The notes beneath the pieces were generated by a model. The model worked only from the letters and a program-made list of their open reading frames with translations, made no database searches and was not told where the DNA came from. A DNA stretch of 64,000 nt. Origin: Shewanella yunxiaonensis. GTDB taxonomy: Bacteria > Pseudomonadota > Gammaproteobacteria > Enterobacterales > Shewanellaceae. The number at the start of each line of letters is the position of its first letter. The first letter of the stretch is position 1. The stretch covers positions 1,771,001 through 1,835,000 of the forward strand of contig NZ_CP073587.1 of the NCBI RefSeq assembly GCF_018223345.1, in the 5' to 3' direction. Shown here one piece after another: positions 1 to 64,000 of the stretch. Both the position numbers and the translations under genes were made by a program.

Positions 1-1279
1 TGACCGTGGTTTTATTCAACGTATAGCGACCCGAATTGTCGATTTGGATCGTGGCGTTGCGACCTCTTGGCCAGGTAACTACCAGCAGTACCTCGACGGT
101 AAGCAGGAATGGTTACGTGTTGAAGAAGAAAAAAACGCACAGTTTGATAAGAAACTTGCTGACGAAGAAACCTGGATCCGTCAGGGGGTTAAGGCTCGCC
201 GTACCCGCAATGAAGGGCGTGTTCGTGCGTTAAAAGCGTTACGGATGGAACGTCTTGCGCGCATTGAACGTCAGGGCAACGCCACGATGAATGTCAGTGA
301 TGCAGAGCGCAGTGGCAAACTGGTGTTTGAAGTAAATGAATTAAACTATCGGTGGGCCGACAAGGATTTAGTGCGAGATTTCAGCACTCGTGTGATCCGG
401 GGAGACCGTATTGCATTGATTGGCCCTAATGGCTGTGGCAAATCCACACTGATCAAATTGTTGATTGGTCAACTGCAACCTCAAAGCGGCTCCATTCGCA
501 CTGGGACAAAGCTTGATATTGCATATTTTGATCAGTATCGAGAAGCCTTGGATGAAGAAAAGACCGTAGAAGATAATGTGGGTGATGGCAAAAGCACCAT
601 CACCATTAATGGCAAAGATCGACATATTCTCAGCTATTTGCAGGATTTCTTATTCTCTCCTGCTCGAGCCAGAACACCAGTCAAAGCGCTGAGCGGTGGT
701 GAGAAAAACCGCCTACTGTTAGCTCGTCTATTGTTGAAACCCGCGAATTTGATAATCCTCGATGAACCGACAAATGATCTTGATATTGAGACACTTGAAT
801 TGTTAGAGTCTCTGCTCACTGAATATCAAGGTACGTTGCTGCTGGTAAGCCATGACAGAGCGTTTATCGATAATACGGTAACCAGTTCCTGGTGGTATGC
901 CGGTAATGGTCGATGGAGCGAGTATGTCGGCGGTTATCAGGATGCAGTTGCCCAAGGCGCGAGATTCTATCGGGAGTCTACGGAACCTGTTGCCGATAAG
1001 CCTGTCCAACAGAGCACGCAGGTGGCTAAAGCCGTGGAGGTAAAGCCGCAAACTGGGAAAAAATTATCCTATAAACTCCAGCGAGAGCTGGATGCGTTAC
1101 CGGAGTTGATGGAGCAATTGGAGCAGGAGATCGCTGTATTACAGGAGCAGATTAACCTGCCGGATTTTTATGCTCAGGATCAGGCGGTAGTTGCCGATCA
1201 GTTGCAGCTGTTAGCTGACAAAGAACAGCAGTTGGATGCTTGCTTCAGTCGATGGGAAGAACTTGAATCACTGAAGTAA
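1..1279 (+). CDS. uup: ABC-F ATPase Uup, 3' part (5' end outside window)
   Basis: Partial gene; the frame is open from base 2 and encodes the last 425 residues of a protein that is about 635 aa in E. coli. The first visible residues follow the switch-His region of the first ABC domain (DRGFI, then VDLDRG). A linker with basic and coiled character follows. The second ATPase domain shows Walker A (GPNGCGKST, near 425-450), signature LSGGEKNR and Walker B LIILDEPTND, followed by the SHDRAFID switch. The last 80 residues form the charged coiled-coil C-terminal domain typical of Uup (KLSYKLQRELD onward). No membrane segments are present. The family is soluble ABC-F ATPases acting on ribosomes or branched DNA, linked in E. 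coli to transposon excision. uup lies near rmf-fabA-ycbZ in enterics too, which supports the name over other ABC-F members. Confidence 0.93.
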   Translation, partial: DRGFIQRIATRIVDLDRGVATSWPGNYQQYLDGKQEWLRVEEEKNAQFDKKLADEETWIRQGVKARRTRNEGRVRALKALRMERLARIERQGNATMNVSDAERSGKLVFEVNELNYRWADKDLVRDFSTRVIRGDRIALIGPNGCGKSTLIKLLIGQLQPQSGSIRTGTKLDIAYFDQYREALDEEKTVEDNVGDGKSTITINGKDRHILSYLQDFLFSPARARTPVKALSGGEKNRLLLARLLLKPANLIILDEPTNDLDIETLELLESLLTEYQGTLLLVSHDRAFIDNTVTSSWWYAGNGRWSEYVGGYQDAVAQGARFYRESTEPVADKPVQQSTQVAKAVEVKPQTGKKLSYKLQRELDALPELMEQLEQEIAVLQEQINLPDFYAQDQAVVADQLQLLADKEQQLDACFSRWEELESLK

Positions 1280-1308
1280 GCCACAATAACAAAACGGGAA
1301 TAAATTGA

Positions 1309-3147
1309 ATGAAGTTGAATAGTGCGCTGTCGTTGGTTGCGTTGAGTGTTGTCAGTGTGTTGCAAGTTGCTCAGGCTGCGTCAGTTTATGAAGTGGTCAA
1401 CATTGAAGATGCAGATTTAAAAGGCACCCTCACTGATACTGCGAATGGTTACGGCCAGAGTGTTAATGCTAGTAATGAGCTTGTCGGTGTGTCTCGCGGC
1501 CGTACGAACCTCACGACTACCGATGCAGATGGCGCCACTACAATCACAGACGTACAGGACGCAATTAACGCCGATACCAGTATCACTTATTCGACTTTAA
1601 CCGAAATTATTGGTAACAGCTTCACTTTTCATGCTTTAGAAAATGATGCTACAAGTCCTTGGCTGCCTACTTTTGAAAGTGTTAACGGAAGTATCGCACC
1701 TTCCGATGTCACAACCGATAACCCAAACAGCGTAGATTCCTACTTCTTTGATATCAATGATGCTGGTGTACGTGTTGGTTCCATGAGTGCTCCCGAAATA
1801 AAAATTGATTATGCCGGTAGCAGCACTAGTTACGATTATTGGTATTATCGCAACTATGAAAATCGCGGTTTTGTGAAGGCAAGTGCAGACGCAACCGAAG
1901 TGGAGTTACCGCCACCCTTTACTGAATACACCAATTCCAGCGATGTAACTGCTAATGTAGGTGGTGTGTCATCTGCCTCTGCGATCAACCAGAATAACCT
2001 GATTGCAGGTTATGGCAGCGTTGACTTAAGTACCTATGGCGCGAGTATCGTTTCTAGTTGTATCAGTAATGACAGTGATTCATCACCCGTCGATATTTGT
2101 ATACAGAGTAATCAGTTTGATGGCTATTTGACCTATAAAACTCGCGCATTGGTATGGCAATACAACACTGATGGCAGTGTTACTCGCACCGAGTTACCGT
2201 TGGGGTTGGATCCCGGTACTAAAACTTATACCTTTTTGGCGCAAGGGATCGGTTTGAATGATAATGGGGTAGTTGTTGGACGTTCCCATGTCTATCGTAA
2301 TGGCAATACTGATGACCTATATTACGATGCCGCTTATTGGACTAAAAATAGTGATGGTGAATACGAATACAACTGGATCCCAGTGGAGTCCAGTAGCGTA
2401 TTAAGTTCAGTCGCATACGATATCAATAATTCCGGTATCGTGGTTGGTAGCTACACCAAATATATAGACGGTTACCAACGGACAAAATTCTTCGTTTATG
2501 ACACTAATACTCCTGATACCAAGCCAGTAACGCCAAACGATTTCTATACCTATACTTCAGATCTTTCAAGTAAGGCTAAAGATATCAATAACCTTGGACA
2601 GGTAGTGGGTTATATTGAAACTTCTGAAGAAAAACAGTTGCCTCGACCTAAAGACGCGTTCCTCTATGATGTCAACACCCAGGAATTCGATGATTTAAAT
2701 AACCTGTTAACTTGTGAATCGAAAGGTTATGAACAAGACAGTGATGGCAACTGGGCAAAACACCAATTTACTGTTACTGATGCATCTGGAAACACACTGA
2801 CCTATGATGCTGATATCCGTATCGTTGAGGCTAACAAGATTAATGATGAGGGGGTCATTGCCGCCACCGCTTTTGTCAGAAAGCCGGTGTATGAAACTGA
2901 TAGCAACGGTGATTTGGTACTAGATGACAATGGTAATCCTACCTTCTCATTGGATGGTAATGGTCAGCCAGTGACCAGTTATCTGCCGCGTATGGTAGTG
3001 CTTAAGCCAACATCCTCAGGTACTGCTTGTGCTATTGACAGCTCAACAAACTCGTCCAGTACCGCTTATAGCAGAAAAGGTGCGGCAGGTTTGGGCTGGT
3101 TATTGTTATTGCCTTTGGTATGGTTACGGCGTCAACGTACGCGCTAA
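1309..3147 (+). CDS. Exported DUF3466 family protein with GlyGly-CTERM-like tail
   Basis: 612 aa. The N-terminus is a clear Sec signal peptide (basic MKLN, hydrophobic stretch, cleavage near VAQAAS). The body is rich in Ser, Thr, Asp and Asn and carries recurring segments of the form (D)INN-G-VVG (for example DINDAGVRVGS, GLNDNGVVVGR, DINNSGIVVGS, DINNLGQVVGY), the extracellular repeat typical of DUF3466 proteins. The C-terminus is a short helix followed by arginines (GLGWLLLLPLVWLRRQR), resembling GlyGly-CTERM sorting tails handled by rhombosortase in Shewanella and Vibrio, although the Gly-Gly pair itself is altered to GAAG. This suggests a surface or type II secretion-associated protein. 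Function is unknown. It starts 29 bp after uup and is followed by a strong terminator, so it may be read from uup. Confidence 0.82.
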   Translation: MKLNSALSLVALSVVSVLQVAQAASVYEVVNIEDADLKGTLTDTANGYGQSVNASNELVGVSRGRTNLTTTDADGATTITDVQDAINADTSITYSTLTEIIGNSFTFHALENDATSPWLPTFESVNGSIAPSDVTTDNPNSVDSYFFDINDAGVRVGSMSAPEIKIDYAGSSTSYDYWYYRNYENRGFVKASADATEVELPPPFTEYTNSSDVTANVGGVSSASAINQNNLIAGYGSVDLSTYGASIVSSCISNDSDSSPVDICIQSNQFDGYLTYKTRALVWQYNTDGSVTRTELPLGLDPGTKTYTFLAQGIGLNDNGVVVGRSHVYRNGNTDDLYYDAAYWTKNSDGEYEYNWIPVESSSVLSSVAYDINNSGIVVGSYTKYIDGYQRTKFFVYDTNTPDTKPVTPNDFYTYTSDLSSKAKDINNLGQVVGYIETSEEKQLPRPKDAFLYDVNTQEFDDLNNLLTCESKGYEQDSDGNWAKHQFTVTDASGNTLTYDADIRIVEANKINDEGVIAATAFVRKPVYETDSNGDLVLDDNGNPTFSLDGNGQPVTSYLPRMVVLKPTSSGTACAIDSSTNSSSTAYSRKGAAGLGWLLLLPLVWLRRQRTR

Positions 3148-3163
3148 TCAATAAAAAATGAAG

Positions 3164-3192
3164 AAATCGGCACTTTTGTGCCGATTTTTTTT
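3164..3192 (+). terminator. Rho-independent terminator after DUF3466 gene
   Basis: A 10-bp perfect stem (AAATCGGCAC / GTGCCGATTT) with a TTTT loop is followed by a T run, 16 bp after the stop codon. Confidence 0.9.
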
Positions 3193-3264
3193 TACCTAAT
3201 CTCAATTGGTTATTAAATATACGGCAATGGTTGCTGTTTTTTTGATTGATCTGCAGCCGGAAAA

Positions 3265-3312
3265 GTTCTATTCATGTACAGGAAGCCATAGGCTTTTTAT
3301 GTCGAATAGAAC
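3265..3312 (+). promoter_or_regulatory. Stem-loop in the rmf 5' leader
   Basis: A perfect 9-bp inverted repeat (GTTCTATTC at 3265-3273, GAATAGAAC at 3304-3312) encloses an inner 5-bp hairpin (AAGCC / GGCTT, 3283-3295). It ends exactly where the rmf Shine-Dalgarno AGAGGA (3313-3318) begins. The position suggests a role in mRNA stability or translation of rmf. Function is inferred only from structure and location. Confidence 0.5.
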
Positions 3313-3325
3313 AGAGGATACTTGC

Positions 3326-3502
3326 ATGAAGAGACAAAAACGGGATCGTTTAGATCGTGCCTTTTCCAAAGGATTCCAAGCTGGTGTTGGGGGCCGCTCC
3401 AAGGAACTTTGTCCGTATTCAAATCTTGATTCCCGTTCGCAGTGGCTTGGAGGCTGGCGCGAGGGAATCGATGGCCGATTGAACGGTCTATTCAACAAAT
3501 GA
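3326..3502 (+). CDS. rmf: Ribosome modulation factor RMF
   Basis: 58 aa small basic protein. Start chosen at the ATG of MKRQKRDRL because it follows AGAGGA with 7-nt spacing and matches the family N-terminus; a longer open frame upstream has no support. The family core RSKELCPY and RSQWLGGWREG is nearly identical to E. coli RMF (55 aa). RMF binds the 30S subunit near the anti-Shine-Dalgarno region and drives dimerisation into inactive 100S ribosomes in stationary phase. The gene is monocistronic, with a folded leader upstream and its own terminator downstream, and faces fabA convergently. The neighbourhood rmf-fabA-ycbZ is the same as in E. coli. Confidence 0.96.
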   Translation: MKRQKRDRLDRAFSKGFQAGVGGRSKELCPYSNLDSRSQWLGGWREGIDGRLNGLFNK

Positions 3503-3508
3503 CCCACT

Positions 3509-3531
3509 TGCCCTCAGATGAGGGCATTTTT
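3509..3531 (+). terminator. Rho-independent terminator of rmf
   Basis: Stem TGCCCTC / GAGGGCA with loop AGAT, followed by TTTTT, 6 bp after the rmf stop. It may also limit fabA transcription from the other side. Confidence 0.88.
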
Positions 3532-3559
3532 ATGGGCTAACCATCCTACTGTTTAAGGA

Positions 3560-4075
3560 TCAGAAGCTTGAAGTGTCAGTGAAAACACCGACTTTCAGTT
3601 CTGTTGCCGCATAAATTTCGCGGCCATCTACTGACAGCGTTGCGTCAGCAATCCCCATGACCAGTTTACGGTTGATCGTGCGTTTCAGGTGCAGATGGTA
3701 GGTCACTTTTTTCGCATTTGGCAGGATCTGGCCGGTAAATTTAACTTCGCCTACACCTAGCGCGCGACCTTTACCTTTAGCCCCTTGCCACGCGAGGAAA
3801 AAACCAACCAACTGCCACATAGCATCCAAACCAAGGCAACCAGGCATTACCGGGTCATCAACAAAGTGACAGCCAAAGAACCACAGGTCAGGATTGATAT
3901 CCAATTCAGCGATAATCTCGCCTTTGCCATAACGGCCGCCATCCTCATTGATTGTCACAACGCGATCAACCATCAACATATTGTTTATAGGGAGGCGAGG
4001 GGCATCTTTGCCAAAGATTTCACCGTAACCACAGGATACGAGTTCTTCTTTACTGAAACTGTTCGATTTTGTCAT
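3560..4075 (-). CDS. fabA: 3-hydroxydecanoyl-ACP dehydratase/isomerase FabA
   Basis: 171 aa, the usual family length when started at the ATG of MTKSNSF; a GTG four codons upstream is also open but would lengthen the family N-terminus. FabA dehydrates 3-hydroxydecanoyl-ACP and isomerises trans-2- to cis-3-decenoyl-ACP, the branch point to unsaturated fatty acids. The catalytic His70 (WFFGCHF) and Asp84 (CLGLDAMWQ) are in place, and the hot-dog fold segments [18 protein letters not shown] and [15 protein letters not shown] are almost the same as in E. coli. It is cytosolic and homodimeric. It lies downstream of ycbZ in the same direction but has its own promoter, with a FabR-type operator in the 73-bp gap. 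Confidence 0.97.
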
Positions 4076-4106
4076 TGTTAAAACCACATCTCATACAAGT
4101 GCTGCA

Positions 4107-4135
4107 AGATTAGCGAACAGGTGTAAGCTAAACAA
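4107..4135 (-). promoter_or_regulatory. fabA promoter with FabR-type operator in the spacer
   Basis: On the minus strand a -35-like TTGTTT (4135-4130), a 17-bp spacer and a -10-like TAATCT (4112-4107) are seen. The spacer holds the 18-bp inverted repeat AGCTTACACCTGTTCGCT (4129-4112; on the plus strand AGCGAACAGGTGTAAGCT), close to the FabR operator known from E. coli fabA and fabB. A repressor there would block RNA polymerase directly. The match to FabR is from memory of the motif, and the fabR gene is not in this window. Confidence 0.72.
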
Positions 4136-4148
4136 CTCCGATCAGCAC

Positions 4149-5738
4149 TTAATTCCGCATAAATACCAACTTACCCAGTAAACGCATGATAATGCCTGGT
4201 TGATCATCGGTATTCCCGGCTAATCCATCAAGCCTTAATTGCACCATTCCATAAAGTGAATCAGGGGGGAAATCGCCATCTTTATCCGGTTTCCCAGCAA
4301 CTTTTCCCATCAACAAGGTCACCGCCTGGTCAACATGACTAATTTCATAGAGATGAAACTTGCCGGCAGCCACAGCATCAATGATTTCCTGAGGGAGATT
4401 CAATTGCTGCACGTTAGAGCGGGGCATAATAACACCTTGCTTACCGGTCAGTCCGTGGCGATTACAGAGGTTAAAGAAGCCTTCAATTTTTTCGTTTACA
4501 CCACCAATAGCCTGAACATTGCCAAATTGGTCGAGGGCCCCTGTGACGGCTAATCCTTGTGCAATCGGCTGCTCAGCAATCGCGGATATTAGACTGCAAT
4601 ATTCAGCCAATGACGCGCTGTCGCCATCAATTTCCTGATATGACTGTTCAAAGACAATATTTGCATTTAGATGTAATGGCTCATCACGACCGAAGACACG
4701 ATAGAGGCATCCTGAAAGGATCATCATCCCTTTAGCGTGGATATTGCCGCCCAGTTCTGATTTGCGTTCAATATCCGCCACTTCACCATCGCCGTAGTGC
4801 ACGGAAGCTGTGATCCTGGCTGGTTCCCCATAGCAATAATCACCAGAGTCAATAACCGTCAAACCATTAATCTGGCCAATCATCTCGCCATCAGTTGGCA
4901 GGTAGATGAATTTATCGTCCACATTTTGTATCGACACCATCTCTTGGCTGTTGTGGCGTTGCTTCCGCTGTTGCAAGGCTCTATTGATGCTCACACCGTC
5001 TATTTCGGTTGAATTTGCATAGTGTGCCGCTTCAAGTAGCAATTGACAGATATCGTTAGAGGCCAGTGTGAGTCGTTGCTGATGTTCTGTTTGTTTACTG
5101 GCATATGTCAGTAGCGGAAACAAACTATCTTGCGTTAATGACAGTGACACCAATGCCGCAACTTGTATTAACCATTGCAAATAGTTTTGTTGATCACCTT
5201 GTTGACGATCCCATTCGAAGGCCATCTCGCCATATAACGTAACATTGTCTGAAAAATAACGTTCGCTGCTGAGTAAATCCCCATAATAAGCGGCCGGCCC
5301 GATTAAAACGATTTTCGCTTTTAATTCGCACCAACTACCTTGACGGGAATAGCCCCCTTGTTCTAATGCATCCAGCAGCATTTCCCAGAGACTATCTCGT
5401 TTCAATAACGACTCTATACAGATGAACAACAAGTGATGTTTCGCCAATTCACCTGCTTGTTTGCCATGACCAAACAACTGGGAGCGCAGAATGCGACCAT
5501 GTAAATAGTTGCTGGGCAGCGTTGACATTGCTGTGAGTGCCGTGAACAAACCACGACGATGTATGCCGGGAAAATCGGCTAAATACATAGCGTGATGATG
5601 TTTCCCTAACAACAGAGAAAACGCATCAATCAATCGTTGTTGCTGAAAGAGTAAGTCACTGGAACCACTGGTTTCAGGCAGCATTGGATTAGCAAATACT
5701 GGTGCTAAATGATTGGCACTAATTAAACTTGGATTCAT
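4149..5738 (-). CDS. ycbZ: Lon-family (LonH/YcbZ) serine protease-like protein
   Basis: 529 aa (E. coli YcbZ is 586). The C-terminal half is a Lon-type S16 peptidase domain: the catalytic Ser lies in DGDSAS (Ser374) and the Lys in GGVNEKIEG (Lys417), and the segment IERKSELGGNIHAKGMM is shared with YcbZ and LonB-type proteins. The N-terminal half aligns in position with the YcbZ P-loop region, but I see no intact Walker A; the equivalent stretch reads YLADFPGIHRRGL. It is therefore probably not a normal ATP-dependent unfoldase. It is predicted to be cytosolic. It lies directly upstream of fabA in the same direction, as in E. coli. The substrate is unknown. Confidence 0.87.
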   Translation of the reverse strand: MNPSLISANHLAPVFANPMLPETSGSSDLLFQQQRLIDAFSLLLGKHHHAMYLADFPGIHRRGLFTALTAMSTLPSNYLHGRILRSQLFGHGKQAGELAKHHLLFICIESLLKRDSLWEMLLDALEQGGYSRQGSWCELKAKIVLIGPAAYYGDLLSSERYFSDNVTLYGEMAFEWDRQQGDQQNYLQWLIQVAALVSLSLTQDSLFPLLTYASKQTEHQQRLTLASNDICQLLLEAAHYANSTEIDGVSINRALQQRKQRHNSQEMVSIQNVDDKFIYLPTDGEMIGQINGLTVIDSGDYCYGEPARITASVHYGDGEVADIERKSELGGNIHAKGMMILSGCLYRVFGRDEPLHLNANIVFEQSYQEIDGDSASLAEYCSLISAIAEQPIAQGLAVTGALDQFGNVQAIGGVNEKIEGFFNLCNRHGLTGKQGVIMPRSNVQQLNLPQEIIDAVAAGKFHLYEISHVDQAVTLLMGKVAGKPDKDGDFPPDSLYGMVQLRLDGLAGNTDDQPGIIMRLLGKLVFMRN

Positions 5739-5913
5739 TATTGTCGGACTTCATGATGCCGGACGGATTGTTAATGGCGTAATTTTATCACATTGTGACT
5801 TAAGGCCGCAGCGTAAATCCCTGCAACCGGTTTGATAAAAAGCTGAAAAATAGTCAATCAGGTGCAAGCTGAACAGCTTTTGAGCGGGGAAACATAATAT
5901 TTAAAAATAAAGG

Positions 5914-5940
5914 TTTACAAGGCTAAATGGAGCTTATAAT
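5914..5940 (+). promoter_or_regulatory. Promoter of tRNA-Ser
   Basis: TTTACA (5914-5919) and a perfect TATAAT (5935-5940) with a 15-bp spacer lie 13 bp before the tRNA; the bases after the -10 are GC-rich (GCGCC), as in growth-rate-controlled stable RNA promoters. Confidence 0.6.
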
Positions 5941-5953
5941 ATTTGCGCCGTTC

Positions 5954-6043
5954 GGAGGGGTGGCAGAGTGGTTGAATGCACCGGTCTTGAAAACCGGCGT
6001 GGGTTCGCGCCCACCCAGGGTTCAAATCCCTGCTCCTCCGCCA
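5954..6043 (+). tRNA. tRNA-Ser, anticodon TGA
   Basis: 90-nt type II tRNA with a long variable arm (GTGGG / CCCAC) and encoded CCA. The acceptor stem GGAGGGG / CTCCTCC closes with one G-T pair. The anticodon loop CTTGAAA gives anticodon TGA at 5988-5990, and the T arm carries GGTTCAAATCC. It closely matches E. coli tRNA-Ser(UGA). Confidence 0.97.
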
Positions 6044-6050
6044 TATTCCG

Positions 6051-6085
6051 AAAGCCCGCTGATTTCAGCGGGCTTTTTCTTTTTT
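6051..6085 (+). terminator. Terminator after tRNA-Ser
   Basis: 12-bp stem AAAGCCCGCTGA / TCAGCGGGCTTT with a 2-nt gap at the tip, followed by a long T-rich run, 8 bp after the tRNA. Confidence 0.92.
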
Positions 6086-6305
6086 AAATACGTGCTCAAT
6101 TACCGGGTTTATCATTTTTGGTTTCTATATCATCAACATTGGGCGTGTTTTAAACAGCAGCATTCGTTGATTACATGTTGTTAACTTTCGTTATATATCA
6201 TGAGGTTAACTTTAACTTTCTTTAATCTCTAATATCAGCTAAATTAATCCGGACAGTGCCTGGTTGGGCTTTCCCCGCAGCCAAAAATAATAAGGTGGGT
6301 TAACG

Positions 6306-6950
6306 TTGATTTCAGTGTATTTGGTGGATGACCACGAGTTGGTCAGAACCGGGATCCGCAAAATTTTGGAGGATGAAAAAGGGATCCGGGTGATCGGCGA
6401 AGCCAATGATGGTGAGAGCGCCGTTCAATGGTGTCGGCAGAACGAAGCTGATGTCATTCTGATGGATATGAATATGCCTGGTATTGGGGGCCTGGAAGCA
6501 ACCAAAAAAATCCTGAGGTATCAACCTGAGGCCAAAATTATCGTGCTCACCATTCATAGTGAGGATCCGTTCCCGACAAAAGTCATGCAAGCCGGAGCCT
6601 CTGGTTATTTGACGAAGAGTGCGCGTCCTCCTGAGATGCTGCAGGCCATTCGTCAGGTGGCAATTGGCCAGCGTTATCTTTCGCCGGAAATCGCGCAGCA
6701 AATGGCGCTCAGTCAATTTAATCAGACAGACGATAATCCCTTTAAGTCATTATCAGAACGTGAGCTGCAGATCATGCTGATGATCACGAATGGCGAGAAG
6801 GTGAACGACATTTCCGAACAGTTGAGTCTTAGCCCTAAAACGGTAAATTCTTACCGCTATCGCTTATTTGCCAAATTGGGGATTAGCGGTGATGTCGAGC
6901 TGACCAAACTGGCAATACGTTATAAAATGCTTGATGCAGGTCAGTTTTAA
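6306..6950 (+). CDS. uvrY: Response regulator UvrY (GacA-type)
   Basis: 214 aa, LuxR/FixJ-type response regulator. The receiver domain spans about residues 1-120 with acidic pocket Asp8-Asp9 and phospho-acceptor Asp54 (ILMDMNMPGIGG); the C-terminal HTH (about 145-205) has the family sequence LSERELQIMLMI and SPKTVNSYRYRLF. It is the partner of the BarA sensor kinase and in relatives activates csrB/csrC small RNAs that titrate CsrA. The start is a TTG preceded by AAGGTGG (6292-6298) at a good distance; no ATG fits the family N-terminus. uvrC follows after 99 bp in the same direction, the conserved uvrY-uvrC arrangement. The 220-bp upstream region is AT-rich and contains repeated GTTAAC motifs. 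Confidence 0.95.
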   Translation: MISVYLVDDHELVRTGIRKILEDEKGIRVIGEANDGESAVQWCRQNEADVILMDMNMPGIGGLEATKKILRYQPEAKIIVLTIHSEDPFPTKVMQAGASGYLTKSARPPEMLQAIRQVAIGQRYLSPEIAQQMALSQFNQTDDNPFKSLSERELQIMLMITNGEKVNDISEQLSLSPKTVNSYRYRLFAKLGISGDVELTKLAIRYKMLDAGQF

Positions 6951-6977
6951 CGCTGCCTTTCTGTTTATCGTCCATAT

Positions 6978-7035
6978 TGGTCCAATCGTGTCAGCACCTT
7001 GGACCATCGTGATAATAAGTTCATCACGTTATCAC
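6978..7035 (+). other. Two hairpins in the uvrY-uvrC gap
   Basis: Stem 1: TGGTCCAA (6978-6985) with TTGGACCA (6999-7006). Stem 2: GTGATAA (7009-7015) with TTATCAC (7029-7035), which can also pair with an alternative ATCAC at 7023-7027. Neither is followed by a T run, so these are more likely processing or attenuation structures than a terminator. Confidence 0.45.
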
Positions 7036-7049
7036 CATTGAGCTGAGTT

Positions 7050-8879
7050 ATGCCGCAGTCGTTTAATGCCACAATGTTTCTCAAGAACCTGACATCTTCT
7101 CCCGGTGTGTACCGTATGTATGATGTCAGTGGTACAGTGATATACGTCGGCAAGGCGAAAGATCTAAAAAAACGGGTATCCTCCTACTTCCGCAAAAATT
7201 TACCCAATATAAAAACGCAGGCACTGGTGTCGCATATCGCTAATATTGATGTGACACTTACCCATAGCGAAACAGAAGCACTGATCCTCGAAAACGATTA
7301 TATCAAGCGTTATCAACCTCGATATAACGTGTTATTACGGGATGATAAGTCCTATCCGTTTATTTTTCTCAGCCAACATCAACACCCACGTTTAGCCTAC
7401 CACCGTGGTCCTCAACGAGAAAAGGGCCAGTACTTCGGGCCATATCCCAATGGTGGTGCCGTTAGGGAGAGTCTGCATCTAATGCAGAAGCTGTTTCCAA
7501 TCCGCCAATGTGATGACTTGTATTACAAAGCGCGTTCTCGTCCTTGCCTGCAATATCAGTTAAAGCGCTGTAGTGCGCCTTGTGTCGGAAAGGTCTCCGA
7601 TGACGAATATCAAGAACAGGTGAAATTAGCCACTTTGTTTTTGAAAGGCAAAGATCAACAGGTGATTGCCAGTTTGGTGGCAAAAATGGAACAAGCCGCA
7701 ACCGAGCAGCGGTACGAAGCTGCGGCGCAATTTCGCGATCAGATCATGGCGCTGCGCCGGGTGGCCGAACAACAGCAAGTTTCATCCTCTCATGGCAATC
7801 TGGATGTCATTGGTGTGCATTACGGTTCTGGGATTGCTTGTTTTCATTTGCTGTTTATTCGTGAGGGTAAAATCTTTGGGAGCCGTAGTTACTATCCAAC
7901 GGTACCTGCAGAAACTGAATTGGCAGAAGTCTTGCGCGCATTCATGCTGCAATTTTATCTCAATACCGAAGTACACCGGGCATTGCCACAAGAGATCCTT
8001 ATCAGTGAACCTTATGAAGAACTGGAAGAATTAACGAGCGTATTGTTTGAGGCGCTGGGGAAAAAAGTGGTTGTTAAAACCAGTGTTCGCGGTGATAGGG
8101 CAGGATACCTGCGACTGGCCCAAACCAATGCTACTAATGCAGTGAATACCAAGTTGTCCCATCGTAATACCGTGGAACAACGTTTTCTGTTGTTGGAAGA
8201 AACGTTGGAATTGTCAAAGTCTATCGCCCGAATGGAGTGTTTCGACATCAGTCATACCATGGGGGAAAGTACTGTTGCTTCCTGTGTGGTGTTTAATCGT
8301 GAAGGTCCGCAAAAATCTGAGTATCGGCATTACAATATCAAAGGTATTACGCCCGGTGACGATTATGCCGCTATGAAGCAGGCCTTAGAAAGACGTTTTG
8401 ATAAAATCACTGATGATTCCAGAATCCCGGATATTGTGTTTATCGATGGTGGATTGGGGCAGCTTCGCATGGCTCAAGAAGTGGTGAATCAAAAATTTAA
8501 TGGCCACGATAACCCACCACTGCTGATCGGTGTTGCCAAAGGCGAGAGCCGTAAGCCAGGTCTGGAGACTTTAATCTTTGGCGATTCAGAAGAAAGCTTT
8601 AGCCTGCCTGATGACTCTGAAGCGCTACATCTTATCCAGCATATTCGCGATGAGTCACATCGATTTGCCATCACCGGACATCGAAATCGCCGCCAAAAAA
8701 CACGGAATACCTCATCGTTAGAATCTATACCCGGTGTCGGGCCAAAGCGTCGCAAAGCCTTGCTGCAGTACCTCGGTGGCTTGCAAGAAGTCAAGGGGGC
8801 GAGCGTCAGTGAACTGGCTAAAGTGCCAGGGATTAGCCCAGAAATGGCGCAAACAATTCATGACGCATTGCGGGGTTAA
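7050..8879 (+). CDS. uvrC: UvrABC excinuclease subunit C
   Basis: 609 aa, normal length. It makes the 3' and 5' incisions in nucleotide excision repair together with UvrA and UvrB. Visible parts: N-terminal GIY-YIG nuclease (PGVYRMYD through [14 protein letters not shown], about residues 18-50), the cysteine region around residues 150-175, a UVR motif for UvrB binding (about 205-240), the RNase H-like 5' endonuclease domain (MECFDISH, then [10 protein letters not shown]), and two C-terminal helix-hairpin-helix motifs ([27 protein letters not shown]). It is cytosolic. The gene lies 99 bp after uvrY and 47 bp before pgsA, all in the same direction. Confidence 0.97.
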
Positions 8880-8926
8880 TGAAAATAGGGCAAGATTGTC
8901 GGTGCAGACAATAACGTGGTTTTATC

Positions 8927-9475
8927 ATGCCTTTCAATCTCCCTATCGCCTTGACCTGGTTCAGGTTGTTCCTGTTACCAGTGTTTGTATTGGTGTTTTA
9001 TTTGCCGTACCACTGGATGCATTTTTTGGCGGCATTTATCTTCTGGTTAGCAGCGATTACCGATGCACTTGATGGCTATGCCGCCAGAAAGTTACAGCAG
9101 TCAACGCGCTTTGGCGCATTCCTCGATCCGGTTGCCGATAAGCTGATGGTGACAACGGCGTTGGTGTTGTTAGTCGAAGAATACAATACCGCGTGGCTGA
9201 CACTGCCGGCGTTATTCATGATAGGCCGAGAAATAGTGATTTCAGCTTTGCGTGAATGGATGGCTGAAATAGGTAAGCGCGGCATTGTTGCAGTTTCTTG
9301 GATTGGTAAATATAAGACTGCAGCGCAGATGGTGGCGATTATTGGATTGATTTGGCAGACTGGGCCGATTATGGTGACAACCGCTTATGTTCTGCTATAT
9401 ATCGCAGCCATACTCACTTTCTGGTCAATGATGAATTATATTCAGGCGGCTTGGAAGGATTTAACTGCCGCTTGA
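8927..9475 (+). CDS. pgsA: CDP-diacylglycerol-glycerol-3-phosphate phosphatidyltransferase PgsA
   Basis: 182 aa integral membrane enzyme making phosphatidylglycerol phosphate, the first committed step to PG and cardiolipin. It carries the complete CDP-alcohol phosphotransferase signature DG-x2-AR-x8-G-x3-D-x3-D (from DGYAARK to DPVADK, near residues 50-75). About five hydrophobic segments are visible. The start at MPFNLPIALTWFRL matches the family. It follows uvrC closely and precedes a tRNA pair, the same order as in E. coli (uvrC-pgsA-glyW-cysT). Confidence 0.96.
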   Translation: MPFNLPIALTWFRLFLLPVFVLVFYLPYHWMHFLAAFIFWLAAITDALDGYAARKLQQSTRFGAFLDPVADKLMVTTALVLLVEEYNTAWLTLPALFMIGREIVISALREWMAEIGKRGIVAVSWIGKYKTAAQMVAIIGLIWQTGPIMVTTAYVLLYIAAILTFWSMMNYIQAAWKDLTAA

Positions 9476-9549
9476 TGTGAGCTATGACACGAAACTGCGC
9501 AGATAAGATTAATTAGTGCTCATACAGCCGCTTATCGCTGATTTCTGCG

Positions 9550-9577
9550 TTGACAGTCAAAGGTAAACCAGTAGAAT
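9550..9577 (+). promoter_or_regulatory. Promoter of the tRNA-Gly/tRNA-Cys unit
   Basis: A perfect -35 TTGACA (9550-9555), a 16-bp spacer and TAGAAT (9572-9577), followed by a GC-rich discriminator (GCCAACCC), lie 39 bp before tRNA-Gly. This pattern fits stringently controlled stable RNA promoters. Confidence 0.75.
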
Positions 9578-9616
9578 GCCAACCCGTGAAAGCGCAAGGC
9601 TTTTACAGTATCTAGT

Positions 9617-9692
9617 GCGACATTAGCTCAGTTGGTAGAGCGATACCTTGCCAAGGTATAGGTCACCGGTTCGAACCCGGTATGTCGCTCCA
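9617..9692 (+). tRNA. tRNA-Gly, anticodon GCC
   Basis: 76 nt with encoded CCA. Acceptor GCGACAT / ATGTCGC, D arm TAGCTCAGTTGGTAGAGC, anticodon GCC at 9650-9652 in loop TTGCCAA, T arm CCGGTTCGAACCCGG. All four stems close. Confidence 0.98.
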
Positions 9693-9698
9693 AAAAAA

Positions 9699-9772
9699 GG
9701 CGCGATGGCAGAGTGGTCATGCAGCGGATTGCAAATCCGTGGACCTCGGTTCGACTCCGGGTCGCGCCTCCA
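9699..9772 (+). tRNA. tRNA-Cys, anticodon GCA
   Basis: 74 nt with encoded CCA. Acceptor GGCGCGA / TCGCGCC, anticodon GCA at 9731-9733 in loop TTGCAAA, T arm with GGTTCGACTCC. It lies 6 bp after tRNA-Gly, so both come from one transcript. The tRNA-Leu that follows in E. coli is absent here. Confidence 0.98.
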
Positions 9773-9901
9773 TTTAATTATACTTGCTCCGTTTTCTCCC
9801 TTTAAAAAGTTTTTCTGCAGTTGTCGTCTGCTGCAAATTTGCTTATTGCCACAAAATTTCATCAGGCTTTGCCATACTTTAGTAACACTGGAGGGCAAGT
9901 T

Positions 9902-11275
9902 ATGAAGGAATATTGGTACTGGCCTTTATTGTTGTTATGCCTGATCACACAAAATGTTCGGGCCGGCAGTAGTAATGAAATGGCATTGCAAACCTTAACT
10001 GGTCAGTTGCAGATGCTTTCACTATTGCCAGATCAAGCTGCATTGCGACTTAGCTTGCAGCAGTTACAGCAGACATCGTCATCTGTGGTGCCCTCCGGAC
10101 AATTATCTAACGCGGAGCAAGAGATTGCCGCTTTTTGGCAACAGCAGGGCGTCAGCTTACCGTTTGCGTCGTTGCCGGAAAGTGCAACTCCGCTGCAGCG
10201 TGCAATCGCATTGGAGCCTCAACGTCAAGAGTATCAACTGACGCTAAATCGCATTCAATATCTGTTGTGGTTAAAAAATCAACCTTGGCCAGAGATCGCA
10301 CCTAAAGGATGGTTGCGTCCCGGTGATAACCACGCGGTTATTCCTCAGATAGCACAGCGCTTACTATGGCTTGGTGATCTACAAGAACCTCAAACCAATG
10401 TGTATGACTATTCGGAGGAACTGGCCATCGCAGTTAAACATTTTCAGGCACGACATGGTTTAAAGGTCGACGCGGTAATCGGGCCACAAACTCTGCGGTG
10501 GCTGAATGTTACGCCGCAACAACGAGCGACAGTCCTGGCACAACAATTTGTCTCAGAGACCATTTATCGTCAGCAATTACCCGATAGCTATATTCTGGTC
10601 AATGTTCCTGCCTATGAGTTGTCGCTGGTGGATGCGGGAAAATCCGTCATGCAATCAAAGGTAATCGTCGGCCTACCTTACCGACAGACACCGCTGTTGC
10701 AAAGCCGCATTTCCAGCATAGTGCTGAATCCGGGTTGGCACGTGCCTCGTAGCCTGTTGCGTAAAGATGTATTACCACATATTCGTAAAGATGGTAATTA
10801 TCTGCGTGACAGAGATTTCCTGGCCTATGATGCTGAGGGCAAGGTGGTGAGTCAAACTGCTGCCGAGTGGCAACAATTAGCGCGAGGGCCTTTCCCTTAT
10901 CGATTAGTTCAGCAACCGGGCCGTCATAGTGCGCTGGGCCGCTACAAGTTCCATTTTGATAACAGTTTTGATGTTTATCTGCATGATACCCCTGAAAAGC
11001 AGCTGTTTTCCAAAGCGGAAAGGGCTTTTTCATCGGGTTGTGTCCGGGTAGAGAAAGCCGACGAATTGGCACAGTGGCTAGCGCAGCACCGTGTGAAGGA
11101 CCAACGTACCTGGCGCAATATGCAACAGGATTATCACACTACGCAGTGGTTCTCGCTCAAACAACCATTGGCGGTATATCTTGTCTACTGGACTGCTTGG
11201 GTTGACGCACAGGGAAGGGCGCAGTTTCGTGACGATATCTACCACAAATTTTCCTCAGTTGAAGAATTGAGATAA
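9902..11275 (+). CDS. ldtD: L,D-transpeptidase LdtD (YcbB-like)
   Basis: 457 aa, shorter than E. coli LdtD (615). Start chosen at the ATG of MKEYWYWPLLLLCL, which follows a strong GGAGG (CTGGAGGG) and begins a Sec signal peptide ending near NVRAG; an upstream open stretch has no such support. A peptidoglycan-binding domain (about residues 135-205, with AVKHFQARHGLKVDAVIGPQT) precedes the YkuD catalytic domain, whose motif HDTPEKQLF...SSGCVRVE contains the catalytic Cys. The enzyme forms 3-3 meso-DAP cross-links in the periplasm. Next to it is mepK, whose E. coli product cuts the same bonds; the pair is kept in E. coli as ycbB-ycbK. Confidence 0.9.
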   Translation: MKEYWYWPLLLLCLITQNVRAGSSNEMALQTLTGQLQMLSLLPDQAALRLSLQQLQQTSSSVVPSGQLSNAEQEIAAFWQQQGVSLPFASLPESATPLQRAIALEPQRQEYQLTLNRIQYLLWLKNQPWPEIAPKGWLRPGDNHAVIPQIAQRLLWLGDLQEPQTNVYDYSEELAIAVKHFQARHGLKVDAVIGPQTLRWLNVTPQQRATVLAQQFVSETIYRQQLPDSYILVNVPAYELSLVDAGKSVMQSKVIVGLPYRQTPLLQSRISSIVLNPGWHVPRSLLRKDVLPHIRKDGNYLRDRDFLAYDAEGKVVSQTAAEWQQLARGPFPYRLVQQPGRHSALGRYKFHFDNSFDVYLHDTPEKQLFSKAERAFSSGCVRVEKADELAQWLAQHRVKDQRTWRNMQQDYHTTQWFSLKQPLAVYLVYWTAWVDAQGRAQFRDDIYHKFSSVEELR

Positions 11276-11426
11276 ATATTTGCCAATAGGGGAAAAATGG
11301 TCTACTACCTTGGTCAGTATTGTGCAAAACATGCACAACCTCACGTAATCAATGGTTGACCCAACTATAGAAAGCGGTTAATTTTTGGACGTTTACCGTG
11401 CGTTTAAGAAAGATAAGGTGGTTAAA

Positions 11427-11975
11427 TTGTCAGTAGTATGTCCTGCCCGCAGGCAGTTGTTGAAAGGCCTCGGAGGCGTGGCGTTGATGTCCCTTCTTCC
11501 CGCAAAAGCCATGGCTAGCCGTTCTACTAAAGGCAGCCGTTCTCTCAGTTTATATAATATTCATACCGGTGAGCGTCAGGATGGTGTTTATTGGGTAGAT
11601 GGTCAGTATATAGGCGATACTTTATCCTCCTTTAATTATCTTCTAAGGGATTTTCGACAAGATCTTGAAGTCCCGATGGATAAGCGCTTGTTTGATTATT
11701 TGCATCAGTTACAGTCGAAACTGGGTACTTTTGAAGAGGTTCACGTAATATCCGGATACCGTTCACCTAAAACCAATGCGATGCTGCGGTCTCACAGTAG
11801 TGGCGTGGCTAAAAAGAGCTATCATATGTCGGGCATGGCAATGGATATCGCCATGCCAAGTGTGAAGCTCGCGCACATACGAGACGCTGCATTAAGCCTT
11901 AAGTTAGGTGGCGTAGGTTACTATCCAAAATCGGGATTTGTGCATATCGATTGTGGCCCAGTTCGTCACTGGTAA
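11427..11975 (+). CDS. mepK: Murein endopeptidase MepK (YcbK, M15/DUF882)
   Basis: 182 aa when started at the TTG at 11427, exactly the length of E. coli YcbK. That TTG is preceded by AAGGTGG (11415-11421) with 5-nt spacing; a TTG 14 codons upstream is open but lacks a ribosome site. The N-terminus has a twin-arginine type signal (PARRQLLKGLGG, hydrophobic stretch, AMA cleavage). Peptidase M15-type zinc motifs are present: SYHMSGMAMD (His and Asp ligands) and FVHIDCG (His). E. coli MepK cleaves 3-3 and 4-3 cross-links during wall expansion. It follows ldtD after 151 bp in the same direction. Confidence 0.9.
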   Translation: MSVVCPARRQLLKGLGGVALMSLLPAKAMASRSTKGSRSLSLYNIHTGERQDGVYWVDGQYIGDTLSSFNYLLRDFRQDLEVPMDKRLFDYLHQLQSKLGTFEEVHVISGYRSPKTNAMLRSHSSGVAKKSYHMSGMAMDIAMPSVKLAHIRDAALSLKLGGVGYYPKSGFVHIDCGPVRHW

Positions 11976-12040
11976 TTTTACTGGTAATACTGACTTGTCG
12001 CTCTGCTATCGCTGTGGTAATATCCGCCCGCTTTATACGA

Positions 12041-12078
12041 GGCCGCCGTTGGTCGAAAATGGTGGCCGCTTATTTTTT
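12041..12078 (+). promoter_or_regulatory. Terminator-like hairpin in the rplY leader
   Basis: GGCCGCC (12041-12047) pairs with GGTGGCC (12061-12067, one G-T pair) over a 13-nt loop, followed by GCTTATTTTTT. It lies just before the rplY ribosome site (AGAGAG, 12084-12089). It may be a leader attenuator of rplY or the end of an upstream transcript. Confidence 0.4.
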
Positions 12079-12096
12079 AACTAGAGAGTAATTCTT

Positions 12097-12384
12097 ATGT
12101 CTTACACTATTCCAGCTGCTACCCGCACAGAGATTGGGAAAGGTTCGAGCCGCCGCCTGCGTCGTGAGGGTAAAGTTCCGGGCGTTATCTACGGTACTGG
12201 TAAAGAACCCGTATCTATCATTTTTGATCACAAAGATATCATCAACGTCCAGGCTAATGACGATTTCTACACCAGCGAGCTGACTATTCTGCTTGACGGT
12301 AAAGAAGTGAAAGTGCGTGCTCAGGCAATGCAGCGTCACGTGTTCAAGCCAATCATCGAACACGTAGACTTTGTTTACGCTTAA
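12097..12384 (+). CDS. rplY: 50S ribosomal protein L25
   Basis: 95 aa, same length class as E. coli L25 (94 aa), the single-domain form without the CTC extension. L25 binds 5S rRNA in the central protuberance. Conserved features include the N-terminal [20 protein letters not shown] segment and the C-terminal [18 protein letters not shown]. Codon use is that of a highly expressed gene. It is monocistronic, with a leader hairpin before and a strong bidirectional terminator after it. Confidence 0.97.
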
Positions 12385-12401
12385 TACGTAACACTTCTGA
12401 G

Positions 12402-12427
12402 AAAAAGCGCCTGATGGCGCTTTTTTT
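12402..12427 (+). terminator. Bidirectional terminator between rplY and tamB
   Basis: Stem AAAAAGCGCC / GGCGCTTTTT with loop TGAT and flanking A and T runs on both sides, so it can stop both rplY (plus) and tamB (minus). Confidence 0.93.
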
Positions 12428-12451
12428 ATCGGTGCAATAAGCTGTTAGCAA

Positions 12452-15400
12452 TTACAAATCGAAGCTGTAATAGATATCCAGCGACTGGCCGACCGTACTG
12501 GTAACTGACTCCAGATAGAGTTTTGATAACAGGTAATATCTGACGGTCATTTCATAGCCAGGCGTAAATACGCCAACACCATATTTCAGCATCAAGTCTT
12601 TACCCAAATATCCACTGATTGCGACTTTACCATCGTCATCGGTATCCAATTGCACGTTTGAAAAACCAAACTTTTCGACCAATCCCGCAGCAGTATTACC
12701 GATATTACTCAGCGCTTGTCCCCCGCCAGATACCTGACCACTAATAGCCATCGCAGCACTGAGCATCAAAGAGTTGTTCTGGCTAGCGTCATAACCTTTG
12801 CCTTGCACAATGTAGGATAATATCTCAGCCTGCTCTTTGGTGGGGTTGGAAAACAGCGTGACCACAGGTTTCCGAGGTGTTCCGGTGACGCGCACACCCG
12901 CGACGACATCCTCATCTTTGATTTCTCGTATAGCTTCGATATTAAGATTAGGTACCTGTGGCGGTCCGACAAACTGCAACTCACCGGTGGTGATGGTTAA
13001 AGTTTGTCCCATAAAGCGGTAACTACCATCTAAAACGCGGATGTTACCAAATAGCTGTGCAGGTTTGTTGGCGAGTTGCTGCAAACGAAGTGTGCCGCTC
13101 AATATCCCTTTCAGACCATAGCCATCAATGGCGACTTTATTGCCGACATTCACACTAAGGTCAGCATTGATGGCCATTGGCGGTGACCGCTTTTGTGCAG
13201 CCGCAATATTGTCATCAAACACCACATCTTGCGATACGTTGATGCCCCCATCAGGCAATTGCACTATGGTAATTGTGCCGGATGGCACACTTACATTACC
13301 CTTAACATCAAGTAATTGTGGTGTGAAATGCAGTTGCAGATTTGGCGATACTTTTAAGATTGCCAGTGGCGGTTGGATGATGGTCAGATCGTTACCCGTC
13401 ACTGCCAAATCGCCAGTAAATCGACCATCAGTCCAACGGATTGTTCCTTGCATCTGACCTTTGCCTTCGCCCATTATCCAGTTGCTGGCAACCGTGGCTT
13501 GTTGTCCGGCAAATACCAGCTGTAGTTGCAGTTGTTTGATTGCGGTTGGGTTACTGGTGCTCACCAGTTCAGCATTATCAACCTGTAATTGACCACTAAA
13601 TTGAGGTTCATTTAATGTCCCGCCAATGTTGACGTCTGCATTTACCAGTCCTGTGAGTGTTTGTAATTGGGGGAGCAATTTTTGCAAAGGCTGCAGATTG
13701 ATCCGTTGCATTTTCACCGTCCCCTTTAATGCATGTTCAGGTGTAACCGCGATGGATAATTGACTGTGAAGTTGCAGAATATCTCCAGCGGTGAATGTCA
13801 CTTGAGTTGTCAGTGATTGCTGGTTTAGTGAGGCTTTGATATAGCCACCATCAAAATCAATCGCAGTTTGCTTTCCCTTCCCGTCTGGAAGGGTGAGACG
13901 ACCTGAACCAATATTAAACAGCAGTTCAGCGGTTGGCTTGGATTTCGGTTGCCAACTGATGCTGGCATCCATCTTGGCTTGCCCATGCCAAGTAATGCCT
14001 TCCGGCAAGACATTGGCTAATAAGGGGGCTGGCGTTCCGGCGTAATGAATAACGGCCTGGCCTTTATCTGTGAGATTTACGGGGTGTTGCAAACAGACAA
14101 GGTTATCCGTTGATTGCAGACACAAGGGTGACAATAATCCTCGGCGTTTGGATAAATCCCAGTCAAGAGAAGCGGTATGTTGTAATTGCCAATAACCAAT
14201 CGGGGTATCCCAAGAAAATTCGGTTAGCTTGGCTTTTAATTGATGTTTCGACGGATCATATTGATTAGCCAGCTTAGCATTGACACTTTGGCTGCCTTTA
14301 CCCTCAACCGTCACCTGTTGCTGATAGATATCGCCGTCAGTTTTTACTGTCAGAAGATCAAATTTCTGATTGTTTACGGTAAGAGCCTTCCCGATCAGCT
14401 GTAAGGCGAACGCATGTTGATCTAAAGGTAAGTAGTGACCGTTAATGCTAGCATTGTCCAACGCATACTCTTTAAAGCTGAGTTGGGCGGCATTGCCATT
14501 CAGTGTTAACTTCGGATGCAGCTCATCCCCACGCACGTTGATATCAGCATTAATACTGCCGTGTGCCAGCGGATAAAACATCGCCAGTTCTGGGATGGAC
14601 AATTGACCGTTGAGATCCCATTTATCGCCTGCATTACCATCAAGGGAAAGATGAGAGTTGAAGGCGGTCAGTTGTAAGCCTTTACTGTGAATATGCCACT
14701 GTTGATCAACATCGGCACTTCCGGTTAATACAAACGGTGTTTTAGCGGCTGAACCTCTAACGTCGGCATTGCTAACCGCTACCCGCCAGCGCTTATCGTC
14801 AACATAACCTTCGGTGCTGAAGCTGCCGCTGATACTACTTTCTGGAATATCAAACGCATTGGCGGGCAGGGTAATTTTAGTGGCGTTCAGTTCTTCCAAT
14901 CCGACCTGTGCCTGCCAGTTAATGCCTTTGGCATAATCCAAGTTTCCTTTCAGGGTGACTTGTCCGGCTGCAGACCACGCTTTAAATGCTGTCAGCGTTA
15001 ACTGTTGTTGCCGATGAGTCAGATCACTGCTCAGTTCCACTCGTTGTACCCAAGGGGTATCAACGTTTCCGCTCACCTTGATGTGTTGTTGAGTAAGTGA
15101 GCCTTGGCTTTGCAAATCGAGGGCAGAGACTGAATATAGGGGTTGCGCAAGCGGCCAATGTAACTGGCCTTGTTTTACGGTAAGTTCGTAGGGCAGGGTG
15201 CTCTTGGATAAGGCTATTTTGCCAGTGATATCTGCCTGCTGATCTCCCTGGAGTTGGATATCCGCTTGCAGGGAATCGAAATCGCCACTCAATGTTGCGG
15301 TCACTTGTTGTTGCTGTAACCCAGGGAATTGCGGAATCTGTTGAATGTTCAGATGGCTATGGATGGTCAGCGGATAGGCACCAGACAACGCAAGCTCGCC

Positions 15401-16267
15401 TTGGAGAGTACCTTCACCATAATCGTGACGAACCGTAAGATGTTGTATAGAAATTTGATTTCCGATAAAACTGCCCTGCAAATCGATCCCTGGAAATTTA
15501 TCCTGGCGCTTACCAAGACTCAGGGTTGAATCGCTTAGAACAGCAGACTGCACATTAAGCGGAAACGGCATTGATACCGTGGGCAACGCGGCTAAAGGCC
15601 AGGATTGCACGGTATTATGGGTTACATTAACCGCTTTATCTTCGCTATTTAACGGAATGTCGGCGGATAACCCTTGCGCTTTTAGCGTTTCTACCATCAG
15701 CCCGGTTCGCTGCCAAACGGCACTGAGGCTGATGTCAGTCGCTACAAAGTGCATATCATTGACTTGCACCGACACATCCTGTAACTGCCCATTCTTGAGC
15801 TGGATCCCGAATGGGAGTTGTAACTCCTTAATTGCGGGCGATTCGGCTACAGCATCTGCCGCTGACGCAATATCCGCTGTATTCACATTAACCTGGGTTT
15901 TACCGACATGCAGGTCATCCACGCACAGTTGTGCTTGTAGCAGGCAGGCGGGGCGCCACTGCAACACTAATTTTTCAGCATTAACATCGACACCCGCCAT
16001 GCGCCAAGAGGCACTATTTAACGCCAATTTGTTATTAAGAGTTCCACTCTGGTAACTGATATTGAGTCCTGGCACTGACCAGTCTGCGAGTTTGACAAGC
16101 ACATGCGTGCCAATACCGGTGCCAACCAGTAACGCCACTAATAACAATATCAATACTGGAAGATAAACCAGCAGCCGAATTAACCAAGCGATGGTTTTCG
16201 ATAATGTCGTTCTGGGTCTTTTCTCCGGCCGCGGTGAACTCCTCGGCACATCATGTTCCGCCGTCAT
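12452..16267 (-). CDS. tamB: Translocation and assembly module subunit TamB
   Basis: 1271 aa, the length usual for TamB. One N-terminal transmembrane helix (about residues 26-55) anchors it in the inner membrane; the rest is a long periplasmic protein of beta-taco repeats with many G-x-L and LNGN-type segments. The C-terminal DUF490/TamB domain ends in VRYYLLSKLYLESVTS and a final YYSFDL. TamB pairs with TamA to move autotransporters or, with the AsmA-like family, glycerophospholipids to the outer membrane. Its start overlaps the tamA stop by 4 bp (ATGA), indicating translational coupling. Confidence 0.95.
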   Translation of the reverse strand: MTAEHDVPRSSPRPEKRPRTTLSKTIAWLIRLLVYLPVLILLLVALLVGTGIGTHVLVKLADWSVPGLNISYQSGTLNNKLALNSASWRMAGVDVNAEKLVLQWRPACLLQAQLCVDDLHVGKTQVNVNTADIASAADAVAESPAIKELQLPFGIQLKNGQLQDVSVQVNDMHFVATDISLSAVWQRTGLMVETLKAQGLSADIPLNSEDKAVNVTHNTVQSWPLAALPTVSMPFPLNVQSAVLSDSTLSLGKRQDKFPGIDLQGSFIGNQISIQHLTVRHDYGEGTLQGELALSGAYPLTIHSHLNIQQIPQFPGLQQQQVTATLSGDFDSLQADIQLQGDQQADITGKIALSKSTLPYELTVKQGQLHWPLAQPLYSVSALDLQSQGSLTQQHIKVSGNVDTPWVQRVELSSDLTHRQQQLTLTAFKAWSAAGQVTLKGNLDYAKGINWQAQVGLEELNATKITLPANAFDIPESSISGSFSTEGYVDDKRWRVAVSNADVRGSAAKTPFVLTGSADVDQQWHIHSKGLQLTAFNSHLSLDGNAGDKWDLNGQLSIPELAMFYPLAHGSINADINVRGDELHPKLTLNGNAAQLSFKEYALDNASINGHYLPLDQHAFALQLIGKALTVNNQKFDLLTVKTDGDIYQQQVTVEGKGSQSVNAKLANQYDPSKHQLKAKLTEFSWDTPIGYWQLQHTASLDWDLSKRRGLLSPLCLQSTDNLVCLQHPVNLTDKGQAVIHYAGTPAPLLANVLPEGITWHGQAKMDASISWQPKSKPTAELLFNIGSGRLTLPDGKGKQTAIDFDGGYIKASLNQQSLTTQVTFTAGDILQLHSQLSIAVTPEHALKGTVKMQRINLQPLQKLLPQLQTLTGLVNADVNIGGTLNEPQFSGQLQVDNAELVSTSNPTAIKQLQLQLVFAGQQATVASNWIMGEGKGQMQGTIRWTDGRFTGDLAVTGNDLTIIQPPLAILKVSPNLQLHFTPQLLDVKGNVSVPSGTITIVQLPDGGINVSQDVVFDDNIAAAQKRSPPMAINADLSVNVGNKVAIDGYGLKGILSGTLRLQQLANKPAQLFGNIRVLDGSYRFMGQTLTITTGELQFVGPPQVPNLNIEAIREIKDEDVVAGVRVTGTPRKPVVTLFSNPTKEQAEILSYIVQGKGYDASQNNSLMLSAAMAISGQVSGGGQALSNIGNTAAGLVEKFGFSNVQLDTDDDGKVAISGYLGKDLMLKYGVGVFTPGYEMTVRYYLLSKLYLESVTSTVGQSLDIYYSFDL

Positions 16268-18138
16268 AGTTCACTCCCCATGGTCAGGTGGATACGCCAA
16301 GGGCGGTAGTCGATATCTGGGTCATGCACCCCAAATCCGATATCCAACTTAATTGGCCCCAAAGGTGAAATCCAGTGAACACCGCCACCAACCGATACGA
16401 TAGGCGCCATTTGCCCGTTATCGTAGGCATTACCCGCGTCAACGAAGGTGGCAACACGCCATTGAGGTGTCAGGTAATACTGATATTCAACACTGCCAAC
16501 AGCGAGGTAGCGGCCGCCAATCACTTCACGCGATAACACGCCGTCACTGTTAGTAAATTCGCGATATGGTCCGAGCTCTTGATAACTGTATCCCCGAATA
16601 CTTTGATCGCCGCCTGCAAAATAACGCAAGGACGGAGGCACCAAGATAAGATCATTATCTGTCACCACATTCAGCCCCAGATCTAATCGGGCAACGAAGC
16701 GGTGTTTATCGAAGAAGGTGTCAATCCATTTGAAGCGTGCCTCAAACTTACTGAGGCGCGCATCTGAACCTAGCGTCGGGTCGGCATAAGCCACACTATA
16801 GAGTTGCCGGTAACCGGATTTAGGGTCGAGACTCGCATCCCCGCGCACCGTCTTACTGATGCTGGCACCAAACAGAAAGAACTGCGGATCATAGGTGACA
16901 TCTGCTTGTGTATATTGCTCTCGCAGAGCATCTAACGAATAGTTAAATAACCAACCATGACCTAGTCGTTTATTGCGGCCGACACCAATCAAACGCTTGC
17001 GGGACTCCAATTGTCCGGTATTACTGAACTGTTGGGTGGCACTGTCGAGCTCTTGGGTCACACCATATTTATCCCATAGCAGACCAAAGCGCAGCTTTAG
17101 CTGATCATCTAAAGGATGACTTAATGGAATGGTATAGGTAAATAACATCTTGGGTCTGTCGGGCGACCACTCAATACTGGTTTCCTGAAAATGACCAAAC
17201 CGATTGATCTGTGGTGTTCGCCAAATCAACTTTACCCGCGGTTCGATTTCGCTGCCCGCACTGTTACCAATATCTGCGCCTAAGCCCACTTGGAAGGAGT
17301 GATCGGGTTTGGGCGATAACTCCACTTTTACTGGGACTTGGTCATCACTTAATTTGTCCACCTGGGGCAGCACCTTTATGCTGTCAAAATAGCCGGTATC
17401 CACTAGCTGCTGATTTAGCGATGATAAGCGGCGGGCGCTGTAGGTGGCATTCGGCTCAAACGGGACTAACTTATCCAGAAAACCTGCTTCAAGAATCTGG
17501 CCTTCGAAACTGATGTGACCAAAGTGATAACGTTTCCCTGAGTCATAACGCAAATTAATTTTGGCCAGATTAAGCTCTCGATTAACGCGGATTTCTGCCA
17601 CGCTATAGTGGCCATCAAAATAACCACGCGACAAAGCCAACGTTGCCAACTGCGCTTTTACACTTTCATAACTGCCGTGATTTAGATTATCACCAGGTCT
17701 GATAGATACTTGATCTAACCATTGATTGACCACCGGATCGTTGAGGATCTCTCCATCCAGCACGATATCGACCCATTGAATATGGGTAACATCACCGGGC
17801 GTCACGGTGAGTGTTAACTGCCAGGGGCCTTTGTCATTCTCTACCAGTTGCTGTTTAAGTTTACCATGGTAGTAGCCGAGGGACTGCAGCGCATCCTGAA
17901 CACTGTTGCTGGCATCAAACAACCAGGCGCGGCGTTGAGCATCGTTTTCAGGGAGCGGTCCTAGATGCGCAAGAATATTGCGCTTTAGCGCACCGTCAAC
18001 CCCGTCTATTTGTAGCTTCAATAGCTCTTTCGCTGCCGCAAAGGATGACAGCGGTAGTATTAGTGTCACAGCTGTTAACAGCCATAAATATATAAAAATA
18101 AGGCGTTTGACCGACAAAAATGCAATCCGTTTATCCAC
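16264..18138 (-). CDS. tamA: Translocation and assembly module subunit TamA (Omp85/BamA family)
   Basis: 624 aa. A long basic-hydrophobic signal peptide (about residues 1-35, cleavage near FAAA) precedes three POTRA domains (about 40-275) and a C-terminal 16-strand barrel. The barrel has the Omp85 motif area QSIRGYSYQELGP (VRGF-type loop) and GPIKLDIGFGVHD near the end. It partners TamB, whose start overlaps its stop. The divergent neighbour iaaA starts 112 bp away, leaving a shared promoter region at 18139-18249. Confidence 0.94.
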   Translation of the reverse strand: MDKRIAFLSVKRLIFIYLWLLTAVTLILPLSSFAAAKELLKLQIDGVDGALKRNILAHLGPLPENDAQRRAWLFDASNSVQDALQSLGYYHGKLKQQLVENDKGPWQLTLTVTPGDVTHIQWVDIVLDGEILNDPVVNQWLDQVSIRPGDNLNHGSYESVKAQLATLALSRGYFDGHYSVAEIRVNRELNLAKINLRYDSGKRYHFGHISFEGQILEAGFLDKLVPFEPNATYSARRLSSLNQQLVDTGYFDSIKVLPQVDKLSDDQVPVKVELSPKPDHSFQVGLGADIGNSAGSEIEPRVKLIWRTPQINRFGHFQETSIEWSPDRPKMLFTYTIPLSHPLDDQLKLRFGLLWDKYGVTQELDSATQQFSNTGQLESRKRLIGVGRNKRLGHGWLFNYSLDALREQYTQADVTYDPQFFLFGASISKTVRGDASLDPKSGYRQLYSVAYADPTLGSDARLSKFEARFKWIDTFFDKHRFVARLDLGLNVVTDNDLILVPPSLRYFAGGDQSIRGYSYQELGPYREFTNSDGVLSREVIGGRYLAVGSVEYQYYLTPQWRVATFVDAGNAYDNGQMAPIVSVGGGVHWISPLGPIKLDIGFGVHDPDIDYRPWRIHLTMGSEL

Positions 18139-18249
18139 TATCCCTATAGGATATTGTTACCTTTGCTCCATTACCAAGCAAGCAGCAGATTGTTTTTAGC
18201 AGGCAAAACCGTTACAAAGGTTTGTAGTTGTTAACGTGGAAGCAAAATA

Positions 18250-19281
18250 ATGAAAACCAAAATAAAAAAACTCTGGACAGCATTAGCTCTGCTGGCTGTC
18301 CCATCATTACCGGCGATGGCTGCTGAGCCACCTTTTGCCATCGTCATTCATGGCGGCGCGGGTACCATTTCAAAAGCGAAGTTAACCGATGATCAGCTTA
18401 AACAATACCGCGCCAAGCTTACCGAAGCCGTGAATGCCGGATATAAAGTTCTGGATGATGGCGGCAAGAGTATTGATGCAGTGCAAGCGGCGATCAATGT
18501 GTTGGAAGACAGTCCGCTCTTTAATGCCGGAAAAGGCGCCGTATATACTTGGGATGGCAAACATGAGATGGATGCCTCGATGATGGATGGCAGTACCATG
18601 AACGCGGGTGCTGTTGCTGGTGTGAGTCACATTGAACATCCTATCGATCTCGCCCGCGCGGTGATGGAAAAATCTGAGCATGTGATGCTTTCAGGCGCCG
18701 GGGCTGAAGAATTTGCATTGACGCAAGGTTTTACATTAGTGCCTGCTACCACCTTTGATACCGACTATCGCTACCAGCAACTGCTGGATGCCAAAGCCAA
18801 AATCACTGCGGCAGAAAAGAAGGATTATCAAGCCAAAGTCAATCCGCAGGACCTGGATTACAAGTTCGGTACTGTGGGGGCTGTTGCACTAGATAAACAG
18901 GGAAATCTCGCTGCGGCAACGTCTACGGGTGGGATGACCGCCAAACGTTATGGTCGTATTGGTGATTCTCCGATTATTGGTGCGGGCACCTATGCTGAAA
19001 ATGGCGTATGCGCAGTATCCGCAACAGGTTGGGGAGAATATTTCATTCGTTACCATGTGACGGGCGATATCTGTGCCCGGGTGAAGTATCTGCATAAATC
19101 GATTATTGAAGCGGCAGACGAAGTGATTAACCAGCGACTGGTTAGCGCTGGTGGCACTGGCGGCGTTATTGCACTTGACCAACGAGGTAACATCGCCACG
19201 CCCTTCAACACTGAAGGCATGTACCGCGCCAGCCGTAAAAACGGTGAAGAGCCGTTAGTGATGATCTGGCGTGATCAGTAA
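18250..19281 (+). CDS. iaaA: Exported isoaspartyl peptidase / L-asparaginase (Ntn hydrolase)
   Basis: 343 aa. An N-terminal Sec signal peptide (KIKKLWTALALLAVP, cleavage near AMAAEP) makes it periplasmic, unlike the cytosolic E. coli IaaA. The plant-type asparaginase fold is clear: IVIHGGAGTI at residues 31-40, NAGKGAVYTWDG, and the autocleavage site DYKFGTVGAVALD where Thr208 becomes the N-terminal nucleophile of the beta subunit. STGGMTAKRYGRIGDSPIIGAGTYA is the substrate-binding region. It hydrolyses isoaspartyl dipeptides and asparagine. A GGAAG ribosome site lies before the start. It appears to be a single gene, divergent from tamA. Confidence 0.88.
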   Translation: MKTKIKKLWTALALLAVPSLPAMAAEPPFAIVIHGGAGTISKAKLTDDQLKQYRAKLTEAVNAGYKVLDDGGKSIDAVQAAINVLEDSPLFNAGKGAVYTWDGKHEMDASMMDGSTMNAGAVAGVSHIEHPIDLARAVMEKSEHVMLSGAGAEEFALTQGFTLVPATTFDTDYRYQQLLDAKAKITAAEKKDYQAKVNPQDLDYKFGTVGAVALDKQGNLAAATSTGGMTAKRYGRIGDSPIIGAGTYAENGVCAVSATGWGEYFIRYHVTGDICARVKYLHKSIIEAADEVINQRLVSAGGTGGVIALDQRGNIATPFNTEGMYRASRKNGEEPLVMIWRDQ

Positions 19282-19375
19282 AAACTAATTAAGGCAATCG
19301 ACTATTCGCGTTTTCCCCGAGCTCTGAATCACTACTACACTTAAAAAGTAAACTTTCATCTTTGGGGAAAATGTA

Positions 19376-19789
19376 ATGGATATCAAAGTCAGTGACCATA
19401 TGGATCGTAAACCGGTGTTGTTATCGCCGGAGATGACCATAGCCGAAGCAGTAGATCATCTGCTCAACCAACATAAGGCCGGAGCACCGGTTGTGGCGGC
19501 AAATGGCCAGTTGGTGGGCTTCCTCTCACAACAAGATTGCATGGCGGCTATGCTGAAAAGCAGCTATTACTGTGATTTAGCTGACCTGGTGAAAGACCGT
19601 ATGCGTACTGATGTGTTGTGGGTTAATCCTGACCACAGCGTATTGTTACTGGCAGAACAGATGCTGGGGCAGAAGCCTAAAATCTATCCTGTGGTCGAAA
19701 ATGGGCAGGTGGTTGGGGTGATTGACCGTTTCAATGTGCTGTCAGCTATTCGCAGTTACACCGAACATTGTTATAAGACTCCCGCCTGA
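19376..19789 (+). CDS. Tandem CBS-domain protein
   Basis: 137 aa made of two CBS motifs (about residues 1-60 and 70-130): VSDHMDRKPVLLSPEMTIAEAVDHLL and VKDRMRTDVLWVNPDHSVLLLAEQML. There is no catalytic or membrane part. Such stand-alone CBS pairs bind adenosyl nucleotides and regulate partners that are not evident here. It lies between iaaA and hrpA, with its own terminator downstream. Confidence 0.85.
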   Translation: MDIKVSDHMDRKPVLLSPEMTIAEAVDHLLNQHKAGAPVVAANGQLVGFLSQQDCMAAMLKSSYYCDLADLVKDRMRTDVLWVNPDHSVLLLAEQMLGQKPKIYPVVENGQVVGVIDRFNVLSAIRSYTEHCYKTPA

Positions 19790-19837
19790 TTGTCGATAAA
19801 GCCAGCAGTTACATAACGAGATTTACAAACCGTATCC

Positions 19838-19870
19838 AAAACGGCGTATCCTTGCTAGGATCGCCGTTTT
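19838..19870 (+). terminator. Terminator after the CBS gene
   Basis: Stem AAAACGGCG / CGCCGTTTT continued by ATCCT / AGGAT around a TGCT loop, with one bulged T at 19847. A short T tract (TTTT) ends the stem. Confidence 0.75.
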
Positions 19871-19892
19871 CCATTTACTGGATGTTATTGTT

Positions 19893-22800
19893 TTGAATCG
19901 CAAGTTGTCCCCACTTTCCCGAGAATATCTGGCGCAGTGCTTTCAAGCCGATGCCGCGGGTATTCGTCGTGCCTTGGCTAAACTGCAACATCAGCAGGAT
20001 GAAACAGTCAAAGCCGCCAAATTGGCAGCGTTAGCAGAACAGGCTCAGGCAGCCTTCGAACGGGTACAACAGCGTTTGCAACATCGGCCGAAAATCCACT
20101 ATCCAGAGGAACTGCCGGTATCGCAAAAGCGTGATGAGATTGCGTCTGCCATCATCAATCATCAGGTGGTGATTGTCGCCGGAGAAACCGGTTCCGGTAA
20201 AACCACACAATTGCCGAAAATCTGCCTCGAATTGGGATTCGGTAGCCGTGGTATTATCGGACATACTCAGCCGAGGCGTCTGGCTGCCCGCAGCGTTGCG
20301 TCGCGGGTCGCGGAGGAGCTGCAAACGGAATTAGGGCAGGCCGTCGGCTTCAAAGTGCGGTTTGCTGATGCCGTGTCTAGTGATTCTTATATCAAGCTGA
20401 TGACCGACGGTATCTTGCTGGCGGAACTGGCCTCCGATAAATGGCTGTCGCAGTACGACTGTTTAATCATCGATGAGGCGCATGAGCGCAGCCTTAATAT
20501 CGATTTCATTCTCGGCTATATGAAACAGATCCTGCCTAAACGCCCGGATCTCAAGCTGATCATTACCTCCGCCACCATTGATGTGGAGCGTTTCTCGCGC
20601 CATTTTAATAACGCTCCCGTGGTAGAAGTGAGTGGCCGTACTTATCCCGTGGAAACTCGTTACCGGCCGCTGCTGCGTGATGAAGATGAAGATCTTGACC
20701 TGATGGAAGGGATTTTTCACGCAGTCGATGAACTTACCACTGAAGGTCCTGGCGACATTCTGGTATTCCTTAATGGTGAGCGCGAAATCCGTGATGTGGC
20801 GGATCAACTGAATAAGCGCAACTTGCGAGATACTGAGATTTTGCCGTTGTATGCACGTCTGTCTTACGGTGAGCAATCCAAAGTATTCAAATCGCATATT
20901 GGCCGTCGCATTGTGCTCGCCACTAACGTGGCAGAAACATCATTGACGGTGCCCGGCATCCGCTATGTTATCGATCCAGGTACTGCCAGAATTAGCCGCT
21001 ACAGTTATCGCACCAAAGTACAGCGATTGCCAATTGAGCCGATTTCTCAGGCCAGTGCCAATCAACGTCAAGGGCGTTGTGGTCGTGTCGGCCCTGGTAT
21101 CTGTATCCGGTTGTATGCGCAGGACGATTTTAATAACCGCCCCCAGTTTACCGATCCGGAAATTCTGCGAACCAATCTGGCGTCAGTCATCTTACAGATG
21201 TTAGCTATCGGCCTGGGGGATATTGGTGGCTTTCCATTCATCCAACCGCCGGATGAACGCAATATTCGTGATGGTTTCCTGCTGTTGGAAGAACTGCAAG
21301 CGGTCGAGCGCCACAAAGGTCATTTGCGGCTAACCCGACAGGGACATGAATTAGCGACAATTCCGGTCGATCCACGGCTGGCACGCATGGTGCTGGAAGC
21401 CAATAAGCTCGGTTGTTTGCAGGAAGTCATGGTGATTGTCGCTGCCTTGTCGATTCAGGATCCGCGCGAACGGCCAATGGACAAAAAACAGGCGGCTGAT
21501 GAAGCGCATAATCGCTTTGTGGATAAGAAATCTGACTTTGTCGCATTACTCAATTTATGGAATTACCTTAAAGAGCAGCAACAGCAGTTGTCCGGTAATC
21601 AGTTCCGCAAGCAGATGAAGGACGAGTATCTGTCGTACTTGCGGATCCGCGAGTGGCAGGACCTGTATGCGCAGCTGCGGCAGAGCGTCCATGATTTAAA
21701 ATGGCGGCTAAACAGTGAGCCCGCAAGTTATGATCCGTTGCATCAGGCGTTGCTGTCTGGGCTGCTGAGTCACATTGGTTTTAAAGATCAGAATAACGAG
21801 TATCAGGGCACCCGTAACCGTAAGTTCTATATTTTCCCCGGCTCACCATTAGCGAAAAAAGGCCCGAAATGGGTGATGGCCGCCGAACTCACCGAGACTT
21901 CACGCTTGTTCGCCCGTAGTTGTGCGGCGATAGAACCGGAATGGCTGGAATCGTTAGCTGCCCATCTGATTAAAAAACACTATGTAGAACCGCATTTTGA
22001 AGCCAAACAGGGTTCGGTCATTGCACTGGAAAACCAGGTGTTATATGGCCTGACAGTAGTCAACCGCCGTAAGGTGCAGTTTGGGCCCGTACAACCGATA
22101 GAAGCGCGGCAGATTTTTATCCGCAGCGGCCTAGCAGAAGGGCAGTTACATCTCACCGACGTCTTCTATAGACAGAATCTGGCACTGCTTGAAGAAGTGG
22201 AGTCGCTGGAACATAAATCACGGCGACGCGATATTCTGGTCGATGAAGATACCTTATTCGCTTTCTATGATGAGCGGATTCCGGCCGGGATCTTCAATCT
22301 GCCACTGTTCAATAAGTGGTGGCGTCAACAACAACAGCTTACTCCGGAGTTACTGAATTTCAGTCGCGAATTGCTGATGCAGCGTGACGATACCCATGTG
22401 TCGGCACTGGATTTCCCCGATAGCTGGCAGCAGGACAAGCTGACTTTACCTTTGAGTTATCGCTTTGAGCCGGGTGAAGAAGATGACGGTGTGTCGTTGC
22501 ATATTCCAGTGGCGCTGCTGAATCAGATTGAAGATAAAGACTTTGGATGGCAGGTGCCTGGGCTGAGAGAAGAAAAATGCGTCGCCCTGATCAAATCTTT
22601 ACCGAAACCACTCAGGCGCAATTTTGTGCCCGCGCCTGATTATGCTCGTGCCTGTGTGCAAGCCATGAAACCGCTAGCGCAGCCACTATTAGAGAGTTTG
22701 TGCCGGCAGTTACTACGCATGAGCGGCACCAAGGTCGCACCAGAAGATTTTGATGTTACAACGCTGCCGCCCCACCTGAATATCAATTTCAAAATTGAGA

Positions 22801-23768
22801 ATGATCAGGGCAAACTCATTGCGCAAAGTCGCAGTCTCGATGAGTTAAAAGCTGCACTACAAGACCAGGTGAAACTGGCTATCCGTCAGGTAGCGGATAA
22901 AGGTATTGAACAACAGGCGCTGACCGAATGGAGTTTTGGTGAGCTGCCAAAAGAGTATCAACGCCGCCGCGGCAGTTATGAAGTGAAGGCGTTTCCGGCG
23001 CTGGTGGATGAAGGTGACAGCGTTGCTATCAAATTATTTGATGACGAACAGCAGGCGCAATCCCTGCATCGGCAAGGCGTGCGGAAACTGTTGCTGATCA
23101 ATATCCCGTCACCAGTGAAGCACCTGCAACAGGCATTGCCGAACAAAGCTAAGCTGGCAATGTATTTTAATCCATTTGGTCAGGTGCAGTTACTGATAGA
23201 TGACATTATCCATGCAGCCGTGCAGCAGATCCTGGATGAACAGGTATTGGATGTACGTTCACCTGCCGCGTTTGCGCAGGCAAGGGACATTGTGCGGCAG
23301 GAACTGAACAGTACTGCCGAAAGCATTGCGCTGAAGGTGGAAGAAATCCTTACTACCCATCAACGTATCCGAAAACGTCTCAAGGGCAAAATCAGCCTCA
23401 ATATTGCCTTTGCCATGAGTGATATTCAAAGCCAGTTAGAGCAGTTGGTGTTTAAAGGTTTTGTGGAAGCGACCGGATGGAAACGGTTAGCGGATGTCAT
23501 CCGATATCTGAAGGCGATTGAAATTCGACTGGATAAACTGCCGGTTGACCCAAATCGCGACAAACTGCATTTACTCAGCATTCATAATGCCACCGCGGAA
23601 TACCAGGCGACACTGGCGAAATTACCTAAGTCACAGGCGGTGCCTGAGACGCTCGCTGAAGTCCGCTGGATGCTGGAAGAATATCGGGTCAGCTGTTTTG
23701 CACAGACGCTGGGCACTGCGTATCCAATCTCAGAAAAACGCATTCTCAATCAACTGAAAGCCGTATAG
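19893..23768 (+). CDS. hrpA: DEAH-box ATP-dependent RNA helicase HrpA
   Basis: 1291 aa (E. coli 1300). Helicase motifs in order: Walker A GETGSGKTTQ (about residue 97), TQPRRLAA, DEAHERS (motif II), SAT (motif III), QRQGRCGR (motif VI), then the HA2/OB region and the long DUF3418 C-terminal half typical of HrpA. It resolves stalled ribosomes by mRNA unwinding in E. coli. The start is a TTG at 19893 with only a weak upstream TGGAT; no other start precedes it in the frame. The 3' end is convergent with the VOC gene after 28 bp. Confidence 0.95.
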   Translation: MNRKLSPLSREYLAQCFQADAAGIRRALAKLQHQQDETVKAAKLAALAEQAQAAFERVQQRLQHRPKIHYPEELPVSQKRDEIASAIINHQVVIVAGETGSGKTTQLPKICLELGFGSRGIIGHTQPRRLAARSVASRVAEELQTELGQAVGFKVRFADAVSSDSYIKLMTDGILLAELASDKWLSQYDCLIIDEAHERSLNIDFILGYMKQILPKRPDLKLIITSATIDVERFSRHFNNAPVVEVSGRTYPVETRYRPLLRDEDEDLDLMEGIFHAVDELTTEGPGDILVFLNGEREIRDVADQLNKRNLRDTEILPLYARLSYGEQSKVFKSHIGRRIVLATNVAETSLTVPGIRYVIDPGTARISRYSYRTKVQRLPIEPISQASANQRQGRCGRVGPGICIRLYAQDDFNNRPQFTDPEILRTNLASVILQMLAIGLGDIGGFPFIQPPDERNIRDGFLLLEELQAVERHKGHLRLTRQGHELATIPVDPRLARMVLEANKLGCLQEVMVIVAALSIQDPRERPMDKKQAADEAHNRFVDKKSDFVALLNLWNYLKEQQQQLSGNQFRKQMKDEYLSYLRIREWQDLYAQLRQSVHDLKWRLNSEPASYDPLHQALLSGLLSHIGFKDQNNEYQGTRNRKFYIFPGSPLAKKGPKWVMAAELTETSRLFARSCAAIEPEWLESLAAHLIKKHYVEPHFEAKQGSVIALENQVLYGLTVVNRRKVQFGPVQPIEARQIFIRSGLAEGQLHLTDVFYRQNLALLEEVESLEHKSRRRDILVDEDTLFAFYDERIPAGIFNLPLFNKWWRQQQQLTPELLNFSRELLMQRDDTHVSALDFPDSWQQDKLTLPLSYRFEPGEEDDGVSLHIPVALLNQIEDKDFGWQVPGLREEKCVALIKSLPKPLRRNFVPAPDYARACVQAMKPLAQPLLESLCRQLLRMSGTKVAPEDFDVTTLPPHLNINFKIENDQGKLIAQSRSLDELKAALQDQVKLAIRQVADKGIEQQALTEWSFGELPKEYQRRRGSYEVKAFPALVDEGDSVAIKLFDDEQQAQSLHRQGVRKLLLINIPSPVKHLQQALPNKAKLAMYFNPFGQVQLLIDDIIHAAVQQILDEQVLDVRSPAAFAQARDIVRQELNSTAESIALKVEEILTTHQRIRKRLKGKISLNIAFAMSDIQSQLEQLVFKGFVEATGWKRLADVIRYLKAIEIRLDKLPVDPNRDKLHLLSIHNATAEYQATLAKLPKSQAVPETLAEVRWMLEEYRVSCFAQTLGTAYPISEKRILNQLKAV

Positions 23769-23778
23769 GGCGGGGATG

Positions 23779-23806
23779 CCAGGAATAGCGTCGAGGCTAT
23801 TTCTGG
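23779..23806. terminator. Hairpin between hrpA and the VOC gene
   Basis: 11-bp inverted repeat CCAGGAATAGC / GCTATTTCTGG (one G-T pair) with a 6-nt loop sits at the convergent gene ends and overlaps the last codons of the VOC gene. No T run follows on either side, so intrinsic termination is uncertain. Confidence 0.35.
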
Positions 23807-24180
23807 CTGCCTGGCAGTATTTTTAATTCGATTTTGTTGTCTTCCGGATCATACATATATAGCGAACGACTGTAGCCGCGCGCGCCGTATTTTTCACTGA
23901 ACGGCTCAAACATTACGCCTTGACGGTGTAAAAAATCCACCACCAATGATTCGTCAATCTCGGCAATGTTAAGACAAAAATGTTCGACATTAACACCTTT
24001 GTCAGCCTGGTCTCGGCGTTGTAAGTCTATCAGTACGTTGCCGAGTCGCAGTTGCCATAACGGTGGGTGTTGTGTCTGACGTTCTAGTTGTGCGCCAAGT
24101 ACGCGTCCATAGAAATCGAGCATAATTTCAATATCACTGCACAGTAACACCAGATGATCTAAATCCATGACTCGTAACAT
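23797..24180 (-). CDS. VOC superfamily (glyoxalase/dioxygenase-like) protein
   Basis: 127 aa with one vicinal-oxygen-chelate domain: MDLDHLVLLCSDIEIMLDFYGRVLG at the N-terminus and YMYDPEDNKIELK at the C-terminus, which supply the usual metal-site His and Glu (DLDH, NKIELK). A strong GGAGG ribosome site lies 4-5 nt before the ATG at 24180. The substrate cannot be told; relatives include glyoxalases, fosfomycin resistance proteins and ring-cleaving dioxygenases. The gene stands alone, convergent with hrpA. Confidence 0.82.
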   Translation of the reverse strand: MLRVMDLDHLVLLCSDIEIMLDFYGRVLGAQLERQTQHPPLWQLRLGNVLIDLQRRDQADKGVNVEHFCLNIAEIDESLVVDFLHRQGVMFEPFSEKYGARGYSRSLYMYDPEDNKIELKILPGSQK

Positions 24181-24269
24181 AGTGCCTCCGCAGAAAGAGG
24201 TGATATTTCAAGTGTAGCGGAGTGGGGTGAGTTTGCTGTGACCAGCGTGTTAGGCAAATCGATGGGTAA

Positions 24270-24292
24270 GGCGCAGCCATGAAAGCTGCGCC
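24270..24292 (-). terminator. Hairpin after the DUF885 gene
   Basis: A perfect 8-bp stem GGCGCAGC / GCTGCGCC with a 7-nt loop lies 9 bp past the stop codon. The tail on the minus strand is TTACCC, a weak T tract, so it may be a stability hairpin or a weak terminator. Confidence 0.4.
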
Positions 24293-24300
24293 GAACAGTT

Positions 24301-26028
24301 TTACTGAACGCTGGGAATGAATTCCTCTTCGACAGCCTTTTTCAGCAATTCCGGGGGTAATAGCCCTTGCTTAAGAATGAAATCGTGGAAGGCCTTTTGA
24401 TTGAACTTGTCTTTTAACTTGATCTCAGTTACGACGCGTAATTCCCTGAGGTTCATATAACCATAAAAATAAGAAGTCGCTTGTCCTGGCATTTTAAAGG
24501 TGTAGCGATCAATCTCCTGCTGCGCAAAAGCATCAGATAACACTACGCCATCCGTCAGAACTTTTTTGGCATCTTCAGGACTGATCATGCCCAGATTTAA
24601 CATCGGATCCAGAAATGCTCGAGCGGCACGTTGCTGGCGCGCTTGTAGCGAAAACAGCTGACCCTCTTTAGGCAGATATTGTTTCATGATCGCTTCAGCA
24701 TACAGTGCCCAACCTTCAGCATTCGCGCTATTCATGGCGAAGATAGCGCGGGCCATCGAAACACCCTGTTCGACCATATTGGAAAACTGCAATTCATGAC
24801 CCGGACGTGCTTCATGCACGGTCAGCGTCCAGGAAAAGGCTTTACTGGTAAAGTCGGTCACTTTGGGACCTTTGCCCGGCTCGATCATTGGCAAAACAAA
24901 CTCGCCATATTCTCCGGTATTGCCGACTAATCTTGGCGGATTCATGTGTGCCGCGGGTAATGCTGCAGTTTCCGCAGCGGAAGCCACTCGAATATTGGCG
25001 GGGCGCTGAGGTAAAGTAACAATATCATGTGCTTTAACAATTTTTTCGATATCTGCCAGGCGTTGCTTAAAGAAAGGGAGCACCTCGTCACCGGTAACCT
25101 GTTCTTTTTGCAACTGATGGATCACATAGCGGTAATCGTCATTTTTAAAACCTCGTGCTTTGGCAACATCGGTCGCGACTGTCTGCATTTCATCACGAAT
25201 TTCAGCGTATTCAAACAGTGCCCGTTGGATAAGCTCTCGAGGCGGCATATCCACACCGTCATTTTTCAACGCGTTACTGTATAACACTTCAGGCATGACG
25301 TTGGACTTGCGCGCAATCGGCAGAATCTTCGTTTGCAGCCATTGCTGATAGTCGGTTAGCTGCGCCGCCAATTTTTCAAATCCTGGTTGCCATCCTTCTA
25401 ATTTGTGATCGTTAAATAGTTGCTTGATACCATCGATAAACTTAGGTGTATTGTCGATGGCTTGTTGTACTTCTCGATAATAAGGCGCGGTTAAATGCGG
25501 GTTCCCCAGCGCTTGCTCGGTACGTTCTTTGGCTTGTGCGGCGATATTTGCTGAACCCTCCAGCCCTGCGTAAGCGTTGAGACGAGCCACGGCTTTTTGC
25601 ATGCGGGTTTGGCTGTTTCTGTCATCCAACAGGGTCTGAATACCGCCAAATACTTTTTCGCCCACATTGTAAAAAGGCAACTCATATTTGTCGGAAAGGG
25701 CTGTTGAATTCACTTCGCGCTGCAACGTATCGAGCATGATTTGTAAATCCTGCTGTACTCGGGTGTCGCTTTCCTTTTTCTCAGCAGCGTGGAGTTTTGT
25801 AATCTCTTGCTGTATGACTTCCATTGCGTGTTTTTCGGCAGTCAAACTGAGGTTAGAGGCCTTACTGTCATAGGTTTCAATGCCGATCTCGGAACCATTC
25901 TCAGGATTGACTTCGGCAAATTTTTGCAGCACCTCTATCGCATACTGATTGCTGGTCGTGACCCAGGCTGGTTCTGCAGCCATGACTGAAAAACTGGCGC
26001 AGAGCGCTAGAGGCAATATGGATTTCAT
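24301..26028 (-). CDS. Exported DUF885 family zinc peptidase-like protein
   Basis: 575 aa. Start chosen at the ATG of MKSILPLALC, four codons inside the longest frame, because GGTG lies a normal distance before it while the upstream ATG has no ribosome site. A Sec signal peptide ends near VMAAEP. The DUF885 core has the metallopeptidase-like motif TVHEARPGHELQF near residue 405 (HExxPGH type) and the C-terminal MPGQATSYFYGYMNLREL segment characteristic of the family. Members are predicted periplasmic or secreted zinc-dependent peptidases, biochemically little known. It is transcribed alone and divergently from the GST gene. Confidence 0.83.
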   Translation of the reverse strand: MKSILPLALCASFSVMAAEPAWVTTSNQYAIEVLQKFAEVNPENGSEIGIETYDSKASNLSLTAEKHAMEVIQQEITKLHAAEKKESDTRVQQDLQIMLDTLQREVNSTALSDKYELPFYNVGEKVFGGIQTLLDDRNSQTRMQKAVARLNAYAGLEGSANIAAQAKERTEQALGNPHLTAPYYREVQQAIDNTPKFIDGIKQLFNDHKLEGWQPGFEKLAAQLTDYQQWLQTKILPIARKSNVMPEVLYSNALKNDGVDMPPRELIQRALFEYAEIRDEMQTVATDVAKARGFKNDDYRYVIHQLQKEQVTGDEVLPFFKQRLADIEKIVKAHDIVTLPQRPANIRVASAAETAALPAAHMNPPRLVGNTGEYGEFVLPMIEPGKGPKVTDFTSKAFSWTLTVHEARPGHELQFSNMVEQGVSMARAIFAMNSANAEGWALYAEAIMKQYLPKEGQLFSLQARQQRAARAFLDPMLNLGMISPEDAKKVLTDGVVLSDAFAQQEIDRYTFKMPGQATSYFYGYMNLRELRVVTEIKLKDKFNQKAFHDFILKQGLLPPELLKKAVEEEFIPSVQ

Positions 26029-26202
26029 TCGGTTCACCATGTGTTTGTTATTTTGTAAATCTTCCGTATTAAGAGTTAAACGGCATTATCGATTCAACGC
26101 CATTAAAAATAGGTAACATTTTATAACCTGTTGAAATCAGTCTTGACTGAAAATGTTGATGGCGCAGAATAACATCTCTATTTCTCAATCAGACGTTGAC
26201 TT

Positions 26203-26835
26203 ATGAAACTCATCGGAATGCTGGATTCACCTTTTGTACGGCGCGTGGCAATTTCTCTACAGCTATTGGGTATTAAGTTTGAACATCAGCCGTTATCCGT
26301 GTTCAGTACTTTCGAAGCGTTTGCTCAGCTCAACCCCGTGGTAAAAGCGCCGACGTTGATATGCGATGATGGCACTGCATTGATGGATTCGACGCTGATC
26401 CTGCAATATGCCACTGCCATCGCCCCGGCAAGGAAGCTTTTGGCTGAAGAACCAACACTGTTAAAACGACAATTGCAGCAATTGGGGCTGGCGTTGGCGG
26501 CCTGTGAAAAAAGCGTACAGCTGGTTTATGAGCGTAAGTTGCGGCCGGTGGAAAAACAGTACGATGCCTGGTCGCAACGCGTGATTAGTCAGCTGTTATC
26601 GGCGTACGAAGTGCTAGAGCAATTGCTGGCTGAACGCCCAATAACTATGACCAGTGACAATGCGGATTTAGCCGGCGTTTCAATTGCCGTCGCTTGGTAT
26701 TTCAGTCAACAGATGTTACCTGACGTTGTTCTTGCGGCTGATTTTCCACATTTGGCCGCCTTATCTGCGCAAGCAGAAACATTACCGGAATTTCAGATGG
26801 CACCTTTCGGCAGTAGTGCTTGTCAGTTTGACTAA
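26203..26835 (+). CDS. Glutathione S-transferase family protein
   Basis: 210 aa. The N-terminal thioredoxin-like domain (residues 1-80) begins MKLIGMLDSPFVRRVAISLQ, with Ser9 in the SPFVRR position used for thiol activation, the cis-Pro in VKAPTLI and the glutathione-binding DSTLIL. An all-helical C-terminal domain follows. It is closest in layout to the YibF/YfcG-type bacterial GSTs. It probably acts in detoxification or disulfide chemistry in the cytosol; the substrate is unknown. It is a single gene, and a diguanylate cyclase gene follows after 130 bp. Confidence 0.86.
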   Translation: MKLIGMLDSPFVRRVAISLQLLGIKFEHQPLSVFSTFEAFAQLNPVVKAPTLICDDGTALMDSTLILQYATAIAPARKLLAEEPTLLKRQLQQLGLALAACEKSVQLVYERKLRPVEKQYDAWSQRVISQLLSAYEVLEQLLAERPITMTSDNADLAGVSIAVAWYFSQQMLPDVVLAADFPHLAALSAQAETLPEFQMAPFGSSACQFD

Positions 26836-26965
26836 TGAAAACGGTGAGCTTGGCAGTCTTGGCATTTGCAAATGGCAATAAGTCATGTACATTTGGCAAG
26901 TTACCGTCATCTGTAATGTAAACCGGGCGGCGCCGTTAGCATAACACCGGTCAGGACTCAGACAT

Positions 26966-28045
26966 TTGTTGACACCCTCATCAGATAAACTTTGCTTGCT
27001 GGATCCGCATCAAATGGATTTTCAGCAGTGGCATTTACAATCCAAAACCCAGCAAATTCGTTATATTGCTTTTGTCACCGCGTTGCTTTATGGACTGTAT
27101 GCGCTGCTGGAAAGCGATTTGACACTGTCTTATACCACTTTACGTTGGATGGTGCATGGTGTGCTGATTCCCGTATCATTATTAGTGATTGGTGGCTTGA
27201 CCTATTATCCGAAATTGCATCAGGTTATGCGGACGTTATTGGTCATTGCACCAATTACCGCGCTTCTTTCCAATCTTTTGTTCAATATTGATTCACCTCG
27301 TTTCGCTTTTTTCTCACCAGAGATTTACTTGAATGTTGTCTGGACGTTCGCGATATCCGGATTAACACTACGCTATGCTGCAATTTCTGCGTCGATCTCG
27401 GTGTCGATTGTGGTGCTGATAACGCTGGTAAAAGGTGTTAATGGCGAGTTCTACGCATTGCATATGTTGTGGCTGATGTCGGCTTATTTGTTCGGGGTGG
27501 TAAATGCTGTGGTGCAGGAGCAGGCGAATAAAACCTTATATATGCAGCAACGAACACTGGCACATAGCGCGAGTAGTGATGGTTTGACTGCACTATGGAA
27601 CCGCGCCAAAATTGCCGAACTTTACGAATGCGAAACCACATTGATTCGTCAGCATCATTATCCGATGTCACTGATCATGCTCGATATTGATCATTTTAAG
27701 ACAGTAAATGATACGCACGGGCATGCTGTGGGTGACAGCGTATTAGTGAGCTTTGCTAATTTACTGCTCAATAATGTTCGACATCAGGATCATATCGGTC
27801 GTATCGGTGGCGAAGAGTTTGTCATCTTACTGCCTCATACCGATATCGCACAGGCCACTACCGTTGCGGCATTATTGCAGGAAAAGATTAATCATTTTGA
27901 TTTTTCTGAAGTCGGTAATAAGACAGCGAGCTTTGGTCTAACACAGTACCGTAATGGTGAAAGTCTATCGGAATTACTTAGTCGGGCCGATAAAGCCTTG
28001 TATCTGGCAAAGGATAACGGCAGAAATCGTATCGAAGTGCTGTAA
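26966..28045 (+). CDS. Membrane diguanylate cyclase (GGDEF)
   Basis: 359 aa. About six transmembrane segments fill residues 33-184 and a GGDEF domain covers about 200-359. The active-site loop reads GGEEF (281-285), an active variant, and the inhibitory I-site RHQD (272-275) lies five residues before it, so c-di-GMP synthesis with product inhibition is predicted. DIDHFKTVND and RADKALYLAK are normal GGDEF motifs. The start is one of two consecutive TTG codons at 26966, with AGGA about 10 bp upstream. The membrane part is a generic sensory module without a recognised ligand. Confidence 0.88.
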   Translation: MLTPSSDKLCLLDPHQMDFQQWHLQSKTQQIRYIAFVTALLYGLYALLESDLTLSYTTLRWMVHGVLIPVSLLVIGGLTYYPKLHQVMRTLLVIAPITALLSNLLFNIDSPRFAFFSPEIYLNVVWTFAISGLTLRYAAISASISVSIVVLITLVKGVNGEFYALHMLWLMSAYLFGVVNAVVQEQANKTLYMQQRTLAHSASSDGLTALWNRAKIAELYECETTLIRQHHYPMSLIMLDIDHFKTVNDTHGHAVGDSVLVSFANLLLNNVRHQDHIGRIGGEEFVILLPHTDIAQATTVAALLQEKINHFDFSEVGNKTASFGLTQYRNGESLSELLSRADKALYLAKDNGRNRIEVL

Positions 28046-28559
28046 TCTTTGGAACGTTAGCGTTTTATAAACGGCCACAATGGTTGTGAACATCAATGTA
28101 TTTGTCGTTTAAGCGATGTGAGGTAAATCGCTAAATTTTAACTGTGACTAATTAAATCGCCTGCCTCTTAATCCTATTGCCCAGCTTACGACCCTATAAA
28201 ACTCATAAACGGTCAAAAATTGACATTTAATACTGCTTTTATTGATGAATTAGCGAAAATAAAGCGGCTAAATTGAACTTAATCTTTAGCGCTAACTTTC
28301 TGAAAGACAATTGGTTGTTATAAAATATTTTGGTTAAATCTCGCTCTGACTGCTTTTTAATTCATTGTCAATAGTAATACAGATCACATTAGAAATTTAT
28401 TTTATGAGACATTCGTCACTTAATTTGAACGTGAATATTACCTTAAAAAACCATCTCTCTAAGATAAATCCCGGTGTTTTATAAAAGTCATAGCGCTTAG
28501 CTAATAAATGACCGGCACCATTTATAACAAAATATATAAGCACTTGGAGACCTATTCGT
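28046..28559 (+). other. 514-bp gene-free region upstream of lldP
   Basis: AT-rich non-coding stretch; no open frame of interest on either strand. It must hold the lldP promoter and probably operators. Visible: an inverted repeat AGCGAT-N9-ATCGCT (28112-28132) containing TGTGA-N6-TCGCT, a poor match to a CRP site, and several TTGGTT/TGTGA half motifs. None is strong enough to name a regulator. Confidence 0.5.
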
Positions 28560-30197
28560 ATGACCTGGACACAAACCTATGCGCCATTAGGCAGCCTGTG
28601 GCTGTCTGCATTAGTGGCGCTGTTACCAATTGTCTTTTTCTTCCTGGCACTGACAGTGCTTAAATTAAAAGGACATCTCGCTGGCGCCTATACCTTATTG
28701 TTAGCTTTATTGGTGGCGGTGCTGGTATATAAAATGCCGGTGTCAATGGCATTAGCCTCTGCAATATATGGTTTTGCATATGGCTTATGGCCAATTGCGT
28801 GGATCATCATTACTGCAGTATTCCTCTATAAAGTTACTGTTAAAACCGGTCAGTTCGAGATCATTCGTGCTTCGGTAACATCTATTACAGAAGATCAGCG
28901 GCTACAGATGTTACTGGTGGGCTTTTCCTTCGGTGCATTTCTGGAAGGTGCTGCCGGTTTTGGTGCACCCGTCGCAATTACCGCAGCCCTGCTGGTTGGA
29001 CTAGGGTTTAACCCGCTGTATGCCGCCGGATTGTGCTTAATTGCCAACACCGCGCCAGTAGCGTTCGGTGCCATGGGGATCCCAATTATCGTTGCTGGGC
29101 AAGTGTCATCACTGGATCCTTATCATATTGGTCAGATCGCCGGACGGCAGTTGCCAATGCTGTCGGTTATTGTGCCATTCTGGTTAATCGCAATGATGGA
29201 TGGCATGAGAGGGATCCGCCAAACTTGGCCTGCGACTTTGGTTGCTGGTGGCTCTTTTGCGATTACCCAGTTCTTCACGTCAAACTTTGTCGGCCCTGAA
29301 CTTCCAGATATTACCTCGGCGCTGGTGAGCTTGGTATGTCTGACGCTGTTCCTTAAGGTGTGGCAACCCAAAGAGATATTCACCTTTGCCGGGATGAAAC
29401 CTCGGAGTGCCAAGCTGAAGTCTTCTTATTCTAGTGGACAGGTGATACGGGCGTGGATGCCATTTATCATTCTGACAGTGATGGTGACTTTGTGGAGTAT
29501 TAAGGCCATCCAGGGTTATCTGAACAGCATTACCTTTGCAATCCAAGTGCCTGGACTTCACAATCTGGTGATCAAGACTGCCCCGATTGTGGCTAAAGAT
29601 ACTGCTTATGCCGCTGTATTCAAATTCAATCTCTTAAGCGCTGTCGGTACTGCGATATTAATTGCCGCCATTATCTCCATCTTCTTACTGAAGATGTCAG
29701 CTAAAGATGCGCTTAAGACTTTCGGGGAAACGCTACGTGAACTGAGATTCCCGGTATTGTCTATCGGACTGGTACTCGCATTTGCGTTCGTTGCTAACTA
29801 CTCTGGATTATCTTCTACGCTGGCGTTGTTACTGGCAGGCAGTGGGGCAGCATTCCCATTCTTCTCTCCATTCCTTGGTTGGTTAGGGGTGTTCCTGACA
29901 GGTTCAGATACGTCATCGAATGCGCTATTTGCGTCATTGCAGGCAAACACTGCGCATCAGATTGGCGTAACACCAGATCTACTGGTCGCTGCCAATACGA
30001 CAGGGGGGGTCACCGGTAAGATGATCTCGCCACAATCGATCGCAGTGGCCTGTGCGGCAACAGGGTTGGTTGGGCGTGAATCTGAACTGTTCCGCTTTAC
30101 ACTGAAGCACAGTCTGATTTTTTGCGCATTTGTTGGCTTTATCACCGTTATGCAGGCATATGTCCTGCCGTGGACGATGGTGTTTTTCCATAAGTAA
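28560..30197 (+). CDS. lldP: L-lactate permease LldP
   Basis: 545 aa polytopic membrane protein with about 12-13 hydrophobic segments, the usual length for LldP/LctP. Family signature stretches include [26 protein letters not shown] and the C-terminal [19 protein letters not shown] and [15 protein letters not shown]. It imports lactate (and glycolate in E. coli) with protons. In other Shewanella the permease lies beside the dld/lldEFG oxidation genes; here it is alone, with a long upstream region and its own terminator, so the oxidation genes must be elsewhere. Confidence 0.95.
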
Positions 30198-30211
30198 GCA
30201 GCCCTAATACG

Positions 30212-30246
30212 AAAAAAACCACCGTCAATTGAGGGTGGTTTTTTAT
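30212..30246 (+). terminator. Terminator of lldP
   Basis: 11-bp stem AAAAAACCACC / GGTGGTTTTTT with a 10-nt loop, followed by TTATTT, 15 bp past the lldP stop. Confidence 0.92.
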
Positions 30247-30539
30247 TTAAATTCATATGGATATTGAACTACACAGTAATATTATATTGTTCTAGTCACG
30301 GAGCGGCAATTTTCGATAAATTTGATAGAAAATAGCCAGAGTTAACGCGTAGGTGATGTGTTGCAACAACGCGGATGATGGACGCGAGTTCACCTACTCA
30401 CGGAAACAATGTGGTGCTTTTATATGCAATAATTATTGAACACTTTCCGGTACTGAAGCATTAAAGTTTCAATATCAACATATACTCATGTAAGCATTAT
30501 AACTGGTGTTACATGAATAGTGTGTCAGATCAGTTCTGC
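30247..30539. other. Gene-poor stretch between lldP and the YqaE gene
   Basis: No supported gene. One short minus-strand frame (30292-30393, GTG start, 33 codons) could encode a single-span peptide, but it has no ribosome site and no recognised relative. The rest is AT-rich with no repeats. Confidence 0.4.
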
Positions 30540-30698
30540 TTACTTCATATTCAGCCAAAGTGCATGGATAATCCCAGGAAGGTAAAAGAACAGGCAGAGA
30601 ATAATGTTGATAAGTAGATGCTTTCCAACGCCTTCTTTTATAAAAACTGCGACAGGTGGTAAAAAGATGGATAGCAGAATCATGATGATTTTGTTCAT
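30540..30698 (-). CDS. YqaE/Pmp3 family small membrane protein
   Basis: 52 aa, too short for most gene finders. The sequence begins MNKIIMILLSIFLPPVAVFI and continues KEGVGKHLLINIILCLFFYLPGIIHALW. These are the two transmembrane helices and the central hydrophilic turn of the UPF0057/Pmp3 family, whose hallmark PPVAVF...G and FFYLPGIIHALW are both present. A good ribosome site (AGGGAA) lies 5 nt before the ATG. Members are stress-induced plasma-membrane proteolipids affecting membrane potential and salt tolerance in yeast and plants; the bacterial role is little known. It is followed upstream (minus direction) by an unknown membrane protein gene and may be co-transcribed with it. Confidence 0.88.
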   Translation of the reverse strand: MNKIIMILLSIFLPPVAVFIKEGVGKHLLINIILCLFFYLPGIIHALWLNMK

Positions 30699-30812
30699 GT
30701 TGTTTCCCTATTGAGTCGTTATATCTATTTGATATTGATTTAAATTAAAGAACATATTCCAAAAAATGTCGATTATTGCAGTATTCATGGTCAAACTGAT
30801 GAATCAGTACTA

Positions 30813-31340
30813 TTACACAAGATTGCTTTTAGCTGGCAGTCGAAGATGAAGCCACGCGAGTCCAAACAGCGTAAATACAAAGATTGGGTATGCGAAAAAG
30901 GGCAATGGCTTCGATAATGGATTTAATTCTGCACCGCCATAGATTTGTATTGCAGTAATTGCAAATAAAACTGAAGAAATTCCGGCTAACACTCTGATGA
31001 CAATAGGAATGACAGAAGAAGTACAAATCAGTGCTAAGGAAGCGGCCCAAAGACCCGCTCCGGAAGCAAATAAAGGTGAACTCTCAGATAACTTCATTGC
31101 AGAACCGGAAACTACTAATGTTTGCCCGACAAGAAATATTAGAAATGCAGCAGCAAGATGTTGATTTCTATGTTTTATGTAATGAACTGATAATAGTGCT
31201 GAAGCAATAACCAATGAGGTGCCATCTACTCCCCAGGCAATTCCACGAAAAGACGGTGAGACAAAGGAGCCAATGATGCCTAATACGCCTCCTATTACGA
31301 GACAAATCGCTGCAATAATGCTTAATTTTTTCTCATTCAT
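30813..31340 (-). CDS. Unknown multi-span membrane protein
   Basis: 175 aa, not recognised. Around six hydrophobic helices are visible (near residues 7-28, 40-52, 61-80, 92-115, 117-135, 146-165), with short loops and a basic C-terminus. There are no catalytic motifs. It reads as a real gene: full-length hydrophobic pattern, sensible start at MNEKKLSI, and orientation shared with the YqaE-like gene 114 bp downstream. A 13-bp palindrome AGTGT-ATA-ACACT at 31376-31388 lies in its upstream region and could be an operator. Function unknown. Confidence 0.7.
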   Translation of the reverse strand: MNEKKLSIIAAICLVIGGVLGIIGSFVSPSFRGIAWGVDGTSLVIASALLSVHYIKHRNQHLAAAFLIFLVGQTLVVSGSAMKLSESSPLFASGAGLWAASLALICTSSVIPIVIRVLAGISSVLFAITAIQIYGGAELNPLSKPLPFFAYPIFVFTLFGLAWLHLRLPAKSNLV

Positions 31341-31568
31341 TTCAATTATCCGTAATCTATGTGGGACGTTATTGTAGTGTATAACACTGTAATACGTGTC
31401 GCCAAAGCTGGGAACATGACGTTGTCAATTCAAAGAACGAATGGTATACGTAATAAAAGACAACATTATTGCTGTAACAGATCGCTCAGCTAAATATTTT
31501 GAATATCCCATCAAATAAGATAACAACTGCAACGGGAACGAGTACTACACATTGGTTATCCTTGCAAA

Positions 31569-31599
31569 TCCGCCAGTATCTGTGACAAATGCTGGCGGA
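31569..31599 (-). terminator. Possible terminator of mscS
   Basis: 8-bp stem TCCGCCAG / CTGGCGGA with a 15-nt loop, 13 bp past the mscS stop codon. On the minus strand only a short TTT follows, so it is a weak candidate. Confidence 0.4.
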
Positions 31600-31611
31600 C
31601 TTATCAGACAA

Positions 31612-32442
31612 TCACTGATTAACTAGAATAACTTTTCTGTGAGGAAGCGGAATTTCAATATTGGCTGCATCTAGCGCCTTTTTGATCCGCTCAGGAATAG
31701 AGTAGCGAATATCAAAATAATGCTGTCCTTCACAGAAAGGACGAACCAGGAAATCCACTGAACTGCTATTTAATGTTTCTACTTCAATAAAAGGGACGGG
31801 ATCTTTGAGAACATGGGGATGATCCAGTAGCACTTTTTCGATTACCTTGTGGGCCTCATCAATACTTGCCCCATAGGCAATGCTAAAGTGCATATCTACA
31901 CCACGGATAGCGTGATGAGAATGATTAATGATCTGGTCACCCCAAATTTTACCATTGGGAATAATAATCCGCTGATTATCAAATGTTTGCAAAATGGTGG
32001 TGAACATGTCTATTTCTGTGACTTTGCCAAATTTGCCGGCGACATCAATAAAGTCGTTTACTTTATATGGGCGGAAAATCAACAACATGACACCAGCGGC
32101 CAGATTGGTTAGCGTGCCTTGAAGAGCTAAGCCAACAGCTAAACCTGCTGCACCCAATAAAGCAATTATTGATGCTGTCTGTACTCCGAAACGGTTTAAC
32201 ACTGCAATGCCGACAAATGCCAGAATTACATATCGCGTAAGGCTACCAAAAAATCTGAATAGAGTATCATCGAGCTGTTTATGCTTATTAGAAAAGGCGA
32301 TCACTGTTTGATAGGCCTTATTTGCAATCCAGATGCCAATAACTAGAATAAGCAACGCCAGCAAAATATTTGTGGTCCAATCGACTGCGGCAGGCAAGTA
32401 TTGATTTATATCTAGCTTGTTGAATATTTCGTCCATTTTCAA
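31612..32442 (-). CDS. mscS: Small-conductance mechanosensitive channel MscS
   Basis: 276 aa (E. coli MscS 286). Three transmembrane helices: about 20-45, 60-80 and the pore-lining TM3 around 91-125 with the glycine/alanine pattern IIALLGAAGLAVGLALQGTLTNLAAGVMLL. The cytoplasmic beta domain follows (FIDVAGKFGKVTEI, FDNQRIIIPNGKIWG). It forms a homoheptamer that releases solutes on osmotic downshock. It is transcribed alone; the 305-bp upstream gap separates it from ddl. Confidence 0.93.
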   Translation of the reverse strand: MKMDEIFNKLDINQYLPAAVDWTTNILLALLILVIGIWIANKAYQTVIAFSNKHKQLDDTLFRFFGSLTRYVILAFVGIAVLNRFGVQTASIIALLGAAGLAVGLALQGTLTNLAAGVMLLIFRPYKVNDFIDVAGKFGKVTEIDMFTTILQTFDNQRIIIPNGKIWGDQIINHSHHAIRGVDMHFSIAYGASIDEAHKVIEKVLLDHPHVLKDPVPFIEVETLNSSSVDFLVRPFCEGQHYFDIRYSIPERIKKALDAANIEIPLPHRKVILVNQ

Positions 32443-32747
32443 TCTCCATAAATAAAAAATCAGAACATTGATGTATTAACTATCATGCTGTCTTAATACT
32501 CGTATTATGTATCTGCAATGTTTTCATACAAACGATAGCAACAAACAGATAGTAAGCAAGGAAAGTTAAGCTAAGTGATTTATGAAGATTTCTTAAGGGC
32601 TCCACCGCTATTGCTTCTCAAAATTATCGAGCAACTGGCATATTGCGTTTCGGAATGTGCAAAATAAAGCCAGAAACGATTTCTGGCCTTAATTTTTTGT
32701 TGTGTCGTTGTGCTTAAATGACCATTGTTAATGTCGGTTAGCCATTT
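32443..32747. other. 305-bp gap between mscS and ddl
   Basis: No gene seen. It holds the mscS promoter region and, at 32669-32687, the stem-loop that ends ddl transcription. Confidence 0.5.
32661..32690 (-). terminator. Terminator of ddl
   Basis: 8-bp stem GCCAGAAA / TTTCTGGC (32669-32676, 32680-32687) with a 3-nt loop; on the minus strand it is followed by TTTATTTT. It lies about 60 bp past the ddl stop. Confidence 0.72.
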
Positions 32748-33752
32748 TTATTCAAGTTGCCGCTCAATATTGTCCAGCAGGTAACTTGTAAAATCCTCGC
32801 CGTGATTGGCGAGCATTTTAGGGAACATGGAGATTTTGGTGAGTCCCGGGAATGTGTTGATCTCGTTAAGCAGAATTTCACCCTCGTCGCTCAGGAAAAA
32901 GTCGATGCGTGACAGGTGGCGTAGCTTTAACCCTTTAAATGCCCGTACCGCATAATCGCGGATAGTAGCAATTTGCGTTTCGGTCAGGTTTTCAGCTTCC
33001 ACTTTAGTGGTGGCATGGCTGTTGTCAGCGTACTTCTCTTCATAGGTGTAGAAGGTGTTAGCGGCGCAGACAATCTCCCCTGGGCGCGTAGCAATTACTT
33101 CTCCCTGATATTCATAGACAGCGACTTCCAGTTCCCGGGCATGAATGGTTTTTTCCACCACCACATATGGGGAATAGTTAAATGCCTCTTTAAGCGTTGC
33201 TGCAACTTTGGTGGCATCATCCACTTTGTAGCAGCCAACCGATGACCCCTGTGAAGCTGCTTTAATGAACAGTGAGCCCCAATTATTTAAGGCCTGTTGG
33301 CAACGGGTGATGGCTTCAGCATCAGGTTGGTTGACAAAAATATAGGGTGTATTGGGTATGCCCAAGGCAGTAAACCACATCTTGGCGGTGATCTTATTAA
33401 AGCAATTGCTGCTGCCTTCGGATTCACAGCCAAAATAGGGTAGGTTGATCAGGTTAAAGTACGACTGAATATCACCGGTTTCTCCGGGATAACCGTGAAT
33501 GCATGGGATCACATAATTGACCGGCCAACTTGGGGTGTCGTCGTCAAAACGAATTTCGCGACGATTGGTCAACTCACATTTGCGACCATCTTTGGTGTGG
33601 TACTGACCTTTGCCATCTAATTCGAGCCACAGCAGATTGATCCCCGAGACTTTGCTAAGACAGGTTTCAAAATAACTGGCTGATAGTAGTGAAATCGCAT
33701 GTTCTGCACCACCACCACCACACAAAAGCAAAAGGTTGATCCCGTTGGTCAT
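32748..33752 (-). CDS. ddl: D-alanine-D-alanine ligase (stand-alone copy)
   Basis: 334 aa ATP-grasp enzyme that joins two D-Ala residues for peptidoglycan precursors. The N-terminal [19 protein letters not shown] motif, the [14 protein letters not shown] region, the ATP-grasp loop [14 protein letters not shown] and metal-binding [21 protein letters not shown] are all present. The protein is more like DdlA-type enzymes with the GGxxxEHxIS start. It is not in a mur/fts cluster here but 200 bp downstream of recD in the same direction, so it is likely one of two ddl genes or a lineage-specific copy. It is cytosolic. Confidence 0.9.
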
Positions 33753-33951
33753 GATTTCTCCCGTAACCTTCCGGCTCTGATTGTGAGCTTAATCGTATTA
33801 GTTGTTGGCCGACCCTGAGTGCGGCGGGCCATTATGGCGCATATTGGCTAGCGCAGTTAAGCGGATTCACTCAAATCTCGCGAACCTGACGAAAAACTCC
33901 TCAATTTGTTGCCACTATGCAACATTGTGGTTGCCGAAAAGGGTCTCTGCG

Positions 33952-35955
33952 TTAGTGCCATAACCGCTGTGCCAGGCCTGACGCGCGGCGAGTAAGGCGA
34001 CTGCTCGCAGCTAAAAAGCCTCGAAGACTGCCCAAACACACAAACTGGTTCCTGGCACGGGTAATCGCGGTATACAGCAACTCCCGACATAATAATTGTT
34101 GTTGTGGGCCATGAGGTTTAGGCGGTAGTACCAATGCGACGGTGTTAAATTCACTGCCCTGACTTTTATGTACGGTCATGGCAAAGCAGGTGTCATGTCC
34201 GGGCAATCGTGCGGGTAACACTTTGAGCATGCTGCCATCCGCACGTTCGAACCAAGTCATAAGCCGATTATTCTGTGCTGGATCAGGCAGAATTAACCCG
34301 ATATCGCCGTTAAATAATCCCAGATTGTAATCGTTGCTACGAATGATCACCGGACGCCCGGCATAAAATTCGGCCGTAGGTTTTAACCAGCCTTTGGCTG
34401 CAAGGTTGCGGATAATAGCGATGTTGATCCCATCCACACCAAACTCACCGGCGCGCATTGCACAAAGTACACGGAACTGGTGAAATGCAGCCAGGATCTG
34501 TTGTGGTGTTGCGTGCTGCTGTATGAGTTCAAGATAGGATTGATATCCTTGCTGACATTGCAACATCAAGGCTTTCATCCCACTACCATCATCAGTGTGC
34601 TCCAGCCACTGCAGTTCTTGATAAGATTTGTGCCAAATCTGTTGGATAGCATCGATATTGCCCTGATTGACGGCGGCAGCCAACAGCCCAATACCAGCAT
34701 CACCTTTAAAGCGGTGGCTGTGTCGCAACATACATAGACTATCACCTAAATTTGTGGGTTTTGTGGATGTATCGCTAGCATCTAATAAAGTACTACACAA
34801 TTCGCTCAGGCGATTGGCTTGGCGTTGGCTGTACTGCATCTCCCAGTGTTCACCCTGTTTAAGTCCTTGGCATATATCGGCCAGCACTGCGCCGGCTTCT
34901 ACGGAAGCCAGTTGGTCCTGATCGCCAAGCAGGATCAGTCGAGCATTATCTGGCAGTGCATCCAACAGTTTTGCCATCAGTGGCAAATCGACCATTGAGG
35001 CTTCATCAACAATCAACAGGTCCAATAGCAGCGGATTATCATGATGATGACGAAAACGACTTTCTCCGGGCCGCACACCCAGTAACCGATGAATTGTGGC
35101 TGCGGTTTCTGGGATCTGTGGTAGTACGTGTTGTAACGCCGCAAGTTCTCCTGTGAGTGTACGCTGTAACTGCAATTTAGAATTTTTAACCGATTCGCTC
35201 AGCCGTGCGGCGGCTTTCCCCGTTGGTGCTACCATGCGGATTTTAAGTGTTGGTTGCAGGTGCAACAGCAATAGCAGCACTTTGGTGACTGTGGTGGTTT
35301 TACCGGTGCCGGGACCACCGGTGATCACTGCTAACTGGCGTGTGAGCGCGATAGCCGCCGCCACTTTTTGCCAGTCGGTATCAGCACCGTCGTGAGGAAA
35401 TAATTGCGTCAGTAGCTCAGCTGTCTGCTTTAGCATTTGCACAGAACTGTCCAACTGGCTGGCAATAGTGGAATCAACACTCAGCAAGTTAATTTTTGTG
35501 GCAACAGTCTTCTCGTAGTGCCAGTAACGGCGCAAGTAAAGTCGCTCATTCTGCAAAACCAACGGCCGGTTATCAGGATCGATTGCAGCGTCAGCCGTTG
35601 GCACCCAAACCACCGCCGAATCATGTAAAAATGCGCTGATGTTCTCTGCTAATGCGGCTTGTGGACAGTCAATACGACACATAACCATGGTGTCAGCGTC
35701 GGCACTTCTTAAATCCAGCGGATTCCCTGCATCGATATGCGCTAATGGCAGACAACTATGTTGTGCAGATAAATGTTTGGAAAGCAGCGCTAAGAGCAAT
35801 AACAACAAAGGCGAGCTATCAGCAACGAGGGCACTGAGTTGCAGCGCAAAATGACGATCCAGCGCAGTGAGTGAACCTTGCTGTTCTGCCAGTTTCAATA
35901 TGTCAGGCAGGGACATTGAACAGTGCAGTTGCAGAGGGGAATTCAGGATGTCCAT
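33952..35955 (-). CDS. recD: Exodeoxyribonuclease V alpha subunit RecD
   Basis: 667 aa (E. coli 608). Superfamily 1B helicase that travels 5'-3' in RecBCD. Walker A AVITGGPGTGKTTTV (about residue 210-225), DEASMVD (motif II), LLGDQDQL (motif III), TVHKSQGSEF (motif V) and LYTAITRARNQ (motif VI) all lie in order after an N-terminal RecB-binding domain. Its ATG overlaps the recB stop by one base (TGATG), showing translational coupling. A bulged hairpin (33904-33927) after the stop may end the operon. Confidence 0.95.
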   Translation of the reverse strand: MDILNSPLQLHCSMSLPDILKLAEQQGSLTALDRHFALQLSALVADSSPLLLLLLALLSKHLSAQHSCLPLAHIDAGNPLDLRSADADTMVMCRIDCPQAALAENISAFLHDSAVVWVPTADAAIDPDNRPLVLQNERLYLRRYWHYEKTVATKINLLSVDSTIASQLDSSVQMLKQTAELLTQLFPHDGADTDWQKVAAAIALTRQLAVITGGPGTGKTTTVTKVLLLLLHLQPTLKIRMVAPTGKAAARLSESVKNSKLQLQRTLTGELAALQHVLPQIPETAATIHRLLGVRPGESRFRHHHDNPLLLDLLIVDEASMVDLPLMAKLLDALPDNARLILLGDQDQLASVEAGAVLADICQGLKQGEHWEMQYSQRQANRLSELCSTLLDASDTSTKPTNLGDSLCMLRHSHRFKGDAGIGLLAAAVNQGNIDAIQQIWHKSYQELQWLEHTDDGSGMKALMLQCQQGYQSYLELIQQHATPQQILAAFHQFRVLCAMRAGEFGVDGINIAIIRNLAAKGWLKPTAEFYAGRPVIIRSNDYNLGLFNGDIGLILPDPAQNNRLMTWFERADGSMLKVLPARLPGHDTCFAMTVHKSQGSEFNTVALVLPPKPHGPQQQLLCRELLYTAITRARNQFVCLGSLRGFLAASSRLTRRASGLAQRLWH

Positions 35956-38900
35956 CAGTTAAGCTCCAGACTGAATTGACCAGCGGCATCAGCAGTTTGC
36001 TGCAGCTCGCCGTTAAACAGTGCATCCAGGGCGGTGATTAATGACAGTGGCGGTTTGTCATAATAGATGCCAGCTTGCGGATAATCCGGTGACATACCGC
36101 GCAGGAACAGGTAGTAACAGCCGCCAAAATCACGCTGATACTGATAATCTGCAAGCCTTTTACTGAGCAAGCGATGTAGTGCCAGGGTATATAGCAGGTA
36201 TTGCAGATCGTAATGATGCTCCAGCATGGCGCGGTTTAGATCATCGCCATGATACTGGATGAAGTCATTTCCCAGGTGGTTGGATTTATAATCTGCAATA
36301 TACCAGCGGCCCTGATAACAGAAGGTGAGGTCGATAAATCCCTTGAGCATCCCGCGTAAGGTATCGAAATCGTATCCGGCTGGGTACCCATGTTGTGCCA
36401 GTAACTGATTTAACGCCCGACAGTTAAGCTCACTGACAGGCAGATAAAATTCCATTTCAGCGACTATGTCGGGAGCCTTCAGTATTCCAAGTGACAGACC
36501 GTTATCGCGCTCAGCGGTACCGAGTGGTGCACTCAGGATCTGTTGATACCACTCCAGCAATAGCGGTTGCTGGTTGCTATCAATGCCGTATTGCAGCATG
36601 GCCGTTGGTAACACAGCAGTAAGTGCCGCCACTTTGTCTTCGGCGTCGAAATCCAAATCTTCCAGTACCTGATGCATAAAAGAACCGGCATTGGCACCTT
36701 TCTCAAACAGGAATCGCGGTGCTGGAGTTTGTTCCGGAGTTGGCATCAGCTCTGGTAGCGGCTCATACCGTTCATCATCCATCCCCGGTGTTTGTGGCGG
36801 CGCATCAAACTCATCAACGTTATCGCTAACTGCTACCGGATACGCCGCGGACTCCTTGACCAGTCCGCTATAACTACCTACGCGCCATGGTAAATAAGAT
36901 GGCATTTCCAGTAACAGGGGGACAGGTTCTGAAGTGGTGGTATCTTCTACGGCAAGCGTGCCCGTTGGTTGCTCGACATCGATCACCGTCACTGATGCCG
37001 CGGCTGATTGCAGTGGTTCAATGGCTTGGCGCAATTTAGCAAAATCCGTTGCCGTGTCGGTGATCCCCAATAAGTAGCCGATGGCAGTTTGTGGAAGCTC
37101 ACTCTTGATACCGGCTTTCAGAATGCGGCACTGATTGGTAATCGACAGGTAGCAACGATATACCGGACGGGTTAAGGCTACATACAATAGGCGCAGATCT
37201 TCTGCCAGTTGCTCCTGCTTTTGCTGCGCTTTACCTTGCTCCGATTTCTCCAAATCCCACAGCAGTTGGTTGTCTTGGTGATATAGCAACGGATCTGGTA
37301 CGCGGCCACTGCGTGCCAGGCTGACAAAGGGCAGTAGACACACAGGGTATTCTAGTCCTTTACTCTTATGGATGGTCACGATCTGTACCAGATTCTGTTC
37401 GCTTTCCAAACGTAGTTGCTGCTCCTCACTATTACCTGAATCCAGCAATTGTTGCTCAAACCAATATCGTAATGCGGCCACGCCATCCAGTTCGGCGGAT
37501 TTTTGTTGTAGCAGTTCACACAGATGCCGCAGGTCGGTAAGCCGCCGTTCACCACTGTTATCTGCCAGCAATCGCTGGATCATGCCGGTGTCGGCTGCCA
37601 GTTGCATAACTGCGGGCATGATGCCTCGTTGCAACCATAGTTGATGCCATTTATCAAAGCGTTCCAACCATAAGGCTCGGCTGTCCTCTTGTTGATTGAA
37701 TTGGTGGATAGCACCGATGCTGAGCCCGAGTAACTGGGTTGCCATGGCACTACGCAAAGCCTTTTCATCACGAGGGTTAGCGAGCGCCTGCAGTAGCAAT
37801 GCCAGTTCCCTGGCTTCAACGGTCCCAAACACGCTGTCGCGGCTTAGAAACACCGCGCCGATATAGCGTTTGGCCAGCGCGTCTTTCATGGTGGAGGCTT
37901 CGATATGGTCGCGTACCAAAACCGCGATATCGCGCGCTCGTAGTGGTCGTTGCTGTGTGCCGGAGATGATGTGTGCTTTATCGTTGAGCAGCGTAAGGAT
38001 TTGCTCGGCGGCGTCTTCCGCTAATAGCATTCGCGCGGTTTCTTTATTCAGCCCTTGGGTAGGATTTTCACTGAGCAACCGGATTTGCAATGCGTGATTA
38101 TCGACATTGCTTTGCAATCTTTTGCTGCTGGCGGAAGCGGGCACTTTGACCGTTTCAAAAGGGATATCTTCACCGGCGAACGGCGCATCATGCCCCTTAA
38201 ATAACCTATTTACGGCATCGACCATCGCTTCGGCTGAGCGATAGTTGGTGCCAAGGGTGTATTGTCCGTCAGTTTGCGCTCGCGCTGCCAGATACGTGTG
38301 GATATCACCGCCACGAAACGCATAAATCGCTTGTTTGGGGTCGCCGATCATCAATAATCCACCGACAGTGGTCGAGTGGCTGTCGGTGACTGGCAGCTTT
38401 ATGCTGCGAGCATAAATTTTTGAAAAAATGCCAAACTGCAGTGGATCGGTATCCTGAAATTCGTCGATCAATGCTATCGGGAAGCGACGGGCAATTTCTT
38501 GTGCCAGGGTATTACTAATGTCTGCCTCGTCAGTAGCCGATGGGTAGCCCAGCGCTGTGGCTAATGTTGATAACAGATCATCCGGGGTCAGGGTGTTACG
38601 TCGGGCCTTTTCCGCAGCAAAGCGTCGCCGGATGTGTTCCCGAGCCTGACACAGAAAGGCGGGGAGCAACTGCGCTTGCATTGCGATAATGCTATCCACC
38701 ATAACTAATAGTGGCGCTTCATCGGCGTTCGGGATAGGCGCGCTGCCTTTGTTAACGCTGAGCTTTTCGAGTGACAGTTTATCCAGTGCAATGGCTGGCG
38801 GGAGGCCATAGTGTGAGGCAACCCAGCGATCCATTTGTTCAAAGGCGTCTGCCAGCAGTGGATAGCCGTCGTCTTTCTTGCCATACCGACGCCCGTTGAG

Positions 38901-39659
38901 CGACAACGCATACAATTGGTTGTGAATGCTTTCCCGAGCGCTAGGCCATTGCTTACGCAATTTGGCAATGGCCGGCATCAGTGCATGAGCAATCTGTTGA
39001 AAAGGTTTGAGTTCGGGGGTAGCAACCGCACTGCTGTTACCTAACAACGGCCGTAATTTTTTTTGAAGCGCATCTGGCCCTGGCAGCTTTTCAAAAATGA
39101 TCTGTGCCACAACGCTGTCTAGTGGATAACAGGCTTCACGCCAGAAATCGCGCACAGCATGGTGCAAAAACTCGCTGTCATCTAAGGTAAATTCGGCATC
39201 AAACAGCAACGATGATTCAAAAGCCAAGTCGCTGAGGATGCGTTGACAAAAACCATGAATGGTAAAAATGGCCGCTTCATCGAGCGACTTCAGCGCCAGA
39301 TCCAGTCGATTGAGCACCTGTGGCTTATCTTCGCCACTGATTTGTGCCAAAAGCTCCTGTAGAAACGGATCGTGTTCCGGTAAGCCTAAACAAGCGCGAT
39401 ATGCCTGCCGAATTCGGCTGCGAATACGTTCTCTGAGTTCCTCGGTAGCCGCATTGGTAAAGGTTACCACCAGGATCTGTTCGCAAGTCAGTGGTTGGCT
39501 GACGCCGATCCCTAATAACAGTCTCAGGTATAGCCCAGAAATCGTGTAGGTTTTGCCGGTGCCGGCACTGGCTTCAATCAACTGCGCGCCACTCAGCGGC
39601 AACTGCATCGGGTCCAGCAGTTTAGGTTGAGCCGTTTTATGGGTAGACATCTCAGTCAT
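35955..39659 (-). CDS. recB: Exodeoxyribonuclease V beta subunit RecB
   Basis: 1234 aa from the ATG of MTEMSTH, which has GGAG 7 nt upstream and overlaps the recC stop by 8 bp; the frame is open 16 codons further but without support. It has UvrD-like helicase motifs: Walker A LIEASAGTGKTYTISG, motif II IDEFQDTDPLQ, motif III GDPKQAIYAFRG, motif V VTIHKSKGLEYP and motif VI LLYVALTRPVYR. The C-terminal nuclease domain keeps RGMLKGFIDL and the catalytic DYKSN. It is the 3'-5' motor and nuclease of RecBCD, which degrades ends until Chi and then loads RecA. Confidence 0.96.
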   Translation of the reverse strand: MTEMSTHKTAQPKLLDPMQLPLSGAQLIEASAGTGKTYTISGLYLRLLLGIGVSQPLTCEQILVVTFTNAATEELRERIRSRIRQAYRACLGLPEHDPFLQELLAQISGEDKPQVLNRLDLALKSLDEAAIFTIHGFCQRILSDLAFESSLLFDAEFTLDDSEFLHHAVRDFWREACYPLDSVVAQIIFEKLPGPDALQKKLRPLLGNSSAVATPELKPFQQIAHALMPAIAKLRKQWPSARESIHNQLYALSLNGRRYGKKDDGYPLLADAFEQMDRWVASHYGLPPAIALDKLSLEKLSVNKGSAPIPNADEAPLLVMVDSIIAMQAQLLPAFLCQAREHIRRRFAAEKARRNTLTPDDLLSTLATALGYPSATDEADISNTLAQEIARRFPIALIDEFQDTDPLQFGIFSKIYARSIKLPVTDSHSTTVGGLLMIGDPKQAIYAFRGGDIHTYLAARAQTDGQYTLGTNYRSAEAMVDAVNRLFKGHDAPFAGEDIPFETVKVPASASSKRLQSNVDNHALQIRLLSENPTQGLNKETARMLLAEDAAEQILTLLNDKAHIISGTQQRPLRARDIAVLVRDHIEASTMKDALAKRYIGAVFLSRDSVFGTVEARELALLLQALANPRDEKALRSAMATQLLGLSIGAIHQFNQQEDSRALWLERFDKWHQLWLQRGIMPAVMQLAADTGMIQRLLADNSGERRLTDLRHLCELLQQKSAELDGVAALRYWFEQQLLDSGNSEEQQLRLESEQNLVQIVTIHKSKGLEYPVCLLPFVSLARSGRVPDPLLYHQDNQLLWDLEKSEQGKAQQKQEQLAEDLRLLYVALTRPVYRCYLSITNQCRILKAGIKSELPQTAIGYLLGITDTATDFAKLRQAIEPLQSAAASVTVIDVEQPTGTLAVEDTTTSEPVPLLLEMPSYLPWRVGSYSGLVKESAAYPVAVSDNVDEFDAPPQTPGMDDERYEPLPELMPTPEQTPAPRFLFEKGANAGSFMHQVLEDLDFDAEDKVAALTAVLPTAMLQYGIDSNQQPLLLEWYQQILSAPLGTAERDNGLSLGILKAPDIVAEMEFYLPVSELNCRALNQLLAQHGYPAGYDFDTLRGMLKGFIDLTFCYQGRWYIADYKSNHLGNDFIQYHGDDLNRAMLEHHYDLQYLLYTLALHRLLSKRLADYQYQRDFGGCYYLFLRGMSPDYPQAGIYYDKPPLSLITALDALFNGELQQTADAAGQFSLELN

Positions 39660-42600
39660 GAGCTTGCTCCAGCATGCCGCCGTTATTGATAAAATCCGCC
39701 AGCTCATGCAGTTGCCCAGTTTGGTAACGTGCCAGCATCGGCGAGAGTAATGTCATGGCGATATCACCGAAATTACTTTCAGAGAAATCATCTGGGAAAC
39801 GGAAACAGCGCTGGTAATGAGGTTCACTGCCATCACCAGAGATGACGTTGCCATCATTACCAATTTTGTCGTTCCAGGCGGCACTGGCGGCCTCAAGTCG
39901 CTGTTCGTGTGTGTCAGCGTCACTCTTGGCATATTCCAGTGATGTTTTTGGGATAAATAGCAGGGGTTGCGTTTGCCCGATTAGGAAAAATTGCAGCCAG
40001 AGGCGGAGTTCCGCTTTAGCCACATCAGGGGTGAGCGGTGCGAACACGTGGTAGTCTGCCATATCCAGAATGTAGCTATGTTTATGACGGCCACTGGCGT
40101 TGAGCGCCAAATGACGCAAATACTGGCGGACCAAATCCTTAGCGTTAGCAGAACCCGGGCGGCAGATAAGCATCCCTTTGCCACAAATATCATCTAATCG
40201 GCCCTGCAACCTCATATCGAGTTCTGGAAACATCAAATCGACGGTCAATGATTCCTGCTGTTCACCTCGCAGATAGACGGTTCGATCCAGTAGTGGTGCT
40301 ACATCCTGTTGATAACGTGACAATAGCAGTTCATCAAAAGGTTTGTTAGGGAGTTTACCGCTCGCCTTAAGTTTAACACTGAAGTCAGGACTGCTGACCC
40401 CTTGGTGTTTTAAGGCATCTTCAAGCAAAGACAGTCGAATGTCGTAACGTTGCAGTGCGTTCAGTGTAAATGGTTCGTCGTTGTCATCTTCGGTGAGATC
40501 TATTCCCAGTTCCAGCTTGAGGCTCCGGTTGCAAAAATATTGTGCCGGATTGCGGAAAAAACGTACCAACCCTTGTAATTCAATGACATTGTCTGAATCG
40601 GCATCGTTGTCTGCGACCAGCTGTAACGGCGTTCCTTGACGAAAATCAGTGAGTTCTACCGCTGAACCGGTGGGGCACCACTGTCTTGAAAATGACGGAG
40701 TAAATGGTGCTTCAGCAGGGGCCTTTAACAAATCAGCTTGATATAACACCGGATCAAAAGGTTGCAAGGGTTGCTGCTTCACTAGGCATTGTAATAATGA
40801 TTGTTCCAGCAGCGTCAGCGCTTCAGCATCAAGTATGTCCGTAGAAAAAACATTGGCTAATGATTGTGGGATGCAACTTAGCTGGCAATATTCCAGTAAC
40901 TCGGCAATTAGCATCGACGGGTTGCGCGGACTGTTATCACGTTCAGAACGACCGACATAACTGATATACAACTGTTGTCTGGCAGATAACAGTGCCTCCA
41001 GAAACAGATAACGATCATCAAGACGACGGGAACGGTCGCCTTTACGCGGTGGTTGCTGCGCTAACAGATCAAATCCCACCGGATGCTGCACGCGAGGATA
41101 GATACCATCATTCATCCCGAGCAGACAGACGATCTGGAACGGGATAGAACGCATTGGCATTAACGTACAGAAATTAACGGCGCCAGCAAGATAACGCTGA
41201 CCGACACGAGAATCCTCAAGTTGCGAGCGGAACCACTGCAACAGGATTTGATGATCCAGTTCGCCAGCAAATCCTGCATTCAATAATTCTGAGCCTAATT
41301 TAGCAATGGCCTGGTTTACTGCCATCAAAGCTTGTGTATCTGTATCGTCAATGGGTTGATAAAACTGCTGGCAAATCTCTGTTATTTCAAGAATTCTTTG
41401 AGATGAAGCTTGTCCCTTTGCCAACCGGTCTGCGACCTGATCCAATGCCTCAATAAAATTCAATAATTTACCGAGAGCCAAGGCTGCCTGACCTTCAACC
41501 CCGGCCACTGGTAAATGACCATTAAATAGCTCACCATCATCTTCCAGCGCATAGCCCAAGATCAGTCGGCGTAATCCTTCCGCCCAGGAGTTTTGCTCGA
41601 ATGCGGGAACTTGCTGTTGCTGACGTTGGCTTCCGCTGCGACCCCATCGCACCTTGGCTTGTTCTAACCACAGCCGGATTTGTTGTAATGACTCATCATC
41701 AAGGCCAAAAGCCTTGAGCGTTGCGGGTAATTCCAGCAGTGTCAGGACTTCCGTCAAGGCAAAGCGGCTGTTATTAATATCCAGCAGCGTTAAAAAGCTG
41801 CTGATCAACGGTGATTCCTGACTGGCACCCCGATCGGCGATAGCGTAAGGGATGAAATATTGGCCGTCACGTCGCGCGAATACCGCATCAATGTAGGGGG
41901 CATACGCTGCTACGTCCGGCATCATTACCACAATATCTTTAGGGGCGAGTTCTGGATGGCGCGCCAGCATCCATTGCAGATGATCATGTAGGGTTTCTAC
42001 TTCACGCAGTGGTGAATGACAGCTACGCAAAGTCAGCGAGTCATCGTCAGTGGCGATGATGCGCCGACCAGCTAATGACAGATATATTTCACTGTCAGGA
42101 CCGAGTAATTGTCCCCGGGTTTCCATTTCGAGAATGTCTTGCTGGATCCCTTGTAACAGACAGCCATCACCTACCGGATAAAACAGATCATCACCTAATT
42201 GAATATCTTCCGAAGGTAATTCGAGCAAGAGATCCAATAGATCGCGGCCCAATTTGCCGTTATTCGCCAAGAGGGGGTTACCCACAATTAAGCTATCTTG
42301 CCAGTTTTCGGGAAGTTGCCGTTTATCACCGTACGCAAGATTAATGCGGGCACGAGTTTTGGGATTCACAATATCACCCCAATAATGCTGGCAGGGGCTG
42401 AGATTAAATACGGTAACATCCAGGCGATGCCCGAGGGCCTGTAGCACGGATAACATCTGTGGCGGCATCGAAGAAATGCCGAATACAAATAATCTCGCCG
42501 GCAATTGTGGTAATGCGATGCTGTCGTCTTTAAGCGTAGATAACAACGCATGATGCAGATTGGCGCGGTGATAGCCACTAAGGCCTAGTTGTTGATTATG

Positions 42601-43131
42601 GGTTACCAGTTGTCGCCATAGTGCTGGTTGCCATTGTTGTTCTTCAGATAATGCAAAGGGGAGCTCGCCAGTTTCCCATGCTGCGATCCAGTCGGGTCGA
42701 TATACCAGATATTGGTCAAAAATATCTGCGATACGCGCTGCTAGCTGGAACTGTTTTAATGGCAATAACTGGTGGTCATCACCCAAATAGCGTTGCAGTG
42801 GCAGGTATACAGGATCGGCAAGCAGGCGCGGCAACAAACTCAGTAATTTCCAGGTCATTGCTTCTTTGGTAAAGGCATTTTCTTTGGGAACATCAGGCAG
42901 TAGGGCGTGGCACAAATCCCAGATGAAGCTAGACGGTAGCGGAAATTTCAGCGCTGCAGCGATACCGTTATGCTTGGCGATCTCCAGTCGTAGCCAGGTT
43001 GACATACCGGGGCTTTGTACGAGGATCTGTTCTTGCTGTAGCGGCGATTGACCAGAGACGGGCATACGCAACTGATCGGCCAGTGCAGCCGACAGCAACT
43101 CCATTTTGTTAGATTGGATCAGTTTAAACAT
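39652..43131 (-). CDS. recC: Exodeoxyribonuclease V gamma subunit RecC
   Basis: 1159 aa (E. coli 1122). Start chosen at MFKLIQSNKMELL, which aligns with the family start and has AGGA just upstream; the open frame begins 13 codons earlier. Family stretches: ILVQSPGMSTWLRLEIAKHNGIAAALKFPLP (quoted in part: GMSTWLRLEI), WKLLSLLP, YLVYRPDWIAAWETG, TLMPMRSIPFQIVCLLGMNDG and RKGDRSRRLDDRYLFLEAL. It is an inactivated helicase that scans for Chi in the RecBCD complex. It is first of recC-recB-recD; ptrA, which lies between recC and recB in E. coli, is absent. Confidence 0.95.
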   Translation of the reverse strand: MFKLIQSNKMELLSAALADQLRMPVSGQSPLQQEQILVQSPGMSTWLRLEIAKHNGIAAALKFPLPSSFIWDLCHALLPDVPKENAFTKEAMTWKLLSLLPRLLADPVYLPLQRYLGDDHQLLPLKQFQLAARIADIFDQYLVYRPDWIAAWETGELPFALSEEQQWQPALWRQLVTHNQQLGLSGYHRANLHHALLSTLKDDSIALPQLPARLFVFGISSMPPQMLSVLQALGHRLDVTVFNLSPCQHYWGDIVNPKTRARINLAYGDKRQLPENWQDSLIVGNPLLANNGKLGRDLLDLLLELPSEDIQLGDDLFYPVGDGCLLQGIQQDILEMETRGQLLGPDSEIYLSLAGRRIIATDDDSLTLRSCHSPLREVETLHDHLQWMLARHPELAPKDIVVMMPDVAAYAPYIDAVFARRDGQYFIPYAIADRGASQESPLISSFLTLLDINNSRFALTEVLTLLELPATLKAFGLDDESLQQIRLWLEQAKVRWGRSGSQRQQQQVPAFEQNSWAEGLRRLILGYALEDDGELFNGHLPVAGVEGQAALALGKLLNFIEALDQVADRLAKGQASSQRILEITEICQQFYQPIDDTDTQALMAVNQAIAKLGSELLNAGFAGELDHQILLQWFRSQLEDSRVGQRYLAGAVNFCTLMPMRSIPFQIVCLLGMNDGIYPRVQHPVGFDLLAQQPPRKGDRSRRLDDRYLFLEALLSARQQLYISYVGRSERDNSPRNPSMLIAELLEYCQLSCIPQSLANVFSTDILDAEALTLLEQSLLQCLVKQQPLQPFDPVLYQADLLKAPAEAPFTPSFSRQWCPTGSAVELTDFRQGTPLQLVADNDADSDNVIELQGLVRFFRNPAQYFCNRSLKLELGIDLTEDDNDEPFTLNALQRYDIRLSLLEDALKHQGVSSPDFSVKLKASGKLPNKPFDELLLSRYQQDVAPLLDRTVYLRGEQQESLTVDLMFPELDMRLQGRLDDICGKGMLICRPGSANAKDLVRQYLRHLALNASGRHKHSYILDMADYHVFAPLTPDVAKAELRLWLQFFLIGQTQPLLFIPKTSLEYAKSDADTHEQRLEAASAAWNDKIGNDGNVISGDGSEPHYQRCFRFPDDFSESNFGDIAMTLLSPMLARYQTGQLHELADFINNGGMLEQAHD

Positions 43132-43242
43132 GCGATTCCTGATCAATAAGCCTTCAGTGGCGGATGGCACTATTCTAAATAGCGGATGTGTAATGTGCCA
43201 CTATTGTTCTTTACGGTTGTTATCTCTGTGATCTGAACGTTG

Positions 43243-45291
43243 TCAGATAGTCCCCGTTTGTGGGGTACGCTCCTTTAGCTCAGGTGTCGTACGCAGTAAC
43301 GCTAACCACAATTTATGGCTTTGCCGATGAAACTGTCGGCTGAGTTTTCGTTGTTTTTTAGTCGTTAATTCAGCGTACTTGAGTTGCAGATATAAATCGC
43401 CCCAAACAATTAATGGCTGGTGTAATGCGGGCCAGTGTTTGGTTAACAGGGTGATAAAATCCACCGGCCCACAACCTATTGGTCGTACAATACCTTTGCG
43501 AGCGGCAACGCGACAGATGCTGCTAAAGTCGCGATCTAATTGACTGCGCCGTTGTGGCAGATATAGCAGTCCGGCGCTGTAGCCAATTATCGTGAACAAT
43601 GCTGTCATCACGCCTAATACCAACAAAGCGATTCGCGTGGCGGTAACTTCACCGAGCAATTGGTTTAGCACTTGTTGTTGCCGGTCGTTATCAAACCCCA
43701 GCACCCATACCGTCCAGTAATAATCGAGGCTGGCAAACTGCATGCGCAATTGATTAAACCAGGCACTGGCACGAATAGCTGGGAAAGTCGTATTCGCCAG
43801 GTAACTATCCTGAGGGGCAAACATGGCATCAAATCCATCCATGATCCGCTGCGGGGCAATCATCGCGGTTGGGTCGAATCGGCTCCACCCTCGATTAGGC
43901 AGCCATACTTCGCTCCAGGCATGAGCCATATATTGGTAGACACTCAGATATCCAGCTTCCGGATTAAACTCGCCGCCCTGATAGCCGGTCACTAATCGTG
44001 CTGGTAGGCCGCTGGCGCGAGCCATAAAAGTAAACGCCGAAGCATAATGCACACAAAAGCCTGCGCGCGTTTCAAACAAAAAATCGTCTAGCTGTTGAGG
44101 GCCTGTCGCTGGCGGTGTCAGCGTATAAAAAAATGGTTGCTGACGGAAGTATTGCATCATGGCGTTCAAACGCGGCAGCGCTTGCGGATATCTAAGGGTA
44201 AATTGCTGAGCCAAAGCGCGGGTGCGGGGGTTGATTTGTGCCGGCAGCGTTAGATTGCGTTGATATTCGGTCTCGCTGAGTTGTTCTTGCAAGGGGGCGT
44301 TCGGGTATTGTGTAACCTGATATTGAAATTTCTGCTCAAGCGATCGACTTGCATACAGACGATAGTCCGGCATGCTGAAAACGCCGGGCGTGTTGCTGAA
44401 AGCATTACCCATCGCAAATAACCAATGCTGGCCTGAGGGTTCGGCAATCACTTTATAGTTGCGACGGTTATCCCGCTCGACTGGTAACGTGCGCTCAGGT
44501 AGCAGGTGATTTACCCTGGACTGCAATGTTTTAATCGCCGACGATTGACGCCAGTGGTTTCCGTCATAATCGTCTAACACAATTGCGCGCCAATAGCGCT
44601 CTGCGGGTTTGGGAACGGCACCGTCAAAGGTGGCACGAAAAGCGAGTTCGGAAGACCGAGTCAACTGCGAAATATCGCCAAATCCCACTTCATCTGAAAG
44701 CCCGGTGCTGGCAGATTTCATCTGGGGTACCATCCACAGCGGCGCAAACCTGGGAACCACGATAAACAGCAGAAGGGTCAAAGGAATACTTTGAAGCAGT
44801 AATTTAATCGTTAACCAGCTTTGGGTGGCGGGTGAGCAGTTTTCACGGAAGAGACTAACCAATGTTAGGGTGTTGATGGCGGTGACGGGCAACAGTAGTA
44901 ATACATTGCCTATCCCCTGGTGATCAATAAATGTCAGTGCGATGAGAAAATAACCCGCCAGAATGATGGCCAATACATCACGGCGTCTACGGGCCTCAAT
45001 ATATTTTAAGGCATAGCCAAGAATAAGCAGATTAATCAACGTATTGAGTAATCCTAACTCACGACTTACCAAGGCTAATGTCGCCGCTGATGCGACTGCC
45101 AATACCGTGACTAGCCAGCGTGGTGGGCGTGCGACCTTCCCAAGATAGATCCCTAAGCGCCAGACAAAACAGATGCCACATATTCCCAATGATGCAACTG
45201 TGATTTTGTCATGCAAAGGCAGCAATACGGCAATGTTGGTCAATAACAACCACAACAAGGTTCGGCGACTGAGATGCTCACTGCTGTTCAT
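43243..45291 (-). CDS. tgpA: Transglutaminase-like membrane protein TgpA (DUF3488)
   Basis: 682 aa. The N-terminal part has about six transmembrane helices (residues 12-190, DUF3488), then a periplasmic transglutaminase-like domain and one more helix (about 555-580) followed by a cytoplasmic DUF4129-like tail. The catalytic triad is visible: Cys in RAGFCVHYASAF, His in YMAHAWSEVWL, Asp in GWSRFDPTA. In Pseudomonas TgpA is essential and active on peptides, role unknown. Its start overlaps the DUF58 stop by 14 bp; moxR-DUF58-tgpA forms one operon. Confidence 0.9.
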   Translation of the reverse strand: MNSSEHLSRRTLLWLLLTNIAVLLPLHDKITVASLGICGICFVWRLGIYLGKVARPPRWLVTVLAVASAATLALVSRELGLLNTLINLLILGYALKYIEARRRRDVLAIILAGYFLIALTFIDHQGIGNVLLLLPVTAINTLTLVSLFRENCSPATQSWLTIKLLLQSIPLTLLLFIVVPRFAPLWMVPQMKSASTGLSDEVGFGDISQLTRSSELAFRATFDGAVPKPAERYWRAIVLDDYDGNHWRQSSAIKTLQSRVNHLLPERTLPVERDNRRNYKVIAEPSGQHWLFAMGNAFSNTPGVFSMPDYRLYASRSLEQKFQYQVTQYPNAPLQEQLSETEYQRNLTLPAQINPRTRALAQQFTLRYPQALPRLNAMMQYFRQQPFFYTLTPPATGPQQLDDFLFETRAGFCVHYASAFTFMARASGLPARLVTGYQGGEFNPEAGYLSVYQYMAHAWSEVWLPNRGWSRFDPTAMIAPQRIMDGFDAMFAPQDSYLANTTFPAIRASAWFNQLRMQFASLDYYWTVWVLGFDNDRQQQVLNQLLGEVTATRIALLVLGVMTALFTIIGYSAGLLYLPQRRSQLDRDFSSICRVAARKGIVRPIGCGPVDFITLLTKHWPALHQPLIVWGDLYLQLKYAELTTKKQRKLSRQFHRQSHKLWLALLRTTPELKERTPQTGTI

Positions 45292-46267
45292 CGCTAGCCT
45301 CCGTCATGGTTAAGGGCTGATATACAGCCAATGCGCGTAAGCAGGCGATGCGCTGCGCTTCACCTGCGGCCGGTGGCAACTGTTGTTTATCCAGTTGTAA
45401 TCCCCAGTTAACGCAATTTTGTTTGGCTAGTTGGTCGACCTGCCAGCAGAGTGTCTCAAGTGCCTGTTCCAACGCCTCACCGCACAGATTGGCCGGGAGT
45501 TGCAACCAGACGGGATCTCCGTGCGGATCGCTAAATTCTTTGGAAAGCATACCGCGGCCCTGAGCGAATTGTTTCCAGGCGACTTGCTTAAGTGATTCGC
45601 CTGGGTGCCAGGATTTTAGACCGCAAAATTCATCTATACCGAACTGGTACAGTGGTGAATCCTCTCCGCCTCCGGGTATGGAATGCAACCGCACTTTATC
45701 GGGGTGATAAGCGGGAAATACCAACAAGGGGTTATCCATATCGACCCATGACCATACGCGGCATAAACCCAATGGGTAATGTGATTCGACGAGCAGTCTT
45801 CCGGGCGATAAATAACCGCGGTGACGGGTGGGTAAAGGCAGCGCAGCGATTTGGCCTTGTGAGGCGACCTCTTTAACTGTCACCACGTCGCCAGCGGGAT
45901 AGCTGAGATTAATTTGATACAGCTGGCTGTCAGCGGTCACCTTAAGCGGAATGGCTACCGTTTCCCCTGCGTATACATCTGGCGCCGGCAATGCGGACAA
46001 TCGCAAACCCGCAAGATTACGGTAGCTATACAAAATAGCGCTAACGAAAATACTTCCCAACAATAAACTAAGCCCGATCACCAGATTGTTTTGATAATTG
46101 GTACCGAATAAAAAGAGTAACAAAGATAAAAGTAACCACATCAGACCAAAGCCGCTGGGTAATATAAAAATACTGCGGTGACTCAGACGCTGATGTTTTG
46201 CCGCCGGGATCCGTCGATTGAGCCAGCGGTGTAGCCACGGAGATAATTTGTAAGATGCGCTGGCCAT
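45278..46267 (-). CDS. DUF58 family protein (MoxR-associated)
   Basis: 329 aa from the ATG at 46267, which has AGGT 8 nt upstream; a TTG two codons earlier is open but too close to that site. Two transmembrane helices (about 35-75) are followed by a beta-rich part and the DUF58 vWA-like domain with the signature GDEFCGLKSWHPGESLKQVAWKQFAQ (in short: W-x-x-A in VAWKQFAQ). DUF58 proteins partner MoxR ATPases, probably in assembly of other proteins. It sits between moxR (6-bp gap) and tgpA (14-bp overlap). Confidence 0.88.
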   Translation of the reverse strand: MASASYKLSPWLHRWLNRRIPAAKHQRLSHRSIFILPSGFGLMWLLLSLLLFLFGTNYQNNLVIGLSLLLGSIFVSAILYSYRNLAGLRLSALPAPDVYAGETVAIPLKVTADSQLYQINLSYPAGDVVTVKEVASQGQIAALPLPTRHRGYLSPGRLLVESHYPLGLCRVWSWVDMDNPLLVFPAYHPDKVRLHSIPGGGEDSPLYQFGIDEFCGLKSWHPGESLKQVAWKQFAQGRGMLSKEFSDPHGDPVWLQLPANLCGEALEQALETLCWQVDQLAKQNCVNWGLQLDKQQLPPAAGEAQRIACLRALAVYQPLTMTEASDEQQ

Positions 46268-46273
46268 GCGCAA

Positions 46274-47179
46274 TTACCTGATAGGATTAATGGTGTTAAG
46301 CAGTCGTCGAGACAGTTGCTCTCCCTGTTGCTGGCTGGATTGCCGTAACCGGTGTTCAGCCACCGCCACAAATACCGCTTGTACATCCTCCGGTACCAGA
46401 TACTGGCGGCCATGGATAAATGCCCAGGCTTTAGCCGCCGCCAGCAATGCTTTAGACGCACGAGGGGAAAGACCATAGCCTTCATTGAGTTCACGCGATC
46501 CTTCCACCAGCGCCAGTATGTAACTGAGCAATGCGTCAGATGCAGACACCTGATCGCATTGGCGTTGCAGTTGTGTCAGTTCCATGGCGCTGAGACATTG
46601 TGGTAAGTCGCCATGGTGGTCTTGACCACCTTTAAGCATTTTAAGTTCAGCGTCTGCGGATGGGTAACCGATGGATAAACGCATCATAAATCGATCCAGT
46701 TGCGATTCCGGTAACGGGAACGTGCCGGATTGTTCACTGGGGTTTTGTGTCGCCACCACAAAAAAGGGACGTGGTAACAAGTGGGTAATGCCATCGACCG
46801 TAATTTGCTGTTCCGCCATTGCTTCAAGTAACGCACTTTGGGTTTTGGGACTGGCACGGTTGATTTCATCAGCCAGGATCATTTGTCGGAAAATCGGCCC
46901 TTGATGAAATACAAATTCCGCTTGTTGCTTGTCGAAAATGGAGACCCCCAGGATATCGGCAGGCAGCATATCACTGGTGAACTGGATCCGTTGGTAACTG
47001 AGTCCGAGCGTTTGTGCCAGTGCCTGGGATAGGGTGGTTTTTCCCATCCCCGGCAGATCTTCAATCAGTAAATGTCCGCGGGCGAGAATACAGGCCAACG
47101 CCATGCGGATCACTCTCGGTTTACCAATCAGAACTTGCTGCAGTTGTTGTAGAACTTGTTCGATAACGCCTTGTTGCAT
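46274..47179 (-). CDS. MoxR family AAA+ ATPase
   Basis: 301 aa. AAA_3 type ATPase: Walker A LPGMGKTTLSQALA (about residue 42), Walker B ILADEINRASPKTQSALLEAM, sensor 1 VVATQNPSEQSGTFPLPESQLDRFMM, and the helical lid with YGLSPRASKALLAAAKAWAF. It is a cytosolic chaperone-like motor, first gene of the moxR-DUF58-tgpA operon. The client is unknown. Confidence 0.93.
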   Translation of the reverse strand: MQQGVIEQVLQQLQQVLIGKPRVIRMALACILARGHLLIEDLPGMGKTTLSQALAQTLGLSYQRIQFTSDMLPADILGVSIFDKQQAEFVFHQGPIFRQMILADEINRASPKTQSALLEAMAEQQITVDGITHLLPRPFFVVATQNPSEQSGTFPLPESQLDRFMMRLSIGYPSADAELKMLKGGQDHHGDLPQCLSAMELTQLQRQCDQVSASDALLSYILALVEGSRELNEGYGLSPRASKALLAAAKAWAFIHGRQYLVPEDVQAVFVAVAEHRLRQSSQQQGEQLSRRLLNTINPIR

Positions 47180-47289
47180 AACATCCTCACTGAACGGCAG
47201 GTCTCAGTATTCAAGGTAATCGCTGTTCAACCAAGTGCCAAGCTTTTCAGCAGGTTAATTGCAATAAAGCCGCTATTAATGCTCCGGTA

Positions 47290-49215
47290 TCAGTAACGAT
47301 ATTGTTTTTCAGCATTGCTGAAAAATGGTGGTGTCTGCTGCTGTTTCCTCTCGTAAATAGCCCGATAAGTAAACACTGCCTGCACATATTCTCGCGTTTC
47401 CTTAAAAGGCATTACCTCAACAAATGTCATTAAATCGAGTTTACCTTGGCTATCCTTTAGCCATTGCTTTACCCGGTATGGCCCAGCGTTATAAGCGGCG
47501 GTAGCGAGTATCCGATTACCATTAAAATCTTTGACTAACTGGCTGTAATAAGCACTACCCAGCGGAATATTAATTTCCGGCTGATATAAGCTTTTCACGC
47601 CTTGATAAGGAAGTTGATATTTCTTTGCTGTGAGCTCTGCGGTACTGGGCATCAACTGCATAAAACCCCGAGCACCTACGCCAGAGGTTGCATAAGTATT
47701 ATAGGCACTTTCTCGGCGTGAGATTGCGCGCAATTCATTTACCGAAGTATTAAATTTTTTGCCAGCTTTATTAAAGCTTTCCTTTGCCGGGAAGGGGAAG
47801 CGCATCGTCATGTCATCCCATAGCTTGGCCGAAATACTGGCGTCTACTGCAAGCGCCTCCCAGCCTTGTTGTAACGCATACAAACCATATTGCGCCTGCA
47901 TTTGCGGGTTATGACGTTGTAATAACATGATCCACTCTGGCTTGGCATCCAGCCATTTATCCATTGCCATCAATTCTTTTATTCGTGCAAGCCCAGGATC
48001 ATCGGCTAAACGAGCTTGCAGATTGTCTTTATTGACGGTGGGATCATGGGCCAGGTTGAGCGGTTTCCCCAGCTCACTGGCAACAGCAAAACCATAGAAA
48101 TTACGCTGGTCGGCAATTTTGTTATAAGCGACATCATCCAGCATGCCGAGACGATGTTGCCAATATTGCCAACGCGCATCGTGGCGCGCTTCATCGCTAA
48201 GTAACGGTATGAGCTTTTTGACCGTGTCAATGTCCTGATCGGCAAGCGCCCAGCGGATACGCCGTTCGGTCAGATCATCCGAGTGCAACTGTGGCAGCAT
48301 AGTGTCGACGTTATCTTTCAGATCGTCTTCTCGTTTAAGCAGCGCATACCACACCAGATAACGGTTAAGTTTGTGCCTGTCGTCATCATTGAATCGACCG
48401 GCTTTCTGGTATTTTTCATACAACGAAAATGCTTGTTTGAGATCTTTCGTTGCCAATCGTTTCAAGCCAACGGCGACGATATCGGCATAAATGGGCGCTT
48501 TACCGTTAAACGAGCGGCTATGACGTAATGTGCGAGGATCGCGGTAGACATCCAGTAACAACTGAGCCTGTGTTTTATGACGAGTTATCTTCTGCGACAG
48601 AAAGGTAAGCAACCCGGTTTCAGCCTCGTCGAAACTCAACAGCATGCGCGACCAGATCAGTTCTTGGGTACGAAACCCGTCATGGGTCCACGCCCTTAGT
48701 AATGGATCGCAGCTTTTAGGCAGTGAATGGCCGGTTAACCAAAGATCCTCGGCACCTTTGTAGGCTTGCTTTTTATCGCCCAATGCCAATTTTGCGCGGT
48801 AGTAATAACATTGAAGCTCTGGTGCTCGTGGCAGGTCTGGTGAAATAATCAAAAAATCCTGCCAACGTTGGTCGTTTGCTGTCTGCAATAGATAGCGATG
48901 ACGTGACATGTCATACAACGGAGAACTGGCAAATGGCTGGATTGCACGCAAGGCTTCTTTGCCATGCATTTTTAAAATCGCATCCAGATTTGCATTAAAG
49001 TCGAGATAGATAGCAAGTGGATAGTCGCTAAGCTGCTTACGCAGCTTTTGGTAGGTGTCTGTTTGATTATTTTTGAGTGCGTCTCTGGCATCCAGATAAA
49101 GTTGCCGTTGCTGTGAATAATCAATATCAGCAGCAACAGCCAAACAGGATGACAATAGCAGTAGTACGCTAACGCAAATTGTCAGCAAACTCCTTTTGCA
49201 CCTGATCACAAACAT
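47290..49215 (-). CDS. slt: Soluble lytic murein transglycosylase Slt70
   Basis: 641 aa (E. coli 645). Sec signal peptide at 1-29 (basic RCKRSLL, hydrophobic core, LAVAAD). A long superhelical U/L domain of helical repeats fills residues 30-470. The C-terminal lysozyme-like SLT domain has the catalytic Glu in ISRRESAYN and the family motifs GVGARGFMQLMPSTA and AAYNAGPYRVKQW. It cleaves glycan strands forming 1,6-anhydroMurNAc in the periplasm. It appears monocistronic, between rmuC and moxR. Confidence 0.95.
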   Translation of the reverse strand: MFVIRCKRSLLTICVSVLLLLSSCLAVAADIDYSQQRQLYLDARDALKNNQTDTYQKLRKQLSDYPLAIYLDFNANLDAILKMHGKEALRAIQPFASSPLYDMSRHRYLLQTANDQRWQDFLIISPDLPRAPELQCYYYRAKLALGDKKQAYKGAEDLWLTGHSLPKSCDPLLRAWTHDGFRTQELIWSRMLLSFDEAETGLLTFLSQKITRHKTQAQLLLDVYRDPRTLRHSRSFNGKAPIYADIVAVGLKRLATKDLKQAFSLYEKYQKAGRFNDDDRHKLNRYLVWYALLKREDDLKDNVDTMLPQLHSDDLTERRIRWALADQDIDTVKKLIPLLSDEARHDARWQYWQHRLGMLDDVAYNKIADQRNFYGFAVASELGKPLNLAHDPTVNKDNLQARLADDPGLARIKELMAMDKWLDAKPEWIMLLQRHNPQMQAQYGLYALQQGWEALAVDASISAKLWDDMTMRFPFPAKESFNKAGKKFNTSVNELRAISRRESAYNTYATSGVGARGFMQLMPSTAELTAKKYQLPYQGVKSLYQPEINIPLGSAYYSQLVKDFNGNRILATAAYNAGPYRVKQWLKDSQGKLDLMTFVEVMPFKETREYVQAVFTYRAIYERKQQQTPPFFSNAEKQYRY

Positions 49216-49253
49216 TTCCCACTCCCTACCACATGGAATCGGTGATATTCACC

Positions 49254-50738
49254 TTAGGATTCATTTACCACTTTTTTCACAGCATCAAGGCGTTCAACAG
49301 TTTCATCATCTTCTGTGTCACTATTGAGGGCTTTATCCAGCAGTTTTTGATCGAGTTGTTTACTGGTTTCTGCACCCAACTGCTTAATCTGCTGTGCCTG
49401 CTGGATAAGATTACCGCGGCCTGAGGAAAATTTACTCATCGCCCCGCTGAAACATTTATCCGCACTGGAAATAGCGCGTCCGAGCTTATCCATATCCTCC
49501 AGGAATCCACAAAGTTTATCGTATATTTTCCCCGCCTGACGGGCGATTCTTTGTGCGTGCTGGTTCTGATATTCATAGCGCCAGATATTATTGATCGTTC
49601 TCAGCGCGACCAACAGATTTGTCGGGCTGACAAGCATAATATTATTTTCGAGGGCGTAGTTTACCAGTTGCGGATCCTGTTCTAAGGCCAGTAAGAACGC
49701 TGGCTCCAGCGGAATAAACATCAACACATAGTCGAGGCTTTTTAAGCCATGCAATTGTTGATAATCCTTTTGTCCCAAGCCTTTGATATGAGTGCGAATG
49801 GAGTTGACATGTTCTCTGGCGGCTAACTGCTTTTCTTCATCGGTATCAGCATTAAAATAACGTTCATAAGCCAGCAATGACATTTTGGAGTCAATGACGA
49901 CATCTTTGCTATCGGGCAGATGCACAATCACGTCAGGTTTAAAGTGTTTGCCATTATCATTTTTAAGGTCCTGCTGGATCTCATATTCGTGCCCGGCGCG
50001 CAGTCCGCTCTCCGATAACACCCGTTCCAGGATCACTTCACCCCAATTGCCTTGTTGTTTATTGTCGCCTTTTAATGCACGAGTCAAATTAACGGCATCT
50101 TCACTCATGCGCTGGTTGAGGTGTTTCAGCTCTTCCAACTGATGTTTTAACGAATATCGCTCTGCTTGTTCCTTTGAATAAGATTCACTAATCTGTTGTC
50201 TGAATCCTTCAAGTTGCTGCTTTAATGGCGCAATAAAACCATCCATTTGCTGGGCATTCTGCGATTGCAATTTATGACTCTTGTCATCAAAAATTTTATT
50301 GGCAAGATTCTCAAATTGTACTTTTAACCGAGATTCACTGCTTTCTAACAAGGCCAGTTTATCGTTCAATGCTTGACGCTCTGCCTCGAAACGTGCGCTA
50401 AGCGTCTGTTGTACAGCATTGGATTTTGACAAGTTGAGCTGTGATTCCATCACCTTATGCTGAGCTTCTTTTAACTGCTGTTCCAGGAGTGGCACCCTTT
50501 CAGCATGGGCTTGAGCTTTACCCAGTACACTGATCTGTTGTTGTAATTGTTCCTGAGTGGATAGCAATTGTTGTGTTAGCTGTTGCAGTTGTGCCTGATA
50601 CTGATTTTCTAATGCGTCTTGCGCCTGAGATCTGCCATGGCGCGACAACCAAAGCATGACTAGCGCAGTACAAAAGATAGCGACAAATAGCCAAATAACG
50701 GGAATTTGTGGGACCAGTAGTTCGTTGACCAAATCCAT
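49254..50738 (-). CDS. rmuC: DNA recombination protein RmuC
   Basis: 494 aa. One N-terminal transmembrane helix (about 10-30), a long coiled-coil (35-215, rich in Gln, Leu and Lys) and the RmuC domain (about 225-450). The latter includes KGDNKQQGNWGEVILERVLSESGL (short: GNWGE), KPDVIVHLPDSKDVVIDSKMSLLAYE and the hydrophobic DYVLMFIPLEPAFLLAL. The restriction-nuclease-like fold suggests a nuclease limiting recombination at inverted repeats. slt follows 38 bp downstream in the same direction. Confidence 0.94.
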   Translation of the reverse strand: MDLVNELLVPQIPVIWLFVAIFCTALVMLWLSRHGRSQAQDALENQYQAQLQQLTQQLLSTQEQLQQQISVLGKAQAHAERVPLLEQQLKEAQHKVMESQLNLSKSNAVQQTLSARFEAERQALNDKLALLESSESRLKVQFENLANKIFDDKSHKLQSQNAQQMDGFIAPLKQQLEGFRQQISESYSKEQAERYSLKHQLEELKHLNQRMSEDAVNLTRALKGDNKQQGNWGEVILERVLSESGLRAGHEYEIQQDLKNDNGKHFKPDVIVHLPDSKDVVIDSKMSLLAYERYFNADTDEEKQLAAREHVNSIRTHIKGLGQKDYQQLHGLKSLDYVLMFIPLEPAFLLALEQDPQLVNYALENNIMLVSPTNLLVALRTINNIWRYEYQNQHAQRIARQAGKIYDKLCGFLEDMDKLGRAISSADKCFSGAMSKFSSGRGNLIQQAQQIKQLGAETSKQLDQKLLDKALNSDTEDDETVERLDAVKKVVNES

Positions 50739-50946
50739 GGACCGATTCCTATAAAATGATAACTATTTACTAGGGTCGCATGGATAGGGGGCAGGCTTCA
50801 AGGCCTTGCTGCAATAGGGTTTCTTGGCTGCTTAAGGCTTGTACTTTGGCGTATGGTAAACGGTATTTACATGGTAGCGAATGCAACTGATTAGCGCTAA
50901 AGTTGTCAAACAGAATCAATACCAATGCATAAATATCGGATACGCC

Positions 50947-51972
50947 ATGAACAGAAAATTCATCAGAGGCATCCGCCGCAAGCATCCTTGGGATATCGCC
51001 GAAAACGAGGTCACGCCTGAAGCGGTATTTCGCGATCGTCGGCGGATTACAGCGATGCTGGGACTGGGTGCGCTTAGTGCCAGTCTGCCAGGTTATGTGC
51101 AAGCCGGGATCTTCGATCTGTTTGGTGAAGATCAGCCATTATTTGCGACTCGGGCGTTAAACTTTACGGTAAATTCGCATTATCAGACCGCTGAACAGCA
51201 GACGCCATACGATAAAGTGATCCGGCATAATAACTTTTATGAATTTGGAACGGGTAAACAGGATCCATTTGAGAATGCACAAAAGCTAAAAGTTAACCCC
51301 TGGCAACTGAATATCGAGGGGCTGGTTGATAAACCGCTGACACTGGATTACGACGATTTGTATAAGTTAATCCCGCTGGAGCAGCGTATTTATCGCTTAC
51401 GCTGTGTCGAAGCATGGTCTATGGTAATCCCTTGGGTAGGCTTTCCGTTAGCTGCACTATTGAAAAAAGTAGGGGTAAGTAGCAAAGCCTCTCATGTGGC
51501 ATTTGAAACGCTGTTTGATCCTGAACAGATGCCCGGTCAACGTAATCCGTTAATGGGAGGGGGGATTCATTATCCTTATGTTGAAGGCTTGCGGCTTGAT
51601 GAAGCGATGAATGAGCTGACGTTCCTGGCTGTAGGTTTGTATGATCAAACGTTATCGCCTCAGAGTGGCGCGCCTATCAGATTAGTTGTGCCCTGGAAAT
51701 ATGGCTTTAAGAGCATCAAGTCTGTTGTACGGATCCGTCTGGTAGATAAAGAACCGCCAAACAGCTGGCACCAACTCGTACCGCATGAGTATGGATTCTA
51801 TGCCAATGTCAATCCTGAAGTAGATCATCCCCGCTGGTCTCAGGCGAGTGAACGACGTATCGCCGCTGGTGGGCTGTTCAACGCGAAACGTATAGCGACA
51901 CTGCCTTTTAATGGCTATGGCGAGCAGGTGGCTGCGATGTATCAAGGAATGGATCTAAGGAAATACTTCTGA
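50947..51972 (+). CDS. msrP: Periplasmic methionine sulfoxide reductase catalytic subunit MsrP (YedY)
   Basis: 341 aa from the ATG of MNRKFIRGIRR; the frame is open 22 codons earlier without ribosome-site or family support. It carries a Tat signal (RDRRRITAMLGLG, near residue 29-41). The sulfite-oxidase fold binds molybdopterin with the Mo ligand Cys153 in YRLRCVEAWSMV; GGGIHYPYVEGLRLDEAM and VPWKYGFKSIKSVV are near-identical to E. coli MsrP. It reduces free and protein-bound MetO in the periplasm with electrons from MsrQ. Its stop overlaps the msrQ start by one base (TGATG). Confidence 0.97.
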   Translation: MNRKFIRGIRRKHPWDIAENEVTPEAVFRDRRRITAMLGLGALSASLPGYVQAGIFDLFGEDQPLFATRALNFTVNSHYQTAEQQTPYDKVIRHNNFYEFGTGKQDPFENAQKLKVNPWQLNIEGLVDKPLTLDYDDLYKLIPLEQRIYRLRCVEAWSMVIPWVGFPLAALLKKVGVSSKASHVAFETLFDPEQMPGQRNPLMGGGIHYPYVEGLRLDEAMNELTFLAVGLYDQTLSPQSGAPIRLVVPWKYGFKSIKSVVRIRLVDKEPPNSWHQLVPHEYGFYANVNPEVDHPRWSQASERRIAAGGLFNAKRIATLPFNGYGEQVAAMYQGMDLRKYF

Positions 51973-52568
51973 TGTGGCGTATTTCTCGCCGAGCGTTATT
52001 TTGGGGAAAGGTGCTATTGCATGTCGCCGCTGCATTACCCATAGCACTATTGGTTCTGGCGGTTTACCGCGATGATGCCGGTGGCGATCCGGTGCAATAC
52101 ATCATCCATTTCTTAGGAAAGGGCGCGCTGAATCTTTTGCTGCTGACCTTATTGGTGTCACCTGTGGCCGCTTGGACCAAACAAGGAATGCTGGTGCAAC
52201 TAAGGCGACCACTGGGTTTATGGACATTCTGCTACGCCTGTTTGCACTTGCTGGCATACATCAGTCTTGACCTGCTGTTCGCTTGGCAATTGCTGTTGCA
52301 GGAAGTCATTAAGCGTCCTTACATCGTGGTCGGAGCCTGTGCCTGGTTGATCCTTTTATCGTTAGCTTTAACCTCGTTTAAAGCCGCACAGCGGCGGATG
52401 GGTAAACGATGGCAGCAGCTGCACTATGGCATTTATCCCGCAGTACTGTTAGTGACGATACATTACTATTGGTCCGTTAAATCTGAAATCATTGAACCCA
52501 GTCTCTATATTTTGCTAGCGCTACTGTTGTTATCTTTTCGATTACGTAAATTTTCGCGAAAAGTATGA
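51972..52568 (+). CDS. msrQ: Heme-binding quinol-linked subunit MsrQ (YedZ)
   Basis: 198 aa inner-membrane protein with six helices and the conserved heme-ligand histidines (LHLLAYISLD, QLHYGIYPA, TIHYYWSVK). It belongs to the ferric-reductase-like family and passes electrons from quinol to MsrP. It is translationally coupled to msrP. Its stop lies 3 bp from that of the convergent diguanylate cyclase gene. Confidence 0.95.
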   Translation: MWRISRRALFWGKVLLHVAAALPIALLVLAVYRDDAGGDPVQYIIHFLGKGALNLLLLTLLVSPVAAWTKQGMLVQLRRPLGLWTFCYACLHLLAYISLDLLFAWQLLLQEVIKRPYIVVGACAWLILLSLALTSFKAAQRRMGKRWQQLHYGIYPAVLLVTIHYYWSVKSEIIEPSLYILLALLLLSFRLRKFSRKV

Positions 52569-52571
52569 AGG

Positions 52572-53888
52572 TCATCTATGCACGGCATCGTGGGATGCTG
52601 ATGTCGACGGCATTGTCGGGTGGCGTTGCTTTTTGGTTTCATACATGGCCGAATCTGCATGATTGAGTAATGCGGCGAGTGTGTGACCATCTGACGGATA
52701 AACGCTGATCCCGATGCTTAAGCCGACATCCAAGTGCTGCTCGTTCAGGGGAATTGCGACGCCAGTATTGCGAATTTTACTGGCAACTAATTCAATTTCT
52801 TCGTATTTATGCACAGGCTCCAGCCACACGATAAATTCATCACCGCCAAAACGGGCGATCATGTCAGATGCCCGCAAGCTATGTTGTAAACGTTTAGCGA
52901 TTTCTTTCAGTACAGCGTCCCCCGCCGCATGACCAAGGCTATCATTAATTGGTTTAAACCGGTCTAAGTCGATGAACAACAGTGCCGCTTGTTGTTGCTG
53001 CCGTTTACATCTTTCAATGGCTAATTCAATTTGGACGTTGGCCGCTCCACGATTAAGGACACCGGTAAGATCATCATGTTCCGCCATATGCCGCAGTTTT
53101 TCCTGCTGGATCTGTAGCCGTTGAGTCTGATCTTCAACTTCCTTCTGCAGCTGATCGCGCTTGTGCGTGGCAGCCAATAATTCCTGTTTCATTCGATTAA
53201 ACTCTTCGGCTACTTCTCCAAACTCCTCACCTTTTGGCATTTTGACTTTACTGAAAAGATCACCGGCCGCAAGGTCCTTGATCCCCTTTTTCAGGGTACT
53301 TAGATGCATTTTGAAACGGGCCAGTGTTTGCAACGAAAACAGCGTCACCAGAATAGCAATAAGTGACAGCAGGATGCCGTTGAAATACAGGTGTTGTACC
53401 TGCATGCGACGCGCCTTATTGACCACTTGGGTTTGTAATCGCAATAGATCTTCACTCATGGATTGGATAATAGCGCTGTATCTGGCGGTCAGTACCATCG
53501 TGCCATTAGCATCAACGGGTTGTTGATTAATGAAATTTTGACGGGAAAGATTAAGCAGCACGCCAATGTTATCTTCGTGACGTTTCAGGCTGTTCAACAA
53601 TTTTAATTCGGTGCTATCCATGGGTAATGCTAAGGCTACATCAATGTGGTGGTGTAAATTCTCCAACGCTCTTGTGGTGTCGTTGATCGCCTTCTGATCT
53701 TGAAATTGCTGCAATAGCCAGAGATTGGAACGTAGCAGATCGACCCTTAGCTGAACTTCAGTGAGATGATTAATCAGTTCAAATGAACGGATCATCATCG
53801 TACGTTGATTGAGTAAGGCGATACCATGGGCCAAAGCCAATATCACGCACAACACCACCAGTAACTTTAACCGTTTAGATATTCTCAT
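52572..53888 (-). CDS. HAMP-GGDEF diguanylate cyclase, partner of the upstream binding protein
   Basis: 438 aa. Transmembrane helix 1 (about 8-28), a helical periplasmic domain of about 140 residues (30-168), helix 2 (170-192), HAMP (193-245), a short coiled-coil and a GGDEF domain (about 270-420). The active loop GGDEF (348-352) is intact and the I-site RASD (339-342) precedes it by five residues, so active, feedback-controlled c-di-GMP synthesis is expected. The start codon overlaps (ATGA) the reading-frame end of the solute-binding protein gene and has only a weak ribosome site, which suggests translational coupling. I infer that the binding protein gives the periplasmic domain its ligand information. 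Confidence 0.88.
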   Translation of the reverse strand: MRISKRLKLLVVLCVILALAHGIALLNQRTMMIRSFELINHLTEVQLRVDLLRSNLWLLQQFQDQKAINDTTRALENLHHHIDVALALPMDSTELKLLNSLKRHEDNIGVLLNLSRQNFINQQPVDANGTMVLTARYSAIIQSMSEDLLRLQTQVVNKARRMQVQHLYFNGILLSLIAILVTLFSLQTLARFKMHLSTLKKGIKDLAAGDLFSKVKMPKGEEFGEVAEEFNRMKQELLAATHKRDQLQKEVEDQTQRLQIQQEKLRHMAEHDDLTGVLNRGAANVQIELAIERCKRQQQQAALLFIDLDRFKPINDSLGHAAGDAVLKEIAKRLQHSLRASDMIARFGGDEFIVWLEPVHKYEEIELVASKIRNTGVAIPLNEQHLDVGLSIGISVYPSDGHTLAALLNHADSAMYETKKQRHPTMPSTSASHDAVHR

Positions 53889-54886
53889 TCTTTACGTACC
53901 AGTGATTTGTGGATAACGCGATTAAGCGCTGATGGGTCAATATAGTTACGATAATCAGGGATGTTAGTGGTAGTCACTAACTGCGCTTCTATAGCCCAAC
54001 GGGCCTGTGCTTGCAGATTACTTACGAGCGTATTGTCTAACGATAAACGAAATTGATAGTCTGGTCATAAGGCTGAAACCTCTGTTACAGGCACTTTGAG
54101 GTAGTCAGAGACAATCTGTTGCGATTGCTCAGGTTGTTCAATAATAAACTGAATCGCTTGATTTAGCGCTCTCAGTACCTGAATGTGTTGTTGCAGATTG
54201 GTCACAGTGCTATTGCGTAATGCCAAAAGATTAAATGACAGACTATAAATACCTTTGGTTTTGAACTGAAAAACCTGTGTGGGATATTGCTGTTGTAACT
54301 GAAAAGCAAAAGGTTCCCATACCGATATTGCGTCAACAGCACCGGCCATTAATGCGTCACCAATGTCATAAGGCGCAATATCCATGCGTTGTAATTGCTG
54401 TTGGGGATGTCCGGTCATAAGTAATATGGCATCCATAAAGTACTCACTGGCACTGCCTGATACGATTCCCACTTTATGAGAAAGTAAATCACCAGGTTGA
54501 CGTATGCCGGACGATGCTTTAGCAATGATTTTTATATCATTATCAGATTCGGCAAAACTACTGATGATGCTAAAATCATTGCGTGCAAAGCTGTTAAACA
54601 TCACCACCGTTTCCGAGCTTGTTGCCAGATCCGCATCGCCGCGTGTTAGCGCATTAAAACAGTCATAGCCACCTTTTATGGGCAGCAATTGCACGGTCAG
54701 TTGTTGCTCCCTGAAAAAGCCCATTCGTTCGGCAATAATCACCGGTGAAGAGAGTGGAGAGGTGGAAACCGCTATGCGTAACGGTTGCGTGGTAGGCAAA
54801 AGCACATAGGCAGGATTGGCAGAAACACCAATCCAAAGAAGCACACTGCCTAACACCAAAAACAGCAGCAAAAGGTACTTTTCCAT
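53885..54886 (-). pseudogene. NMT1/THI5-like solute-binding protein, interrupted by one in-frame TGA
   Basis: The frame 54886-54065 gives 273 aa: an N-terminal membrane anchor (about 4-22) and a periplasmic binding fold of the SsuA/THI5 type (LRIAVSTSPLSSPVIIAERMGFF, LTVQLLPIKGGYDC, GDADLATSSE, AVDAISVWEPFA). A TGA at 54067-54065 stops it, but the same frame, without any shift, goes on for 59 sense codons (PDYQFRLSLDNTL, ARWAIEAQL, IPDYRNYIDPSALNRV) to a TGA that overlaps the cyclase ATG. In family members the residue before PDY/PQY is, as I recall, usually Trp, so this looks like a TGG to TGA change or a read-through codon. With it the product would be 333 aa, a normal family length. No ABC permease or ATPase gene is near. 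Confidence 0.82.
54065..54067 (-). other. In-frame TGA inside the binding-protein gene
   Basis: The codon reads TGA and is followed by C (TGAC context, known as a leaky stop in bacteria). Sense coding resumes at once in the same frame on the 3' side (CCA GAC TAT CAA). It is the only interruption seen in the gene. Confidence 0.85.
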
Positions 54887-55113
54887 TATTGATATGCCGA
54901 CTTCCCAGAGATTAAGGGTAGTTAAGATCTTGGTTCTTATTGTGGTTTTAAGTCTAGCGTATGCTTCTGGTAACGCCAGTTTCCAATACGTTGTACTTAA
55001 AATTGATTAGTAGCGATTCTGTGGGAAAATGGTGAATAACAATGACGGCCCAATATTTTTCTAATATGAGCGGGTGAAAACAATATAATTTTAATATTGG
55101 TAGTGAAGATACA

Positions 55114-55160
55114 AAAGTCAAACAGTAGTTGTGGTTAATAGCAACTACCGTTTGGCTTTT
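55114..55160 (-). terminator. Terminator-like hairpin after the 104-aa gene
   Basis: Long imperfect inverted repeat with AGCCAAACGGTAGTTG on one arm and CAACTACTGTTTGACT on the other, 8-nt loop, followed on the minus strand by a short T tract, 6 bp past the stop codon. Confidence 0.55.
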
Positions 55161-55165
55161 ATTTA

Positions 55166-55480
55166 TTATTTTTGTAAGGTCGCCATATAATTGACAACCT
55201 CGTCATAACTCATATCGAGTTCTTTGGAGAGGTTTATTACTTTGGTTTTGAATGTTTGTACTTTTTCGTTCTTGAGTTGTTGATGTTGCATTTCATCAAC
55301 GAGTTCATTAACTGCTTCCTGCAGTAACTGCATACGCTTAATACTATAATCCAATGACTTGAGATAACGAGTCATCTGTTGTTTGTTTCTCGCCTGTTCA
55401 AGATCCGTTGAATGCTTTTTTTCATATCCATATTCATCAAGCGCAGCTATCGCACTTTGCAGATCAAGCTCTTTGCTCAT
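55166..55480 (-). CDS. Unknown 104-aa helical protein
   Basis: Not recognised. 104 aa, highly charged, predicted almost all helix, with a coiled-coil stretch at about residues 45-85 (heptads around MQLLQEAVNELVDEM). The C-terminus NLSKELDMSYDEVVNYMATL resembles the small helical ends of nucleoid-associated or regulatory proteins, but that is only an impression. No signal peptide or membrane part. A ribosome site AAGAG lies 6 nt before the ATG, and a terminator hairpin follows, so it is likely a real gene transcribed alone, divergent from the rraA-like gene. Confidence 0.65.
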   Translation of the reverse strand: MSKELDLQSAIAALDEYGYEKKHSTDLEQARNKQQMTRYLKSLDYSIKRMQLLQEAVNELVDEMQHQQLKNEKVQTFKTKVINLSKELDMSYDEVVNYMATLQK

Positions 55481-55671
55481 GTAATTCTCTTAATAGGGTA
55501 AACTTCAAAGAAACAGGGTGGAGTGCTACTTGATAAATTAGTGTAGCAAGCAAAGTGTATATTATTTTTCGCTATTATCTCAAGCACAATATATGAAGTT
55601 TATTATAACTTGAGCGCTATCAATAACACCGCTAATCTTAAAGTAAATTATTGTAAAAAGGCCCATAAATT

Positions 55672-56166
55672 ATGTTGGATTTACTTCCGGATCTTTTCGA
55701 CACATATCCTGAACAGATACAACTTTTATCACTGCCGTTGACGCAATATGGTGGTAAGCACGTTTTTTGGGGGGAAGTTGTCACCGTGTATTGTTTCGAG
55801 GACAACTCCATGGTGAAACAACTGCTGGCAAGACCGGGACAAGGGCGAGTATTAGTTGTTGATGGGGGTGGTTCGCTAGACAAAGCGCTGATGGGGGACT
55901 TGATCGGTCAAAGTGCCGCCGATAACGGTTGGGCTGGTGTCGTAATAAATGGCGCGATCCGCGATGCCGGAGCGTTGTCAACGATGCCAATAGGCATTAA
56001 GGCGCTCGGTACAAACCCTATAAAGACCGAACGTAAAGGGCTGGGCGATGTTAATTGCCCGTTAGTTTTCGGTAAGCAGACAGTTGCGCCAGGGATGTTT
56101 ATTTATGCAGATGACAATGGTTTGGCCGTGAGTAATACGGCTTTGGATCTAAGTCTGTTAGGCTAG
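55672..56166 (+). CDS. rraA: RraA family protein (RNase E inhibitor-like)
   Basis: 164 aa (E. coli RraA 161). Family stretches are GRVLVVDGGGSLDKALMGDL, AGVVINGAIRDAGAL and FIYADDNGLAVS. In E. coli RraA binds RNase E and the helicase RhlB and slows mRNA decay. This fold is shared with HMG/CHA aldolases, which need a G-x20-R-D signature; here Arg-Asp occurs in NGAIRDAG, so an aldolase-like or RraA role cannot be separated by eye. asmA follows after 35 bp in the same direction. Confidence 0.82.
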   Translation: MLDLLPDLFDTYPEQIQLLSLPLTQYGGKHVFWGEVVTVYCFEDNSMVKQLLARPGQGRVLVVDGGGSLDKALMGDLIGQSAADNGWAGVVINGAIRDAGALSTMPIGIKALGTNPIKTERKGLGDVNCPLVFGKQTVAPGMFIYADDNGLAVSNTALDLSLLG

Positions 56167-56201
56167 ATGAATTGACTGGATGCAATCAAAAGGACTGAAA
56201 A

Positions 56202-58040
56202 ATGAAAGCATTAAAGTGGATAATCGGCGTAGTGTTGCTGATTTTAGTGGGGTTTGTATTCTACTTGACGGTAGTCTTTGATCCGAATGATTTTAAGCCG
56301 CAAATCATTGCCGCTGTAGAAAAGCAAACTGGCAGAACCTTGGCCATTGATCAGGATTTAAGTTGGACCTTCTTTCCCACAATAGGCATTAAGGCCGGCG
56401 GTATATCACTCAGCAATCCAAAAAACTTCTCAGAAAAACAGATGGTTGCTGTTAATGAAATTGTCGCTAATGTCGATCTGTTACCCTTATTAAGCAAACA
56501 GGTAAAAATTTCACAACTGAAACTTGATGGTCTGCAGTTGAATTTGGAGACCACCAAAGATGGCCGAACCAGCTTTGAGGGGTTAATGGCCTCTGATGAA
56601 GGGCAAGGTGGCAAGACACCGGCTGACGCTTCAAGTCAGCGCGGAAATATTATGCTGGAAGGACTTAATATCGGTGGTATTGATATCAGTAACGCCCAGG
56701 TTAAATTGCTCGACAGCCAGCAAGCTACTGAAAATGTTTTTACGCTAGAATCGTTAACGGTAGGGGCTTTGGCTTTGGACAGTTTTGCACCAATTACATA
56801 TAAATTTAACGGTAAGATGCCTGATATGACCGTGAGTAGTGAAGGGCAGGGACAGCTTAAAATTTCGAGTGATTTGAAACAGATATCCCTTAAAGATTTC
56901 ACTATTCACAATAACCTTGCTGGGGTGAATCTTCCAAAAGGTGAGCTAAAAGCGGATCTGACGACCAATATTCAACTGAATACTGGCACACAAACAGTTG
57001 CCATGGTGCTGAATAAATTGGCATTGGCTGACATTAATGGTTCTGGTGAATTGAATCTTTCCTACGGAAGTAAAGTACCGCAAGTGAATGCGACATTGGC
57101 TTTAGGCACAGTTGACCTCGATAAGTTGATGCCAGCAGCAGAAGCCAATACGACTGAACAGCCAGCTGCTGCGACAAGTGTTGCAGCGACTTCAGTCGAG
57201 CCAGATTTGAATGGCATGAAAGCGGTTAATATGACCCTCAGGCTCACCATCGCTTCATTAAAAGCGGCCGGTGTGACTACCGATAACTGGGTTATCAATA
57301 CCAAATTGCATAATGGACTCCTGGAGGTACAAAAACTAACGGCGGATCTTTATCAAGGCTCCCTAACTGCAAGTGCAAAAGTGGATGGTCGAAATAAGCT
57401 TGCGAGTTACAGCTTTGACAGTGAGCTGAAGCAAGTAAATTTGCGGCCTTTACTGAAAGATGCTGCGGACGTCGATATGTTGGCCGGCACCGCTAACATC
57501 AATGCCAAAGGCAGCGGGCGCAGTTTAATACCGGAGAACATTAAAAAGAATCTTGATGTCAGTGGTAATTTTAATATTGCGGATGGTGCGCTTTATGGCG
57601 TCAATATTCCATTAATGATCAGAAATGCGCAGGCAAAGCTCAAAGGTGATTTAAGTAGCCAGAGTGGTGAAGAAGAGAAAACCGATTTTACCAGTCTAAC
57701 AGGTTCCTTTACGGTTAAAGACGGGCTCGCCAACAATCCTGATTTGCTAATGTCTTCTCCGTTAATTCGTCTATCTGGCGCCGGCGGGGCCAACCTGCTA
57801 CAGGAGACCTTAGATTATCGGTTAAAGACTTCTTTGGTGAGCACCCTTAAAGGCCAGGGCGGCAAAACAACAGATCAGTTGGCTGGGGTAGAAATTCCCT
57901 TGTTGATCAGCGGTACATTCGCTAAACCCAAATATTCTTTAGATACTGATGCGTTGTTTAAAAATAAACTGAAGGACGAAACCGAAAAAGTTAAAGATAA
58001 ATTGAAAGATAGCCTGTTGAAAAAACTCGGTGGCGGTTAA
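56202..58040 (+). CDS. asmA: AsmA family protein
   Basis: 612 aa (E. coli AsmA 617). One N-terminal transmembrane helix (about 5-25) and a periplasmic AsmA domain start with DPNDFKPQIIAAVEKQTGR and LSWTFFPTIGIKAGGISLSNP. The C-terminal part has the YDVDVPLMI-type DVSGNFNIADGALYGVNIPLMI and VEIPLLISGTFAKPKYSLD. AsmA proteins belong with TamB and YhdP to the bridge-like lipid transporters of the envelope. It probably shares a transcript with rraA and ends in a terminator facing the DUF2897 gene. Confidence 0.92.
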   Translation: MKALKWIIGVVLLILVGFVFYLTVVFDPNDFKPQIIAAVEKQTGRTLAIDQDLSWTFFPTIGIKAGGISLSNPKNFSEKQMVAVNEIVANVDLLPLLSKQVKISQLKLDGLQLNLETTKDGRTSFEGLMASDEGQGGKTPADASSQRGNIMLEGLNIGGIDISNAQVKLLDSQQATENVFTLESLTVGALALDSFAPITYKFNGKMPDMTVSSEGQGQLKISSDLKQISLKDFTIHNNLAGVNLPKGELKADLTTNIQLNTGTQTVAMVLNKLALADINGSGELNLSYGSKVPQVNATLALGTVDLDKLMPAAEANTTEQPAAATSVAATSVEPDLNGMKAVNMTLRLTIASLKAAGVTTDNWVINTKLHNGLLEVQKLTADLYQGSLTASAKVDGRNKLASYSFDSELKQVNLRPLLKDAADVDMLAGTANINAKGSGRSLIPENIKKNLDVSGNFNIADGALYGVNIPLMIRNAQAKLKGDLSSQSGEEEKTDFTSLTGSFTVKDGLANNPDLLMSSPLIRLSGAGGANLLQETLDYRLKTSLVSTLKGQGGKTTDQLAGVEIPLLISGTFAKPKYSLDTDALFKNKLKDETEKVKDKLKDSLLKKLGGG

Positions 58041-58141
58041 TGGAGAACTAGCCGTCGCCATTGAAAGGTCAGGTTTAGAGCTAACTTTCTACCGGTATTG
58101 GATGTCGGCTGGGGTTGCAAAAGTTGTGAGTTATGAGATAG

Positions 58142-58169
58142 AAAAGCCCCCAATCATGGAGGCTTTTTT
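58142..58169 (+). terminator. Terminator after asmA
   Basis: AAAAGCC-C-CC / GG-A-GGCTTTT stem (one mismatch) around a short loop, followed by TTTTTT. It lies about 100 bp past the asmA stop and just before the convergent DUF2897 gene end. Confidence 0.75.
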
Positions 58170-58170
58170 A

Positions 58171-58362
58171 TTACTTTCGATGTTCTTCTTTGTCTGGTGG
58201 TTTTTGCGTTGAGTCTTGACTATCAGGCTTGTCGCTATCTTTCTGATGGGGTTGACCAAAAGGTGGCAATTTAAATTTTGCACTGTATTTCAATACCGCA
58301 ATGTTGCTGAATACAACGCCTATTACCAGCAATATGATGAGCCAAACTTCCCAGCTAGACAT
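58171..58362 (-). CDS. DUF2897 family small membrane protein
   Basis: 63 aa. One transmembrane helix (about 6-25, WLIILLVIGVVFSNIAVLKY), then a short basic linker and a very hydrophilic tail (DSDKPDSQDSTQKPPDKEEH). This is the layout of DUF2897 proteins found in Shewanella and other marine gammaproteobacteria. Function unknown. It ends at 58171, convergent with asmA, and kdsB ends 14 bp upstream of its start, so it may be the last gene of the kdn operon. Confidence 0.72.
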   Translation of the reverse strand: MSSWEVWLIILLVIGVVFSNIAVLKYSAKFKLPPFGQPHQKDSDKPDSQDSTQKPPDKEEHRK

Positions 58363-58376
58363 GATAATAACCCGTA

Positions 58377-59114
58377 TTAATCGACGGCTAATCGCTGTTC
58401 ACAGCGTCGAATATCTTCCGGTGTATCGACTTCTGGCGAATCAAAGGCGCTGATGGCTATCTTGATCGGATGACCATATTCCAAGGCTCGCAATTGTTCG
58501 AGCTTTTCGAGACTCTCCAGTTTACCCATAGGTAACTTTGCAAAGGTTTCGACGAAACGACGAGTATATGCGTAAACGCCCAGATGTTTATATACCGGGT
58601 ATTCCTTCACATCACGGCCGAATGGGATCCGTGCCCGAGAAAAATATAATGCAAAGTTATTGTTATCAAACACCATCTTAACGTGCTTAGGATCGTCTAG
58701 CTCACTTGGGTCGGTGATTTGATAGGCAAGGGTGGCCATTTCAAACTCACCTGGATGCAGTTTAAAAAGATCAACGATCTGCTCGATAGAAATGGGATCG
58801 ATTAATGGCTGGTCACCCTGAAGGTTGACCACTAAATCGTCATCAGCAAGTCCAAGTTGTGCAATGGCATCATTAATGCGGTCTGTACCAGAAGCTGCAT
58901 CAGGATCAGTCATTATCACCTGACCGTGAAAACTCTCTACAGCCTTTTTGATACGTTCGTCATCCGTTGCCACATAGATATTATCGATTCCTTTGGCCAG
59001 TAGTGCTCGTTCATAAACACGCTGGATCATCGGCTTGCCGTTAATCGGTGCCAGTGGCTTGCCAGCAAAGCGGCTAGAACCATAGCGTGCAGGGATTAAC
59101 AGGGTAACTTTCAT
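58377..59114 (-). CDS. kdsB: CMP-(8-amino-)Kdo synthetase KdsB
   Basis: 245 aa (E. coli KdsB 248). Nucleotidyltransferase with the start [22 protein letters not shown] (CTP-binding loop), [20 protein letters not shown] (metal-binding Asp) and a C-terminal [15 protein letters not shown]. It activates the sugar with CMP. In Shewanella oneidensis the corresponding enzyme prefers 8-amino-Kdo (Kdo8N), and its gene lies beside kdnA and kdnB as here. AGGT lies about 9 nt before the ATG, just after a strong intercistronic hairpin (59135-59159). Confidence 0.94.
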
Positions 59115-59134
59115 GGATATACCTATAAATAAAT

Positions 59135-59159
59135 GTCAGGGTCCTTAACGGACCCTGAC
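59135..59159 (-). terminator. Perfect hairpin between kdnB and kdsB
   Basis: 10-bp perfect stem GTCAGGGTCC / GGACCCTGAC with a 5-nt loop in the 71-bp gap. On the minus strand the tail is ATTTATTTAT, less T-rich than a classical terminator. It starts about 27 bp after the kdnB stop and ends 20 bp before the kdsB ATG, so it may partly end transcription or mark a processing site. Confidence 0.6.
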
Positions 59160-59185
59160 GAAGTTAAGAGTAACGATTACCAAGC

Positions 59186-61597
<2,412 letters not shown>

Positions 61598-61603
61598 TGG
61601 CGA

Positions 61604-61609
61604 ATTATA
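61604..61609 (-). promoter_or_regulatory. -10 box of the kdnA promoter
   Basis: A perfect TATAAT on the minus strand, preceded by GG and without a recognisable -35 hexamer at 17 bp. It lies 17 bp before the 5' arm of the leader stem. Confidence 0.6.
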
Positions 61610-61732
61610 CCGGCCACAACTTCAGACTGCGATGTTTTATTGAGGAAAATTCCGATCAGCTGCGTAAATAAACAGCAATATCCAAGACTGTTAAGTTAAA
61701 AGTAAGGGGACTAGCGTCCCCCATCACTTATG

Positions 61733-62359
61733 TTATTTTTTTGTGGCGTGTTCTGCTCGCCACAGTTCACCATCGCTAGTGACATCCAAATCGGTGATCA
61801 GACCGTTTTCAATGCTGTATAACCAACCATGTACCGCGAGTTCCTGACCGCGTTCCCAGGCATCTTGTACGATGGTTGTCCCCACAACGTTCGCTACCTG
61901 CTCAATGACATTTAGCTCACACAGACGATCATATTTTGCCTGACCTTCAAGGGCATCGAGTTCTTGTTGGTGTAACCGGTAGATATCACGAATGTGTCCG
62001 AGCCAGTTATCAATTAACCCGCGGCGTTCAGGCGATATCGCCGCTTTAACGCCACCACAGCCGTAATGGCCAACCACCATAATATGTTTCACTTTCAGAA
62101 CATCGACAGCATATTGGATAACAGACAAACAGTTGAGATCGGTATGGATCACCAAGTTGGCGATATTACGATGCACAAATACTTCGCCAGGCATTAAGTC
62201 AATGATTTGATTTGAGGGAACGCGGCTATCGGCGCAGCCTATCCACAAATACTCTGGAGTCTGCTGTTTGGCCAGCGTCTCAAAGAAATGTGGATTTTCA
62301 TTATTGATACGTTCTGCCCAGCGACGGTTATTGTCAAACAGCGGTTTAAGTAATCTCAT
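61733..62359 (-). CDS. can: Beta-class carbonic anhydrase
   Basis: 208 aa (E. coli Can 220). Zinc ligands at the same positions as in E. coli: Cys42 and Asp44 in WIGCADSRVP, with Arg46, and His98 and Cys101 in VVGHYGCGG. Other family stretches: PGEVFVHRNIANLV and SVIQYAVDVLKVKHI. It interconverts CO2 and bicarbonate in the cytosol, supplying carboxylation reactions. It is transcribed alone; kdnA starts 268 bp downstream behind its own promoter. Confidence 0.96.
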   Translation of the reverse strand: MRLLKPLFDNNRRWAERINNENPHFFETLAKQQTPEYLWIGCADSRVPSNQIIDLMPGEVFVHRNIANLVIHTDLNCLSVIQYAVDVLKVKHIMVVGHYGCGGVKAAISPERRGLIDNWLGHIRDIYRLHQQELDALEGQAKYDRLCELNVIEQVANVVGTTIVQDAWERGQELAVHGWLYSIENGLITDLDVTSDGELWRAEHATKK

Positions 62360-62481
62360 TGGTATTATTAGCTCTTTGTAGAGGGCAAGGGCGAGCTGTC
62401 CTTGATAATTAGTGATATTAACAGAAGCATCGGCGACGCTGGTCGATCCATTGGTACATCGGACAGTCTAATGGCATGAGT

Positions 62482-64000
<1,519 letters not shown>

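Follow-up and report, generated by a model that had tools for sequence, protein, structure and literature searches.

A gene for a solute-binding protein (SBP) that lies directly upstream of a gene for a diguanylate cyclase, with no transporter genes beside it, raises the question whether the binding protein serves transport or senses a ligand for the cyclase. The two genes are on the minus strand of a 64,000-nucleotide stretch of Shewanella yunxiaonensis DNA, the whole of which was analyzed and is referred to here as the window. An initial annotation had described them as an SBP overlapping a HAMP-GGDEF cyclase and had interpreted the pair as a ligand-sensing c-di-GMP module analogous to NspS-MbaA. 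The features of the locus are the following.

52572..53888, minus strand: diguanylate cyclase ORF, 438 aa
52623..53084, minus strand: GGDEF domain, residues 269-422 (Pfam E=2.6e-45)
52833..52847, minus strand: GGDEF active-site motif, intact and invariant in 43 aligned proteins
52863..52874, minus strand: RxxD inhibitory-site (I-site) motif, with R339 and D342 invariant in 43 aligned proteins
53175..53297, minus strand: HAMP-like linker, residues 198-238 (19.4 bits, under the Pfam cut-off of 25)
53313..53399, minus strand: second transmembrane segment, residues about 164-192 (hydropathy)
53400..53801, minus strand: periplasmic helical sensor, residues about 30-163, predicted four-helix arrangement (model, hydropathy and alignment)
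53802..53876, minus strand: first transmembrane segment, residues about 5-29 (hydropathy and model)
53885..53888, minus strand: ATGA, in which the stop of the read-through SBP frame (TGA, 53885-53887) overlaps the cyclase start codon
53885..54064, minus strand: continuation of the SBP frame 3' of the premature TGA, 59 codons and a stop, resembling the C-terminus of intact relatives
54065-54067, minus strand: premature in-frame stop (TGA) of the SBP ORF, in an alignment column with one identical residue in all 42 genus relatives
54065..54886, minus strand: SBP ORF as it stands, 273 aa and a stop, NMT1/THI5-like (PF09084)

The 438-aa protein has a GGDEF domain with both the active-site and the I-site motifs and is thus predicted to be a diguanylate cyclase; no EAL domain was found in it by Pfam. 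Its structural model (mean pLDDT 88.3, pTM 0.49) contains long helices at residues 3-62, 65-86, 92-120, and 127-207, and since this helical model spans two membrane segments, the approximately 130 intervening residues are predicted to form a helical sensor. No relative of the sensor was found in the PDB by sequence, and the lists of structural matches of the cyclase were occupied by GGDEF domains; the sensor itself is described as helical, with four helices. Thus, the architecture claimed for the cyclase stood with regard to the GGDEF domain, the I-site and, in the model, the helical sensor, while the HAMP domain was recognized only below threshold. Convergent with the cyclase gene, and ending 3 nt from its stop, are two plus-strand ORFs at 50881-52572 that we take to be MsrP and MsrQ. 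This spacing leaves no room for a terminator, and no terminator-like site was found between the cyclase stop and these ORFs. The names MsrP, MsrQ, RmuC, and KdsB for the neighbors are presumptive and were assigned from the look of the sequence.

The SBP matches PF09084 (NMT1) with 73.8 bits, which is above the Pfam cut-off of 20.5, and has an N-terminal hydrophobic segment at residues 1-26 by hydropathy, as expected for the NMT1/THI5-like SBP that had been annotated upstream of the cyclase. The other Pfam matches at E<=1 were NMT1_2 and, weakly, OpuAC, and the PotD-type family was absent among them. The SBP had been given as about 333 aa long, ending in an ATGA overlap with the cyclase. However, the ORF stops after 273 aa at the TGA at 54065-54067, which is 176 nt before the cyclase start, and it is the read-through frame that has the ATGA overlap. 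The same 4-nt overlap is present in many relatives. The profile match of the SBP extends across the TGA, with this one TGA inside the match, and the 59-codon tail can be aligned with intact relatives; the continuation therefore looks like the true C-terminus of the SBP. A model of the read-through protein has a pLDDT of 93.8, and the segment lost behind the TGA contains a strand (277-282) and a helix (285-300), both predicted with high confidence. Because of this loss the 273-aa product is probably unstable. What had been observed at this locus was therefore right for the cyclase, the NMT1-type SBP and the lack of ABC neighbors and wrong for the overlap and the length of the SBP.

The pair is conserved well beyond this strain, a check that the initial annotation had set. 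When the 273-aa SBP was used as query, 48 of the 97 genus genomes gave a match at E<=0.001, 43 of them strong (E<=6.1e-38, own genome included) and 5 weak only. A profile of the first 195 residues of the cyclase found exactly the 43 genomes with a strong SBP and none of the other 54, so that 43 genomes have both the SBP and the cyclase sensor, 54 have neither, and none has one alone. Since the sensor profile was built from those same 43 cyclases, the informative part of this result is the absence from the 54 genomes. In all 42 genus relatives the SBP gene lies directly upstream of the cyclase gene on the same strand, with a gap of -7 to +280 nt; the genes overlap in 20 relatives and, overlaps counted, lie within 16 nt of each other in 37. 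The SBP ORF is intact in 42/42 (322-370 aa), and the cyclases of all 42 carry the GGDEF and RxxD motifs. A simple lipobox pattern was found at the start of 14 of the 43 genus SBPs. When eight window neighbors were used as queries, some were found in 18 of the 42 genus regions and none in the remaining 24, and they were absent from all 20 order and 12 class regions. Because the neighbors are missing from 24 regions, the pair is kept in different contexts. Chance adjacency was rejected since the pair recurs in 42/42 relatives with similar spacing in differing gene neighborhoods. These results show that the SBP-cyclase pair is real, widely conserved, and co-inherited.

Genes for an ABC importer were looked for next to the SBP, using models made from the 11 PF00528 matches and the best 30 PF00005 matches of the own genome. 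As annotated, the search of about 8 kb upstream and about 10 kb downstream of the pair found no ABC permease or ATPase gene; in this genome a PF00528 permease match comes no closer than about 400 kb and a PF00005 match no closer than about 53 kb. The search covered 155 SBP regions (42 genus, 1 own, 20 order, 12 class and the best 80 of 107 named loci) of about 10-19 kb each, some of them cut by contig ends and with species overlapping between the sets. A permease and an ATPase together were found in 0/155, so the SBP homologues of the genus, order, and class regions stand without a complete transporter, which was another expectation of the annotation. An ATPase alone was found in 9 of the 155, at 2.9 kb or more from the SBP. 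In the 63 own, genus, and order regions there were no ABC parts of either kind, and for this reason the possibility that the locus is the remnant of an ABC transporter was rejected. Other NMT1-type hits of the genus supplied 18 control regions, of which 5 contained an ABC part and 4 both a permease and an ATPase; this control set was weaker than planned, one of its regions (L301) being without an ORF found by the SBP model. Since only 4/18 control regions have both parts, missing ABC neighbors alone do not set this SBP family apart in the genus, and the contrast with other genus SBPs is modest. Seven control regions were inspected, and in four of them the SBP precedes a 931-1022-aa ORF with a kinase motif. 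At L306, L307, L309, and L310, a different NMT1-type SBP of the genus is followed directly by an ORF of 931-1022 aa that has a histidine-kinase motif and whose sensor is unrelated, and these loci appear by sequence to be a second SBP-receptor cassette in the genus. L302 (5064-8290) has three successively overlapping ORFs: one of 340 aa that is SBP-like, one of 493 aa, and one of 255 aa with the look of a response regulator.

Outside the genus the SBP is still followed by a receptor. The order-level set of 345 genomes, own and other genus members included, gave sensor-profile matches in 29 genomes (E<=1e-6) and SBP-profile matches in 40 (E<=1e-20). All 29 have the SBP adjacent by coordinates. 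In the 11 genomes with the SBP and no sensor match at E<=1e-6, a GGDEF protein is encoded directly downstream in 11/11, and five of them show a weak sensor match. There are 22 order-level SBP loci outside the genus, and in each of the 20 examined a same-strand protein matching the cyclase profile follows directly. Pfam, run on five of these 20 partners, gave two GGDEF and three GGDEF-EAL proteins; the other 15 are too short for an added EAL domain because they have only 423-460 aa. At the class level, 11 of 369 genomes besides our own carry 12 SBP loci, and all 12 are followed by receptors, namely, eight histidine kinases (seven by Pfam, of which L256 has HisKA without the ATPase domain, and L255 by motif only), three GGDEF-EAL proteins (that of L250 being split into two ORFs), and one GGDEF-HD protein (L252), the N-terminal part of which is weakly Cache-like, that is, a different sensor. 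In Vibrio, the genus of G191, an SBP match at E<=1e-10 was found in 55/99 genomes.

A scan of species genomes gave 107 SBP loci, and the best 80 of these were analyzed as named loci; they share species with the unnamed sets and the counts are not additive. The best 80 of 107 include loci from Shewanella, Vibrio, Salinivibrio, Grimontia, Motilimonas, Neptuniibacter, Marinobacterium, Pontibacterium, and two Geobacteraceae MAGs, with Shewanella fodinae (74%) as the closest relative. The downstream ORF matches the receptor (cyclase) profile in 78 of the best 80 of 107, weakly in L218, L225, and L229, and the downstream ORFs of L218 and L229 are hybrid kinases by Pfam. The two loci without a receptor match are L192, at a contig end, and L213, which has no receptor. 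At L213 (5866-7474), from a Neptuniibacter MAG, the SBP and a response-regulator-like ORF are present as in its relative L200 and the intervening receptor gene is missing. In another locus, L146, an ORF, an SBP gene, and a GGDEF-EAL gene stand in a row like scrABC. ScrA is a PLP enzyme, and the upstream protein of L146 did not match a PLP enzyme but is weakly glycosyltransferase-like; L146 was therefore rejected as a direct relative of ScrABC.

The sensors of these receptors were compared over their N-terminal 200 residues. Nine GGDEF-EAL partners (six checked by Pfam; L182, L195, and L205 assigned by length and similarity) aligned with the own cyclase sensor over 200/202 columns (hhalign 99.4%, identity 26%), and nine kinase partners (from seven class-level loci without L254, and from L218 and L229) over 191/202 columns (hhalign 97.2%, identity 10%). 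Because aligned hydrophobic helices can inflate hhalign scores, a control alignment was made, and the sensor of another SBP-kinase pair, in a small alignment of four, did not align (hhalign 0.4%). Outside the genus the output varies among GGDEF, GGDEF-EAL, GGDEF-HD, and histidine kinase, and the sensor in front of it is usually related. In addition, SBP divergence tracks the cyclase sensor more closely than the catalytic domain: the partial r between SBP distances and those of the sensor or the GGDEF domain is 0.50 vs 0.34 (n=43) and, in a larger set, 0.77 vs 0.27 (n=64), these correlations being indirect and coming from one operon. At the phylum level, an SBP match at E<=1e-20 is present in 46 of 398 genomes. 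Nine of the loci outside the class were checked (L320-L328, E 1.8e-68 to 3.2e-53). The neighbor is a HAMP receptor in five of them (four with HisKA, one cut off after PAS) and an ABC permease or ATPase in three (L324, L327, and L328), while at L320 no ORF of 100 aa on the same strand follows the SBP within 400 nt. Thus, at greater distance the signaling SBP clade shades into transport SBPs.

What the SBP binds can be guessed from its fold. The best PDB folds for the read-through model are SsuA (TM-score by query 0.74) and TauA (0.73), with 16-20% identity, and the next structural matches are pyrimidine and thiamin binders. The best PDB sequence match of the SBP profile is the Candida protein 2x7p (4e-10), which has the same fold. 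With the SsuA family TIGR01728 the 273-aa ORF scores 82.5 bits, below the NCBIfam cut-off of 163.5. Because this support is at the level of fold, the ligand class that had been suggested, a pyrimidine or a sulfonate, is a guess, one that agrees with the SsuA and TauA folds and then with the thiamin-pyrimidine binders.

The explanation that best accounts for the whole, and that we consider quite probable, is a co-inherited sensory cassette in which the SBP captures a solute, docks on the sensor, and gates c-di-GMP synthesis. The SBP, either membrane-tethered or free in the periplasm, would capture a small extracellular solute and would dock on the helical periplasmic sensor of the cyclase dimer; the change would then be relayed via TM2, HAMP, and the coiled coil to switch c-di-GMP synthesis by activation or inhibition. 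Such a cassette would work in the manner of NspS-MbaA, with a different SBP family and only a cyclase as output, and by this analogy it is the best reading of the pair. We also lean, with somewhat less confidence, to the broader proposal that a clade of SBPs with the NMT1/SsuA fold left transport and became a dedicated co-receptor, accompanied with few exceptions by one helical HAMP sensor plugged into varied outputs. These outputs would be c-di-GMP synthesis, GGDEF-EAL, histidine kinases and, once, GGDEF-HD with another sensor, and this candidate solute-sensing system would be spread over Shewanella, Vibrio, and other Gammaproteobacteria. The signal is known for few c-di-GMP enzymes, and a conserved cassette with a soluble SBP offers a direct route to one. 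Output swapping behind one sensor would also let the same periplasmic input be compared between a cyclase and a kinase.

That the two genes are adjacent and co-inherited is no proof that the SBP binds the sensor. If the SBP instead served an ABC importer encoded elsewhere and the cyclase were a mere operon neighbor, then its sharing the fold of ABC sulfonate/taurine SBPs, the permease or ATPase genes next to three phylum-level homologues, and the 11 PF00528 matches elsewhere in the genome would be explained. The strict co-occurrence of the SBP with the receptor sensor in the genus would not be, nor would 0/155 regions with permease and ATPase, nor an SBP-receptor adjacency that stays while the output domain changes, and we regard a distant importer as very improbable. 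It is also conceivable that the two genes are co-transcribed for the same condition and that their products never touch. Against this speak the related sensor domain, which is found behind the SBP also in receptors with kinase output, and the SBP divergence, which goes with the sensor more than with the catalytic domain; this explanation is quite unlikely. The sensory cassette fits both the conservation and the analogy with NspS-MbaA on which the initial interpretation was built, and what that interpretation missed is the premature TGA.

In this strain the module may be impaired by the TGA. If the stop is real, the cyclase probably runs without ligand control here, and if the two genes are in addition translationally coupled, the level of the cyclase is probably lower as well. 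One explanation, confined to this genome, is that the module is a decaying relic in which the SBP gene is a pseudogene and the cyclase follows it or acts alone. The TGA removes 59 further codons including the high-confidence strand and helix, and an SBP gene in two pieces beside an open cyclase frame is also seen in L199 (named Vibrio) and in L357 and L358 (Vibrio), in drafts that may contain errors; a cyclase may therefore persist without its partner for some time. However, the cyclase is intact, and the own-branch amino-acid changes give no sign of relaxed constraint, and decay is held to be possible but less likely than not. These changes fall in 23/270 columns before the stop, 6/59 after it, and 17/429 in the cyclase, and the stem of the two nearest relatives has 15, 5, and 9 changes, respectively; relative to these two, dS is saturated both for the own cyclase and for the part of the own SBP that precedes the stop, so that no ratio is given there. 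The changes show no concentration behind the stop, and the 59-codon tail is not decayed; accordingly, the stop is either recent, erroneous, or tolerated. Alternatively, and again for this genome alone, the TGA may have arisen in sequencing or assembly or may be usefully read through, so that the full-length SBP works. A single stop in an otherwise conserved frame, found in 0/42 genus relatives, agrees with this, whereas an assembly of one contig with 100% completeness speaks against it and signs of recoding were not noticed; we hold it, like decay, to be possible but less likely than not. The premature stop is also a warning that a binding-protein gene can break while its cyclase stays.

How does the proposed cassette compare with known systems? 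Contact of the kind proposed here is made in TorT-TorS, a binding protein and a two-pass receptor to whose helical sensor it docks; that pair differs in its histidine-kinase output and in its SBP family. The ABC binding proteins SsuA and TauA are the best fold matches of our SBP, and an ABC importer has adjacent permease and ATPase genes, whereas no ABC genes are near our SBP. In Salmonella, STM1987 is a diguanylate cyclase and ArtI belongs to an arginine uptake system. According to the cited passage, the periplasmic binding protein ArtI is needed for the arginine response via STM1987 (PMC8846402); STM1987 differs from our cyclase in having a dCache_1 sensor. In ScrB-ScrC of Vibrio parahaemolyticus, a periplasmic protein that binds the signal switches a c-di-GMP enzyme of the same operon (PMC10269520), as is proposed here, but ScrC is a bifunctional enzyme and its signal is made by ScrA. 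Of the periplasmic-binding-protein domains inside c-di-GMP enzymes, SBP_bac_3 alone had been studied, as stated in the passage cited from a review (PMC8846402). In the open-licence literature we found no description of an NMT1-type SBP paired with a GGDEF enzyme, which may have been described elsewhere earlier, and no mention of VC1367 of Vibrio cholerae; NMT1 and diguanylate cyclase are both mentioned in PMC9602780.

Receptor-switching SBPs form an accepted class according to the passage cited here, and c-di-GMP enzymes are among the receptors (PMC9602780). Like the SBPs of this class, ours is without transporter partners (0/155 regions), which is not so for three of the nine phylum homologues. 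The closest system is NspS-MbaA, a PotD-type SBP with a GGDEF-EAL enzyme encoded by overlapping genes (PMC9993111). What NspS-MbaA of Vibrio cholerae and Sinorhizobium meliloti share with our pair, in the parts of the sources cited, is a signaling SBP gene that overlaps or adjoins the gene for a two-pass c-di-GMP enzyme with a periplasmic sensor (PMC9993111, PMC11575326). The SBP gene is directly upstream or overlapping in 42/42 genus relatives, and in the window the overlap is that of the read-through frame only. The differences are that NspS is a PotD-type polyamine SBP and ours is of the NMT1 type, and that MbaA has GGDEF and EAL whereas our enzyme has GGDEF only. By analogy, then, the cassette would be of a known kind, the SBP-controlled receptor, and new with respect to NspS-MbaA in its SBP family and its cyclase-only output.
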